Assembly (NCBI GenBank): GCA_020629545.1
Contig: JAHDDC010000014.1
Location: 1-52,897 of the forward strand
Reading direction: 5' to 3'
Origin: Hellea sp.
Lineage (GTDB): Bacteria > Pseudomonadota > Alphaproteobacteria > Caulobacterales > Maricaulaceae
DNA: 52,897 nt
Below, one piece after another: positions 1 to 52,897 of this stretch. Position 1 is the stretch's first letter, and every line of letters begins with the position of its first letter. The position numbers and the translations under genes were made by a program. The notes beneath the pieces are model-generated. The model saw nothing but the letters and a program-made list of their open reading frames with translations. It was not told the DNA's origin and did no database searches.

Positions 1-104
1 CTGTTCTTGAACAAATCTTTGGATCTTTAGGGCGTTTGCCAACCGACAGAATTGGAGGTCAGCAAGATGTTCCAGGGGGTGCGGGTGGTCCTGGCGGTCG
101 CTAG
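1..104 (+). CDS. C-terminal end of a truncated protein, possibly BamE-like
   Basis: A reading frame enters from the left edge in frame 3 and ends with TAG at 102-104. About 33 residues are visible, beginning VLEQIFGSLGRLPTD and ending in a glycine/proline-rich tail. The motif 'LEQ(L/I)(L/F)G.(L/V)GR' followed by a low-complexity tail resembles the C-terminus of alphaproteobacterial BamE (SmpA/OmlA), a lipoprotein of the outer-membrane assembly complex. That match is from memory and rests on very few residues. The gene converges on thiL with a 41 bp gap. Everything upstream lies outside the window. Confidence 0.4.
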   Translation, partial: VLEQIFGSLGRLPTDRIGGQQDVPGGAGGPGGR

Positions 105-145
105 TTAGCCGGTTCGGCGCAACAAACCCAAGCAATTACAGGCTT

Positions 146-1108
146 CTAAGACTTGAAGTGAGAATAGCCGGTTTGCTCGAACTTTAGTTTTTTTCCTTTG
201 TAAGTGACGGAAACGCCCTCTCCTAAATGACACTTCCCTATACGTGTAACCGGAAACAAAAAGGTCTCACAAGCCTCATGAATTAGGGCGCGTTGGTCTG
301 CGTGTGCTGTAAACAAAATTTCATAGTCATCTCCATGGGTGAGTAATGACGGTACTGTTTCTGGCAATGCCAGAGACTTCTCTGAAATTTCACTTGGCCA
401 TAAATGATCTGATACTTCAACTGACATAGCTAAATGACTAGCCTTTGCCAGGTGATCAAGGTCTGCCACGAAACCATCAGACACATCTATTGAAGCGTTT
501 GCCCAAGCCCTTAATATTCTTTGAAGTTCAAGACGTGGGGCAGGTTTGTAAAAATAGTCCCGCGGTCGTTGAGGCCCTTTCGGATGGCTCAATGATGACA
601 ATCCAACAAAACCTTTACCTATATGTCCAGTTACCCAAATATCGTCATCAGGTTTGGCGCCAAAACGTTTGCAAGCCATCCCCTCAGGACATACTCCAAT
701 CAGAGTCGCAGAAATTACAAGGGGGCCAGGTGTTGCAACTGTATCGCCTCCCCATAGGCTTAAAGCAAATTTCTTCTGGATAGATTTCAATCCTTTAGCA
801 AAAGCTTCAATACTATAAACCGGCAGATGCCGAGGCCATGCAAGACTCAGTAGATAGCCTCGTGGCGATGCACCTTTTGCCGCCAAATCAGAGAGATTCA
901 CGCGTAATAAACGTTCAGCGATTTGCGCTCCATACTCGCCATCCGGAAAATGAACGCCTTCGACCATGGCGTCTTTGGTTACAATCAGGTCAAAACCCGG
1001 CGGTGGTGAAAAATGAGCCGCATCGTCTTTCAAGCCAAGGCCTTCCGGACCCGCAAGGGGAACAAAAAACTTTTCGATGAGATCAAACTCATTCAAGGCT
1101 AATTCCAA
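146..1108 (-). CDS. thiL: Thiamine-monophosphate kinase
   Basis: ThiL phosphorylates thiamine monophosphate to thiamine pyrophosphate with ATP in the cytoplasm, the last step of cofactor synthesis. The 320-residue protein has the family pattern: an N-terminal EFDLI segment, the acidic metal/nucleotide sites LGLKDDAA, VTKDAMVEGVHF and NLSDLAAKGA, then WGGDT, SIDVSDG and a late HGDDYEILF motif. The start is TTG at 1108, directly after the nusB TGA, with GGATC a few bases upstream. No ATG fits the conserved N-terminus. It is the last gene of the run that begins at glyA, and nusB-thiL adjacency is common in Alphaproteobacteria. Confidence 0.95.
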   Translation of the reverse strand: MELALNEFDLIEKFFVPLAGPEGLGLKDDAAHFSPPPGFDLIVTKDAMVEGVHFPDGEYGAQIAERLLRVNLSDLAAKGASPRGYLLSLAWPRHLPVYSIEAFAKGLKSIQKKFALSLWGGDTVATPGPLVISATLIGVCPEGMACKRFGAKPDDDIWVTGHIGKGFVGLSSLSHPKGPQRPRDYFYKPAPRLELQRILRAWANASIDVSDGFVADLDHLAKASHLAMSVEVSDHLWPSEISEKSLALPETVPSLLTHGDDYEILFTAHADQRALIHEACETFLFPVTRIGKCHLGEGVSVTYKGKKLKFEQTGYSHFKS

Positions 1109-1561
1109 TCAGGATCCAGTCAAACCAAACTCAGCGGCTCGGACCTTTTTGGCAAACTTATCCAAAGCGCCATTCACAAATGCGGGTTCGGACTGCTCAA
1201 AAAAATCGGAAGCAATTGAAACATATTCGTCAATGATGACGAGTGCAGGTACATCGGGCCGGCGAGAAATTTCATAACATCCCGCGCGCATAATCGCTCG
1301 CAGGGTCATATCAAGCCTTTTCAGAGACCATTTTTTAGAGAGATGCTCCGAGATATCCTTGTCAATAACGTCCTGAAATTCAATGACCCCCTTAACAATA
1401 TCCCTAAAATAGTCCGCGTCGACTTTTTCTGTATTAAACCTAAAATCAGTAAATTCTTCGATGACTGTATTAGAGGGGGTACCGCTTATATCCATTTGAT
1501 AAAGGGCCTGAACGGCGGCCATTCTGGCTTTGCTGCGTTTGATATGATGATTTTCGGACAA
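1109..1561 (-). CDS. nusB: Transcription antitermination factor NusB
   Basis: NusB binds boxA RNA together with NusE (ribosomal protein S10) and supports rRNA antitermination. The 150-residue protein is all-helical in character. It carries the family N-terminal signature around KARMAAVQALYQMDI, a central DKDISEHLSKKWSLKR-type segment, and the C-terminal VIIDEYVSIASDFF and FVNGALDKFAK motifs. The start is TTG at 1561, three bases after the ribH stop. The next ATG would remove the conserved arginine-rich first helix, so TTG is preferred. It lies between ribH and thiL in the same operon, as in many proteobacteria. Confidence 0.95.
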   Translation of the reverse strand: MSENHHIKRSKARMAAVQALYQMDISGTPSNTVIEEFTDFRFNTEKVDADYFRDIVKGVIEFQDVIDKDISEHLSKKWSLKRLDMTLRAIMRAGCYEISRRPDVPALVIIDEYVSIASDFFEQSEPAFVNGALDKFAKKVRAAEFGLTGS

Positions 1562-1564
1562 GAT

Positions 1565-1993
1565 TTAGGCCTTAAGCTCATCGCGAATTTTTATCATTTT
1601 CAGAGCTGCATTAGCGGCAAAACCACCTTTATCTTTTTTATCTTTCTTAGCGCGTGCCCAGGCTTGATCCTCATTCTCAACGGTAATGATGCCATTTCCA
1701 ATCGCTAGCTGTTGATTTACGGCCAAATCCATTATGGCCCGCGCCGACTCCTGACAAACATAGTCATAATGCGTGGTTTCTCCACGAATTACGCAGCCCA
1801 ATGCAACATAGGCGTCAAAACCGGAACCCGCCTGTTCCGCATAAGAGATCACATGCGGAATCTCGAGAGCGCCAGGAACAGTAACTTTCGTAATTTCAAC
1901 ACCGGGCTGTTGCAATACTGCTAATGCACCCTCGAGCAAAGCGTCAGAAATCGCCTCGTAAAAACGGGCTTCAATAATAAGAATTTTCGGCAT
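1565..1993 (-). CDS. ribH: 6,7-dimethyl-8-ribityllumazine synthase
   Basis: RibH condenses 5-amino-6-ribitylamino-uracil with 3,4-dihydroxy-2-butanone 4-phosphate to give the lumazine precursor of riboflavin. At 142 residues it has normal length. Diagnostic segments are [31 protein letters not shown] (the catalytic histidine is in this loop) and the C-terminal [11 protein letters not shown]. Its ATG shares one base with the ribB stop (TAATG), suggesting translational coupling. An FMN riboswitch is not visible in front of the gene because there is no intergenic space. Confidence 0.96.
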
Positions 1994-3141
1994 TATTTGT
2001 ACTGCTTAGGTGGGGTTATGCCTGTGAGCTCGATATTGTAAGCTTCAAGGCCGATAAGTTTGGGCATAGTCTGGGTAATCAAACGCATTTTTCTGACTTT
2101 TTGATCTGCCAAAATTTGCGCACCAACCCCGTATTCACGGATGTTTTGTTCTTTTCGGTCAACAGGCTGGCGAGCATGCGCGCCTAACCTTTCCAAGAGC
2201 GTATCGATGCTTCCCTCTCGAATCAGAACCAGAACCGCATGACCTTCGTACTCCGATAACTGGCGCATAGCGTGCCAAATCATGCCTGATCTCGGACTAT
2301 TTTCGTGCAAAATATCACCGGCAAAATCGATTTTGTGAACCCGCACCAGCGTTTCCTTACCGGGAATAGGTTCACCCTTTGACAGCGCGACATGTTCAAG
2401 ATCGTCTAGATAATTACGATAAACGTGGATATTAAAATCATGCCCAGCCTGATCCGTAAAAGACGATGACGCAACGTGTTTCACAAAATGGTCTTTCTGC
2501 ATCCGATAGGCAACAAGGTCTTCTATCGTTCCTATTTTAAGACCGTGAAACTGAGCAAATTTTACAAGGTCCGGTAACCGGGCCATCGTTCCATCGTCAT
2601 TCATAATTTCACAAATTACGGCCGATGGATTCAGGCCAGCCATTCGTGAAATATCAACAGAGGCTTCTGTATGACCTGTTCTCACAAGGACTCCACCGTC
2701 CTTAGCTATGATCGGGAACATATGCCCAGGTGAAACAATATCATACTCCACAGATTCTGGATCGATTGCCACTTGTATGGTTCGCGAACGATCTCCTGCA
2801 CTAATACCCGTTGTGACACCGTCTCGAGCTTCAATCGATTGCGTGAATGCCGTTTCAAAGCGCGATCGATTTTCTGCAGACATATTTCGAAGTCCAAGAG
2901 CATCTGCACGGCTTTGCTCGATCGCGAGGCAAATAAGGCCCCGGCCATATTTGGCCATAAAGTTCACAGCGTCAGGAGTCGCGAACTGAGCCGGTATGAT
3001 CAAATCACCTTCGTTTTCGCGATTTTCCGCATCGACTAAAATATACATCCGCCCATTACGAGCATCTTCGATGATCTCTTCAGGTGTAGCGAGATTATAA
3101 ACTTCTTCTTTAGTAGCTTTATTGAGTTCAGCCATGACCAT
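1993..3141 (-). CDS. ribB: 3,4-dihydroxy-2-butanone 4-phosphate synthase with degenerate GTP cyclohydrolase II-like domain (RibBX type)
   Basis: The N-terminal ~200 residues are a complete DHBP synthase, which makes 3,4-dihydroxy-2-butanone 4-phosphate from ribulose 5-phosphate. RENEGD (metal site), [18 protein letters not shown] and [12 protein letters not shown] are all present. The C-terminal ~170 residues align with GTP cyclohydrolase II (LVRVH, then GD), but the canonical zinc cysteines (C...C-x-C after GD) are replaced in LHENSPRSG, and the later catalytic region is also altered. Such hybrids are known as RibBX, where the second domain is not expected to have cyclohydrolase activity. 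The start could also be ATG at 3135. The gene overlaps the end of ribE by up to 14 bp. Confidence 0.9.
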
Positions 3142-3766
3142 CTTTCATATGCGACAAGTAACGAGCGACATAGCGCGCTATCAGGTCAATTTCCAGATTT
3201 ACTTTGTCATCCACCTGAAGTTTTCCAAGCGTCGTAACATCGGCAGTATGCGGAATGATATTGACCTCAAACCAATCTTTACCCACATCATTGACGGTCA
3301 GCGAAACTCCGTCGACGCAAATTGACCCTTTGGGCGCAATCCCAAACATAATTTCGGACGGGGCTTCAAATCGCATTCTCTTTGACCCCGCTATTTCTTC
3401 TATCTCCAGCACGAAACCCACATTATCGACATGTCCTGTAACCAAGTGACCGCCAAGCTCATCTTTGGCCGTCATGGCCCTCTCTAGGTTGACCGCCCGA
3501 CCTTCAATCCATGACCCCATGGTGGTTTTGCTTAGACTTTCATCTGATACATCAAAGGCATACCATCCTGCATACTGACCTGAATTCAGAGTGCCTTTAT
3601 CGATCACTGTCATACAGGCGCCCGAATGCGAGATTGACGCCCCAATATCTATGCCATCAACATCATACGAGGTATGAACAGTCATGCGGGTATCACCCCA
3701 CTCTCCGCCGGCCTCACGAGTGATGGAAACAATTTTACCAATATCGGTGATTATTCCTGTAAACAT
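3128..3766 (-). CDS. ribE: Riboflavin synthase, alpha-chain type
   Basis: The enzyme dismutates two 6,7-dimethyl-8-ribityllumazine molecules to riboflavin and the ribitylamino-uracil precursor. The 212-residue protein has the two tandem lumazine-binding domains of the family. It opens with [10 protein letters not shown]. The first domain carries the S-H-S-G-A-C-M-T-V segment, and the second has GHLVTGHVD and ICVDGVSLTVND. The ATG overlaps the stop of the reductase gene by one base (TAATG). Confidence 0.96.
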   Translation of the reverse strand: MFTGIITDIGKIVSITREAGGEWGDTRMTVHTSYDVDGIDIGASISHSGACMTVIDKGTLNSGQYAGWYAFDVSDESLSKTTMGSWIEGRAVNLERAMTAKDELGGHLVTGHVDNVGFVLEIEEIAGSKRMRFEAPSEIMFGIAPKGSICVDGVSLTVNDVGKDWFEVNIIPHTADVTTLGKLQVDDKVNLEIDLIARYVARYLSHMKDGHG

Positions 3767-4437
3767 TAAGGCACTCGCTTGAAAACTTCATAGGTATCAG
3801 ACCCCAGACGCTCATTCGAAAAACAGCTATATTCTGGAATATCGCCGATATCACTTATCAGTAAATTGCCTATACCATTTCGCCCGTCACCACCAATTAT
3901 CTTTGGGGCGCGAAACCAGTGTATTTCATCAACAATTCCTAGTCTCAGAAAGCTGGCTGCTAGGGTCCCACCGCCCTCAATCAATATCGAGCTAATGTTT
4001 CTGAAAATCAAATAATCTAGGCTTTCCATGATGTTTAATCCGCGTGAATATCCGATATCTCGGACCTCAACGCCCTTGTTTATCAGATGCTTAGCGGTAT
4101 TTTCCTCAGGTGAATTACAGAAAACAATAACCGGCACGTCTTTGGCCGTTTGAACAAGATTAGAATTGTCGTCTAAACGCAAACGACTATCGTATACTAT
4201 TCGAACGGGATCTGCCTCTCCATCAATACGGGTCGTTAGGTTTGGATTGTCAGCAATCGCCGTGTTTGACCCGATAGCAATTCCATTATGCATGCCACGA
4301 AGTTCACGGCCTTTGGCACGTGCAGCTTCGTCTGTTATCCATTTGGATTGTCCATTAGCAAGAGCTATCTTCCCGTCCAGAGACGTTGCTAGTTTTAAGC
4401 TAATTGAAGGACGATCCACGCCGTTACTCTTCCTCAT
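3766..4437 (-). CDS. ribD: Stand-alone riboflavin-type pyrimidine reductase (RibD C-terminal domain only)
   Basis: This is the RibD reductase domain, which reduces the ribosylamino pyrimidinone intermediate with NADPH. RibD proteins are usually about 360 residues, with an N-terminal zinc deaminase followed by the reductase. Here the likely ATG at 4437 gives 223 residues that start straight into the reductase ([15 protein letters not shown], then ITDEAAR and [15 protein letters not shown]). No deaminase HAE or PCxxxG motif exists in the gene. It cannot lie upstream, since nrdR occupies that DNA and overlaps this gene by 14 bp. The frame stays open to 4542 inside nrdR, but that extension has no family similarity. 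The deaminase step must be encoded elsewhere. Confidence 0.88.
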
Positions 4438-4897
4438 CTTTATGAGAAACGAGCTTTTCTTCTTCAATGAATGCTTCAAAGTCTTCAGTTGCTCTGAAAT
4501 CCCGATAGACGCTCGCATAACGAACATAAGCAACCTTATCAAGGCCTGCTAGCCCTTCCATTACGAGTTCTCCGATTTGGTCTGACGTAACATCAGAGTT
4601 CCCGCCGCTTTCGAGTTGACGAATGATTCCGCTGATCATTTGTTCAACACGATCAGTTTCTACAGGGCGTTTTTGCATAGCAATATGAATCGATCGGGCC
4701 AATTTATTGCGATCAAAAGGAACGCGCTGGCCTGTCTTTTTAACGACATACAGCTCACGCAATTGAACACGTTCAAAGGTCGTAAAGCGGCCCGCACAAG
4801 CATTACAAAGCCTGCGGCGACGGACGGCAGTCCCGTCCTCGGCCTGTCGACTATCCTTTACCTGCGTATCTTCACTATTACAAAACGGGCATCTCAT
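4424..4897 (-). CDS. nrdR: Transcriptional repressor NrdR
   Basis: NrdR is the ATP/dATP-sensing repressor of ribonucleotide reductase genes. The 157-residue protein starts [17 protein letters not shown], with zinc-ribbon cysteines at positions 3, 6, 31 and 34, followed by the RRRRLC and RFTTFER segments. The ATP-cone domain spans about residues 49-140 ([24 protein letters not shown]). It lies 22 bp downstream of glyA and runs into ribD with a short overlap. The glyA-nrdR-rib order is frequent in Alphaproteobacteria. Confidence 0.97.
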
Positions 4898-4919
4898 GAT
4901 CCGTCACTATAACAGTGAA

Positions 4920-6227
4920 CTAGCCGCGGTAAATAGGAAAGCGAGCCGTCAACGCCTTCACCTCTTCCCTTACAGCCGCTTCAACCTCGGGATCCCCCTT
5001 TGGGTTTTCAGCAAGGGCATCTAAAACTTTCGCCATCATCTGACCGATTTCTCTAAACTCAGCAGGGCCAAATCCACGCGTTGTACCCGCCGGCGAGCCA
5101 ACACGTATCCCGGATGTTATTGTGAATTTTTCTGTATCAAATGGAATGCCATTTTTATTGCAAGTGATATAAGCTCGTCCCAGAGCTTTCTCTGCTGCAT
5201 TGCCTTTGACGCCTTTTGGAGAGAGGTCGATTAAAGCCAAATGCGTATCTGTCCCGCCAGATACGACCGCATAGCCCGCCTCCACCAATGCTTCGGACAT
5301 AGCCTTACAATTATCAATCACGAGCTGACTATAAGCCTTAAATTCAGGCTTGAGTGCATCGCCAAATGCAACAGCCTTGGCGGCAATAACGTGCATTAAG
5401 GGGCCGCCTTGTAGACCCGGAAAAATCGCTGAATTGATTTTTTTAGCAATAGTTTCGTCATTGGTCAGGATCATACCGCCCCGTGGCCCGCGCAAAGTTT
5501 TATGAGTAGTTGTCGTTGCGACATGAGCATGCGGGAATGGACTTGGATGTGTCCCTCCAGCAACAAGACCTGCAAAATGGGCCATGTCTACGTGCAGATA
5601 GGCACCGACTTTGTCTGCGATTTCTCGGAAACGTTTAAAGTCAATTATGCGAGCATAGGCCGAACCGCCGCAAATAATAAGTTTAGGCTTATGCTTGATC
5701 GCTTGGGCTTCAACCTGATCATAATCAATCAGGTGCGTATCTCTTGTAACCCCATAAGATACAGCATTGAACCATTTTCCAGACATATTGGGCGGCGCCC
5801 CGTGGGTTAAATGTCCACCTGAAGCCAAATCCATTCCCAATATTGTATCCCCTGGCTTTAACAGCGCCAGAAAAACACCTTGGTTGGCCTGAGACCCGGA
5901 GTTAGGCTGAACATTGGCAAATCCACAATCGAACAGCTTACACGCGCGCTCTATAGCCAAGTTTTCCGCCACGTCGACATGTTGGCATCCGCCGTAATAT
6001 CGTTTCCCCGGATAGCCCTCGGCGTATTTGTTGGTCAGAACAGACCCCTGTGCCTCCATTACAGCCTGTGAGACAATATTTTCAGATGCGATCAACTCAA
6101 TCTCGTCCTGCTGACGCTGAAGTTCGTGTTGCATGCTTTCATAAAGCTCGGGATCGCGATCTTTTACCCCCTGCGAGAAGTAATCAGAAAGATGAGCTAA
6201 TGCCTGGGACGGGGCTTCGGTGGTCAT
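4920..6227 (-). CDS. glyA: Serine hydroxymethyltransferase
   Basis: GlyA is a PLP enzyme that interconverts serine and glycine while moving a one-carbon unit to or from tetrahydrofolate. The 435-residue protein has [25 protein letters not shown], the PLP lysine at residue 243 in [14 protein letters not shown], and [12 protein letters not shown] at 6227 follows a good AGGAG site. It is the first gene of the long minus-strand run, with an 81 bp gap from hemA. It is relevant to the betaine-to-glycine genes at the other end of the window, because it uses both glycine and 5,10-methylene-tetrahydrofolate. Confidence 0.98.
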
Positions 6228-6308
6228 AGTAGACTCCTGAGAAAAATCGAAGGTCGGTTATGGGAATTTGCGGTGTGTCGCAATATGCAATGCGACAAAA
6301 AACATGAT

Positions 6309-7529
6309 TTATGCGACTTTTACACGCTCAAGCTCAAACTCATCCCAAATATTGTGCAAAGCTTCAATTAATTGTTCCATCATGGCATTGGTATGGAACG
6401 GGCTTGGCGTAAAACGAAGCCTCTCAGTACCTCTGGGAACAGTTGGATAATTTATGGGTTGAACATAAATTCCATACTCATGGATCAAACGGTCCGACAA
6501 AGCTTTGCACTTGACGGGATCGCCAACCATCAACGGCACAATATGTGTCTCGCCATCTATAAATGGAAATCCTGCAGCTCTAAATCGTGATTTCAGTGCA
6601 TTAGCCCGTTCTTTGTGTTGCGCTCGCACTTCAGGCGTAATTTTCAATATCTTGACACTGCGCAGCGCACCCGCTGCGGTACTTGGCGGAATAGAAGTTG
6701 TGAAAATGAAACCCGACGCCATTGACCGCACCGCATCGATAATAACTTCTGATGCTGCGATGTAACCGCCAATCATGCCGAATGCCTTTGCGAGCGTGCC
6801 CTGGATGATATCAACTCGGTGCATCAGTCCGCGTTCTTCGCAAACTCCGCCTCCCTTTTCACCGTACATGCCAACAGCGTGCACTTCGTCAATATAGGTC
6901 AATGCATTATATTTTTCGGCAAGATCACAAATTTCCTGAATCGGTGCTATATCAGCATCCATCGAATACACGCTTTCAAAAGCGATTAACTTGGGCTGGT
7001 TTTCTGGAACCGATTTAAGCTTCTCTTCGAGGTCATCTAAATCATTGTGTCTGAATATGTGTTTCTCACATCGCGCGCGCTGAATTCCGGAAATCATGGA
7101 TGCGTGGTTTTTCTCATCGGAGAAAATAACAAGACCGGGGAGAATACGGCTCATGACGCCGAGTGTTGCCTCGTTGGCAACATAGCCAGATGTAAACACG
7201 AGCGCCCGATCTTTAGCATGCAGGTCGGCGAGCTCGCGCTCAAGCTGAACATGGTAATGCGTTGTTCCGGCAATATTTCGGGTCCCGCCAGACCCGGTAC
7301 CCGCCGCATCCACGGCTGACTTCACCGCTTCAACGACACATTCGTTCTGCCCCATGCCAAGATAATCGTTTGAACACCAAACCGTAATATCCTGTTCAGA
7401 AAAGTCGTCCTTGTACCATTTCGCCATTGGGAAATGGCCTTTAATCCGACGGATATCCTGAAATATCCGATAACGGCCTTCTCCGTGTACACCCTCAAGG
7501 GCTTTCTCAAAAAATTTATCGTAATCCAT
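6309..7529 (-). CDS. hemA: 5-aminolevulinate synthase (C4 heme pathway)
   Basis: The enzyme condenses glycine and succinyl-CoA to 5-aminolevulinate with PLP, the Shemin route typical of Alphaproteobacteria. Starting at ATG 7529 ([11 protein letters not shown]), the protein has 406 residues. The PLP lysine falls at residue 248 in [13 protein letters not shown]. Other marks are [24 protein letters not shown] and [13 protein letters not shown]. An in-frame GTG at 7541 is possible but less like the family N-terminus. The gene is divergent from hemB, so both heme genes share a 141 bp control region. Confidence 0.96.
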
Positions 7530-7670
7530 GGTCACAATCACTGTTTTAGCACTTTTTTGGCAACGAAGCGCTAATAAAATTAGACGTAGATCAAAAATAA
7601 CTAACTATATCTAAAAATTCTATTGCCGAAACGACGCACTCAGCCATAATATTTACAAATTGGAGTACAA

Positions 7671-8654
7671 ATGCCGTCTTTTCCCGAAACCCGTATGCGT
7701 CGCCCTCGTCAATTCGACTGGTCCCGCCGACTTGTACAAGAATCAGTTCTAACTCCGAATGATCTGATTTGGACCATTATCATTTCCGACGGATCAAAAC
7801 CGCGTGACCCAGTTCAAAGCCTACCTGGCGTTGATCGTGTGAGTTTAAGCGAAGTTGTTGAAGATGCAAAACGCGCAAGAGATCTCGGCATTCCAGCGAT
7901 TGCATTATTTCCGCACGTTAATCCTAGTCTGAAAGATGCGGTGGGAAGTGAAGCGCTCAATCCGGATGGACTCGTCCCAAATGCCATTAAAGCTATCAAG
8001 CAAGCCGTTCCTGAGATCGGAGTAATAGTAGATGTCGCGCTAGACCCATTTACAGATCACGGACATGATGGCGTACTTGTCGGCGATGAAATTATAAATG
8101 ATATCTCAGTAGATGCATTGACGGACGGAGCAATTGTCTTAGCTAATGCCGGCGCAGACATTGTGGCGCCTTCCGATATGATGGATGGCCGTATCGGCGC
8201 AATCCGCAAAAAACTGGATCGACACGGGCACCATAATGTAATGATAATGTCCTACGCCGCAAAATATGCATCCGGTTTTTATGGCCCCTATCGCGACGCC
8301 ATTGGGACATCATCTGCATTGCGCGGCGACAAGAGAACCTATCAAATGAACTCTGCAAATACAGATGTCGCGATACGTGAAGTCGCTTTAGACATCGAAG
8401 AAGGCGCGGACATGATTATGGTAAAACCTGGCTTGCCTTACCTGGATATCATTCACCGCCTTAAACGGACATATCAAATGCCGACATTTGCCTTTCAGGT
8501 TAGCGGGGAGTGCGCAATGATTATGGCCGCCGCTCAAAATGGATGGGTAGATGAAAAGCGGGTAATAATGGAGAGTTTGACAAGTTTAAAACGTGCGGGA
8601 TGTGACGGGGTTTTAACATATTTTGCGCCCAAGGCAGCCGAGTGGTTAAGCTGA
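7671..8654 (+). CDS. hemB: Porphobilinogen synthase (delta-aminolevulinic acid dehydratase)
   Basis: HemB joins two 5-aminolevulinate molecules to porphobilinogen. The 327-residue protein has both Schiff-base lysines, at residue 198 (MSYAAKYASGFYGPY) and residue 252 (MVKPGLPYLDI). The metal loop reads DVALDPFTDHGHDG, with aspartate and alanine where zinc enzymes carry cysteines, so this is the magnesium-dependent type known from Alphaproteobacteria. The TTGGAG sequence before ATG is a good ribosome binding site. It stands divergent to hemA and ends four bases before the AraC gene, which converges on it. Confidence 0.97.
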   Translation: MPSFPETRMRRPRQFDWSRRLVQESVLTPNDLIWTIIISDGSKPRDPVQSLPGVDRVSLSEVVEDAKRARDLGIPAIALFPHVNPSLKDAVGSEALNPDGLVPNAIKAIKQAVPEIGVIVDVALDPFTDHGHDGVLVGDEIINDISVDALTDGAIVLANAGADIVAPSDMMDGRIGAIRKKLDRHGHHNVMIMSYAAKYASGFYGPYRDAIGTSSALRGDKRTYQMNSANTDVAIREVALDIEEGADMIMVKPGLPYLDIIHRLKRTYQMPTFAFQVSGECAMIMAAAQNGWVDEKRVIMESLTSLKRAGCDGVLTYFAPKAAEWLS

Positions 8655-8658
8655 CGCG

Positions 8659-9684
8659 TTAGTCTGAATTCATGAGCAAGTGCTTTTTGGGTGAAACTCC
8701 GTGCCAAGATTTATAAGCCCGCGTGAATGCACTCTGATCACTATACCATAGTCTTTGGGCGATTTCAGTCAATCCGATCCCATCCGCCATTAAGTTAGAA
8801 CAAATCTGCTTTTTGGTCTTCTCAAGTATCAACTTGAAACTGGTCTCTTGTTTGCTGAGATGACGTTTTAACGAGCGCGGACTCATTCCTATATCTTCTG
8901 CAACAGCAGCCAGAGTTGGTTTTTGATCAAGAATTATCTCGCGGATCGCTTGTTCTGTGCGTAACGACAAATTGTTCTGTTCGTTAAAAGACGCTAAAAT
9001 CCGTTCCTGGCGGGCTCTGAGGAGAGATAGTTGATGGGCATTCGCCGTTGGCAAAGGCTTATTGAGGATGCCATCTTCCAAAATGACAGCATATTCATCA
9101 GCTCCAAACTCTGTGTCACAACCAAGAACTTGTGTATAAACATCATCTGGCTCTTGCATGTTGTGCATGAACTTTACTTTTCTGACGCCCCTCCCAAAGC
9201 CCCACGCCAACCAGTTGATGGACATGACATAGTTCGTCAACACATACTCACTTATATGTCGAAATTGCTCATTTTGGATAGGTTCATAAGCTGGAACCCA
9301 AACGAACTTCGCTGTGCTTTCCGATTTATTGTTTACGGACTTTTGTAATCGTGGTGTTCCTAGCGTATGGACCAAGCAAGCGAAACGATGATTAATGAAA
9401 GCAGCTTCTTCAAGATCTTTACAAAACGCCATTGTATTTCCAAGACCGGAATAAGTTGAAACTCTAAACCTATGCCCTATGTGCAAACCAATATGAGGGT
9501 TTTTTAACTCCTTCGAAGCATAAACTAGCAGACTATTAAATCGGTCCTTACTATATCGTGTCTTGGGACTGGGATTTACAGATAAATCGATCGCTAGATC
9601 TTTTGCGATTACCGCCTTATTCAACCCCATGCCGGATATGATTTCCAATACATGTGAGTAATACAGATGTGATACAGTGGGCAA
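8659..9684 (-). CDS. AraC family transcriptional regulator (OruR/ArgR-like layout)
   Basis: A 341-residue regulator with an N-terminal arabinose-binding-like domain of the OruR type (about residues 15-205) and a C-terminal AraC double helix-turn-helix (about 235-335). The helix-turn-helix part includes AAVAEDIGMSPRSLKRHL and the late hallmark LTEIAQRLWYSDQSAFTRAYKSWHGVSP. The start is TTG at 9684, with AAGGA nine bases upstream. Its target is unknown. It converges on hemB and is followed by no partner gene, so context gives no ligand. Many members of this subgroup control amino-acid or lipid catabolism, but that is not evidence here. Confidence 0.85.
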   Translation of the reverse strand: MPTVSHLYYSHVLEIISGMGLNKAVIAKDLAIDLSVNPSPKTRYSKDRFNSLLVYASKELKNPHIGLHIGHRFRVSTYSGLGNTMAFCKDLEEAAFINHRFACLVHTLGTPRLQKSVNNKSESTAKFVWVPAYEPIQNEQFRHISEYVLTNYVMSINWLAWGFGRGVRKVKFMHNMQEPDDVYTQVLGCDTEFGADEYAVILEDGILNKPLPTANAHQLSLLRARQERILASFNEQNNLSLRTEQAIREIILDQKPTLAAVAEDIGMSPRSLKRHLSKQETSFKLILEKTKKQICSNLMADGIGLTEIAQRLWYSDQSAFTRAYKSWHGVSPKKHLLMNSD

Positions 9685-9872
9685 ACTGAAAAATCCTTAC
9701 AATGTGTTGTAAAATTTAGGAAAATTTGGCCCGAAATGACAACTTTTTATGACATTCTTATCAAGATTTATCATATGTAACAGGATAACTTATGACTACC
9801 ATTGCTGAGGGGCGGTAGTGGAATGGTCGAAACCTTGGGCAACGGGTTTCGGCCTTTATCGTTTTATCAATA

Positions 9873-11660
9873 CTACTTTATTGCCCAATGCCGAAAATTA
9901 GAATCCTGATCTGAACTGGAATTTGAGGAAACAGATAATTTCCATTTGTCTAGCGGCTTCACTCCAAAAGTAATTGTGATCGGCTGAATTTTTCCTCTAC
10001 GCGCAATCAACAATTCAGCAGTTTCGCCTGGTAATCTTGTTTTCATATAAGTCGCCAAATGACCTTTGTTTACACGCACTCCATCAATGGCGATGATTTC
10101 ATCGTTCTTGTTTAACCCAGCATCAAAAGCAGGCGTGCCTCTCACAACTCTGGACAATACAAGGTTTGAATCATGACTGTTCAGGTTTAACCCCAGATCA
10201 GCAGGTGCAGTGCCATCATTCTGCACTTCGACTTTATCTGAAAGTATCAATCCAAAATAATTATAAACATGAGATAGATCCAGATATTCAGGTGTTTCAA
10301 CACGGTTTTTCAACCACTTAGACACACCCTCTCCAGCTATATTTTTGGCTATTTCATAGATATCCGCATTCGTAAATCCCGTTTTACCAGAATATCTTTT
10401 ATTCGCGATCAGCATTAAATCATCTAAGCTCTTCTCTCCGTTGGTGGCTTCTCGGATTTTAACATCAAGCCCCAGACCTACCATCGCGCCTTTGCCGTAA
10501 TAGCTGACATTGGCGTTTCGAGAATTTTCATCTGGACGATAAGCTCTAATCCAAGCGTCGTAAGAAGCTTTCGCAACAGACCTGATTTCCTGGCCTGGCG
10601 TACCGCCAAGATATTGCAAATCAGACGCGATATCGGCCAAAAACTCATCTTGAGATATGAGACCTGCACGATGATTGAGTAAATTTGAATAATAGGTTGT
10701 AAAACCTTCGGCAAACCACAACTCGGATGTGTAATTTTCAGTTTCATAATCAAAAGGTCCCAATGCTTTTGGGCGCATCCGCTTGACATTCCAACTGTGA
10801 AAATACTCATGGCCAACCAGATTCATCCAGTCGATCCAATCCTTTCGACTTTGCATCGCAAAACGTCGATGCATAAGTGCAGTGCTGTGCTTATGCTCAA
10901 GTCCACCACGGGCATCAGCTATAATATTTAAAAAGTAATAGGGCTTATCAAATGGGTCAGATCCCCAAAACTCCTGTTGAACCTTTATGATCTTCGCGAC
11001 TGCGTCGACAGCCTTATCATTGTCCCAATGAGTCGTGTCTCCGACCTGCACAAGAAAGTGCGGATATTCGGTTTCCGTAGGAATAGACAAGATGTCAAGA
11101 TTTCCGGCTACAATTGGGCTGTCAACTAACTCATCCCAATCACTGGCTATATATACGTTTTTCCTGAACCTTACCGGACTGAGCGACGTGGCGCTATTCC
11201 GCCAATCTTGAGGTAAAACCAATTCAACGCGGTGCTGTTCAGCCTCTTGACCATCAGGGCGCATAAAAGTGGGTGCGCCATTAAGCGATGCAAATTCGCT
11301 ATCAACCCAATTCGTACGAACCGTCATCTCGCGAGCGTAAAGGTCATACTCTATGGATACTGTACCCCCTTCAATACCCGTAATGAGCCAACGATTTTTT
11401 TCGATTTTTTCAATTCGGGCATTAGGCGAGGATATATTCTCAACGTGACGCGCATAATCGCGGATCAAATAAGAACCCGGCGTCCACCCCGCCATAACAA
11501 GTTCCATTTCAGTAGCGCCGTCCGGCACCGGGAACTCGCTTTCAATTTTCATGTAATGATTAGATTTTCCATCAAAACTAACCCTGTGAGAAATATCTGC
11601 GAACGCGTGCTCTGAAACACAAAGAAGAACGAGCACAAAAATCCAAAAAAAGCGTTGCAT
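9873..11660 (-). CDS. Exported M61-family metallopeptidase with PDZ domain
   Basis: A 595-residue protein that begins with a clear signal peptide (MQRFFWIFVLVLLCVSEHAFA) and is therefore secreted or periplasmic. The M61 (glycyl aminopeptidase-like) catalytic domain contains the zinc motif HEYFH at residues 284-288, followed by SWNVKRMRP and the downstream zinc glutamate region LWFAEGFTTYY. A C-terminal PDZ domain (about residues 475-570) has the VVRGTPAFDAGLNKNDEIIAIDG carboxylate loop, here described over its whole span. The ATG at 11660 follows GGAG, and upstream in-frame ATGs would spoil the signal peptide. Substrates are unknown. Confidence 0.92.
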   Translation of the reverse strand: MQRFFWIFVLVLLCVSEHAFADISHRVSFDGKSNHYMKIESEFPVPDGATEMELVMAGWTPGSYLIRDYARHVENISSPNARIEKIEKNRWLITGIEGGTVSIEYDLYAREMTVRTNWVDSEFASLNGAPTFMRPDGQEAEQHRVELVLPQDWRNSATSLSPVRFRKNVYIASDWDELVDSPIVAGNLDILSIPTETEYPHFLVQVGDTTHWDNDKAVDAVAKIIKVQQEFWGSDPFDKPYYFLNIIADARGGLEHKHSTALMHRRFAMQSRKDWIDWMNLVGHEYFHSWNVKRMRPKALGPFDYETENYTSELWFAEGFTTYYSNLLNHRAGLISQDEFLADIASDLQYLGGTPGQEIRSVAKASYDAWIRAYRPDENSRNANVSYYGKGAMVGLGLDVKIREATNGEKSLDDLMLIANKRYSGKTGFTNADIYEIAKNIAGEGVSKWLKNRVETPEYLDLSHVYNYFGLILSDKVEVQNDGTAPADLGLNLNSHDSNLVLSRVVRGTPAFDAGLNKNDEIIAIDGVRVNKGHLATYMKTRLPGETAELLIARRGKIQPITITFGVKPLDKWKLSVSSNSSSDQDSNFRHWAIK

Positions 11661-11737
11661 GACTTTCTCCAATAAAAAGGACCGAGAATGTGACATATCC
11701 GATGACATTCGACCAATGTGTTCTATCGCGAGGGGAA

Positions 11738-12595
11738 TTACGAATCTAACCGTTTTAATAAACTGGACGTATCCCAGCGGTTCCCCCCCATTGCCTGAAC
11801 CTCTCCATAATAGTCATTGACCAATTTTGCTAAAGTTAAGTCAGCACCGATTTCATCCGCTGTCCGAATCGCAATCCCCAGATCTTTTCGCATCCAATCT
11901 ACCGCGAACCCGAAATCATACTCATCTTTGCTCATTGTAACCGCACGATTGTCCATTTGCCAGCTTTGAGCCGCACCCTTCCCAATCGCATCCACAACGT
12001 CTACCATATCAAGCCCTGCCTTTTGCGCAAAGTGTACGCCTTCAGCAAGTCCCTGCAAAATTCCCGCAATGCAAATTTGATTGACCATTTTAGTCAACTG
12101 GCCCGATCCGCTTGGACCCATAAGCTTCACGGCCTTTGCAAAGGACTTAATTACCGGGGCGGCTCGCTCAAAGATAGCAGGCTCCCCGCCGCACATGACA
12201 GTCAGCTTTCCAGTTTGCGCGCCTACCTCCCCGCCTGATATTGGAGCGTCTATAAAACCTATTCCCAATGCTTTTGCATCGTCAAAACATTGCCTTGCGC
12301 ATTCAGCGGAAGCGGTCGTATGGTCTACCAATATTGAACCCGAGCGCATTGCCGGCAAAGCTTCCCCAACAACCGCATATACATCCGGGTCATCGCCGAC
12401 ACAGGTAAAAACAATGTCCGCATCGTTGACGGCTTCTTTTATACTGCTGGCTGCATTCCCAGTATGGGCCTTCGCCCAATCTGTGACTTTCTGGCGATTT
12501 CTATTCCAAACTGAAACATCATATCCAGCGCCAACCAGATGCCCAGCCATTGGGAATCCCATTACACCCAAACCTAAAAAAGCGCATTTTTTCAT
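11738..12595 (-). CDS. 3-hydroxyisobutyrate dehydrogenase-like NAD(P)-dependent oxidoreductase
   Basis: A 285-residue member of the beta-hydroxyacid dehydrogenase family. The N-terminal Rossmann motif is FLGLGVMGFPMAGHL, and the substrate signature is FIDAPISGGEVGAQTGKLT. The catalytic lysine lies in GQLTKMVNQI, and the all-alpha C-terminal domain follows. Family members oxidise 3-hydroxyisobutyrate or reduce tartronate semialdehyde or succinic semialdehyde, and the sequence alone does not settle which. ATG 12595 is chosen because the next upstream in-frame codon adds only six unrelated residues. It is divergent from the SLC13 permease with a 93 bp gap. Confidence 0.88.
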   Translation of the reverse strand: MKKCAFLGLGVMGFPMAGHLVGAGYDVSVWNRNRQKVTDWAKAHTGNAASSIKEAVNDADIVFTCVGDDPDVYAVVGEALPAMRSGSILVDHTTASAECARQCFDDAKALGIGFIDAPISGGEVGAQTGKLTVMCGGEPAIFERAAPVIKSFAKAVKLMGPSGSGQLTKMVNQICIAGILQGLAEGVHFAQKAGLDMVDVVDAIGKGAAQSWQMDNRAVTMSKDEYDFGFAVDWMRKDLGIAIRTADEIGADLTLAKLVNDYYGEVQAMGGNRWDTSSLLKRLDS

Positions 12596-12688
12596 AAACG
12601 AAATCCATCCCAAGTTTTTCTTGTGAAATATCCTATGAAATCCATAGCTTGCATGATAGCCCTAATCTTCGAATGAGGGAGCATTCTA

Positions 12689-14512
12689 ATGACGGCTGAT
12701 ATAGCTGTTACATGGCAGATGTGGGCAACTATGGCTGTCATAGCCGTAGCAGTATTCCTATATTTTCGCGAAAAATTCTCTATCGAAAGCATTTCCGTTG
12801 GAATTATTGTTGTTTTCCTCATTTTCTTTCATTTCTTTGCGCCCGAAAACGCTGAAAATCTAGATAGTCGTTCCCTGTTGGCGGGCTTTGCGGCACCGGC
12901 ATTAATCGCAATTATGGCCTTGCTGGTTGTTGGCCAAGGCATGTATCACACTGGGGCACTTGAAGGGCCTATTCTGCGGATCAATAACGCATTAGAAAAA
13001 CACCCACGGCGGACAATGGGACTCGTTTTTCTGGTCGCATTTGCTGTTTCAATGTTCATGAACAATACGCCGGTCGTTGTGATGTTTATTCCTGTTTTAA
13101 CGGCTATGGCGCTGCGAATGCGCAGTACGGCCTCGAACTTCATGATGCCGTTAAGTTTTATTTGCATCTTGGCCGGCATGACTACGCTAATCGGCTCATC
13201 AACCAATCTTCTCGTTAATGGCGAAACCGGAGAAATGTTAAGCTTTTTCACCCAGCTTAAACCCGGACTTATTCTTGCTGCTGTCGGTGCGATTTATATC
13301 ATTTTTATGGCGCCAATCTTATTACCAAATCGGATCAGCCTTGAGAATGAAGTCAGCGAAGCAGGCCGCCAATATATTGCACAAATCGCGATTAGTCCGA
13401 CCCACCCTCTAAACGGAGCGAAGCCCATTGCCGGGCTCTACCCTGCTTTAAAAAACGTGACTGTCCGGATGATCCAACGCGGCGAGATCAGTTTGCTTCC
13501 GCCCTTTGAAAACGCATTAGAAACCGATGATATTTTGATCGTAGCGGCTACTCGTAAATCACTTTCAACATTGCTTGCGACTGACAAACAATATCTTCGC
13601 GGAATGCTGAACATTGCAGGCTTTCACGATGGCAAGCAATCTGACAACGGGTCTGAAACCATAGTCATCAGCGAAGCTGTTATCGCTCCAGGTTCACGAA
13701 TGGTGGGACGCAACATTGAACAAATAGGATTTAGGCGGCAGACGGGCTGCCTCGTATTAGGGATTCAACGCCGCACACGTATGATTAGAAGCCGCATGCT
13801 CGATATCCGACTAGAAGCCGGTGACGTATTGCTCTTATTTGGATATGAGAACAGCATGAGAGATCTCAGGACCAATCGAGACCTCTTGCTCCTCGAATGG
13901 TCAACCACAGAGCTGCCAGATATCCGAAAGTCCATGGCCGCTCGTCTGATTTTTGCGGGGACTATTTTTACCGCGGCGACAGGCATTTTACCTATAGAAA
14001 TTGCCGCTCTTTCAGGGGCCATTGCCATGCTTGCAGCGGGATGTTTGAATATTCGCCAGGCAACGCGTGCTCTAGACATGAAAATCTTTTTACTCATCGG
14101 GGCCGCGTTTACGATGAGCGTCGCACTCAAAAATACTGGAGGAGCAGCCTATCTTGCCCAGAAAACCGTAGACGCATTTCTTCCGTTTGGAAATTTGGCG
14201 CTGATTGCCGCATTCTTCCTGATGATCGCAATCATGACAAATATCATTTCGAATACAGCAACAGCACTGATTTTTGCGCCAATAGCTTTGTCGGTCGCCG
14301 ATCAAACCAACATAGATCCAATGGTTATGGTTCTGACCGTGATTTTTGCGGCCAATTGTTCATTTGCAACGCCAATCGCTTATCAGACCAATCTGCTTGT
14401 AATGGGGCCAGGCCGCTACAAATTCGCAGATTTCGTCAAATTCGGTGTCCCATTGGTGTTAGTCATTTGGATAACCTATTGTATAATGCTACCGCTAATG
14501 TTTGACATCTAA
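12689..14512 (+). CDS. SLC13/DASS-like anion permease with two TrkA-C domains
   Basis: A 607-residue inner-membrane protein. About five hydrophobic segments fill residues 1-215, including FMNNTPVVVMFIPV and SSTNLLVNGE, the conserved substrate/sodium loops of this superfamily. Residues ~220-400 hold two soluble RCK/TrkA-C-like modules (SEAVIAPGSRMVGRNIEQ, LRGMLNIAGF). Further transmembrane segments follow, with the second loop TNIISNTATALIFAPIA. Such proteins carry sulfate, dicarboxylates or other anions; the substrate cannot be named here. The ribosome binding site GAGGGAG precedes the ATG. It is followed by bpt four bases later. Confidence 0.87.
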   Translation: MTADIAVTWQMWATMAVIAVAVFLYFREKFSIESISVGIIVVFLIFFHFFAPENAENLDSRSLLAGFAAPALIAIMALLVVGQGMYHTGALEGPILRINNALEKHPRRTMGLVFLVAFAVSMFMNNTPVVVMFIPVLTAMALRMRSTASNFMMPLSFICILAGMTTLIGSSTNLLVNGETGEMLSFFTQLKPGLILAAVGAIYIIFMAPILLPNRISLENEVSEAGRQYIAQIAISPTHPLNGAKPIAGLYPALKNVTVRMIQRGEISLLPPFENALETDDILIVAATRKSLSTLLATDKQYLRGMLNIAGFHDGKQSDNGSETIVISEAVIAPGSRMVGRNIEQIGFRRQTGCLVLGIQRRTRMIRSRMLDIRLEAGDVLLLFGYENSMRDLRTNRDLLLLEWSTTELPDIRKSMAARLIFAGTIFTAATGILPIEIAALSGAIAMLAAGCLNIRQATRALDMKIFLLIGAAFTMSVALKNTGGAAYLAQKTVDAFLPFGNLALIAAFFLMIAIMTNIISNTATALIFAPIALSVADQTNIDPMVMVLTVIFAANCSFATPIAYQTNLLVMGPGRYKFADFVKFGVPLVLVIWITYCIMLPLMFDI

Positions 14513-14516
14513 GACT

Positions 14517-15251
14517 ATGACAAGGCCAGTTGATACTCAAAAACTGCAGTTTTACATGACGATCCCGTCCCCCTGCCCGTATTTACCAGGGAGAATGGAG
14601 CGCAAAATTTTTGCACAGCTCGATCCAATTACCGGACCGTATCTAAATAATTACCTTACGCATTCGGGGTTCAGGCGCTCACAGAATGTCCTCTATCGAC
14701 CGGCCTGTGAAAACTGTCAGGCCTGCAAATCTCTCCGCGTGGAGACTGAGAATTTCGTTCCGACAAAATCAATGCGACGTATTATTTCTCGAAATCGAGA
14801 TTTGTCGTCACAAATAGTTTATGCCTTTGCAAGCGATGAGCAATTCGCTCTTTTATCCAAATATCTTGATAGCCGACACAAAGGCGGCGGCATGAGCGAT
14901 ATGGATTATTCGCGTTACGAGATGATGGTTGAAGAATGCGCCGCCGAAACACAAATCGTCGAATACCGGAATTCTGACGATGAATTGATAGCTTGCGTTC
15001 TTATTGACGTACTCATGGACGGATACTCCATGGTTTATAGTTTTTTTGATCCGGATGAATCCAAACGGAGTCTGGGACATTATATGATCCTTGATCATTT
15101 AAGACGCTGTAAGGCCGAAGATCTTCCGTGGCTATATTTGGGATATTGGGTCAAAGAAAGCCCCAAAATGGACTATAAAGCGCGGTTCAAACCCTGTCAG
15201 ATTCTCGGGGTTTACGGATGGAAAAACATGGGGGAAGCCGATGAAGCGTAG
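14517..15251 (+). CDS. bpt: Aspartate/glutamate leucyltransferase (bacterial ATE-like N-degron transferase)
   Basis: Bpt transfers leucine (or arginine in eukaryotic ATE) from aminoacyl-tRNA to acidic N-termini, marking proteins for ClpS/ClpAP. The 244-residue protein carries the N-terminal PCPYLPGRMERK motif and the cysteine cluster CENCQACKSLRV. Further on come S..D, YSFFDPDESKRSLGHYMIL and YLGYWVKESPKMDYKARF-type blocks. ATG 14517 is preferred to an in-frame TTG at 14502 inside the permease gene. The end overlaps the start of the TRAP binding protein by 11 bp. Confidence 0.95.
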   Translation: MTRPVDTQKLQFYMTIPSPCPYLPGRMERKIFAQLDPITGPYLNNYLTHSGFRRSQNVLYRPACENCQACKSLRVETENFVPTKSMRRIISRNRDLSSQIVYAFASDEQFALLSKYLDSRHKGGGMSDMDYSRYEMMVEECAAETQIVEYRNSDDELIACVLIDVLMDGYSMVYSFFDPDESKRSLGHYMILDHLRRCKAEDLPWLYLGYWVKESPKMDYKARFKPCQILGVYGWKNMGEADEA

Positions 15252-16389
15252 GGATATTTTGTTGGCCGGAGCCGCATTGGCGACAGGCGGCGGAGTTACT
15301 GGTATACTCGCCAAAGGAAAGCCTAAAACCTCGTCCGATAAAAGAAGCGATCTTGCGTCCCCTTGTATCAATAAAGGCATCAAAGAGTTTAGGATGGCAA
15401 CATCATGGCCCAAAGACTTTCCGGGGCTTGGTATTATGCCAGTACGATTTGCAAAAGCCTTAAACGACATGAGTGATGGCCGGTTACAGGTTAAGGTGTT
15501 CGCTGCAGGGGAACTGGTCGGCGCCCTACAGTGTTTTGATGCGACGTCTTCTGGTGCTGCAGACATGTATCACGCGGCGGAGTATTATTGGCAAGGTAAG
15601 TCCAAAGCATTCTCATTTTTCACTGCGGTGCCCATCGGGATGACAGCATCGGAAATCATGGGATGGGTGGAGTTTGGCGGCGGCCAAGAACTATGGGATG
15701 AGTTATCGGCTAAATACAACATCAAAGCATTTCATGCGGGAAATACAGGTCACCAAACTGGTGGGTGGTTCAAAAAAGAAATGAACTCACTCGAAGATTT
15801 CAAAGGGCTGAGCATGCGTATGCCAGGACTTGGCGGTGAGGTCATACGACGACTAGGTGGAAATGCTCGCGGTCTACCAGGCGGTGAAATCTATCAAGCC
15901 CTGCAATCAGGCGTAATTCAAGCTACAGAATGGGTGGGCCCCTGGAATGACCTGGCTTTTGGGTTCTATCGTGAGGCGCCAGATTATTACGCACCTGGTT
16001 TCCCCGAACCTGGCGCAGCGCTTGCCGTAGGCAGTAATCTTGATGTTTGGAACAATATGTCCACATCGGAACAATCGATGGTGAAAACGGCCTGCAAAGC
16101 TGCAAATGACAGCAGCCTCGGAGAATATACCCATGAGAACGCGAAAGCGCTTGCGACGCTAAAGAATAAGCATGGAATTTCACCTCGCTTTTTCTCTGAC
16201 GAAATCATGACTAAGATCGGCAAAATTAGTAACGATGTCGTCAAAGAATTTGGTAGTGGCCCTGATGCAGACGAACTTACCCGCCGAATTTACTCAAGCT
16301 ATAAAGCAGCTCACGACAATTATCGTCGCTGGACAGATATGGGCGACGGGCAGTTTATCCGAGCGCGTCAATCAGCACTGGGCGATTAA
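15241..16389 (+). CDS. TRAP transporter substrate-binding protein, TakP-like (2-oxoacids)
   Basis: A 382-residue periplasmic binding protein of the DctP family. The N-terminus MKRRDILLAGAALATGGG is a twin-arginine-type signal. The mature part follows the TakP pattern: SWPKDFPGLG, MSDGRLQVKVFAAGELVG, EYYWQGK, GNTGHQTGGWF, MRMPGLGGEV and EWVGPWNDLAFGF. TakP of Rhodobacter binds 2-oxoacids through a metal, so 2-oxoacids such as pyruvate are the best guess; the ligand is inferred from family likeness. The ATG lies inside the end of bpt. The two membrane subunits follow at once. Confidence 0.92.
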   Translation: MKRRDILLAGAALATGGGVTGILAKGKPKTSSDKRSDLASPCINKGIKEFRMATSWPKDFPGLGIMPVRFAKALNDMSDGRLQVKVFAAGELVGALQCFDATSSGAADMYHAAEYYWQGKSKAFSFFTAVPIGMTASEIMGWVEFGGGQELWDELSAKYNIKAFHAGNTGHQTGGWFKKEMNSLEDFKGLSMRMPGLGGEVIRRLGGNARGLPGGEIYQALQSGVIQATEWVGPWNDLAFGFYREAPDYYAPGFPEPGAALAVGSNLDVWNNMSTSEQSMVKTACKAANDSSLGEYTHENAKALATLKNKHGISPRFFSDEIMTKIGKISNDVVKEFGSGPDADELTRRIYSSYKAAHDNYRRWTDMGDGQFIRARQSALGD

Positions 16390-16390
16390 A

Positions 16391-17083
16391 ATGAGTTGGG
16401 TCGAATTCGTCTGGATTGCAGGAGCATTTTTAAAGGGCGTTGGTTGGGTCGCTCTTCCGATATTGGCTTTACCTGCTCTTCGATTGTTAACCCCAAACAA
16501 TAAGGCGATAATATCTATTTCAGACCAAGTCATCACTTTGACAGATGGGTTTTGCAACACAATTGGAGAGTGGATTAAATGGGCCCTTCCGCTTCTTGTT
16601 CTTACGGTTGCATTTGGCGTATTTGCAGATTCTATATTTGGTCTGTCCTGGACCAAGCTAGACGAAAGCGCAAAATATTTACATGCGGGAACGATTATGC
16701 TCGGAGCAGCTGCTGCACTCCTAGCTGGACAACATGTAAGAGTAGACATTTTTCATTCACGGATGTCTCCACATCAAAAGGCTCGTATTGATCTTTGGGG
16801 ATTTTTTGTTCTTCTAATGCCAGTTTGCTTAGTTCTCCTCTGGAGCGCTCAAGGCAACACCCGCGGTGCTTGGAGCAATTTTGAAGGCTCCGCAGAAGCC
16901 GATGGTATCCGAGGTGTATTTTTACTGAAGTCTCTCATTCCAGCATTTTGCCTGATGATGCTTATTCAAGGATTAGCGATTGCACTTCGCGCTGCGGCTC
17001 TCTTATCCGGACAAACTCTCCCGGAACGCCCACCTCTCATAGAGCCTTTGTTTTACTCGAGCGAGGTAAAGCATGAGCCCTGA
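16391..17083 (+). CDS. TRAP transporter small permease (DctQ-like)
   Basis: A 230-residue inner-membrane protein with four main hydrophobic segments, the usual topology of DctQ subunits. It carries the family block (A)GQHVRVDIFHSRMSPHQKARIDLWG around residues 115-140, which is very close to the DctQ consensus. ATG 16391 lies one base after the stop of the binding-protein gene. An open extension upstream runs through the binding-protein gene and is spurious. It overlaps the large permease by 11 bp, consistent with coupled translation of the Q and M subunits. Confidence 0.93.
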   Translation: MSWVEFVWIAGAFLKGVGWVALPILALPALRLLTPNNKAIISISDQVITLTDGFCNTIGEWIKWALPLLVLTVAFGVFADSIFGLSWTKLDESAKYLHAGTIMLGAAAALLAGQHVRVDIFHSRMSPHQKARIDLWGFFVLLMPVCLVLLWSAQGNTRGAWSNFEGSAEADGIRGVFLLKSLIPAFCLMMLIQGLAIALRAAALLSGQTLPERPPLIEPLFYSSEVKHEP

Positions 17084-18650
17084 TGTCCTCGCTATGGCCA
17101 TGTTTGCCTTTGCATGCGCTGGGCTTATGGCCGGCTACAATGTCGCCTTCACTCTGGGCGGAGTATCACTCATTTTTGCCGCGATTGGCACCGCTACAGG
17201 CGTATTCGATCCCACCTTCTTATTGTCGGTTCCAAGTCGGGTTTATCCTATTATTACACGAGAAATATTGATCGCTGTTCCACTATTTGTGTTCATGGGT
17301 GTCATGCTTGAGAAATCTCGAATAGCTGAGGACCTTCTTGAAAGTATGGGCGATCTTCTTGGACCTATAAAAGGTGGTTTGGGTATTTCAGTTGTTATGG
17401 TGGGCGCTCTACTCGCTGCGTCAACCGGTATCGTTGGCGCAACAGTCGTCACTATGGGGCTTTTATCTTTGCCGACAATGTTAAAACGCAAATACTCTCC
17501 GTCCTTAGCCTCCGGTTCAATAGCAGCGTCTGGAACACTTGGCCAAATCATACCGCCTTCAATTGTACTGGTCATCCTTGGCGATCAAATGTCAAATGCC
17601 TATCAAGAGGCCATCAGAAGTCATGGATTAGAAGGCGGCGGCGTCGTATCAGTTGGTGATCTGTTCGCTGGAGCCCTATTGCCTGGTTTAATTTTAGTTG
17701 GTTTTTATGCACTCTATATTGCTGTAACTGCCTATTTGAAACCAACCCTTGCGCCGGCTCAGGATTGGCCAGAAGACGTCAATCCTTGGGCATTTATTCG
17801 CAGAACGCTAAAGGCAATGTTACCGCCGATATTCTTGATCGTCGCGGTTTTAGGATCGATTCTCGCGGGTTACGCAACCCCAACAAGAGGCGCAGCTTTG
17901 GGCGCCCTGGGAGCGATTCTGCTCGCCACATATAAAACGTCAGACAGACTATGGGCGAAACGCGCGGCAGTTATTGCCGCGTCGTGTCTTGTCCTTCTCG
18001 TAATTCTCGACCTATCCGGTATCGACATGCGGTTTGAACAGGATAGCTGGGAACGTTATGAACGTTTTGTTTTTGCTCTCGCTTTGTTTTTATTCAGTAT
18101 AGCTATCCTTGCTGTTTTAGCTGCGATCAAGCCATTGCTGTCAAATGGAAAACTCGCCGAAGTCTCGCGCACGACGCTCTACATAACCTGTATGGTTTTT
18201 GTTATTTTGATTGGCGCAACGATTTTCAGTCTTATCTTTCGTGGGTTTGGCGGAGACGAGCTTGTTGCGAGTTGGCTAGACGCTGCTCCCGGCGGAAAAT
18301 GGGGCGCTTTTATTTTAGTTATGATCGTTATGTTCGTACTTGGATTTTTCCTCGACTTTATTGAGATCACATTTGTTGTTGTCCCTTTAGTCGCTCCGCC
18401 CCTTCTTGCGGCAGGTATGGACCCTATTTGGCTAGGTGTTATTATGGCTCTAAACCTTCAGACCAGCTTTCTGACACCGCCTTTTGGGTTTGCACTGTTT
18501 TATTTGCGTGGTGTTGCACCGCCCGAAGTTACAACGCCTGCTCTCTATCGCGGCGTCATTCCCTTTATTTTAATTCAGTTCGTCGTGATCGCTATGGTCA
18601 TTAAATGGCCAGAACTCGCAACGTCCCTACCCGCTAAAATGTTGAATTGA
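17073..18650 (+). CDS. TRAP transporter large permease (DctM-like)
   Basis: A 525-residue protein with about twelve or more transmembrane segments, the DctM channel subunit that drives uptake with sodium or proton gradients. Family marks are VPLFVFMGVMLEKS, the STGIVGATVVTMG loop, GTLGQIIPPSIVL and NLQTSFLTPPFGFALFYLRGV. It is somewhat longer than the usual ~430 residues because of an inserted stretch near residues 290-380 containing extra hydrophobic helices, which is common in the TakM subgroup. GAGGTAAAG precedes the ATG at 17073. Confidence 0.93.
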   Translation: MSPDVLAMAMFAFACAGLMAGYNVAFTLGGVSLIFAAIGTATGVFDPTFLLSVPSRVYPIITREILIAVPLFVFMGVMLEKSRIAEDLLESMGDLLGPIKGGLGISVVMVGALLAASTGIVGATVVTMGLLSLPTMLKRKYSPSLASGSIAASGTLGQIIPPSIVLVILGDQMSNAYQEAIRSHGLEGGGVVSVGDLFAGALLPGLILVGFYALYIAVTAYLKPTLAPAQDWPEDVNPWAFIRRTLKAMLPPIFLIVAVLGSILAGYATPTRGAALGALGAILLATYKTSDRLWAKRAAVIAASCLVLLVILDLSGIDMRFEQDSWERYERFVFALALFLFSIAILAVLAAIKPLLSNGKLAEVSRTTLYITCMVFVILIGATIFSLIFRGFGGDELVASWLDAAPGGKWGAFILVMIVMFVLGFFLDFIEITFVVVPLVAPPLLAAGMDPIWLGVIMALNLQTSFLTPPFGFALFYLRGVAPPEVTTPALYRGVIPFILIQFVVIAMVIKWPELATSLPAKMLN

Positions 18651-18655
18651 TTATG

Positions 18656-19438
18656 ATGAAAATTGCTACATGGAATGTAAATTCCATCCGAACCCGCATG
18701 CATGCCGTTACGAAATGGCTGTCCGAAGCCAGTCCGGACGTCGTTTGTCTGCAAGAAATAAAGGCGACTGAGGAGAATTTTCCGTTCATGGAAATAGAAG
18801 CTCTGGGCTACAATGTCGAAATCGTCGGACAAAAATCCTATAATGGTGTGGCTGTCCTTTCCAAACGCCCTTTCGAGGAAATAAGAAAAGGATTGCCAGG
18901 CGACGATAATGATGAACAAGCCCGATATATCGAAGCCGTCATTACGGGTGATCGCTTGCCCTTCCGGGTCGCGTCTATATATCTCCCCAATGGCAATCCT
19001 GCCCCAGGGCCTAAATATGACTATAAACTAGACTGGATGGACCGGCTAGAATCCCACGCCCGAGGCCTACTAAAATTTGAGGAGGCCCTCGTTTTAGCTG
19101 GGGACTACAACGTTATCCCCGAGGCCAAAGACGTTTATGCTCCAAGTGAATGGCTTACAGAAGCTCTCTACATGCCACAAACACGTGCCAAGTTTCGAAC
19201 ATTGTTAGGACTGGGTCTGACGGAAGCTTTCGAACAAATGGACGGACGCGCCGGACAATATACGTTTTGGGATTATCAGCGCGGCGCTTGGCAAAACAAT
19301 GAAGGTATTCGTATCGATCATCTATTATTATCGCCCCAGGCCGCCGATAATATCGTAAAATTTGAAATCCATAAACACACACGAGACGGAATCAAACCAT
19401 CGGATCATGTGCCAGTTATGGGAACCTTCGACTTTTAA
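18656..19438 (+). CDS. xthA: Exodeoxyribonuclease III
   Basis: XthA is the AP endonuclease and 3'-5' exonuclease of base-excision repair. At 260 residues it has family length. The motifs are all present: MKIATWNVNSIRTR, VVCLQEIKATEENFP, YNGVAVLSK, LAGDYNVIP and the C-terminal GIRIDHLLLSP and KPSDHVPV. Two ATGs stand in tandem (18653 and 18656), and the second gives the usual N-terminus. It is separated from the TRAP operon by only a few bases and followed after one base by the DUF2145 gene, so all may be co-transcribed. Confidence 0.95.
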   Translation: MKIATWNVNSIRTRMHAVTKWLSEASPDVVCLQEIKATEENFPFMEIEALGYNVEIVGQKSYNGVAVLSKRPFEEIRKGLPGDDNDEQARYIEAVITGDRLPFRVASIYLPNGNPAPGPKYDYKLDWMDRLESHARGLLKFEEALVLAGDYNVIPEAKDVYAPSEWLTEALYMPQTRAKFRTLLGLGLTEAFEQMDGRAGQYTFWDYQRGAWQNNEGIRIDHLLLSPQAADNIVKFEIHKHTRDGIKPSDHVPVMGTFDF

Positions 19439-19439
19439 C

Positions 19440-20279
19440 ATGCAGAAACTGGACGTTGTTATTGGTCGGATAATTCGGCCAATCCGTATATTTCAAATTT
19501 TGTTTTTTGCTTTGTTCGTCGCCGGATCATTATTTGGCTGGAACGTTCATTCTGTTTACAGAATGGCTGTTGCGTCTAGTCCGATAGGTGAACCCTGGTT
19601 CGAACGCGAGCTTTTGGAAAAATATGGCGAATCCATTATTTCCCATCTTGCCGAAAATAATGTCAAAGCCGCGATCGTCTCTCGTTCGGGTCAGAAGCGC
19701 AGCAAACTTCCACCCGGAGTAGCTTTTACACATAGTGCATTTTGGCTCTACGAACCCAATGCAGATGGCACGCCGCATTACGCGGTGTATAATCTGTATC
19801 ATGGAGAGGAAAATCGTCTAGTTTCGTCACTGGTTAAAGACAGCCCAGCCGACTTTCTGCGACTGACCCGCGAACATGATGTCGGCATAATCATCCCAAC
19901 CCAAATCGTTCAGAACAAGATTTTGGATTACATAGGTTCGAGCCGCTACGGCGAGGTTCATCAGGTTAACTATTCTCTGATTTCAAACCCGTTCGATAGC
20001 CGATATCAAAACTGCAATGAGTTTATGCTAGATAGTTTGGCGGCCATGTTCTGGGAGACGCCTAACACGGCTTTGATCAAAACACGCCTTAAAAAGGTTT
20101 TAAAACCAACTGAGCTAAAGGCGTCGATAATCCGCAGGAAGGTCGGACCTGTGGTCGATGAACGTCTTATCATGACGGACCATGACGGCCCTATCCTGAC
20201 GACAACCCGTCAAACCTTAGCCCAGTTTCTGGACAGCCAAAACGGCCTGAAACAAGATTATGTACTGGACCTGGACTGA
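19440..20279 (+). CDS. DUF2145-like membrane-anchored protein, permuted NlpC/P60 (LRAT-like) fold suspected
   Basis: A 279-residue protein of unknown function. Residues ~18-40 form a hydrophobic anchor or uncleaved signal. The rest resembles DUF2145: AAIVSRSGQ, then a conserved histidine in GVAFTHSAFWLY, a YAVYNLYHGEE segment, and a cysteine in the block QNCNEFMLD. A histidine preceding an N-C-x-E/H-F motif is the order seen in circularly permuted NlpC/P60 hydrolases such as LRAT, so a cysteine hydrolase or acyltransferase on the periplasmic side is possible; this is inference. The start is one base after xthA. Its end overlaps the convergent DUF3137 gene by 22 bp. Confidence 0.7.
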   Translation: MQKLDVVIGRIIRPIRIFQILFFALFVAGSLFGWNVHSVYRMAVASSPIGEPWFERELLEKYGESIISHLAENNVKAAIVSRSGQKRSKLPPGVAFTHSAFWLYEPNADGTPHYAVYNLYHGEENRLVSSLVKDSPADFLRLTREHDVGIIIPTQIVQNKILDYIGSSRYGEVHQVNYSLISNPFDSRYQNCNEFMLDSLAAMFWETPNTALIKTRLKKVLKPTELKASIIRRKVGPVVDERLIMTDHDGPILTTTRQTLAQFLDSQNGLKQDYVLDLD

Positions 20280-21214
20280 GGCTTCATCAAACCATCAACG
20301 AGATTATAAACGGCCCCAATTTCATTAAGAATATCTTGTGTCCGCTTTGGATCCGTTAGGGGAACGCTCATACTCCCAGCCTCAAATCGATTGAGTGTTT
20401 CAACCGCAATCAATAATAACTCATCCAAAAATGCAAATCTGATATTCTTGCCATCAACCGACGTTTCCAAATCAACAAGCCGCTGCATAAAGTCCGGCGT
20501 AAGCAGATACCGAGCTTCAACCTGATCGGTCCCATAGGCCTGAAATATCTTTTCAAACTTCGGGTCAACAAGTCCGACGCGTTTCATCCCCGATTTTTCC
20601 TTGCGATTGAAAATACCTTTATCGCGGAGAACAACTGTACGTCCGAGAAACTTTCGATGAAAATCAAGTGCCATTAGCGAGCCGCGAAATACTGTTACCC
20701 ATGATGTGTCACCGTCGCTATCTCGATCTTCCCGTTCCATATGACATTCTAGCGCCTCAAAATCTGCGCCATGGGCATTTCCAACCATTTTGTCCTCGAA
20801 TTTCACGCGATCATATCGCTTAGGGAGCAAACCATTATCTATCAGAGGTTCAAGTAACGGTCCCTCCAAAACTTCTTCGATAAACTCCCAACCAATATAT
20901 TGGCAAATTCCGGAGACCAGATGGTTCTTGGTTCTGGACCTAACGTCTTTGAGAAAGTGCTGGCGCAATCCAGCATAAGCTGCAGCAGACCCGACTCCTC
21001 CAAAGACCAACCCCATTGGATGCCCCGTTTTATAGAAAAAGAATCCTGCGATCGCTAAAATCACAAGAATGAGAGCCGGCGCGGTTCGGTGGAGTTTTTG
21101 AAACGCATTTATTCGATCCCCTTCTTTAGCCTGAAGGGCAGGCAAAAGTTCTCGTTCGAAATATTTGGAAAACCCGGAAAATTCTGGGTGGTTTTCATTA
21201 AATTGAAAATTCAT
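20258..21214 (-). CDS. DUF3137-domain membrane protein (downstream copy)
   Basis: A 318-residue protein of the DUF3137 type, function unknown. An N-terminal cytoplasmic stretch of ~45 residues is followed by two hydrophobic segments (about residues 46-62 and 68-85), then a long soluble domain. The domain shows the family sequence FRGSLMALDFHRKFLGRTVVL, RVGLVDPKFEKIFQAYGTDQVEARYLLTPDFM and a late LLLIAVETLNRFEAG. It starts with ATG overlapping the end of a second DUF3137 gene by four bases. Both copies share the 'EARxLxxPDxMxR' block. A role near the membrane is all that can be said. Confidence 0.75.
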   Translation of the reverse strand: MNFQFNENHPEFSGFSKYFERELLPALQAKEGDRINAFQKLHRTAPALILVILAIAGFFFYKTGHPMGLVFGGVGSAAAYAGLRQHFLKDVRSRTKNHLVSGICQYIGWEFIEEVLEGPLLEPLIDNGLLPKRYDRVKFEDKMVGNAHGADFEALECHMEREDRDSDGDTSWVTVFRGSLMALDFHRKFLGRTVVLRDKGIFNRKEKSGMKRVGLVDPKFEKIFQAYGTDQVEARYLLTPDFMQRLVDLETSVDGKNIRFAFLDELLLIAVETLNRFEAGSMSVPLTDPKRTQDILNEIGAVYNLVDGLMKPQSRSST

Positions 21215-22125
21215 AGCCGCGGATATAGCAAGCCTTTTAGGCTGTCACAAAACAAATATCGCGCGGGTTCCATTCCACTTGGAACATCTGCGTCCCTTAT
21301 AATTTGTGGCCTTAGAGTACTTAGTATTTTTGCCAGGCGATCGAGTTCAGACAAATAGAATGCTTTTCGTTTTTGATCCGCGCCTGAACTCCCATCTCGA
21401 CCAATCACAGACTGAAGCGCTTGAAGTTTCTCCAAAAGAATGCACACAGTACCAGCCTCGGACAGAAAGATATTTTTTGTTCGTTCGAAATGTGGCGGAT
21501 TATAATCGTGCGAAAATTCAAATGTGTCATCGATATCTAAGGCCAAATGCATCTGTTTTCCTAGGAAAACACATTGTAACCTATGCCCCAAGAGCTCTTG
21601 GCTAAATCCAATCATTCTTTCCATCAGGTCCGGTGAAATAAGCGCCCTCGCCTCAACCTGATCATCTGAATAGACTTCAAAAATGCGTTCAAACTCGCTT
21701 GATGCAAAGCCAACGCGTTTCATGCGGTCAACGGTCGTCGGATTGAAAACGCCCTTGTCCTGCATGATGATTGTGCGACCGGCGAACTGCACGGGATGTG
21801 ACAGGCTGACGACGACGCCTCTAAACCCGTAATTCTCGGTGAGCGCGCTTTCCTCAGTTTTTATATAATCGGCGTCTCTTTGTTTGGCCGTAACATCAAC
21901 AATTGAAAAACTCTGCCCATTGTAACCTGTGCCGGTCAAAGATCCGCGACATTTGAACATTCCGGAACGGCTCGTAATCATTCGCCATGCCTGCAATGGC
22001 ATTAAGGCATTTGGCGGCAAACTTGGGGCGCGATACTCCCAGCCTAAAGCCCCGTATACCGCGTGCCTGAACGCATGCAGATCGTCGATCCGCTGGTGTC
22101 TATTTAGTTGATGCGCCAATCTCAT
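21211..22125 (-). CDS. DUF3137-domain protein (upstream copy, no membrane segments)
   Basis: A 304-residue paralogue of the neighbouring DUF3137 protein. It shares FRGVVVSLSHPVQFAGRTIIM, KRVGFASSEFERIFEVYSDDQVEAR and SPDLMERMIGF. It lacks the two N-terminal hydrophobic segments, so it may be soluble or work together with the membrane-bound copy. A C-terminal addition of ~60 residues after the shared domain has no recognisable motif. The reading frames are coupled (ATGA-type overlap). Alternatively the pair could be one gene split by duplication, but both are intact. Confidence 0.7.
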   Translation of the reverse strand: MRLAHQLNRHQRIDDLHAFRHAVYGALGWEYRAPSLPPNALMPLQAWRMITSRSGMFKCRGSLTGTGYNGQSFSIVDVTAKQRDADYIKTEESALTENYGFRGVVVSLSHPVQFAGRTIIMQDKGVFNPTTVDRMKRVGFASSEFERIFEVYSDDQVEARALISPDLMERMIGFSQELLGHRLQCVFLGKQMHLALDIDDTFEFSHDYNPPHFERTKNIFLSEAGTVCILLEKLQALQSVIGRDGSSGADQKRKAFYLSELDRLAKILSTLRPQIIRDADVPSGMEPARYLFCDSLKGLLYPRL

Positions 22126-22173
22126 CCTGACAACGTAAACGAGATTGGTAAATTTTCTCTTGGATATCTGAAA

Positions 22174-23184
22174 TTAGCTATTTCGTCTGAGGAATCGCTC
22201 AAGATATTCGTCCGAATAATCAGTTCTGATTTCCACCCAAATGGGCAAATGATCTGACATTTCAAAGCTCGCAAAATGCGCTTGATAAGATTTATTCCAA
22301 TCCGAATACATGTCCTTGCCCTGTTCTTTTCGCATCTTCTTGGCAATTTTTTTATAGGCAGCTTTATCTACGTCACCGTAAACGTCGCCGCGCCAATCAA
22401 ACGTTCCTGAATTTACCAAAGATGTTTTTACACGTTCCCCAGTAAAGGCGATTTGATCGTAAAACTTATTACCCCCTAAGTTCGTGGGCCCAAATACGGG
22501 AACCGTTAAGCCATGATCTGATAGACCTCTGTAAATGCTGTCACCACGCTCTTCGATATTCATGTCACCGATCAGAACATAGACTTCATTCTCGTCTTTG
22601 GCGCGTTTAACTATCCGTTCTGCAATGCTTGAAATTTCTTTTCGACGGCGCGTTTTGTCTTTGCCAAATATTATGTGAACGCTAACAAGCGTGAACCGAA
22701 ACCATCCTGCTTGGAAAGATGCAAAATATGGCGTCCGCGCTATTTGCTCTCCGTCTATCAATGCATCTCGAGGCAGAGTAATTTCACCAACCAGATTTCG
22801 AAACCTGACCTTGTTTGTATTAAATAAAAACGCTTGTCGTTCACGATTGCCAGGTCCGCCCTCTGTCACATCAGTTACAAAGTAGTCCCAACTAGGGCCC
22901 AACAGCCTAACCAGTCGCTTCAACGGTTCCAAATCGGATTTGACTTCCTGTACTGCACAAATATCGAAATGATCTATGATTTCCGCGATGTAATGGAAGC
23001 TTTCATCGCGGCGCGGCGTACCCTCATCAAACGCCCGGATGTTCCAAGATCCAATGACTAGGTTTTTGCTATCGCGCCGACCAAGTTCTGAGGCTCGCAT
23101 TGTTTCTCGCAGCTTTATAAGGCGGTCGGAAATCCAGTCTGCCTTTTCATCGTCATATGATTTAAGTTTTTTGTAAAAGGCCAT
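22174..23184 (-). CDS. Endonuclease/exonuclease/phosphatase-family protein
   Basis: A 336-residue protein with the EEP fold (DNase I/exonuclease III superfamily). Visible catalytic blocks are IGSWNIRAFD, FDICAVQEVKSD (metal glutamate), VSVHIIFG, YVLIGDMNIEERGD (the GDxN motif) and the C-terminal EMSDHLPIWVEI (SDH motif). The N-terminal ~40 residues, rich in charged amino acids, are extra to the fold. It might be a nuclease or a phosphodiesterase; substrate unknown. Its start codon abuts a long hairpin that hides its Shine-Dalgarno sequence (see 23185-23227). It lies 71 bp downstream of valS. Confidence 0.85.
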   Translation of the reverse strand: MAFYKKLKSYDDEKADWISDRLIKLRETMRASELGRRDSKNLVIGSWNIRAFDEGTPRRDESFHYIAEIIDHFDICAVQEVKSDLEPLKRLVRLLGPSWDYFVTDVTEGGPGNRERQAFLFNTNKVRFRNLVGEITLPRDALIDGEQIARTPYFASFQAGWFRFTLVSVHIIFGKDKTRRRKEISSIAERIVKRAKDENEVYVLIGDMNIEERGDSIYRGLSDHGLTVPVFGPTNLGGNKFYDQIAFTGERVKTSLVNSGTFDWRGDVYGDVDKAAYKKIAKKMRKEQGKDMYSDWNKSYQAHFASFEMSDHLPIWVEIRTDYSDEYLERFLRRNS

Positions 23185-23227
23185 GTGTTACCCCTTATTG
23201 CGCCGTCAGAGGCGCAAAGGATAACAC
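23185..23227 (-). promoter_or_regulatory. 5'-leader hairpin covering the Shine-Dalgarno site of the EEP gene
   Basis: Read on the minus strand, the 43 bases directly before the ATG at 23184 fold into one stem. The outer part is GTGTTA against TAACAC (6 bp), the middle is UCCU against AAGGG with small bulges, and the inner part is TTGCGCC against GGCGCAA (7 bp), closed by the loop TCTGAC. The only good ribosome binding site, AAGGGG, lies six bases before the ATG and is paired within this stem. There is no run of T, so a terminator for valS is unlikely. Translational control is inferred. Confidence 0.5.
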
Positions 23228-23255
23228 TTTGAAACTAGATCAAGCGTGAGCTAGG

Positions 23256-26114
23256 TCACGAGTTCGAAAGATTCTCGATCGCACTCTTTAACTTGCTAAG
23301 TTCAAGTTCATAAGCTTCCAGTCGACTTTTCTGCTCATTCACGACAGCTTCTGGTGCTTTCTCAACAAAATTCGGATTCGATAATTTCTTATTGATCTTG
23401 TCAATTTCCTGCTGAACCTTCTCAATCTCTCTTAATAGCCGCGTTTTTTCAGCATCACGATCAATAAGTTCAGCCAGCGGCAGAGCGATGGTTGCTTCAC
23501 CGACAACACATTGAAGCGCGCCTTGCGGGGCTGCTGCGCCCTTGGACCAGCCATTGACGCGGGCCATAAGCTCAAAATTCTCTGTATATTGTTCGATACG
23601 TTCTGATGTTTGTGAAGAAGCCCCAATCACGACCATGGCGCCCTTTTTGGATGGCGGAATATTCATTTCGGATCTAACTGAGCGAATTTCAGTAATAGCC
23701 TGCATAAGCCAGTCTATTTCTGCGCTCGCATTTTCATCAATAAGGTCATCGGATAAACCTGGCCATTCGGCCAAAATCAACATTTCGTCACGCGGCGCTA
23801 TTTTTTGCCAAAGCTCTTCGGTGATAAACGGCATGAAAGGATGAAGCAGCTTGATGATTTGGTCGAGCACATAGGCAATTGAGGCCCGCGTTTCGTCTTT
23901 TTCTGCTCCATCGTCCCCCATGAGCGTAGGTTTAGCGAGTTCGATATACCAATCGCAAAAAGTTCCCCAGGCGAATTTATAGATCGCGTCCGCCGCCTCG
24001 TTAAACCGATAGCCCTCAACCGCTTTGGTTAGATCATTCTGGGTTTTCACGAGCTCGGAAATGGCCCATTTGTTGAGAGCGAGCTTACATGAAGCGGGGT
24101 CAAAATCCTCGACGGGCTGACATTCTCTCAATTGAGCAAAACTGGCTGCATTCCAAAGCTTTGTGCCAAAATTGCGATACCCTGCGACACGTTCAACCGA
24201 AAGGCGGATATCCCGTCCGGCTGCTGCTTGTGCCGCCAAAGTAAACCGGAGTGCATCCGCGCCGTAAGCTTCGAACCCATCTGGATATCTTTTACGCGTT
24301 GCCTTTTCCACTTTCGGAGCTTTTTCTGGTTGACGAAGACCTGTGGTTCTCTTGTTGACCAAACTATCGATATCTATGCCCTGAATCAGATCGACTGGAT
24401 CTATCACATTACCTTCAGATTTTGACATTTTTGAACCGTCTTCATCGCGTACAATCGCGTGGATATAAATATCGGTGAACGGAACTTCATCCATAAACTT
24501 CAGGCCTGCCATCATCATTCGTGCAACCCAGAAGAAGATAATATCAAAAGCCGTGACTAGAACTGATGTCGGATAAAACCGTTCTAATTCAGGCGTTTGA
24601 TTAGGCCACCCTAATGTTGAGAACGGCCAAAGAGCCGAAGAAAACCAAGTATCAAGGACATCTTCATCGCGCCTAATTTTAACACCTGCGCCAGCCTTAT
24701 CTTGCGCTGTTTTTTCATCTGCGGCTACATAAATATTTCCGGCATCATCAAACCACGCCGGGATCCTGTGCCCCCACCACAATTGGCGAGAGATACACCA
24801 GGGCTGGATGTCTTTCATCCAGACGTCGTAAGTATTTTTCCAGCCTTCCGGGAAGAATTTGGTATCGCCCTGTTTTGATGATCCCTTCCCATTGCCGTGG
24901 CCCCGCTCGACCGCTGCAATGGCATCTTTAGCCAGTGTCTCAGCGTCAACGAACCATTGGTCGGCCAGCATAGGTTCAATGACAACTTTGGAGCGGTCAC
25001 CGATTGGCTGTTGTATGACTTTGTCTTCAACCCGGATCATAAGGCCTTCAGCATCGATGTCAGCGACGACCGCTTTACGTGCGTCGAAGCGATCCATCCC
25101 GACATATTTGTCTGGCATTACGTTTTCACCGTCTTTATCCGGTGTTTGAATCATTCGGGCTTGCTCATCCATAAGCGGATACATTGGAATATTGTTGCGC
25201 TTGGCGACATCATAATCGTTAAAGTCATGCGCTCCGGTAATTTTGACCGCGCCTGATCCAAAGTCAGGATCAGGATATTCGTCCGTAATGATCGGGATCA
25301 GACGATTAGCGAGAGGCAATCGTACTAATTTCCCGACGATCGGCGCATAACGCTCGTCATCCGGATGAACAGCAACGGCACCATCTCCGAGCATTGTTTC
25401 TGGCCGAGTTGTAGCGATCGAAATATAGTCACGCGTTTCTCGCAGCGTAACCTTTCCGTCTTCGTCTTTCTCAACATACTCGTAAGTTTCACCGCCTGCG
25501 AGCGGATACTTAAAGTGCCAGAAATGTCCATTGACCTCTTTATTCTCGACTTCAAGATTTGAAACAGCCGTTTGAAAATGAGGATCCCAGTTTACCAGGC
25601 GCTTGTCACGATAAATCAGTCCCTCATTATAGAGCTCGACAAATACCTTGGTTACAGCTTCAGATAGTCCGTCATCCAAGGTAAATCGTTCACGCGACCA
25701 GTCACAGGAGGATCCCAGCCGTTTGAGCTGATTGATAATCGTGCCGCCGCTTTCCTCTTTCCATTCCCAGATTTTTTCAACAAAAGCCTCACGGCCAAGT
25801 TCTGCGCGTCCCTGATTACCGGTCGCAGCCAGCTTGCGTTCAACAACCATTTGAGTCGCGATACCGGCGTGATCCATTCCCGGTTGCCACAGCACATCTT
25901 TGCCCCGCATGCGTTCAAACCGGATCAGGATATCTTGGATCGTATTGTTCACCGCATGCCCCATATGGAGCGAACCCGTTACGTTGGGAGGCGGAATAAC
26001 GATCGAATAAGCTTCGCGCGACGTATCCATACGCGGTTTGAACGCACCGCTATCTTCCCACATCTTATAGATGCGACCCTCGGCCTCTGACGGACTAAAT
26101 TTTTTCTCTAGCAT
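23256..26114 (-). CDS. valS: Valyl-tRNA synthetase
   Basis: A class I aminoacyl-tRNA synthetase of 952 residues that charges tRNA-Val and edits mischarged threonine. The catalytic domain has the HIGH-type motif PPNVTGSLHMGHA near residue 45 and the KMSKS motif in EDGSKMSKSEGNVIDP. The editing domain carries TTRPETMLGD. The C-terminus (about 885-950) is the tRNA-binding coiled coil (EKTRLLREIEKVQQEI). The length is normal for the family. The popZ-valS adjacency is common in Alphaproteobacteria. Confidence 0.98.
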   Translation of the reverse strand: MLEKKFSPSEAEGRIYKMWEDSGAFKPRMDTSREAYSIVIPPPNVTGSLHMGHAVNNTIQDILIRFERMRGKDVLWQPGMDHAGIATQMVVERKLAATGNQGRAELGREAFVEKIWEWKEESGGTIINQLKRLGSSCDWSRERFTLDDGLSEAVTKVFVELYNEGLIYRDKRLVNWDPHFQTAVSNLEVENKEVNGHFWHFKYPLAGGETYEYVEKDEDGKVTLRETRDYISIATTRPETMLGDGAVAVHPDDERYAPIVGKLVRLPLANRLIPIITDEYPDPDFGSGAVKITGAHDFNDYDVAKRNNIPMYPLMDEQARMIQTPDKDGENVMPDKYVGMDRFDARKAVVADIDAEGLMIRVEDKVIQQPIGDRSKVVIEPMLADQWFVDAETLAKDAIAAVERGHGNGKGSSKQGDTKFFPEGWKNTYDVWMKDIQPWCISRQLWWGHRIPAWFDDAGNIYVAADEKTAQDKAGAGVKIRRDEDVLDTWFSSALWPFSTLGWPNQTPELERFYPTSVLVTAFDIIFFWVARMMMAGLKFMDEVPFTDIYIHAIVRDEDGSKMSKSEGNVIDPVDLIQGIDIDSLVNKRTTGLRQPEKAPKVEKATRKRYPDGFEAYGADALRFTLAAQAAAGRDIRLSVERVAGYRNFGTKLWNAASFAQLRECQPVEDFDPASCKLALNKWAISELVKTQNDLTKAVEGYRFNEAADAIYKFAWGTFCDWYIELAKPTLMGDDGAEKDETRASIAYVLDQIIKLLHPFMPFITEELWQKIAPRDEMLILAEWPGLSDDLIDENASAEIDWLMQAITEIRSVRSEMNIPPSKKGAMVVIGASSQTSERIEQYTENFELMARVNGWSKGAAAPQGALQCVVGEATIALPLAELIDRDAEKTRLLREIEKVQQEIDKINKKLSNPNFVEKAPEAVVNEQKSRLEAYELELSKLKSAIENLSNS

Positions 26115-26141
26115 AGCTAATTTTCTAATAGTTTTGGCGAC

Positions 26142-26172
26142 AAAAAAATCCCGCCCCCTCGCGAGGGCGGGG
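26142..26172 (-). terminator. Rho-independent terminator after popZ
   Basis: On the minus strand a GC-rich stem (CCCGCCC, 8-base loop around TCGCGAGG, GGGCGGG) is followed by one A and seven T (26148-26142). It lies 57 bp after the popZ stop and 28 bp before valS, so it should insulate valS. On the plus strand the same stem is followed by TTATTTT, but no plus-strand gene ends here. Confidence 0.85.
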
Positions 26173-26228
26173 TTATTTTATGGCTTCTAAACTGCTCCGC
26201 TGTTTAAAACAAGGCGCGGTTTACGGCG

Positions 26229-27782
26229 TTATTTGCCTGATGAAATCCGCTTAACTTCTTTGGCAACAGCACGCTCAACGATTGACTTCAAATTATCATC
26301 AAGCCATTCTTTTAGCATAGGCCGAAGCGCTTCTTGAACTAGATCCCCAATACGTGGGCCTGATTCTGTAAATATCGCATTTTCTTCGACGGCTTGATTT
26401 AGCGACGCGAATGCATCAGCTGCAGCTGTTTCTGTAACTTCATCCAAAATCGCATCTTTACGTGCTGTCTTTGCCATATCTTCGGCCTCCTGGTTTTCAA
26501 TAAATAGATCCACGTTCTTGGCAACATCAGCCTCGACCTCGATCTCTTCGGATTTTATTTCGAGCGAATGCTCTTCTGTTTCTTCTTCGGCTTCAACTAC
26601 CGAGTTTTCAAATTCCGGTTCTTTTACGATGCTCTGCGTTTCATCGTCAACAGCGTCTGCCAGAACTTGATCAAGCTCGTTCAATATATCTTCGGTACTT
26701 TCGCCTTCTTCCAAGCTAGCGCCAACGTTTTCAGTTTGCTGATTCAATGCATCAGCTTCGGCTTTTTCTGCAATCTGTAACAACGCATTTCCAACTACCG
26801 GAGCAGCCATTTCGGAATCGACTGTCAAATCTAAATTTTCGAGGGCGTTATTATCCTCTTCGCTCTGGATTGCCATATCCAAAATATCATTCAAAATTTG
26901 CTCTTGCTCTTCGATATTGTCTTCCGGCGTAGCCAACAAATTATCTAAATCGTCATTGTCGACAGTTGGCGTCTCAGCTTCGACCAAATTCTGTTCCAGA
27001 TCATTTAGAAGAAGATCAATATCGTCACTGATTTCATTTGAGCTTGCCGCCGATTCAACAGCTTCAGGTGCGACGATATCGACTTCATCAGTTTCTGCAT
27101 CCGCAGATATTTCAGTCGCCGGCTCGAAATCATCAGAAACAAAGGAAGTATCAGTCAACTCTGCCATGAGAGATTTAACCAGATCGAGATCCGAGTCACC
27201 CGTTGAACTTGTACTCCTTGAGGCTTCGAAATTTGTGGCTGCTTCCGGCTCTACAGTTTCGATTTCCATTTCGGGTTCAAGAGTTAGCCCTGTTTCTTCG
27301 GCTTGGAACCCCGGAAGCTCAACATCTGACGCCTCAAGCGTGAGCTCCAAGTCCTCAAAATCATTTTCCTCGGATTGTTCTAAATTATCAGTTGATTCAG
27401 AAAGTGAAAGTTTCTCTTCTAGGCTCGACATCACATTCGAAACCGGATTAAACTCGTGTTCTGAAATCGCATCTTCAATTGAAAGATTCGAAACATCGAC
27501 AACTTCTGTAGCGTTATCCATTGTTTCTACGGTGTCCTCTAGAACTAGAACATCATCAAACTCGGTCGAATTATCACTCAAAACAGGATTTTCATCAAAC
27601 GAATTAAACTCATCAGAGGGGCTACCCGCTATCGCAGCGGCAACAGGGACATCGACATGTCCATCATCAGCCGTGTCATCTTCGGCAATTATACGCCTGA
27701 TGGAAGCAAGTATATCTTCCATACTCGGCTCCGCCAAACCGTCATCTATTCCGGTTGGTGTATCAGACGAATTATCTGACAT
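26229..27782 (-). CDS. popZ: Polar organizing protein PopZ (DUF2497), very long acidic form
   Basis: PopZ forms a condensate at the cell pole that anchors the ParB-parS centromere and recruits polarity factors in Alphaproteobacteria. The N-terminal helix PSMEDILASIRRIIAEDD (residues ~19-36) and the C-terminal oligomerisation region LVQEALRPMLKEWLDDNLK through KEVKRISSGK match the Caulobacter protein closely. Caulobacter PopZ has 177 residues, whereas this one has 517. The added length is the middle linker (about residues 40-435), extremely rich in Glu and Asp, with few positive residues and many 'ESxE/LEExxD' stretches, so probably disordered. ATG 27782 follows GTGAGGG. A terminator follows at 26142-26172. 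Confidence 0.9.
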   Translation of the reverse strand: MSDNSSDTPTGIDDGLAEPSMEDILASIRRIIAEDDTADDGHVDVPVAAAIAGSPSDEFNSFDENPVLSDNSTEFDDVLVLEDTVETMDNATEVVDVSNLSIEDAISEHEFNPVSNVMSSLEEKLSLSESTDNLEQSEENDFEDLELTLEASDVELPGFQAEETGLTLEPEMEIETVEPEAATNFEASRSTSSTGDSDLDLVKSLMAELTDTSFVSDDFEPATEISADAETDEVDIVAPEAVESAASSNEISDDIDLLLNDLEQNLVEAETPTVDNDDLDNLLATPEDNIEEQEQILNDILDMAIQSEEDNNALENLDLTVDSEMAAPVVGNALLQIAEKAEADALNQQTENVGASLEEGESTEDILNELDQVLADAVDDETQSIVKEPEFENSVVEAEEETEEHSLEIKSEEIEVEADVAKNVDLFIENQEAEDMAKTARKDAILDEVTETAAADAFASLNQAVEENAIFTESGPRIGDLVQEALRPMLKEWLDDNLKSIVERAVAKEVKRISSGK

Positions 27783-27914
27783 AATTTTCCCTCACCCCGA
27801 TGGAGTTAGTCCCTATTCCCTTAAACAGCTATCTAGTTAAGACAAGCCGCTCTGATTGTCTAGACTTGGACCGATTCTATTGTGAAGAGAATTTTCTTAT
27901 TAAAAATGCTGAAT

Positions 27915-29408
27915 TTATCGCCATTTTTCTGGAATAATGTCTTCGACGATACCAATAATTCCATCATCAGCGAACTCTCTCAAGTTTTTTTCCGGGTCAT
28001 AATATTCTGTGGACAGACTTAGGCTTAAAGCATCGAAGCCGCCCATCAGAGCCAAAAGTCTGAAACCGGCTTTCTGGACCTCTGTTTCGCTATTGATAAC
28101 CGCCAGTTTCGCGTCCAGTAGCTCTTGCTCTGCATTTAAGACGTCGAGTGCGTTTCTCGTTCCCACTTCGCGTTCGAGCTCTACGCCTTCCAACGCGAGC
28201 TCAGCCGCCTGCACCTGAACCTCGCTATTTGCGAGCGCAGCCTTCGCGGCACTCAGACCTGCCCAACTTTGCATTAAAGCTGATTCAATTTGACGCTCCG
28301 CATCTCTTGTTTCAAGCATTAAGCGAGTACGGGCATTTTCTGCCGCTCGAACCCGTGACCGATTCAGCCCCCCAGATGTTAGAGGAATTGAAACCTGAGC
28401 GCCGATGCTCGCACTTTCCGCTCGTTCTGGAAATCCGGCCTGCCCGCGACGAGCGCCTAAACTTCCAGTAAGGGATACGGTGGGCTTGCGAACCGCCTTG
28501 GCCGCTTTGATAGCCGCATCGCCCGCTGCCTCATTATATTGTGACGCCAAAAGTTTCGGATTATTATTTCGAGCTATTTCTTTCGCTTCTGATTCCGATA
28601 CGGGTAAAACGAATGGAAGCGGCGTCTGAAGGCTTTCTGGCATATGCCCCGTGGCTTGACGATAGTTAGCTCTGGCGACTTGCAGGGCTGAATCAGCCTG
28701 CGCCAAACCTGTTTTGGCGCCAGCGAGCCTCGCCTCTGCTAATGCCACATCGGTTCGTGTTCCAGCTCCGAGCTCAAAACGGCTATCCGCGGCATCTTTT
28801 TGTCGCATCAAAACTTGAACATTGTTTCGACGAATCCGCGACGTTTCCTCTGATTTTAATACTTCAACATATGCATTTGCGACCTCAACAAACAAATCGG
28901 TTTCGCTCGACCGCAGAATTTCGCGTGCAGCCATAATTCCGGATCTAGCCTGCGATTTCATCGCGGAAATACGCCCGCCTTGGTAAATCGGCTGGATAGC
29001 CTGCAATTGCAACCCAATGGGTGACGAGGCTGTTGTCCCACTCGTGATGAAATCGTCAAACCCTGCAATGGGAATTGACAAAGATGGCGTCCGGGCAACA
29101 TCTACGGTTGCTGTGCCATTGATACTGGACGTTAATCCACCTTGAGCACGAGCTTGGACATAAGTTTCATCGAGTTCTCTTAACCGAGCACGCTCTGCCT
29201 GCAATCTTGGATGATTTTGGTAGGCAGAAATCAGAGCTTCTTGCAAAGTTTCTGACTTTGCTTCTGGTGAAAACGAAATGCAGACCGCACCAAAAACCGC
29301 TACTAAGAGGCTAATACGAATATTTACAGTCCTCTTTTGAAGTTTGGAAGCACAAGTTTTAGAAAGAAAAAGCAGGCTTCTTCTCCGTTCCTGCCAGCAT
29401 TGGCACAT
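27915..29408 (-). CDS. tolC: TolC-family outer-membrane channel of type I secretion/efflux
   Basis: A TolC-like trimeric outer-membrane duct for type I secretion or multidrug efflux. After a signal peptide (ISLLVAVFGAVCISFSPEAKSE) come two outer-membrane efflux repeats. Visible marks are LQEALISAYQNHPRLQAERA, GAGTRTDVALAEARL and GTRNALDVLNAEQELLDA. The start is uncertain. The ATG given (29408) lies inside pcm and leaves a long, cysteine-rich leader before the signal. The best Shine-Dalgarno (AGAGGA) lies just ahead of codons GTA (29327) and ATT (29321), neither a usual start. The pcm-tolC-popZ-valS order is conserved in the class. Confidence 0.88.
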   Translation of the reverse strand: MCQCWQERRRSLLFLSKTCASKLQKRTVNIRISLLVAVFGAVCISFSPEAKSETLQEALISAYQNHPRLQAERARLRELDETYVQARAQGGLTSSINGTATVDVARTPSLSIPIAGFDDFITSGTTASSPIGLQLQAIQPIYQGGRISAMKSQARSGIMAAREILRSSETDLFVEVANAYVEVLKSEETSRIRRNNVQVLMRQKDAADSRFELGAGTRTDVALAEARLAGAKTGLAQADSALQVARANYRQATGHMPESLQTPLPFVLPVSESEAKEIARNNNPKLLASQYNEAAGDAAIKAAKAVRKPTVSLTGSLGARRGQAGFPERAESASIGAQVSIPLTSGGLNRSRVRAAENARTRLMLETRDAERQIESALMQSWAGLSAAKAALANSEVQVQAAELALEGVELEREVGTRNALDVLNAEQELLDAKLAVINSETEVQKAGFRLLALMGGFDALSLSLSTEYYDPEKNLREFADDGIIGIVEDIIPEKWR

Positions 29409-30012
29409 TGGCGTCAAACACAATGCGATCGCCCACTGTATCACCACTTTTAGTGAACAGTGTCGCCCGCCCTACACCTTGATCTTCGACAACAGCTACA
29501 AGCCGTCCGTTATTGGCGAGTTGCTCAAACCAAGTCTTTGGCAAGTCTTGAACGGAACCGTTGACAAAAATGACGTCAAATGGTCCATGTTCTTTAGCGC
29601 CAGCCTTCAAATCACCCTTCACGACAACGGCATTATTTGCTTCGACCGCTGACAAATTACTCGACGCGCGTTCTACGGCCTCGTCTGTGTCTTCCAAAGC
29701 CACAACAGTTTCGGCCAATTGCGCTAAAATAGCCGATGAATATCCCCGGCCACATGCGATATCCAGTACTATATCTGTCGATTGAATTTCCGCGGCCTGT
29801 ATGAGTTTCGAAATATCCCGTGGTTTCATCATTACCCGACCGTCTTCGGTTTGAATACTGGTATCTGAGTAGGATAAGGGCGTCGAAGCTTTTGGAACAA
29901 ATTTCTCACGAGGCACAGCTCTAAACGCTTTTAGAATAGCATAGTCTGTCACGTCACTCGTTCTAATTTGACAGTCAATCATATGTTCGCGGGCTGCAGA
30001 GAAATCAAACAT
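29359..30012 (-). CDS. pcm: Protein-L-isoaspartate O-methyltransferase-like protein
   Basis: A 217-residue SAM-dependent methyltransferase of the PCMT family, which repairs isoaspartyl residues. Motifs are MIDCQIRTSDV, AVPREKFVP, SYSDTSIQTEDGRVMMKP and the SAM site VLDIACGRGYSSAILA, then VALEDTD and FDVIFVNGSVQDLP. Alphaproteobacterial copies beside tolC often lack full Pcm activity evidence, so the substrate is inferred. ATG 30012 is chosen because family similarity starts at MFDFSAAREHM; the frame upstream to 30156 has none. The end overlaps the start region of tolC. Confidence 0.88.
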   Translation of the reverse strand: MFDFSAAREHMIDCQIRTSDVTDYAILKAFRAVPREKFVPKASTPLSYSDTSIQTEDGRVMMKPRDISKLIQAAEIQSTDIVLDIACGRGYSSAILAQLAETVVALEDTDEAVERASSNLSAVEANNAVVVKGDLKAGAKEHGPFDVIFVNGSVQDLPKTWFEQLANNGRLVAVVEDQGVGRATLFTKSGDTVGDRIVFDANVPMLAGTEKKPAFSF

Positions 30013-30197
30013 TAAAGTCACTTTCAGATATGGATACGTCACAGACTCATCTATCAGATCAGTCTTCCACGATATAAACCGAGGCGGATATTCGACGCAA
30101 TGCCGGATTTTCGAATAAGACACAAACGAAATTGAACAAATCAACGTAAATCCCATTGCAACACATCTCGCTCTCAGATATACGGCGCCTCTCGGAT

Positions 30198-30271
30198 GGC
30201 ACCATGGCGGAGTGGTGACGCAGCGGATTGCAAATCCGTGTACCCCGGTTCGATTCCGGGTGGTGCCTCCA
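30198..30271 (+). tRNA. tRNA-Cys (GCA)
   Basis: A 74-base cloverleaf with encoded CCA. The acceptor stem GGCACCA pairs with TGGTGCC at 30261-30267. The anticodon stem is GCGGA/TCCGT with loop TTGCAAA, giving anticodon GCA at 30230-30232. The T arm contains GGTTCGATTCC. The discriminator base is T (30268), as required for cysteine tRNA, followed by CCA. It sits in the gap between pcm and the MDR gene. The ~225 bp after it (30272-30497) holds no gene that can be supported. Confidence 0.97.
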
Positions 30272-30497
30272 GGATTCCCTGATAATTCTTTCGATTTATT
30301 TTATCGCCATTCAATTTCCAAAGAAAGGGAATGGTAGTCCAATATTTATATCATGTGTAAAGAATATGGACTTTAAACTAACAAGCTCTCTGTGGGGCGC
30401 TTTTGCCAATAGTTTATTATCGGAGTTTGAATTACGTTAAGTTCGGCACCTGTTTAAGAACCTGAAAAACCTAACGAAATATTGTGAAAAACTGCTT

Positions 30498-31571
30498 CTA
30501 ATCCATAGTTACGGCGATGTTTCCGACGTGTTTCTTATCAATGAATGCCTGCTGAGCTTTGTGTAGGTCTGATAGCGGATAAGTTGCCGCAAGCGCCGGG
30601 GTTATCTCTTGATCTTCGATATATTTTACAATGTCGGCAAATGTTCCTAGCGGCACTACGGTTGATCCCAATAGCGTAAGATCATGCAAGTAAAGGGTTC
30701 TAATGTCGAGGTCGACTTTTGGGCCAGCGATCGCACCGGATGCAACGTAGCGGCCACCGCGCTCTAACGAATCAATTAGACTTGGGAAAATTTGACCCGC
30801 AACGACATCCGCGACGACTGTAACCTTTTGTTCTCCTAGCGCCTTGGGGTCCCGCCCTATAATTTGGTCAGGGCCAAGAGCTTCAACCTGTTTTCTTTTG
30901 GCTGGCGAGGTCATTGCAATGGTTTTGGCGCCGCGCCTTTTGGCTAAAGCAATCAAAGCAGAACCAACGCCGCCTGAAGCGCCCGTTATTAAAACGCTGT
31001 CGCCCTCTCCAACGTCAGCGCGATTTAACATACCCTCTGCTGTCATCCAGCTTGTGGCAAAAGTTGCAAGCTCTGCATGGGATAGCTCGCTATTCACGGC
31101 ATGGACGTTTCTATAGTCAACGGCAACATAATCTGCAAAACCGCCGTCACATTCTGATCCAAAATAACCTGTTTTGTTTTTATTGTGTGGATCATTCCAA
31201 TCCCGCAACCAGCAATCAACCAAAACGCGCTTGTCTAGCAAACTCTGATCGGCATTCTTACCGACTTGCACCACTGTACCGCAAACATCGGCTCCCTGTA
31301 TGCGTGGAAAATGCAACGGCGTCCCACCCCAAGCCGCATCATCCTCGCTGGCATCAGTTGCACTGCCCGTTGTCCCATCTTCAACAGATTTGGAATACCA
31401 ACCGGTTCGCGTGTTAACATCAGTGTTGTTAAGTCCGCAGGCATGAACTTTGATGAGGACATCATGAGTTCCACATTTTGGGACAGGCCAGTCCGTATGA
31501 TGGACCAAAACATCCATATCGCCATGTCCTGTAAGAACAAAGGCACTCATTGTTTCAGGAATCGATGTCAT
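30498..31571 (-). CDS. Medium-chain dehydrogenase/reductase (quinone oxidoreductase/alcohol dehydrogenase family)
   Basis: A 357-residue MDR protein. The N-terminal GroES-like domain has KVHACGLNNTDVNTRTGWYS and FPRIQGADVCGTVVQVG. The Rossmann domain has LITGASGGVGSALIALAKRRGA. The cysteine pattern of the zinc-storing lobe of alcohol dehydrogenases is absent, so a zinc-free reductase is more likely. The substrate is unknown. ATG 31571 follows GGAGC at good spacing. It is divergent from the aldehyde dehydrogenase with a 143 bp gap, so the two may be co-regulated and could handle one alcohol/aldehyde series; this is inference. Confidence 0.85.
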   Translation of the reverse strand: MTSIPETMSAFVLTGHGDMDVLVHHTDWPVPKCGTHDVLIKVHACGLNNTDVNTRTGWYSKSVEDGTTGSATDASEDDAAWGGTPLHFPRIQGADVCGTVVQVGKNADQSLLDKRVLVDCWLRDWNDPHNKNKTGYFGSECDGGFADYVAVDYRNVHAVNSELSHAELATFATSWMTAEGMLNRADVGEGDSVLITGASGGVGSALIALAKRRGAKTIAMTSPAKRKQVEALGPDQIIGRDPKALGEQKVTVVADVVAGQIFPSLIDSLERGGRYVASGAIAGPKVDLDIRTLYLHDLTLLGSTVVPLGTFADIVKYIEDQEITPALAATYPLSDLHKAQQAFIDKKHVGNIAVTMD

Positions 31572-31694
31572 AAGTGAAGCTCCAATTTCGATCAGTCTGC
31601 ATTTAGTCGTTTTTCTGCGCAAGCTTGTAATGGAGTTGAGCGTGAATATAAGCGAATCTTATACAGGACTTTCTCCACGTTTTCGCTAATCATT

Positions 31695-31713
31695 ATCTGA
31701 TAAAGGATCAGAT
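31695..31713 (+). promoter_or_regulatory. Inverted repeat over the ribosome binding site of the aldehyde dehydrogenase gene
   Basis: The sequence ATCTGAT-AAAGG-ATCAGAT is a perfect 7 bp inverted repeat with a 5-base centre that ends one base before the ATG at 31715. The AAGGA ribosome site overlaps the loop and the first base of the right arm. It could be an operator or a small RNA hairpin. No regulator can be named. Confidence 0.35.
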
Positions 31714-31714
31714 T

Positions 31715-33175
31715 ATGCAGGCTCAAGACTTAAAACCTTATTGGAAAAACTACATCAATGGGAAATTCGTTGATGGCGGCGCAGGTCGACTGGATGTGGA
31801 CAATCCCGGAAATGGTTTAAAACTGGCAGAGCAGGCCTTGGCCAATGCAAATGATGTCGACCAGGCGGTCGCAGCCGCCAGAGATTGCTATGACAGCCAT
31901 GTTCTTGCGGATATGCGGCCGGTTGAACGTGGTAGACTTGTTAAAAAAATTGGTGACTACCTACTCGATAATATCGATGAAATATCGTCGGTATTATGCC
32001 TGGAGGCGGGCAAGCCTTACTGGGAAGCATATGAGGAAATTGCAAATTCCGCCCGCTATTTCGAATATTATGGCAATCAAGCCGAAACACTTGAGGGGCG
32101 CTCTATTCCGCTTGGAAAGAATTATTACGATTTCACAGTCTACGAGCCGCGCGGTGTCTCCGCTCAGATTATTCCTTGGAACTATCCTATGGAAATGACG
32201 GCACGGGGTTTGGCCGCTGCGCTTACAACTGCCAATGCTGTTGTTATCAAAACGCCTGAACTAGATCCTCTAACCCATTACTATTATGCCAAGGCGGTTG
32301 AGTATGCGGGTCTCCCCGATGGGGCCGTCAATATTATTTGCGGTATCGGACATGATGCCGGTGCTGCCTTGGCTGCGCACCCCGGTGTGGATCAAATAGT
32401 ATTTACAGGCTCCGTACCGACAGGAATAGCAATTGCGCGAGCTGCGGCCCAAAATATAGTACCCTGCATTCTAGAACTTGGAGGAAAATCTGCGGCAATC
32501 GTCCATGCTGATGCCAATATTGATAATTTGATCGAAAGTGTACGTTGGGGCATTTATTATAACGCAGGACAGGTGTGTTCGGCGATGTCACGAATGATTG
32601 TCCATGATGACATTCATGATCAAGTCGTCGAGCGCGTTGTTAGCCTTGCAAAATCATTAACCGTGAGCCCCGGAATCGAACAGCGAGAAGCCGGCCTAAA
32701 TATGGGCGCAATGATATCCGAAAAACAAAGAGACCGAGCTGAAAGGCTTGTTGCCGAAGCCAGAAGCAATGGCGCCAAGATTGCGACCGGTGGGCATAGA
32801 CTTAACAATAATGGCTATTTTCTCGAACCAACGGTTCTGACGGGCATACAGCGCAACATGAATATAGCTCAGACTGAAATCTTTGGTCCCGTGCTTTCGG
32901 TCATGAAATATTCGAAAGATCAAGATGCCATCGATATCGCCAATCATAGCGATTATGGATTAGTCGGAGGCGTTTTCACTCAAGACATCGACAAAGCCAT
33001 GCAAATGGCACGGCAAGTCAGATCCGGGCAGATTTTTGTTAATGAATGGTATGCCGGCGGCGTTGAAACACCTTTTGGAGGTTATAAGAAATCAGGTTAC
33101 GGTCGAGAGAAAGGCCGCGAAGCTTTGATGAATTATGTACAAACTAAAAATATTGCGATCAGAATTCAACATTGA
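31715..33175 (+). CDS. NAD(P)-dependent aldehyde dehydrogenase (betaine aldehyde dehydrogenase-like)
   Basis: A 486-residue aldehyde dehydrogenase. The oxyanion asparagine is in IIPWNYPMEM, the NAD site in FTGSVPTG, the general-base glutamate in LELGGKSA, and the nucleophile is Cys288 in GQVCSAMSRM. The C-terminal FGGYKKSGYGREKG block is typical of the betaine/aminoaldehyde group. Given the quaternary-amine genes downstream, betaine aldehyde or trimethylaminobutyraldehyde are candidate substrates, but many ALDHs share these motifs. It starts at ATG 31715 and is divergent from the MDR gene. Confidence 0.88.
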   Translation: MQAQDLKPYWKNYINGKFVDGGAGRLDVDNPGNGLKLAEQALANANDVDQAVAAARDCYDSHVLADMRPVERGRLVKKIGDYLLDNIDEISSVLCLEAGKPYWEAYEEIANSARYFEYYGNQAETLEGRSIPLGKNYYDFTVYEPRGVSAQIIPWNYPMEMTARGLAAALTTANAVVIKTPELDPLTHYYYAKAVEYAGLPDGAVNIICGIGHDAGAALAAHPGVDQIVFTGSVPTGIAIARAAAQNIVPCILELGGKSAAIVHADANIDNLIESVRWGIYYNAGQVCSAMSRMIVHDDIHDQVVERVVSLAKSLTVSPGIEQREAGLNMGAMISEKQRDRAERLVAEARSNGAKIATGGHRLNNNGYFLEPTVLTGIQRNMNIAQTEIFGPVLSVMKYSKDQDAIDIANHSDYGLVGGVFTQDIDKAMQMARQVRSGQIFVNEWYAGGVETPFGGYKKSGYGREKGREALMNYVQTKNIAIRIQH

Positions 33176-33310
33176 GCAGGCCTCCAAAATCTAAGCATTA
33201 GAAATGCTCATATCACTCCCTCTGTAAACTTTCGATAATGACAAAATAGATTGTATTTGCGAAAGAGCCTGCACACATGAAATGCCCAAAATCACAGAAT
33301 GGATAACATT

Positions 33311-34198
33311 ATGAGCGCTTCAATTATTGACGGAAAAGCATATGCAGCCGGACTCCGTGGCCGAATTTCGGATGCTGTCTCGGCCCTTCCAGGACAACCT
33401 ACCCTTGCCGTCGTACTTGTCGGCGAAGATCCAGCCAGCAAAGTTTACGTTAAAAACAAAATCAAGTTTACGATTGAAACCGGAATGCGTTCGGTTGAAC
33501 ACAAATTGCCCGCTAATGTCTCTGAAGATGAAGTCGTCGAAGTTGTAAGAGCTCTAAACACTGATGATGAGGTCGACGGAATTCTCGTTCAGTTGCCCCT
33601 CCCAAAGCATTTAAATGAAAATCGAGTTATCGAAGAAATTCACCCAGATAAAGATGTCGATGGATTAACAGAAACCTCGGCCGGCCGCCTATCGCTAGGA
33701 AAAGACGGGCTGCGTCCTTGTACACCCACTGGCTCTGTTATGCTGGCAAAAGATGCATTGGGAGATCTAACCGGTAAAAACTGTGTAATTCTTGGCCGTT
33801 CAATTCTAGTCGGAAAGCCGGCCGCAATGCTATTCCTCGAACAAAATTGTACAGTCACCATTGCACATTCGCGCACTGAAAACCTATCTGATGTCATTGG
33901 CGGCGCCGACATTCTGGTTGCAGCGGTAGGCAGGCCTCAAATGGTACAAGCCGAGTGGCTTAAACCCGGCGCATGCGTCATTGATGTTGGCATAAACCGG
34001 ATTCCGCACCCCGACAAACCTGGGAAGACCTATCTGGTAGGTGACGTGGACTACAAGCCGAGCCTAGATACAGCCGGGTCGATCACGCCTGTCCCAGGCG
34101 GCGTTGGCCCTATGACAATTGCGTGCTTGCTTCGAAACACCGTTTTAGCTGCTTGCATGCGCCGTGGCTGGAAAGCACCCGACAACCTAAGCTTCTAG
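33311..34198 (+). CDS. folD: Bifunctional methylene-THF dehydrogenase / methenyl-THF cyclohydrolase
   Basis: FolD oxidises 5,10-methylene-tetrahydrofolate to the methenyl form and hydrolyses it to 10-formyl-tetrahydrofolate. The 295-residue protein has the catalytic lysine region [10 protein letters not shown], the [10 protein letters not shown] block, [15 protein letters not shown], the Rossmann [17 protein letters not shown] and [16 protein letters not shown] second in-frame ATG at 33299 would add four residues. It stands directly ahead of a dimethylglycine-dehydrogenase-like gene, which makes 5,10-methylene-THF from N-methyl groups, so a role in removing that product is plausible. Confidence 0.96.
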
Positions 34199-34286
34199 GA
34201 TTTTTCCTAATCGGTGCAAATTAGATAATTTGATATCAGGCTTTAAGAGTAGACGCGCCCAGATCGACTGACCTAGGCTTTGATCT

Positions 34287-36728
34287 ATGACAGATCAAGC
34301 ATTCAAAAACCATGCTCAGGTTGTCGTTATTGGCGGCGGACTCATTGGATGTTCTATCCTTTATCATTTGACCAAACTCGGATGGTCGGATGTCGTATTG
34401 CTAGAACGCGATGAATTAACGTCAGGATCAACCTGGCACGCGGCTGCTAATATTCACGGCCTTCACGACAGCAATAACATCTCTAAGCTACAATATTATA
34501 CAATGAAATTGTATAAGGAACTGGAGGCCGAGACTGGTCAGGGCTGTGGTGTTTTTCAGCCGGGTTCCCTTTATTTGGCTCAAACAAAAGACCGTGAACA
34601 TCAGCTTCGTATTCAAGCGGCCAAAGCCCGGTATTTCGGCGTCGAATTCCATGAATTATCTCGCAAGGAAGCGGAAGAGATGAATCCAATCGTAGATTAC
34701 GATGGAATTCGTTGTATCATGTTCGAGCCCGACGGAGGGAATGTTGATCCGTCCGGAGTGACCCAAGCCTACGCGATAGGCGCAAGACAAAACGGAGCAA
34801 AAATCTACCGATTTACTCCTGCTTTGGAAACCAATCCTCGGCCAGACGGGAGTTGGGATGTTGTCACCCCAAAAGGGTCAATACATGCGCAAATTGTCGT
34901 GAATGCGGCTGGTCTATGGGGGCGCGAAGTCGCTGGGCTTGCCGGTTATCAGTTGCCACTCATGACAATGGAACACCAATATTTAGTAACTGAGGACATT
35001 CCTGAAATTGCCGCGCTTGGACGTCGCCTTCCTTCTGTATCGGATCGTGATGGCGAGTATTATATGCGCCAGGAACTCAACGGACTCCTTGTAGGGGCTT
35101 ATGAGAAGGACGGACGCTTTTGGGCAGAAAATGGAACGCCTCTAGATTTTGGCCACGAACTGTTTTCCGATGATCTGGATCGTATAGAACCCAATATTAT
35201 GCGGGCCTGTGAGCGCGTTCCCGCCATGGCAAATGCCGGAATCAAGAAAGTCATTAATGGTCCAATGATTTGGACCCCCGATGCTGCTGCCCTTTACGGG
35301 CCTGTTCCGGAACTTAAAAACTACTTTGTTTGCAATGGCATCATCCCCGGGTTTAGTCAATCAGGCGGCCTCGGGATGATGATGGCCCAATGGATTGTTG
35401 AGGGCGAACCTGAGCTCGATATGTTCCCATGGGACATGGCACGATATGGTATTGATTGGACTCCCAAAACATTTGTTAAAGCCCGGGCACTGGACTGTTA
35501 TTCCAATCGTTTCAAAATTCATTTCCCTTACGAGGAACGTGATGCGGGGCGCCCGGTTCGAACGCGCCCAATCTACGAGAAACAAAAATCTATGGGTGCG
35601 ATCTTCGGGCTTAACGCATCATGGGAACACCCACTCTGGTATGCACAAGACGGTCAAGAGCCTGTAGAAACTTACGGATTTGAACGCCAACAATGGTGGG
35701 ACGGGGTTCGCGCCGAATGCAAGAACCTTCGAGAAGCCGTTGGAATCATTGATGTTTCTAATTTCGCTAAGTATGAAATCAAAGGAACAGGTTCCAAGGC
35801 TTGGCTGAATTCCATTCTTGCTAATACAGTACCCTTCAAAACGGGAAGATCATGTTTGTCGCCCTTATTAGGGGTTCGAGGCGGGATTGCCGGAGATTTC
35901 ACCGTTACGATGGTTGGCGAAGATCATTATTATATGTTTGGCTCCGCAAGTGCTGAACGCTATCACAGCCGCTTCTTTAATTCAGATAACAAACCCGATA
36001 CTGTTGAATTTAATAGCCGAACTCAAGCGTGGTGTGGTTTTAACGTCGCAGGCCCTAGATCTCGTGATCTATTGGCAAAAATTACGGACGCTGACTTGTC
36101 GACAGAAGCTTTCCCATTCATGCGATCACAAAACATCATCATCGCAGGTATCAATGCTTTTGCACTTCGCGTCTCTTTTACTGGGGATCTGGGATGGGAG
36201 CTTTATGTGGATGAACAGGACCAAGCGGCTCTTTTTGATGCCTTGTTAGAAGCCGGCAAGGAGTTTGGCGTGAAACCTGTTGGAAGTCGTTCCCTTCTCT
36301 CTTTGCGCGTTGAAAAAGGTTACGGGTCATGGGGACGGGAATATTCTCCGGAATATTGGCCACAAGAAGTTGACTTTAACCGCCTCGTGAAAATGAAAAA
36401 ATCCGTATTTTCCGGACGCGACGCCTATGAAAAAATTATGGATGAAAAACCGCGCTTGCGACTGGTTCAGTTCTCAGTAGAAACCCCGCACAATGCCGAT
36501 GCCTCGGGCGGCGAAGCTATATTTTTAACAGATGGAACGCCGGTCGGCTATGTTACAACGGGAGCATATAGCCATACGACGGAACAATCTCTCGCGTTGG
36601 GATTTGTAAAAACAGAAATTGTAGGCGATGCGACCGAATTTGACATAGCAATTTTGGGAAAACCGCACCGTGCAAAATTGTTACAGGAACCCCCATTTGA
36701 CCCTAAAGGCCTCAGGCTAAGGGCCTAA
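34287..36728 (+). CDS. Dimethylglycine/sarcosine dehydrogenase-like FAD protein with GcvT domains (copy 1)
   Basis: An 813-residue flavoprotein with the DMGDH layout: FAD-binding DAO domain (residues ~10-370, VVVIGGGLIGCSILYHL), FAO-M linker (~375-430), and GcvT plus GcvT-C folate domains (~435-805). His51 in GSTWHAAAN is at the position of the covalently flavinylated histidine of DMGDH. The folate half includes RVSFTGDLGWELYVD and SLRVEKGYGSWGREYSPEYWP. Expected chemistry is oxidative N-demethylation with transfer of the methylene to THF. It follows folD on the same strand and converges on bhmt. Exact substrate (dimethylglycine, sarcosine or another N-methyl amine) is not decided by sequence. 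Confidence 0.88.
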   Translation: MTDQAFKNHAQVVVIGGGLIGCSILYHLTKLGWSDVVLLERDELTSGSTWHAAANIHGLHDSNNISKLQYYTMKLYKELEAETGQGCGVFQPGSLYLAQTKDREHQLRIQAAKARYFGVEFHELSRKEAEEMNPIVDYDGIRCIMFEPDGGNVDPSGVTQAYAIGARQNGAKIYRFTPALETNPRPDGSWDVVTPKGSIHAQIVVNAAGLWGREVAGLAGYQLPLMTMEHQYLVTEDIPEIAALGRRLPSVSDRDGEYYMRQELNGLLVGAYEKDGRFWAENGTPLDFGHELFSDDLDRIEPNIMRACERVPAMANAGIKKVINGPMIWTPDAAALYGPVPELKNYFVCNGIIPGFSQSGGLGMMMAQWIVEGEPELDMFPWDMARYGIDWTPKTFVKARALDCYSNRFKIHFPYEERDAGRPVRTRPIYEKQKSMGAIFGLNASWEHPLWYAQDGQEPVETYGFERQQWWDGVRAECKNLREAVGIIDVSNFAKYEIKGTGSKAWLNSILANTVPFKTGRSCLSPLLGVRGGIAGDFTVTMVGEDHYYMFGSASAERYHSRFFNSDNKPDTVEFNSRTQAWCGFNVAGPRSRDLLAKITDADLSTEAFPFMRSQNIIIAGINAFALRVSFTGDLGWELYVDEQDQAALFDALLEAGKEFGVKPVGSRSLLSLRVEKGYGSWGREYSPEYWPQEVDFNRLVKMKKSVFSGRDAYEKIMDEKPRLRLVQFSVETPHNADASGGEAIFLTDGTPVGYVTTGAYSHTTEQSLALGFVKTEIVGDATEFDIAILGKPHRAKLLQEPPFDPKGLRLRA

Positions 36729-36737
36729 TAAGTTAAA

Positions 36738-37748
36738 TTATTTGCGCCGGCGACTTCGTCGTTGTCTGGCAGCGGCCTTCTTCTCTTCGCTAGCTGGCGG
36801 AGCTACCAGTGGGCCGATAACATCAATGATTTGTTCTAGGTTTGGCCGTTGACCCGCATTATATGCGTCCATAGACTTTCGCATGGCCGCAATATGTTCA
36901 GGTCGAGTTCCACAGCACCCCCCAATTATCCTAACACCCGCATCGCCAGCAAGCTGAACATAATCTCCCATAAGCTGCGGCGTCCCTGTATAAACCGTTT
37001 CTTTGCCCTGTATGACAGGTATTCCGCAATTGGCCTTGCCGATAATTACGGCGTCAGGGTTTCTCTCGGTCATATCGAGCATTGAAGACATCAAATCCGA
37101 AGCGCCCACACCGCAATTAGCACCATACGCTACGGGAGGCCTTGCCAGACCGTTTGCAATTTCATCCAAACCACATGGCGCGATTCCCATCATGGTTTTA
37201 CCCGCTGTATCGAAACTGGCCGTAAAAACATAAGGCATGCCAAGGTCTATGGCGGCGTTGGCTGCCGCCTCAATTTCTTCGCAGGCCGACATGGTTTCTA
37301 TCCAAATCACATCCGCGCCGCCATCTTTGAGCCCGCGTATTTGCTCAATGAAAAAGGCCTTGCAGCTCTCTGGCGTTAGCGCCCCCATTGGCTCAAACAA
37401 CTCACCTGTTGGTCCAACAGAACCGGCAACAACGACGGGTCGCTCCGCGCGTTCGGCAACCTTTCCTGCAACTTCCGCCCCAGCCTTATTGATGGCATAG
37501 GTTTCGTCAGCCGCGTTATGGAGTTTCAGCCTCGGCGCGTTGGCGCCAAACGTATTGGTCAAAATTATGTCAGACCCCGCTTCGACAAATAATTGATGCA
37601 AAGCATCAGGCTTTTCGGGATGTGAAACGTTCCATAGGTCAGGTGGGAAACCGGGCTCGAGCCCCATATCCATAAAGTTAGTTCCTGTTGCGCCATCAGC
37701 CAGAACCAGCTGCTTCTGTTCTAGTAGCTTTTCTAATGAAATACGCAT
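36738..37748 (-). CDS. bmt: Betaine-homocysteine S-methyltransferase-like protein
   Basis: A 336-residue homocysteine S-methyltransferase (pfam S-methyl_trans). The zinc site is complete: Cys212 in YGANCGVGA and Cys278-Cys279 in GGCCGTRPEH. The start region VLADGATGTNFMDMGL and the VVAGSVGPTGELFEPMG block match alphaproteobacterial betaine-homocysteine methyltransferases, which make methionine and dimethylglycine from glycine betaine. Other methyl donors are possible. The C-terminus is an unusual basic tail (KKAAARQRRSRRRK). ATG 37748 has GAGAG upstream. Its leader contains an AT-rich inverted repeat (37791-37823). Confidence 0.85.
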   Translation of the reverse strand: MRISLEKLLEQKQLVLADGATGTNFMDMGLEPGFPPDLWNVSHPEKPDALHQLFVEAGSDIILTNTFGANAPRLKLHNAADETYAINKAGAEVAGKVAERAERPVVVAGSVGPTGELFEPMGALTPESCKAFFIEQIRGLKDGGADVIWIETMSACEEIEAAANAAIDLGMPYVFTASFDTAGKTMMGIAPCGLDEIANGLARPPVAYGANCGVGASDLMSSMLDMTERNPDAVIIGKANCGIPVIQGKETVYTGTPQLMGDYVQLAGDAGVRIIGGCCGTRPEHIAAMRKSMDAYNAGQRPNLEQIIDVIGPLVAPPASEEKKAAARQRRSRRRK

Positions 37749-37790
37749 ATTGGCTCTCAAGCAAAATTCTTGGTCCACTTACACTATAAA

Positions 37791-37823
37791 TATAAGAATA
37801 TAAAGTTTTATTTATATCTTATA
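37791..37823 (-). promoter_or_regulatory. AT-rich inverted repeat upstream of bmt
   Basis: On the minus strand TATAAGATATAAA is followed after six bases by TTTATATTCTTATA, a 13 bp match with one bulged T. It lies 43-75 bp before the bmt start. It may be an operator for a methionine or betaine regulator, or part of the promoter. It is too AT-rich and lacks a T-run position fit for a terminator of the gene upstream (dmgdh copy 2 ends at 37904, transcribed in the same direction), although partial termination cannot be excluded. Confidence 0.35.
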
Positions 37824-37903
37824 CATGTCCACATCTATCTTGTAACATCGTTCTTTAAACTCCAGTCATGACAGCCACATTTTCTCGGAGTTCTTGGCAA
37901 CCT

Positions 37904-40342
37904 CTACGTTCTCATCTTACCACCATTAGCATCGTACAGGGCATGTAAAATAAGACGAGCTGAACGCATTTCACCATTAATTTCGATGTCAAACAAATCA
38001 CCGTCCTTGGCCATTTCCACTGGTACATATCCCAAGGCTACACTTTCTTTGACATGGTGGGCATAACCCCCTGATGATACATAGCCGATAGCCTTACCGC
38101 CTTTGAGAATTGCTTCATCCCCGACGACATCTTGATCATCAGCATCAACCACAAAGGATACAAGTTTTTGCCTTGGTCCATTTTCCTTTTCAGCCAAAGC
38201 AGCTGTTTTTCCAATAAAATCGGACTTCCACGAGATGAAATAATCTAGCCCGCTCTCAGCAGCGGTAAAATCTGGTCTGAAATCGGTACCCCAAACTCCC
38301 CAATTCTTTTCAAGCCTCAGTGACATTAACGCACGATTTCCATACCATTTTAGACCTAAGTTCGCTCCAGCTTTCTCTACCGCTTGAGCCAGTTTTTTCT
38401 GAAATTGCGGCTTTACATATATTTCATAACCGTGCTCACCTGAAAAAGAGATCCGGTTTAAAACTGCCGGAACCCCGGCAACAAATGTCAAATGGCAATC
38501 CATGAACTCTATCGCATCAACGTCGCCGCGATAGATTTTCGACAATAATTCTTTGGAATTGGGCCCAGATAGAGCGATACCATGATAATCATCTGAGATG
38601 TTTTTGTACAAAACTCCAGTATTCGGTAGGTATTTTTCAAACCAGCGCCGGTGAGCTTCCTGCATGGTTCCAGAGCCAAAAAGCATGAAATGATCTTTGG
38701 CAAAACGGGCTATCGTCAGATCTCCATAGAGCTTGCCATTCGGTGTCAACATTGGCGTTAAAGCCATACGCCCAATTTTTGGCATTCGCCCAGCGAGAAT
38801 TTTACGCAAGAAGTCTCGGGCCCCTGCCCCTTTGAATTCATGTTTGCCGAAATTTGCAATTTCAATTGCGCCAACAGCTTCCCGAACGGCTTTAACTTCG
38901 CTTGCCACATAATCATGTGCCCTAGATCGTCCAAATGAGGGCTCTTCGTGAGCATCATTTATGTCATCTGCAAACCATAGCGCGTGTTCCAAACCAAAGC
39001 TTTGGTCCATGACCGCGCCTTTTGAAACAAGATCGTCATATATGGCCGTTGTCTTTTGCTGCCGTCCCTTTGGTAAAGTCTCATTAGGGAACGTCATCAC
39101 AAATCGGCGCTCGTAATTCTCAGTCGATTTTATCGTACCCCATTCCGGAGACGCCCAGCTCCCCCAAGAACAATCGCCAAACCGCGCAATATCCATCGCC
39201 CAGACATCTATCGATGGCTCTCCATCCATCATCCACTCTGCCATGCAAAGTCCAACGCCGCCGGCTTGACAAAATCCGGCCATAACACCAACGGCGGCCC
39301 AGTAATTTCGAATCCCCGGCACAGGGCCAATCATTGGATTGCCATCGGGACCAAATGTAAAAGGTCCGTTTATCCAATTTTTAATCCCAGCATCCTGTAA
39401 AGCCGGAATCCGTTCAAATCCGATTTCCAGCCGGTCAGCAATGTTTTCTAATTTTGGCTCGAGCAATTCATGCCCGAAATCCCAAGGCGTTCCGCCAACC
39501 ATCCACGGCGTTGCAACTGGCTCATAGGTCCCCAATAAGAGCCCGTCGCGTTCCTGCCTAAAATAGATATTGCCTTCGTAATCAATGCCGGCTGGCAACC
39601 TGTTATCTCGATCGCGCGCTGCGATCTCCGGAATCGTGTCCGTTATCAGATAGTGATGCTCCATCGGCTGTACAGGAATATGCAAGCCTGACATATGGCC
39701 CAGCTCCCGAGCCCAAAGGCCGGCTGCATTGACAATCATATCGGCATGCACAGTCCCGTTCTTTGTTACAACGTCCCAGGTGCCATCGGGTCGCTGTATT
39801 GTTTCGACAACTGGAGTATGAGTGAAAAAATCAGCGCCATAGTGTTTGGCAGATTTCGCATAAGCATATGTGACGCCCGATGGGTCAACATCTCCATCGA
39901 GAGGGTCCCAAAGAGCCGCAACGTAATGTTTGGGGTCAATCAGAGGATGGCGTTCGGCAGCCTCTTTGACGGAAATAAACTCCTGATCAAGACCCATATA
40001 TCTGGCCTTGGATCGTTCTCTCTTCAGATAGTCATACCAGACATCATTAGATGCTAGATAAAACCCTCCTGTCTTATGTAACCCGACGGAATGCCCCGAA
40101 GTTTTCTCAATCTCGTCATAAAGATTAATCGTATAACCTTGCAGGCGGGATATATTAGGATCGGAAGAAATCGTATGAATTTGACCTGCTGCATGCCAAC
40201 TTGAGCCGGATGTAAGCTCGTCTCGCTCCAGCAGAATGACATCTTTCCAGCCAAACTTAGCCAAATGAAACAGAATTGAACATCCGACCACGCCGCCGCC
40301 AATAATACAAACACGCGTATGTTCAGGGAGCTGTTTGTTCAT
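37904..40342 (-). CDS. Dimethylglycine dehydrogenase-like FAD protein with GcvT domains (copy 2)
   Basis: An 812-residue paralogue of the flavoprotein at 34287-36728 with the same order: DAO domain (VCIIGGGVVGCSILFHL), FAO-M linker, GcvT and GcvT-C. His50 in SGSSWHAAGQ corresponds to the covalent FAD histidine. The folate half has RISFSGEHGYEIYV and SLRLEKNWGVWGTDFRPDF. Its ATG overlaps the stop of the MttB-family gene by one base (TAATG), so the two proteins are probably made together. That suggests that a trimethyl substrate demethylated by the partner is passed on as a dimethyl amine; this is inference. An in-frame start at 40351 is less likely. Confidence 0.88.
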   Translation of the reverse strand: MNKQLPEHTRVCIIGGGVVGCSILFHLAKFGWKDVILLERDELTSGSSWHAAGQIHTISSDPNISRLQGYTINLYDEIEKTSGHSVGLHKTGGFYLASNDVWYDYLKRERSKARYMGLDQEFISVKEAAERHPLIDPKHYVAALWDPLDGDVDPSGVTYAYAKSAKHYGADFFTHTPVVETIQRPDGTWDVVTKNGTVHADMIVNAAGLWARELGHMSGLHIPVQPMEHHYLITDTIPEIAARDRDNRLPAGIDYEGNIYFRQERDGLLLGTYEPVATPWMVGGTPWDFGHELLEPKLENIADRLEIGFERIPALQDAGIKNWINGPFTFGPDGNPMIGPVPGIRNYWAAVGVMAGFCQAGGVGLCMAEWMMDGEPSIDVWAMDIARFGDCSWGSWASPEWGTIKSTENYERRFVMTFPNETLPKGRQQKTTAIYDDLVSKGAVMDQSFGLEHALWFADDINDAHEEPSFGRSRAHDYVASEVKAVREAVGAIEIANFGKHEFKGAGARDFLRKILAGRMPKIGRMALTPMLTPNGKLYGDLTIARFAKDHFMLFGSGTMQEAHRRWFEKYLPNTGVLYKNISDDYHGIALSGPNSKELLSKIYRGDVDAIEFMDCHLTFVAGVPAVLNRISFSGEHGYEIYVKPQFQKKLAQAVEKAGANLGLKWYGNRALMSLRLEKNWGVWGTDFRPDFTAAESGLDYFISWKSDFIGKTAALAEKENGPRQKLVSFVVDADDQDVVGDEAILKGGKAIGYVSSGGYAHHVKESVALGYVPVEMAKDGDLFDIEINGEMRSARLILHALYDANGGKMRT

Positions 40343-41871
40343 TAGTACCACCGCTCTTCAATGTCCATTTTTCGGCGAGCGATAAAATCCAGAAGCGCGC
40401 CATCAATATCGGCGTCCAGTTCGGGCTTCACCGTTTCATAATCCTCTAACAGCTTGTTCCAACGTTCAAAGGCGCGTTGCTCAGTATCCTGAGAGCCATC
40501 CTCTTCCCATTGCTCACAGCTTTTACTGTCGGACATTTCAGCATCATAATAGGCCGTCGAATAGTTCTGCATCGTATGAGCAGACCCCAAGAAATGCCCG
40601 CCTGGCTCTACATCATCATAGGCCGCTTTTCCGAGACTATTGTCATCCATCGGCAGGCCTTCCAGCATTACTTTATACCCCCCGAGGCGGTCTGCATCGA
40701 CAATAAGCTTCTCATACCCAGCGCATAATCCTCCCTCGAGCCAACCCGCAGCATGGACGACAATATTTGCGCCCCCTAGGACGGTTGATAACATTGAGTC
40801 AGCGCTTTCTGCGGCGGATTGGGCGTCTGTTACTTTAGATGCTGTCAATGAACCGCCGCACCGCATAGGCACACCTAAACGACGTGCCAATTGTCCAATC
40901 ACATAATTTGACATAACTGGCTCAGGCGTACCAAAAGTCGGAGCGCCGGATTTCAAACTCATCGAGGAAAGAAAATTTCCTAGAACAAAGGGCGCTCCAG
41001 GCCGGACTAACTGTGAGAATGCGCCGCACATCATAGCTTCCGCAAATGCTTGAGCAATTGAAGCGGCCGTCGTGACCGGGCCCATTGCGCCGCCGAGAAT
41101 AAATGGAGCGACGATAATCCCTTGGTTGGCGCCGCAATAAACCTGAATAGCTTCTGTAACGACACGATCAACAAGCAAAGGAGAATTTGTATTGACATTA
41201 CCCATGATCACACAGTTATTTTCCATGAATTCACTGCCATAAAGAATTCGGGCCATATCAACACTGTCTTGGGCTCGAGACTTCTCGGTAATTGAGCCAA
41301 AGAAAGGCTTATCCGAATATTTCATATGGGCGTAGACGATATCCAAATGCCGATGCGTCACAGGAATATCACAAGGTTCGCAAGGTACATGGCCGCCGTG
41401 ATGCAAGCTCGGTAGCATATAAGTGAGCTTCACCAGCTTCTGCAGATCCTCTATCGTTCCATAGCGCCGACCTTTTTCCAGATCCCGAACAAATGGAGGT
41501 CCGTAAACGGTTGTGAAGACGACATTTTTACCCCCAATCCGTACGGATCGAGCGGGATTACGCGAATGTTGCGTAAACTCTGTGGGTGCGGTTTGGCAAA
41601 GCTCCCGGATCATGCCTTTAGGCGCTCTGACCCGCGTTCCCTTGACATCCGCCCCTGCTTTTTTCCATATTTCAAGAGCGACTGGGTCTTCTCGAAACTC
41701 AAGACCGACTTCTTGGATTATCCAGTCGGCTTGCTCCTCTATTTTTACAAGATTTTCTTCGCCCAGAAATTCATAAAACGGAATTTGACGCGTTATATAA
41801 GCTGGCGCAGCTAGAGCAGAAGCCTTGCTTCGACCACGCGATGATCTGCGCCGAGATGCTCGTTCCGACAT
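40342..41871 (-). CDS. Trimethylamine methyltransferase (MttB) superfamily protein, non-pyrrolysine; glycine betaine methyltransferase-like
   Basis: A 509-residue MttB-superfamily protein. True MttB has an in-frame UAG for pyrrolysine; this frame is uninterrupted, placing it with the non-Pyl group that includes the glycine betaine methyltransferase MtgB. Family blocks include QTAPTEFTQHSRNP, GGHVPCEPCDIP, NTNSPLLVD and APFILGGAMGPVTTAASIAQ. The N-terminus is unusually basic (SERASRRRSSRGRSK). No corrinoid protein gene or corrinoid activase is seen in the window, although characterised MttB/MtgB enzymes need them. GGGGAATG precedes the ATG. It is divergent from the LysR gene. Confidence 0.85.
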   Translation of the reverse strand: MSERASRRRSSRGRSKASALAAPAYITRQIPFYEFLGEENLVKIEEQADWIIQEVGLEFREDPVALEIWKKAGADVKGTRVRAPKGMIRELCQTAPTEFTQHSRNPARSVRIGGKNVVFTTVYGPPFVRDLEKGRRYGTIEDLQKLVKLTYMLPSLHHGGHVPCEPCDIPVTHRHLDIVYAHMKYSDKPFFGSITEKSRAQDSVDMARILYGSEFMENNCVIMGNVNTNSPLLVDRVVTEAIQVYCGANQGIIVAPFILGGAMGPVTTAASIAQAFAEAMMCGAFSQLVRPGAPFVLGNFLSSMSLKSGAPTFGTPEPVMSNYVIGQLARRLGVPMRCGGSLTASKVTDAQSAAESADSMLSTVLGGANIVVHAAGWLEGGLCAGYEKLIVDADRLGGYKVMLEGLPMDDNSLGKAAYDDVEPGGHFLGSAHTMQNYSTAYYDAEMSDSKSCEQWEEDGSQDTEQRAFERWNKLLEDYETVKPELDADIDGALLDFIARRKMDIEERWY

Positions 41872-41931
41872 ATCATTCCCCTTATTTTTTCTAAGTCTAA
41901 AACCTAATAATAACTAGGTCACGCTTGAAAA

Positions 41932-41955
41932 TATTTAGCCATGGCATAATAAATA
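41932..41955. promoter_or_regulatory. Candidate LysR operator between mttB-like gene and lysR
   Basis: The 87 bp divergent gap contains TATTTA-N12-TAAATA (a perfect 6 bp inverted repeat) with GCCATGGC at its core, and a T-N11-A spacing at 41934/41946, as is usual for LysR boxes. It ends three bases before the lysR ATG, which would suit autorepression together with control of the divergent methyltransferase genes. Confidence 0.4.
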
Positions 41956-41958
41956 CTT

Positions 41959-42864
41959 ATGCGTAAACTCATTGAAAGTGTAAACTCACTCAATCATCTG
42001 GTCGCTTTTGAAGCATCCAGTCGATTACTGTCGTTCACTGAGGCGGCGAAGGAACTCAACGTCTCTCAGCCGGCTGTGAGTCAATCGGTTCGCAAATTAG
42101 AGCAGAGCTTAGGCGTAGAGCTATTTCAAAGACATCATCGAAAGATTTCTCTAACCGATGCCGGGGAAAGGCTGTGTTATGGTGTTAAGGATGGATTTTC
42201 ACGCATCCAAGATTCAGTAGAGCAAATTCAACAGACCAATTTAGGCAAACATGTCACGCTTTCTGTTTCTACGGCTTTCGCAAATTATTGGATGGTTCCT
42301 CGCTTGGGGGCATTTCACAAACTCAACCCACACATTGATTTGCGCCTTCAAACGACGGATAAAGATGTCGACTTGATTGGCGAAGGCCTGAGCTTGGGGG
42401 TAAGGCGCGGATATGGAGACTTCCCCGGATATGATCACGCCTTGATCGCACGGGAAATCTTATTCCCGATTGGAAGCCCAACAATTAACCAATCCAGTAA
42501 AGCCAATATCTCTCCGCAAGAGCTGTCCCAATGTGAGCTTATTCACCTGGAGGAACCTTTTCGACCAAGACCCACTTGGAAAGATTGGTTTTCCGCTTTC
42601 GATATTAAGGTTCCGGGCACAGATCGCGGACTCAGACTCAATGATTACGCACTCGTTATTCAAGCCGCGATGGCCGGCGAAGGAATCGCGATTGGTTGGG
42701 AGCACACGGTTTCTAAACTCATAGAACAAGGGCTACTTGTCAGAATTGGTCAGAATGTCTGGGAGACAGGGGCAAATTTTTATCTGATCTGGAGAAACAC
42801 CGGCGATCTTTCAGACGATGCCCGAATCGTCAGGGATTGGATCATTGGTACGGCGAACGCCTAG
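41959..42864 (+). CDS. LysR family transcriptional regulator (GcvA-like)
   Basis: A 301-residue LysR regulator. The winged helix-turn-helix is at residues ~10-70 (NHLVAFEASSRLLSFTEAAKELNVS, SQPAVSQSVRKLE, GVELFQRHHRKISLT), and the co-inducer-binding domain spans ~95-295. The GcvA-like group commonly controls glycine or amine metabolism. It lies between two oppositely directed units, the mttB-dmgdh unit to the left and the tmpAB-like pair to the right, so it is the obvious candidate regulator of both. The ligand may be betaine or the phosphonate; this is a guess. Confidence 0.9.
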   Translation: MRKLIESVNSLNHLVAFEASSRLLSFTEAAKELNVSQPAVSQSVRKLEQSLGVELFQRHHRKISLTDAGERLCYGVKDGFSRIQDSVEQIQQTNLGKHVTLSVSTAFANYWMVPRLGAFHKLNPHIDLRLQTTDKDVDLIGEGLSLGVRRGYGDFPGYDHALIAREILFPIGSPTINQSSKANISPQELSQCELIHLEEPFRPRPTWKDWFSAFDIKVPGTDRGLRLNDYALVIQAAMAGEGIAIGWEHTVSKLIEQGLLVRIGQNVWETGANFYLIWRNTGDLSDDARIVRDWIIGTANA

Positions 42865-42921
42865 GATCTATCTCCATCTCGCATCAGATTTTATATAGTT
42901 TTGAAATAAAGAAATCTAATC

Positions 42922-42944
42922 ATGTGAAGCTTAGGCTTTCACTT
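42922..42944. promoter_or_regulatory. Candidate operator upstream of the tmpA-like gene
   Basis: GTGAA-N9-TTCAC is a perfect inverted repeat at 42924-42928 and 42938-42942, extended by an outer A/T pair and inner GC/GC pairs. It lies about 54 bp before the ATG at 42998, a plausible activator position. The half-site differs from the TATTTA repeat in front of lysR, so either two regulators or only one true site is involved. Confidence 0.35.
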
Positions 42945-42997
42945 GAGTATAAAGGCAAATAAAAACGCGATGAAATAAAACATGCCGGAGAACGTTT

Positions 42998-44131
42998 ATG
43001 ACGATTTCAGCAACCGAAATAGTTCCCGACGCGGAAACCGGAGGATTAAGGCTTGCGGGCAAGCCCATTCACCCTCTTTGGCTTAGAGAGCGGGTCACTG
43101 AACCCGAAAGCTACGATCATCACAATCACCAACGTCTTTATGAACATTCGGAACTGAAAGAAGATTTGGCAATAAAAACGGTGGCTTTAGGCAGCAATAG
43201 CCAAAGCTTAAAAATTGAATTCTCAGACGGGTATAAGGCAGTTTTCGATTTGAACGCCTTAGCCAAAGAGCTCGGCATGACCGATAATCCTGAGTCGATC
43301 CCACTGCCCAAAAGCTGGGACTCCGGTTTAAAGTTCAAACGGTTTAGCTGGAATGATTTAGAAGACCCAGCCGAGATGAAGGCTCTTCTCAAAGCCTATT
43401 TTGAGAATGCATTTTGCATAATGGACGATACACCGATTGACCGAGACAGCTTAAAAGCCCATGCGAAACGCTTTGGATTTCTTCGCGAAACTAACTTTGG
43501 AGAGATTTTTAACGTCGAGACAAAGCCCAATCCGTCTGACCTAGCCTATACAGATGTAGCGCTAGCATCGCATACTGATAATCCTTATCGAGAACCTGTT
43601 CCGGGCATTCAATATCTTCATTGTCTTCGCAATGAAGTAGCAGGCGGTCTTTCAACGCTGGTTGATGGAATGGCCGTCGCTGAAGCCATTGGCGACGAAA
43701 ACCCTGACTGGCTAGATATACTCGAAACTATACCTGTTAGATTTCGCTATGAAGGCCCTTCTGGCGTGTACGAGAGCGTAGGTCCCTTGATCAGCCGGGA
43801 TCACCGCGGATATATCTCCCATATACGCTTTAGCTCTCGTGTCGATTTTGTACCAGCATTAGACCCATCCGTACTAGACCTTTTCTATTCAGCCAGACGC
43901 CGCATGCATAAATTGTCCAATGACCTAGCGTTCCAAATCCAATTTCCTTTCAAACCTGGTACGCTTTTGATGATGAATAATTATCGTTTATTTCATGGAC
44001 GTACTGCTTTCGACGGTGCTTTGGGTTACCGCCACTTACAGGGGTGTTATATTGATCACGACGGACCGCAAGCTTTGTATAGAGCTCTTGCAGTTGGCAG
44101 AACAGAAACCTATCTTCCTCGCGAAACATAA
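42998..44131 (+). CDS. tmpA: Fe(II)/2-oxoglutarate dioxygenase, BBOX-like; probable TmpA (2-(trimethylammonio)ethylphosphonate hydroxylase)
   Basis: A 377-residue protein with the layout of gamma-butyrobetaine hydroxylase: an N-terminal DUF971-like domain (~1-95) and a TauD/TfdA dioxygenase domain. Iron ligands are His192 and Asp194 in SHTDNPY and His333 in YRLFHGRTAF. The 2-oxoglutarate arginine should lie shortly after His333. TmpA enzymes were long annotated as gamma-butyrobetaine hydroxylases; they hydroxylate the phosphonate analogue of choline. The deciding clue is the next gene, an HD-domain oxygenase, nine bases downstream. Carnitine synthesis genes are absent. A true butyrobetaine or trimethyllysine hydroxylase remains possible. 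Confidence 0.7.
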   Translation: MTISATEIVPDAETGGLRLAGKPIHPLWLRERVTEPESYDHHNHQRLYEHSELKEDLAIKTVALGSNSQSLKIEFSDGYKAVFDLNALAKELGMTDNPESIPLPKSWDSGLKFKRFSWNDLEDPAEMKALLKAYFENAFCIMDDTPIDRDSLKAHAKRFGFLRETNFGEIFNVETKPNPSDLAYTDVALASHTDNPYREPVPGIQYLHCLRNEVAGGLSTLVDGMAVAEAIGDENPDWLDILETIPVRFRYEGPSGVYESVGPLISRDHRGYISHIRFSSRVDFVPALDPSVLDLFYSARRRMHKLSNDLAFQIQFPFKPGTLLMMNNYRLFHGRTAFDGALGYRHLQGCYIDHDGPQALYRALAVGRTETYLPRET

Positions 44132-44140
44132 GAGCATGTA

Positions 44141-44716
44141 ATGACTATGGACACAGTATCATTCACCAAAATGTCTGAAGGCACAAAAGAAGACTACGCC
44201 TTTTTAGCGAAACATGAAGCCGAGTTCGTCGCACAATTGCCGGACCGTATCATGGCCGCTTTAGAAGACCTCAGAAATTCACTATCCGGCTACAAAATTG
44301 ACCGCCTAGACCACAGCCTGCAATCCGCAACGCGCGCTGAACGCGACGGTGCCGATGTCGATTGGATTGTTTCGGCGCTAGTACATGATCTTGGCGATGA
44401 TCTTGCCCCGCTAAACCATGACAGCCTGGCCGCGAATATTTTACGCCCCTATGTGCGCGAAGAATGTGCGTGGGTTGTACAGCATCACGGGATTTTTCAA
44501 TACAAATATTATGCTGATAAAGTTGGCCTCGACCCTGATGCTCGAGAAAAATTTAAAGATAGCCCCCACTATGATGCAGCCGTTAAATTTTGCGAACGCT
44601 GGGACCAAACTTCATTCGATCCTGAATATGACACTTATGACCTTGAACATTTCCGACCAATGGTAACGGAGGTTTTCGGTCGTAAAGCTTGGGACCCTGC
44701 TATAACCGGAGCTTAG
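44141..44716 (+). CDS. tmpB: HD-domain mixed-valent diiron oxygenase, probable TmpB
   Basis: A 191-residue HD-domain protein of the PhnZ/TmpB type. Metal-site candidates are His58 in RLDHSLQSA, His82-Asp83 in ALVHDLGDD and the pair His115-His116 in VVQHHGIFQ. A late FCERWDQTSFDPEYD segment resembles the RxWD region of PhnZ-like oxygenases. TmpB cleaves the carbon-phosphorus bond of the 1-hydroxylated phosphonate to give glycine betaine and phosphate. It lies nine bases after the tmpA-like gene and next to betaine-demethylating genes, which fits. HD phosphohydrolases with other substrates look similar, so the function is inferred. ATG 44147 is an alternative start. Confidence 0.7.
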   Translation: MTMDTVSFTKMSEGTKEDYAFLAKHEAEFVAQLPDRIMAALEDLRNSLSGYKIDRLDHSLQSATRAERDGADVDWIVSALVHDLGDDLAPLNHDSLAANILRPYVREECAWVVQHHGIFQYKYYADKVGLDPDAREKFKDSPHYDAAVKFCERWDQTSFDPEYDTYDLEHFRPMVTEVFGRKAWDPAITGA

Positions 44717-44717
44717 T

Positions 44718-45422
44718 TCAGGAAACTGCCTGTTGAGCCATCGTTGCAACCAATAGCAATATGCCATTGTGAGCCGAATGCAACCCGACGCAAGTCAGGA
44801 AACCGAAACGCATACGTGAATACCCAAATACGAATCCAGAAACGGTTTGCGGCAATACTTTCAGGAATGCCAAAAACCCAGCATCTTCGGCCGAAAAGTT
44901 GGATAAATGTATTAGTCCGAAGATTGAAGCCGTAAACCAAAAAACAATCGGGAAAAACCTGCCGATTAAACGATCAAGCTTCTCATGATTGAGTCTCTCG
45001 CGCCAGACCGAAACACAATAAAACCAGATTGCGATCAAGGTTGGAACAACAAGTAAGAAATGAAGTCCATTTGTTTTTTGCATTACAACCATCAAGATGG
45101 TGATGATGGCGACCGGAAGTAAAATAAGAATTCCAAGGCGAAACCCTAACCATGAACGAAAGAGTAATTCTTCGATAAATGGCACTAACATCGCAATTAC
45201 AAAAAAGTTTTCAATTCGGATATATTTCCTGAAACTATCTGTCACTTCCGGGTCTGGAACATTTAAAATTCCATATACGATTGCGCCAAATATACCGGCT
45301 GAAAATGCAAGGAAAAAGTTTAAGCCTATCAGGTTCACAAAAAGCGATATTGAAATAGGATCACGCTTTCGCCTGTACTCAGGCCTAGCCACATAACGTG
45401 CAATGTCGCTCAGCAATCCCAC
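44718..45422 (-). CDS. CPBP-family intramembrane metalloprotease
   Basis: A 234-residue membrane protein with about six to eight hydrophobic segments. It carries the CPBP (CAAX protease and bacteriocin-processing) motifs: Glu84-Glu85-x3-Arg88 in PFIEELLFRSW and, near the C-terminus, a histidine/asparagine motif in GLHSAHNGILL. Bacterial members cleave or protect membrane peptides; the target is unknown. The start is GTG at 45422 with a weak ribosome site. It converges on tmpB with a one-base gap and seems unrelated to betaine metabolism. Confidence 0.85.
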   Translation of the reverse strand: MGLLSDIARYVARPEYRRKRDPISISLFVNLIGLNFFLAFSAGIFGAIVYGILNVPDPEVTDSFRKYIRIENFFVIAMLVPFIEELLFRSWLGFRLGILILLPVAIITILMVVMQKTNGLHFLLVVPTLIAIWFYCVSVWRERLNHEKLDRLIGRFFPIVFWFTASIFGLIHLSNFSAEDAGFLAFLKVLPQTVSGFVFGYSRMRFGFLTCVGLHSAHNGILLLVATMAQQAVS

Positions 45423-45472
45423 TTAGGCGAAGACCCTAAATCCAGTCGTGATATATCATCATCGACAAAGAT

Positions 45473-47098
45473 CTAGCTTAGCGACTTTGCAGTTTCCCGC
45501 AATTGTTTTTTCTGAATCTTGCCCGTTGCTGTTTTGGGTAGTTCTCCAAACACAACTTTCTTAGGACGTTTAAATCCCGCCATGTTTGATTTGCAAAACG
45601 CAATGATCTCAGCTTCCGTCGCGCTTTCTCCCGCCGTCAGTTCTACAAAAGCACACGGCACCTCACCCCATTTTTCGTCCGGCATAGCAACGACAGCGGC
45701 AACGTCAATTGCGGGATGCTTATAGAGCGTGTTCTCAACTTCCACAGAAGAGATATTCTCGCCGCCTGATATGATGATGTCTTTGGCTCGATCTTTGAGC
45801 TGAATATATCCATCAGGGTAAATCACTCCCAAATCGCCTGAACGAAACCAGCCATTTTCAAATGCATTCTGCGTTTCAGCTTTGTCCTTCAAATACCCTT
45901 TCATAACCACGTTACCGCGGATCATAATTTCTCCGATGGTTTCACCATCATGAGGAACAGACTGACCTTGCTCATCTAACACCGAAACATCTTCAGTATT
46001 TGTGAATCTTACGCCCTGCCGCGCTTGGAGATCAGCTTGCTCCTCAATAGTTTTGCCAGCCCAATCATCTTGGGCCGCTGCTTGAAGGACATGGCCATAG
46101 GTTTCTGTCAGGCCATAAACATGCATAACATCAAACCCTGCTTCCGCCATGGCTTTGAGCACGCTGGCAGGCGGCGGCGCGCCGGCTGTCATCGCTTTAA
46201 CGCTATGCGTAAATGTTGGCTTGATACTATCGTCTGCGCCGGCCAGCATATTTAAAATAATTGGCGCACCACCAAAATGAGTGATGTTATGTTCGCCAGC
46301 TAAACGAAAAAAAGCCTCTGGAGAAAAAGCTCGTAAGCAAATAATCGTTCCAGCCATCAAAGTCATTGTCCAAGCATGGCCCCAACCATTACAATGGAAC
46401 ATTGGGACAGTGTAAAGATAACGTGGGTGCATGGAGATCGCCCAACTTGCAACCGTTCCCATCGACATCAGGTAAGATCCTCGATGATGATAAACGACAC
46501 CTTTGGGGCGCCCTGTCGTTCCTGACGTATAGTTCAGCGCAATCGCTTGCCATTCGTCTTCTGGATGTTCGCCTGGAAATTTAGGATCAGCGTCGTTTAA
46601 AAAGGCCTCATACTCGATTACATCTTCCCAATTGACATCGGGCTGAGTGTCTGCGCTTTTATCATCAATTACGATGACTTCAGGCTTCAACTTACTTTTT
46701 TCCAGTGCTGATCGAGCAGTGGAATATAGCTCCCGATCAACAAGGAATAAGCGGCTTTCACCGTGATCAATAATGTATGCGATAGTATCAGCATCTAAAC
46801 GGGTATTGATTGTATTCAAGACACAGCCGGCCATAGGAACGCCGTAGTGGCATTCAAACATTTCTGGGGTATTATGTAATAATACAGAAACAGTATCGTT
46901 TCTTCCTAGACCTTTATTTTTAATTGCTGAAGCCAATCTGCGACAGCGGGTTCGAACTTCACCCCAACTATACTGCCGATCATTATATACGACCGCTAAA
47001 CGATCAGGAAAGATGTCGGCGGTCCGATTTAAGAAGCTAATCGGGGACAAAGGCACATAATTCGCTTTAGTCTTAGCAAAATCATCATAGGCTATCAT
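45473..47098 (-). CDS. Acyl-CoA synthetase (AMP-dependent ligase, AAE/DmdB-like)
   Basis: A 541-residue adenylate-forming enzyme. The P-loop is LNYTSGTTGRPKGVVYHH, the A5 motif is HVYGLTETYGH, A7 is WFRSGDLGVIYPDGYIQL, A8 is RAKDIIISGGENISS, and the A10 lysine is in PKTATGKIQKKQL. It belongs to the group of medium/short-chain and aromatic acyl-CoA ligases in which marine DmdB (methylmercaptopropionate-CoA ligase) also falls; the acid is not determined. GGGGAAA precedes the ATG. It is divergent from soxB across 247 bp, so a link to sarcosine oxidation is possible but unproven. Confidence 0.88.
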   Translation of the reverse strand: MIAYDDFAKTKANYVPLSPISFLNRTADIFPDRLAVVYNDRQYSWGEVRTRCRRLASAIKNKGLGRNDTVSVLLHNTPEMFECHYGVPMAGCVLNTINTRLDADTIAYIIDHGESRLFLVDRELYSTARSALEKSKLKPEVIVIDDKSADTQPDVNWEDVIEYEAFLNDADPKFPGEHPEDEWQAIALNYTSGTTGRPKGVVYHHRGSYLMSMGTVASWAISMHPRYLYTVPMFHCNGWGHAWTMTLMAGTIICLRAFSPEAFFRLAGEHNITHFGGAPIILNMLAGADDSIKPTFTHSVKAMTAGAPPPASVLKAMAEAGFDVMHVYGLTETYGHVLQAAAQDDWAGKTIEEQADLQARQGVRFTNTEDVSVLDEQGQSVPHDGETIGEIMIRGNVVMKGYLKDKAETQNAFENGWFRSGDLGVIYPDGYIQLKDRAKDIIISGGENISSVEVENTLYKHPAIDVAAVVAMPDEKWGEVPCAFVELTAGESATEAEIIAFCKSNMAGFKRPKKVVFGELPKTATGKIQKKQLRETAKSLS

Positions 47099-47265
47099 AA
47101 ATTTCCCCTTTAGCGCCCGAGTTAACAGTAGCTTTTTCAGGAAGCAATCCGCGCGTGCAAATTTTGTGTTAAAAATAACAAGGGCTTATGTGGTCTCCAG
47201 ACAAGACAACATGTTTAGTCAATCTGGCCCTAGCCCCTTCTTGATCTCCAGGACAGAATAATTAC

Positions 47266-47300
47266 TGCTAATTACATGGGGTAAATAATCGTAATTAGCA
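47266..47300. promoter_or_regulatory. Perfect 10 bp inverted repeat in the acyl-CoA ligase/soxB control region
   Basis: TGCTAATTAC at 47266-47275 is mirrored by GTAATTAGCA at 47291-47300 with a 15-base spacer. The half-site centres are 25 bp apart, so a dimer or tetramer could bind both on nearly the same face after two to two-and-a-half turns. It is 45 bp before the soxB start. The rest of the 247 bp gap (47099-47345) shows no gene. Regulator unknown; the Lrp-type gene at the end of the sox operon is one candidate. Confidence 0.5.
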
Positions 47301-47345
47301 TTCGGCTTTATTGTTTAATCAGGATATGCCGATAAGCTGACCGCG

Positions 47346-48596
47346 ATGCGATATTCTGCTTTCAACATTTTTAAACAGGCAATTACAGGCCATAAAGGGT
47401 GGAAACCTGCTTGGCGTAAACCAGATCCTCAACCAGAGTACGACATAATTATCGTTGGCGGCGGCGGGCATGGATTAGCCACGGCATATTATCTGGCCGA
47501 AAAATTTCAACAAAAGCGAGTAGCTGTTTTGGAAAAAGGTTGGATTGGCGGCGGGAATGTGGGTCGAAATACGACAATTATTCGCTCCAATTATATGCTT
47601 CATCAGAATGAGGGTTTTTACGAGTTTTCCCTGAAGTTATGGGAAAAGCAAGAAAGCGACCTAAATTACAATACGATGGTATCCCAGCGCGGTATTCTGA
47701 ACTTAGCACATTCCGACCCCCAGCGCGATGCCTATGCCAGACGCGGAAATGCCATGGTTTTAAATGGCGCAGATGCCAAGCTCATGACACCTGATGAAAT
47801 TCGCGGAATGTGTCCGTTTTTAAACTTTGATAATGCACGCTTTCCAATTCGCGGAGGCCTGTGGCAGAAACGCGGCGGTACTGTACGCCATGACGCTGTA
47901 GCTTGGGGCTATGCAAGGGCAGCCGATATGCGCGGGGTCGACATCATAGAAAACTGTGAAGTCACCGGTTTTAAAATTGAAAATGGCGTTTGCTCCGGAG
48001 TCGAGACTAATCGGGGCTCAATTAGAGCTAAAAAGATTGGTGTCGCGGTTGCCGGCTCATCATCTCGCGTAATGGCAATGGCAGGTATGCGCCTACCTTT
48101 AGAAAGTCATGTTTTGCAGGCATTCGTTTCCGAAGGTCTCAAGCCCCTGATCCCGGGTGTCATAACCTATGGCGCCGGACACTTTTATGTCAGCCAGTCA
48201 GACAAAGGCGGACTGGTTTTTGGCGGGGATATTGATGGCTATAACTCTTACGCTCAGCGCGGCAATCTTCCGGTCGTTGAAGATGTGTGCGAAGGAGGCA
48301 TTTCTCTCATGCCCATGATTGGCAAAGCCCGCCTGCTTCGCATGTGGGGCGGCATTATGGATATGTCGATGGACGGCTCTCCCATCATCGACAAAACCGA
48401 TATCGACGGCCTCTTTTTCAATGGCGGCTGGTGCTATGGCGGTTTTAAAGCAACACCAGCCTCTGGGTATTGTTTTGCCGAACTTATGGCAACCGGCAGC
48501 CCTAGCTCTACGGCAAAACATTTGAGATTAGACCGCTTTTCTCGCGGATTGATGATTGATGAGAAAGGACAAGGCGCTCAGCCTAATTTGCACTAA
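47346..48596 (+). CDS. soxB: Sarcosine oxidase, beta subunit
   Basis: The beta subunit of heterotetrameric sarcosine oxidase holds the FAD that oxidises sarcosine and the covalent FMN. The 416-residue protein has the FAD motif IIVGGGGHGLATAYYLAEK, GGGNVGRNTTIIRSNY, and His182 in GGTVRHDAVAWGYAR, matching the histidine that carries FMN. The C-terminal NGGWCYGGFKATPASG block is typical. It is the first gene of soxBDAG, and its stop overlaps the soxD start (TAATG). No strong ribosome site is seen before the ATG at 47346. Confidence 0.95.
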   Translation: MRYSAFNIFKQAITGHKGWKPAWRKPDPQPEYDIIIVGGGGHGLATAYYLAEKFQQKRVAVLEKGWIGGGNVGRNTTIIRSNYMLHQNEGFYEFSLKLWEKQESDLNYNTMVSQRGILNLAHSDPQRDAYARRGNAMVLNGADAKLMTPDEIRGMCPFLNFDNARFPIRGGLWQKRGGTVRHDAVAWGYARAADMRGVDIIENCEVTGFKIENGVCSGVETNRGSIRAKKIGVAVAGSSSRVMAMAGMRLPLESHVLQAFVSEGLKPLIPGVITYGAGHFYVSQSDKGGLVFGGDIDGYNSYAQRGNLPVVEDVCEGGISLMPMIGKARLLRMWGGIMDMSMDGSPIIDKTDIDGLFFNGGWCYGGFKATPASGYCFAELMATGSPSSTAKHLRLDRFSRGLMIDEKGQGAQPNLH

Positions 48597-48871
48597 TGAT
48601 TATCAATCACCCACTCCTTGGCCCGCGTGACGCCGCAGAATTCGTCTATCTCGGCGATGCCAGCTTGATGAACCGCCCAAATCCAAAATCAGAGACGGCA
48701 TCAGACGACTTTTATGAGTATATGTATCTGCGCGAAAATATAGCCGGACAACACCGTGAACTATGGTTCCATGAACAAGGCGACCGATCATGGCTCATCG
48801 TTACGCGCAACACGCTAACCCACGAAATTCTGGGTGTTGAACTAGCCCGCAAAATGGCGGATCGACCATGA
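48596..48871 (+). CDS. soxD: Sarcosine oxidase, delta subunit, with altered zinc site
   Basis: A 91-residue SoxD. The canonical subunit binds zinc through a CPxCG motif near the N-terminus and an H-x3-C motif further on. Here the N-terminal motif reads HPLLGPRDAAEF (both cysteines lost), and the second reads WFHEQGDRSW (histidine kept, cysteine replaced by aspartate). The remaining pattern (EFVYLGDAS, YMYLRENIAGQHRELW, VTRNTLTHEI) is clearly SoxD. The subunit probably keeps a structural role without zinc. Overlaps soxB by one base and soxA by four bases. Confidence 0.9.
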   Translation: MIINHPLLGPRDAAEFVYLGDASLMNRPNPKSETASDDFYEYMYLRENIAGQHRELWFHEQGDRSWLIVTRNTLTHEILGVELARKMADRP

Positions 48872-51696
48872 GCTGGGTTGATAAAAACATATCCTTAAAC
48901 TTCAGTTTTGATGGTAAGTCACTAACAGGTTTTGAAGGCGATACCCTAGCCTCAGCCTTGCTCAGAAATGGAGTTCGCCTTGTCGGTCGATCTTTTAAAT
49001 ATCACAGGCCGCGGGGTATCATGGGCGCTGGAAGTGAAGAGCCCAACGCATTGGTCGAGATTCATGGATGCGGAGTAGCAGAACCCAATCGCCGGGCTAC
49101 GATGATCAAATTATTCGACGGCTTAATAGTCAAAAGCCAAAACCGAACACCTAGCCTTGGACTTGATGTATTCGCGATTAATGACGTCCTCTCTCCCTTT
49201 TTATCGGCTGGTTTCTATTATAAAACGTTTATGTGGCCACGAGCTTTCTGGGAAAAGCTTTACGAGCCTGCTATAAGGCGCGCTGCAGGTCTGGGGAGAA
49301 TTATTCAGAAGCCTGATCCGGATCGGTACGACAAGGGATTTCTACATTGCGACTTACTGGTGATTGGGGGTGGCCCTGCTGGACTAATGTCTGCCCTTAT
49401 AGCCGGAAGAGCCGGCTCAAAAGTGATCATTGCGGACGAAGACTTTCAGATGGGCGGACGCTTACTATCCGATCCGCAGGATATTAACGGTCAGGCAGCG
49501 TCAGAGTGGATTAAGCAAACCCAAGAAGAACTCTCTTCGCTACCCAATGTGCGTATATTGCCGCGAACAACCGTATTTGGAAACTACGATCATGGGATTT
49601 TTGGCGCTCTCGAAACAAAAACTGACGCTATCGGATCTGCTGGCGCACGTCAGATATTATGGCGAATCTACAGCAAAAACAGCATTCTGGCCGCTGGAGC
49701 GACGGAACGCCCTATCGCATTTGCCAATAATGATCGCCCGGGAATCATGCTCGCGAGCGCGCTGCGGACATATCAATATCGTTTTGGGATTGATTTTGAA
49801 AGCTTGGCAATTTTTACGAATAATAACAGCACTGAACTCAACCTCGCAGATCAAATTATTGACAGTCGACAAGGCGATTGGATCACAGATACGACTGGAC
49901 GCAAAGGTCTTTCTAGCATCTCGCTTGCTTCGGGGAAAAAGCTAAAACCCAGATGGCTCGGCATGAGCGGCGGCTGGAACCCAAATGTGCATCTGACATG
50001 TCATAAACGAGGTCGTCCAAAATGGAATCATGATTTGGCCTGCTTTGTCCCTGATAGCAAAACCTTACCGTCGAATATGCAGGTAATAGGTGCTGCAAAT
50101 GGCACATTCAATACTCAAGGGGCATTCAATGATGCGCGAAACGCCTGTGTCAACTTAGGTTATGAGAGCAAAAACCTGCCAACAGCTTCTGCCGAAACTT
50201 ACAAAATCTCAGCCTTTTGGCATGTAAAAGGACGTAAGCGCGCCTGGGTGGATTTTCAAAACGATGTAACATCCAAGGACATCACCCTCGCCCACCAAGA
50301 AGGTTTCAGTTCAGTCGAACATGCCAAAAGATACACCACACTCGGCATGGCAACCGATCAAGGCCGCACTTCAAACGTAGTTGGCCTCGCCATCCTCGCC
50401 GACGCCCAAAACAAATCTATACCAGATACAGGCACAACAATTTTCAGGCCGCCTTATAATCCGGTCCCGATCGGGGCATTTGCTGGCCCTCATAAGGAGC
50501 AGCATTTTAAGCCGACCCGAAAAACACCTAGTCATAAATATGTATCAGAATTGGGCGCAACCTTTGTTGAGTCAGGGTATTGGAAGCGTACACAGTGGAT
50601 TGCCAAAAATGGCGAACAAGGCTGGCGTGACAGTGTTGATCGCGAAGTTCTGACAACCCGCAATTCCGTCGGCATTTGTGATGTCTCAACACTCGGAAAA
50701 ATCGACATACAGGGCCAAGACGCGGGAAAGTTTTTAAACAAAGTTTACGTCAACACATTCTCGACCCTTAAGCCTGGAAAATGCCGGTATGGCCTGATGC
50801 TGCGAGAAGACGGCATAGCCATGGATGACGGAACATCCGCTCGGTTATCCGACACGCATTATGTAATGACGACAACAACAGCTAATGCAGTTCAGGTTTT
50901 CAGGCATCTTGAATTCGTTCGCCAATGTGTGTTTCCAAATATGGATGTCCACCTAATATCGACAACTGAACAATGGGCACAATACTCTGTCGCTGGACCT
51001 AACGCCCGCAAGCTTTTGGAAAAAATTGTTGATCCAGAATTTGACATTTCAAATGAAGCCCTTCCTTACATGGGATGCAGTAAAATTACTGTTTGCGGCG
51101 GGACACGAGCTCGGATATTCCGGCTCTCCTTTTCGGGTGAACTGGCATATGAAATCGCAGTTCCGACCCGCTATGGCGATGCTCTCATTCGGTCCCTGAT
51201 GGAAGCAGGCAAGGAATTTGGTGCTTGTATTTATGGCACAGAAGCGCTTGGCGTCATGCGAATTGAGAAGGGCCACGCCGCCGGAAATGAACTAAACGGA
51301 ACAACGACAGCCTTACATTTGGGGCTCGGCGGTTTCGTTTCCAAAAAGAAAGATTGCATTGGGAAGGTATTGTCAGGACGTGAAGGCCTGGTGGCTGAGG
51401 ATAGCCTAAGGCTTGTTGGGTTTGTGGCTGTGGATCCTAATGATCAAATCACAAATGGGGCTCATTTCATCAATCTAGGGGACCCTAAGGATGCGGAACA
51501 CGATCAGGGCCATATGAGCTCCGTAGCATACTCACCGGAACTGAAGCGATATGTCGGTTTGGGTTTCATTAAAAACGGAGCCAATCGCAAGGGCGAAGAG
51601 GTTTTGGCCGTTGATTTCGTTCGGGATAACCACATCAAAGTTAAAATCGTTAGTCCTCATTTTGTGGACCCAGACGGGGAGCGCCTCCGTGCCTGA
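48868..51696 (+). CDS. soxA: Sarcosine oxidase, alpha subunit
   Basis: A 942-residue alpha subunit that binds NAD and, with its C-terminal GcvT domain, tetrahydrofolate, allowing capture of formaldehyde as 5,10-methylene-THF. The N-terminal ~100 residues are the ferredoxin-like domain (SLTGFEGDTLASALLRNG, FKYHRPRGIMGAG). A dinucleotide domain follows (LLVIGGGPAGLMSALIAGRAG near residue 165, ATERPIAFANNDRPG). GcvT and GcvT-C domains fill ~570-942 (RIFRLSFSGELAYEIAVP, MRIEKGHAAGNELNGTTT). It starts inside the soxD stop (ATGA) and overlaps soxG by eight bases. Confidence 0.95.
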   Translation: MSWVDKNISLNFSFDGKSLTGFEGDTLASALLRNGVRLVGRSFKYHRPRGIMGAGSEEPNALVEIHGCGVAEPNRRATMIKLFDGLIVKSQNRTPSLGLDVFAINDVLSPFLSAGFYYKTFMWPRAFWEKLYEPAIRRAAGLGRIIQKPDPDRYDKGFLHCDLLVIGGGPAGLMSALIAGRAGSKVIIADEDFQMGGRLLSDPQDINGQAASEWIKQTQEELSSLPNVRILPRTTVFGNYDHGIFGALETKTDAIGSAGARQILWRIYSKNSILAAGATERPIAFANNDRPGIMLASALRTYQYRFGIDFESLAIFTNNNSTELNLADQIIDSRQGDWITDTTGRKGLSSISLASGKKLKPRWLGMSGGWNPNVHLTCHKRGRPKWNHDLACFVPDSKTLPSNMQVIGAANGTFNTQGAFNDARNACVNLGYESKNLPTASAETYKISAFWHVKGRKRAWVDFQNDVTSKDITLAHQEGFSSVEHAKRYTTLGMATDQGRTSNVVGLAILADAQNKSIPDTGTTIFRPPYNPVPIGAFAGPHKEQHFKPTRKTPSHKYVSELGATFVESGYWKRTQWIAKNGEQGWRDSVDREVLTTRNSVGICDVSTLGKIDIQGQDAGKFLNKVYVNTFSTLKPGKCRYGLMLREDGIAMDDGTSARLSDTHYVMTTTTANAVQVFRHLEFVRQCVFPNMDVHLISTTEQWAQYSVAGPNARKLLEKIVDPEFDISNEALPYMGCSKITVCGGTRARIFRLSFSGELAYEIAVPTRYGDALIRSLMEAGKEFGACIYGTEALGVMRIEKGHAAGNELNGTTTALHLGLGGFVSKKKDCIGKVLSGREGLVAEDSLRLVGFVAVDPNDQITNGAHFINLGDPKDAEHDQGHMSSVAYSPELKRYVGLGFIKNGANRKGEEVLAVDFVRDNHIKVKIVSPHFVDPDGERLRA

Positions 51697-52249
51697 CCTC
51701 AAACACGACACGCCGCTCAACGGGTTTAAGCAGACTTGGAACGGATTGACCCTTGCCGAAGCCAGTAACTTCGAAATCGTTTCAATGGCGATAGCCAATG
51801 ATCAATCATCCGCTTTTGAAAAGCTTGCAAAGAAAGCGTTGGGATCGATACTCCCCAAACCCAATCAATGGGAAGCAACTTCAAACGGAAAGTTACTTTG
51901 GACAGGACAAAATCAATATTTCTTGTTTGAGGAAAGTCGAAATGATCGCCTGGATGAACAACTCTTTGAAAAATTTGGTGACCTAGCATATTTGACATTA
52001 CAAACTGATGGTTGGGCCGCACTCGATATCTACGGACCCAGAACTCATGTCGTCCTGGAACGGTTTATCCCCTTGGAAATTGACGCAAAGCCTATCGGTT
52101 TTGGCGCAAGAACCAATGCCCAACATATGAGCCTGATCATCCTGAAGACTGAAACCGAGACATATCGCCTGCTTACGCCAAGAAGCTCGTCCACTACTTT
52201 TGTAGAAGCGCTCACGCATGTCGCTGAAAATGTGATTGGTTCTATTTAA
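51689..52249 (+). CDS. soxG: Sarcosine oxidase, gamma subunit
   Basis: A 186-residue gamma subunit. It starts with GTG at 51689, inside the end of soxA. The frame is open upstream to 51551, but that part overlaps soxA and has no family similarity. SoxG-like features are LAKKALGSILPKPNQW, LLWTGQNQYFLFE and the late block GWAALDIYGPRTHVVLERFIPLEI, a folate-domain-like fold. The subunit stabilises the complex near the FMN. It converges on the Lrp gene with eight overlapping bases. Confidence 0.88.
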   Translation: MPDLKHDTPLNGFKQTWNGLTLAEASNFEIVSMAIANDQSSAFEKLAKKALGSILPKPNQWEATSNGKLLWTGQNQYFLFEESRNDRLDEQLFEKFGDLAYLTLQTDGWAALDIYGPRTHVVLERFIPLEIDAKPIGFGARTNAQHMSLIILKTETETYRLLTPRSSSTTFVEALTHVAENVIGSI

Positions 52250-52712
52250 TCTCAATCTGCAAAACCGGACTATCCTTGACTTCTTCCATCACTGGAAAAC
52301 TGGCTGTTTGCAGAACACCAGGCAGCTCCGCGATGATCTCCCCCAATAATTCCCTATAAGCTGTCATATCTGATGAACGGATTTTCAACAGGTAGTCATA
52401 TCCTCCCGACAACATATGACAGGATAGTATTTCGGGAACCTGTCTCGCAGCTGCGTTAAATTTGTTGAGAGTCTCACTAGTCGTGTTGGCGAGCTTCACC
52501 TGCACATAAACCAAATGGCTTTGATTGATCTTGTGGGGATTAAGCCGTGCCTGATAGCCGAGTATGAATCCGTTTTTTTCAAGACGTCTTAATCGATTTA
52601 AGCAAGGTGTTTTACTTAGATTGACCTGACGCGCAAGGTCGACAATCGATATTCGCCCGTCACGCTGCATTATATCTAAAATCGCATGATCTATTTTATC
52701 TAAAGACTGCAT
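52242..52712 (-). CDS. Lrp/AsnC family transcriptional regulator
   Basis: A 156-residue regulator with an N-terminal helix-turn-helix (LDKIDHAILDIMQRDGRIS, then VDLARQVNLSKTPCLNRLRRLEKNGFI) and a C-terminal RAM ligand domain (~65-150, CHMLSGGYDYLLKIRSSDM). ATG 52712 is preferred; GTG 52721 is possible. Members sense amino acids and form octamers. It is divergent from whatever lies to the right of the window and abuts the sox operon tail to tail, so it may control either. Confidence 0.92.
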   Translation of the reverse strand: MQSLDKIDHAILDIMQRDGRISIVDLARQVNLSKTPCLNRLRRLEKNGFILGYQARLNPHKINQSHLVYVQVKLANTTSETLNKFNAAARQVPEILSCHMLSGGYDYLLKIRSSDMTAYRELLGEIIAELPGVLQTASFPVMEEVKDSPVLQIEIK

Positions 52713-52851
52713 AACCTTCACTTCATAGACGATTAGACCATTTAAGAACTTATTTTATAGTCTGTTTTTAGAAATTTGCAAATTATTCAGCCTCATGGAC
52801 TATTATTCTTGTGTAGTTTGGGCGGACTGTTTGGAACTTCAGTAAAAGCCG

Positions 52852-52897
52852 ATGCCTCAGGTAAATTTTCATAGCATGTATCTAGCCGACGAAGCGC
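52852..52897 (+). CDS. Possible start of a gene cut by the right edge
   Basis: An ATG at 52852 opens a frame of 15 codons (MPQVNFHSMYLADEA) that has no stop before the edge. It is divergent from the Lrp gene, where a target gene is often found. There is no good ribosome site, an alternative ATG is at 52876, and the stretch is too short to test. From 52713 to 52851 nothing else is visible beyond an AT-rich probable promoter region. Confidence 0.25.
   Translation, partial: MPQVNFHSMYLADEA

Follow-up and report, generated by a model that had tools for sequence, protein, structure and literature searches.

A 2020 review counts three characterised HD-domain oxygenases, namely MIOX, PhnZ and TmpB (PMC8177086), and a 2023 review adds further phosphonate-acting HD oxygenases (PMC10574752). 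PhnZ and TmpB carry a YxxE loop in which the Tyr is a ligand of Fe2 and the Glu interacts with the amino group of the substrate (PMC8177086). On the side of the Fe(II)/2-oxoglutarate (Fe/2OG) oxygenases, published work describes BBOX as contacting its substrate carboxylate through Asn191 and Asn292 (PMC4497603; Asn292 also PMC12067446) and enclosing the ammonium in a cage of Tyr177, Tyr194, Tyr205 and Trp181 (PMC4497603), and TMLH as placing Asp231 at the BBOX Asn191 position, near the alpha-ammonium (PMC7764450).

The window, i.e., the whole 52,897-nt stretch of DNA analysed here, encodes two adjoining proteins that we call A and B. A (42998..44131, + strand, 377 aa) is an Fe/2OG oxygenase of the TmpA/BBOX superfamily, as judged from PDB and profile matches, a tree and an alignment; B (44141..44716, + strand, 191 aa) is an HD-domain protein with a predicted HD-oxygenase fold, as judged from profiles, an AF2 model, Foldseek, an alignment and a tree. 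Their open reading frames confirm the arrangement given in the initial annotation, 9 nt apart on the same (+) strand. Directly upstream of A, curated profiles place a LysR-family regulator (41959..42864, + strand), whose best curated models, GcvA and a choline-sulfate regulator, both fall below cut-off; homologs of this regulator stand upstream of A-B at two other loci (L053 and L056, 60-63% identical) and divergent from A-B at three more (L197, L209 and L213, 30-35% identical). The betaine-demethylating neighbours that the initial annotation had pointed to were upheld, with matches above cut-off for the betaine-homocysteine S-methyltransferase BHMT (36738..37778, - strand; NF005718, 475 bits vs. 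a cut-off of 338) and for the sarcosine oxidase beta and alpha subunits SoxB (47346..48596, + strand; TIGR01373) and SoxA (48868..51696, + strand; TIGR01372). Also present are an MttB-superfamily methyltransferase (40342..41871, - strand; PF06253, 721 bits) and, from their domain profiles, two FAD/THF dehydrogenase-demethylase-like proteins that combine DAO and GCV_T domains (37904..40351, - strand, and 34287..36728, + strand). The closest relatives of the B gene come from Hellea and Caulobacterales records, at 82-87% identity, which makes a Hellea-like source of the window probable.

The best PDB match to A was TmpA (E 2.3e-59), followed by human BBOX (1.7e-27), and TmpA was also its best curated family; the score was nevertheless 316 bits against the TmpA cut-off of 400 (NF049936), and A likewise fell below the cut-offs for BBOX (TIGR02409, 234 vs. 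414.75 bits) and TMLH (TIGR02410, 170.6 vs. 268.3 bits). That A is a BBOX-like dioxygenase with the metal triad His192, Asp194 and His333, as originally proposed, was borne out: the protein is TauD/TmpA/BBOX-like, and the triad is invariant in an 18-row alignment of relatives. In a maximum likelihood tree of 52 A-type rows (two duplicate A rows were dropped), the 20 B-paired A rows formed their own clade (100/100), which joins a group consisting of TmpA and 8 other rows through a node with 100/94 support; A is placed beside this TmpA-containing group and not inside a TmpA clade, and the group's own node is weak (85/46). The B-paired clade stood apart from both the TMLH clade and the remaining BBOX-like rows. 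The outcome named as refuting the initial proposal, a grouping of A with true carnitine-synthesis enzymes, was not observed; the proposal fails instead on B and on the pocket residues.

Pocket residues of A were assigned by alignment. At the positions of BBOX Asn191 and Asn292, A has Asp181 and Ser279. Among pair-linked A rows the first is Asp in 27 of 27; the second is Ser in 26 of 27, the exception being the Asn of L205. Asp/Ser recurred in 9 of 9 further A-like genes that do not adjoin B; TmpA rows adjoining a true TmpB have Asn/Asn (10 of 10) and TMLH rows Asp/Asn (5 of 5). The Asp at the first of these positions recalls trimethyllysine hydroxylase. The cage positions 177, 181 and 194 remain aromatic in A (Phe167, Phe171 and Tyr184), and Asn195 takes the place of BBOX Tyr205, as it does in TmpA. 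Judging from these residues, A seems to have kept a pocket suited to a quaternary ammonium group, whereas the part of the pocket that binds the anionic end of the substrate in BBOX, and presumably also in TmpA, has changed. The loss of both carboxylate-holding Asn residues argues against gamma-butyrobetaine itself as the substrate of A.

These observations bear on the view that A belongs to carnitine synthesis, as a hydroxylase of gamma-butyrobetaine or of trimethyllysine, with B playing an accessory part in carnitine metabolism. The BBOX and TMLH models do match A (234 and 171 bits), Asp181 is the residue found in the five TMLH rows, and A-like and B genes do occur in some carnitine dehydrogenase/BKACE loci. 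We nonetheless consider this view unlikely, given that both cut-offs were missed, that the tree keeps A-clade rows apart from TMLH and from the other BBOX-like rows, that Ser279 stands where all five TMLH rows have Asn, and that genome G000 has a separate TMLH above cut-off on contig C6.

Sequence comparison of B with the PDB gave weak matches, to PhnZ (6.7e-06) and TmpB (0.0012), and profile scores were far below cut-off both for TmpB (NF049941, 33 vs. 300 bits) and for Phn-HD/PhnZ (TIGR03276, 41.4 vs. 214.6 bits). Across the window's genome the TmpB profile had no match at E 1e-20, and the Phn-HD profile found only B and one paralog, both far below its cut-off. In the structural comparison, the AF2 model of B (mean pLDDT 94.9) retrieved PhnZ and TmpB at all of Foldseek ranks 1-10 against the PDB (TM 0.60-0.71, E at most 1e-05), with best E values of 1.8e-07 for PhnZ and 6.8e-06 for TmpB, and B is accordingly modelled with the overall HD-oxygenase fold of these enzymes. 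The six metal ligands H58, H82, D83, H93, H116 and D155 complete the H..HD..H..H..D set, which is intact in 75 of 75 B rows, the window included.

The rest of the pocket differs from that of the phosphonate enzymes. The YxxE loop is absent from B, with Leu48 and Tyr51 replacing its Tyr and Glu in the window; Tyr occupies the Glu position in 75 of 75 B rows, as against Glu in 22 of the 23 TmpB/PhnZ-type rows. Gln (Gln120 in the window) is found in 75 of 75 B rows where all 23 TmpB/PhnZ-type rows have Lys, and a conserved Arg (23 of 23) has become Glu in 62 of the 75 B rows, including the window's Glu152, and remains Arg in 6. After the HD motif, a position that is His in 21 of 23 TmpB/PhnZ-type rows carries Asp in all 75 B rows. 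The Lys and Arg correspond to PhnZ K108 and R158, which have a role related to the phosphonate. For these counts L065 was left out as a duplicate of L186, as were 2 of the 15 loci L103-L117, which had no stop-free HD reading.

Because the YxxE loop is missing and there are weak Pfam matches (PF05153, E at most 1 in 24 of 26 rows, best 4.7e-06), we considered membership of B in the MIOX family. It was rejected on both score (18 bits vs. a gathering cut-off of 25) and fold, MIOX ranking 19th in Foldseek (E 0.13) with a TM score on the query of 0.52 vs. 0.67 for PhnZ.

The missing loop could also mean that B is no oxygenase at all, being instead a metal-dependent hydrolase (an esterase or phosphohydrolase) that acts on something made by A or by the enzymes of adjacent genes; the 2020 review presents characterised HD proteins as mostly hydrolases (PMC8177086), and since HD metal sites are found in hydrolases too, B is a presumed oxygenase. 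We regard a hydrolase as quite unlikely, since the ten best structural matches of B are all to PhnZ and TmpB, since MIOX is an HD oxygenase that likewise lacks YxxE (PMC8177086), and since the two Fe/2OG oxygenase families that adjoin B fit a hydroxylated substrate.

A quick tree of 119 B-type rows (192 columns, short search) split all 23 TmpB/PhnZ-type rows from the wider family of B (96 rows), with SH-aLRT support of 100 and a very long branch. The A-, PhyH- and carnitine-linked B rows all fell inside one 66-row subclade (99), and the tree required at least 5 changes to account for the A-linked rows and 4 for the four PhyH-linked rows, as if the partners of B had been swapped. Nine rows that we counted as B relatives lie outside this subclade. 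Three of these are the Sox-linked loci of the class sample, and their position counts against the module reading favored below.

The initial annotation had proposed a TmpA/TmpB-like pair, with a PhnZ-like HD oxygenase as its second member, that would yield phosphate and glycine betaine from 2-(trimethylammonio)ethylphosphonate. The description of B as PhnZ-like stood for fold and metal ligands and failed for score, clade and the YxxE, Lys and Arg residues. A divergent TmpA/TmpB pair of this kind would agree with the A clade joining the TmpA group, with TmpA as A's best curated family, with the PhnZ/TmpB fold of B, with the same hydroxylase-HD gene order and with the adjacent betaine genes. Against it, both curated cut-offs were missed, in the case of B widely; B lies outside the TmpB/PhnZ clade; YxxE and Lys are absent from 75 of 75 B rows and Arg from 69 of 75; the Asn/Asn of TmpA is replaced in A; and relatives of the pair are found in carnitine and choline operons. 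We therefore could not uphold the identification of A as TmpA or of B as TmpB, nor did the scores, clade and pocket residues of B or the Asp181/Ser279 of A support a phosphonate substrate, and we think it very unlikely that this is the reaction. The identification of the pair as TmpA/TmpB was, in short, half right, i.e., partly supported.

Gene contexts were collected from titled records at 31 loci with a B relative of at least 51% identity, a set biased toward close kin of the window; four Chlorobi loci (L082-L085) at 38% identity were dropped from it. A stood directly upstream of B in 17 of the 31, and in two others (L065 and L075) a PhyH-family Fe/2OG oxygenase took its place. Two loci, L064 and L072, had the gene order BKACE-B-carnitine 3-dehydrogenase; the carnitine dehydrogenase (CDH) of L064 scored 766 bits, over its cut-off of 592, and that of L072 shares 58% identity with it. 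Next in line at L072 come genes for an acyl-CoA dehydrogenase, for a CoA ligase and for a hydratase, the best model for the last being crotonobetainyl-CoA hydratase, at 315 bits below the cut-off of 500. At L067 BKACE and CDH lie 6.7 kb from an A-B pair, and at L071 B is followed by an MttB-family gene (355 bits vs. a cut-off of 525) and then, by eye, a DAO-like gene. Among plasmid records, L087 has the order A-B-choline SBP-choline dehydrogenase-aldehyde dehydrogenase, and at L088 B is accompanied by genes for choline dehydrogenase, a choline SBP and aldehyde dehydrogenase. B also occurs in a titled Pelagibacteraceae record (L081), and at L193 and L210, where an A-clade gene lies elsewhere in each genome, the neighbours of B look the same by eye; these two genomes may belong to SAR11. 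In a study of an Arctic SAR11 genome, an island is described that holds two BBOX-annotated genes with CDH, BKACE and choline dehydrogenase (PMC12421898).

To these we added 385 genomes drawn evenly from the window's class. The context sample consisted of 40 of the 44 best-scoring B places, some of them cut by contig ends, and left out G000, G046, G252 and G067. B was adjoined by A at 7 of the 40 loci, by a PhyH oxygenase at 3 and by a divergent BBOX-like gene at 1; it was followed by BKACE-CDH at 1 (L216, where the dehydrogenase was below cut-off), and Sox genes were near at 3. Under stricter thresholds, at least one panel gene was found at 15 of the 40 B loci and at none of 21 wider-HD-family control loci (17 from genomes and 4 from plasmids), a comparison that is not blind, since the panel genes had been chosen from the neighbourhoods of B and A, and in which 2 of the 15 positives (L186, which is the L065 locus, and L203) are self-hits of panel queries. 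The other 25 sampled B loci had none of the panel genes, and the neighbours of most sampled B loci were uninformative. Carnitine and betaine gene contexts occur at a minority of loci. Enolase-superfamily neighbours at L043, L071, L228 and L233 matched sugar-acid dehydratase-like models, all below cut-off, and a Rieske gene near B at L199 matched the GbcA model at 117 vs. 670 bits; neither was informative.

A-clade genes were present in 17 of the 385 genomes and B in 35, with both in 13 (Fisher P = 5e-12, a value that takes no account of relatedness, the A profile having been made from rows paired with B). The A-clade threshold falls in a clear score gap, 409 vs. 340 bits; that for B, near 267 bits, was set by eye, and 4 of the 17 A-clade genomes had no B above it. 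A adjoined B for 9 of the 17 A-clade genes. Given the 17 of 31 titled-record loci and the 7 of 40 sampled loci where A lies directly beside B, the pairing is more than chance. The 8 A-clade loci not adjoining B had no CDH or BKACE within the stretch read, and two of them had an MttB-like gene. A distant A-like gene (340 bits) at L234 is divergent from a BKACE-CDH-thioesterase-GbdR-like cluster, in which the dehydrogenase (368 vs. 414 bits) and the regulator (362 vs. 480) both fall below cut-off. Carnitine dehydrogenase was considered as a general companion of A and B and was not retained as one: a fused CDH model exceeded its cut-off in only 6 of the 29 searched genomes with A or B, G000 (contig C135) among them, and 28 of the 29 had some match at E at most 0.001, several scoring 300-580 bits. 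Among 41 relatives, PhnD was absent from all 10 carriers of the pair and above cut-off in 15 of the 31 others; as a control, PhnD exceeded its cut-off in only 4 of 10 true-TmpB genomes and in 4 of 14 that carry both A and B. PhnD therefore has no discriminating power for phosphonate use, and we give its absence no weight.

The explanation we favor, though we would put it at close to an even bet, is that A and B work together as an oxidative module of two steps, similar in logic to TmpA/TmpB and PhnY/PhnZ and acting on a quaternary-ammonium substrate other than a phosphonate. Established here are the enzyme classes, the fold, the metal ligands, the loss of pocket residues, the separation from TmpB/PhnZ and the existence of more than one kind of Fe/2OG partner. 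A phosphonate is disfavored by the changed anion-end residues in both enzymes together with the gene contexts of carnitine, choline and betaine, which suggest instead a carbon compound bearing a quaternary ammonium group and, as the likely product, glycine betaine. In the proposed scheme A would hydroxylate a carbon near the trimethylammonium group, and B, as an HD-type diiron oxygenase, would use O2 for a four-electron cleavage of the hydroxylated carbon from its neighbour. The bond cut by B would be C-C, leaving the hydroxylated carbon as a carboxylate; were hydroxylation to occur beta to the nitrogen, as it does for BBOX and TmpA, the product would be glycine betaine, and its demethylation would fall to the BHMT, MttB, DMGDH-like and Sox enzymes encoded nearby. 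The likeliest substrates may be carnitine-like: B would act on carnitine or on a beta-hydroxy analogue, and A on the deoxy precursor.

Carnitine, as a candidate substrate, best fits some of the contexts of B. At L064 and L072, CDH and BKACE would already lead from carnitine to glycine betaine, so that B there would be redundant or otherwise employed. Our search of open-licence papers (for one query, the first 30 of 1,866 matches) found, among titles and the openings of abstracts, none on an HD oxygenase with carnitine or some other quaternary-ammonium carbon compound as substrate, and found no tested activity for any A or B member. B was found across the Alphaproteobacteria and in single gammaproteobacterial and actinobacterial records. 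A broader possibility, which we hold as rather doubtful, is that B represents a large, so far unassigned class of HD-type diiron oxygenases that act on beta-hydroxylated quaternary-ammonium compounds, such as carnitine or a near analogue, breaking a C-C bond and releasing glycine betaine, fed by interchangeable A-type TauD or PhyH hydroxylases or by ready-made carnitine.

The B group, with the same metal site and a different pocket, is an assayable candidate for a new reaction in methylated-onium turnover, and part of its members are associated with two families of Fe/2OG oxygenase and with genes for carnitine or choline. If the broader possibility just given is true, carnitine-like compounds would have an O2-dependent way to glycine betaine in addition to the known one through the dehydrogenase and BKACE. 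For surveys, the present results warn against tallying B-type HD genes as tmpB/phnZ phosphonate genes.

Among the closest known systems, the TmpA/TmpB pair of Leisingera caerulea (PDB 6npb and 6npa) has the same order of Fe/2OG hydroxylase then HD oxygenase, the fold and six ligands shared by B and the group joined by the A clade; it differs in the cut-offs that A and B miss, in the YxxE, Lys and Arg that B lacks, in the Asn/Asn that is Asp/Ser in A, and, by alignment, in two insertions of TmpB that are missing from B. The hydroxylate-then-cleave logic is shared with the phosphonate oxygenases PhnY/PhnZ and the fused fungal PhoF, as described in the 2023 review (PMC10574752), and PhnZ shares its HD fold with B, which however is far below the Phn-HD cut-off and outside the PhnZ clade. 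MIOX resembles B as an HD oxygenase without YxxE, and it cleaves a C-C bond according to the 2020 review (PMC8177086), but differs in the Pfam cut-off that B misses and in its low Foldseek rank. With BBOX and TMLH, A shares the superfamily, the metal triad and the aromatic cage positions, and with TMLH also the Asp at position 181; it differs in missing their cut-offs, in forming a separate clade and in having lost the carboxylate-binding Asn pair of BBOX.

The Fe(II)/2-oxoglutarate oxygenase A and the HD-domain protein B are accompanied in the Hellea genome by carnitine-linked genes at other sites. A bacterial trimethyllysine dioxygenase homolog lies on another contig (C6:41350–42387, covered by loci L147 and L153), scoring 284.8 bits, above the curated cutoff of 268.3 bits. 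There is also a separate carnitine dehydrogenase–BKACE locus (C135:24000–39000, L235); thus the A-B pair is not the sole possible carnitine-linked route in this genome.

A second HD gene of the genome (C4:29639–30169, equivalent to L031 7628–8221) is a diverged paralog of B, with 39% identity to it and different gene surroundings; it sits on a long branch in the B tree, where its placement is unsure. The wider HD family, at ~38–50% identity to B, is frequent among relatives, and none of its 21 loci scored (L031–L042, L044–L048 and L089–L092) carried any gene of the panel, which had been selected from the neighborhoods of B and A.

Immediately after the stop codon of B in the window comes the end of a convergent gene for an Rce1-like CAAX protease homolog (44718–45422). 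On a Phaeobacter plasmid (L086 12001–14480), the record assigns B to the inositol oxygenase family; next come a gene for a fatty-acid-hydroxylase-family protein and one with the annotation 3-methyl-2-oxobutanoate hydroxymethyltransferase. Three loci from genomes of ~1.4 Mb (L196, L198 and L233) have a DMSP demethylase-like gene near A; that of L196 scored 483 bits, above the 410-bit cutoff, and for the other two the likeness was judged by eye only.

One further locus (L109 238–2034) holds a single 599-aa open frame matching both A (37%) and B (31%), which on these matches is a hydroxylase-HD fusion, recalling the fused layout of the fungal phosphonate oxygenase PhoF.
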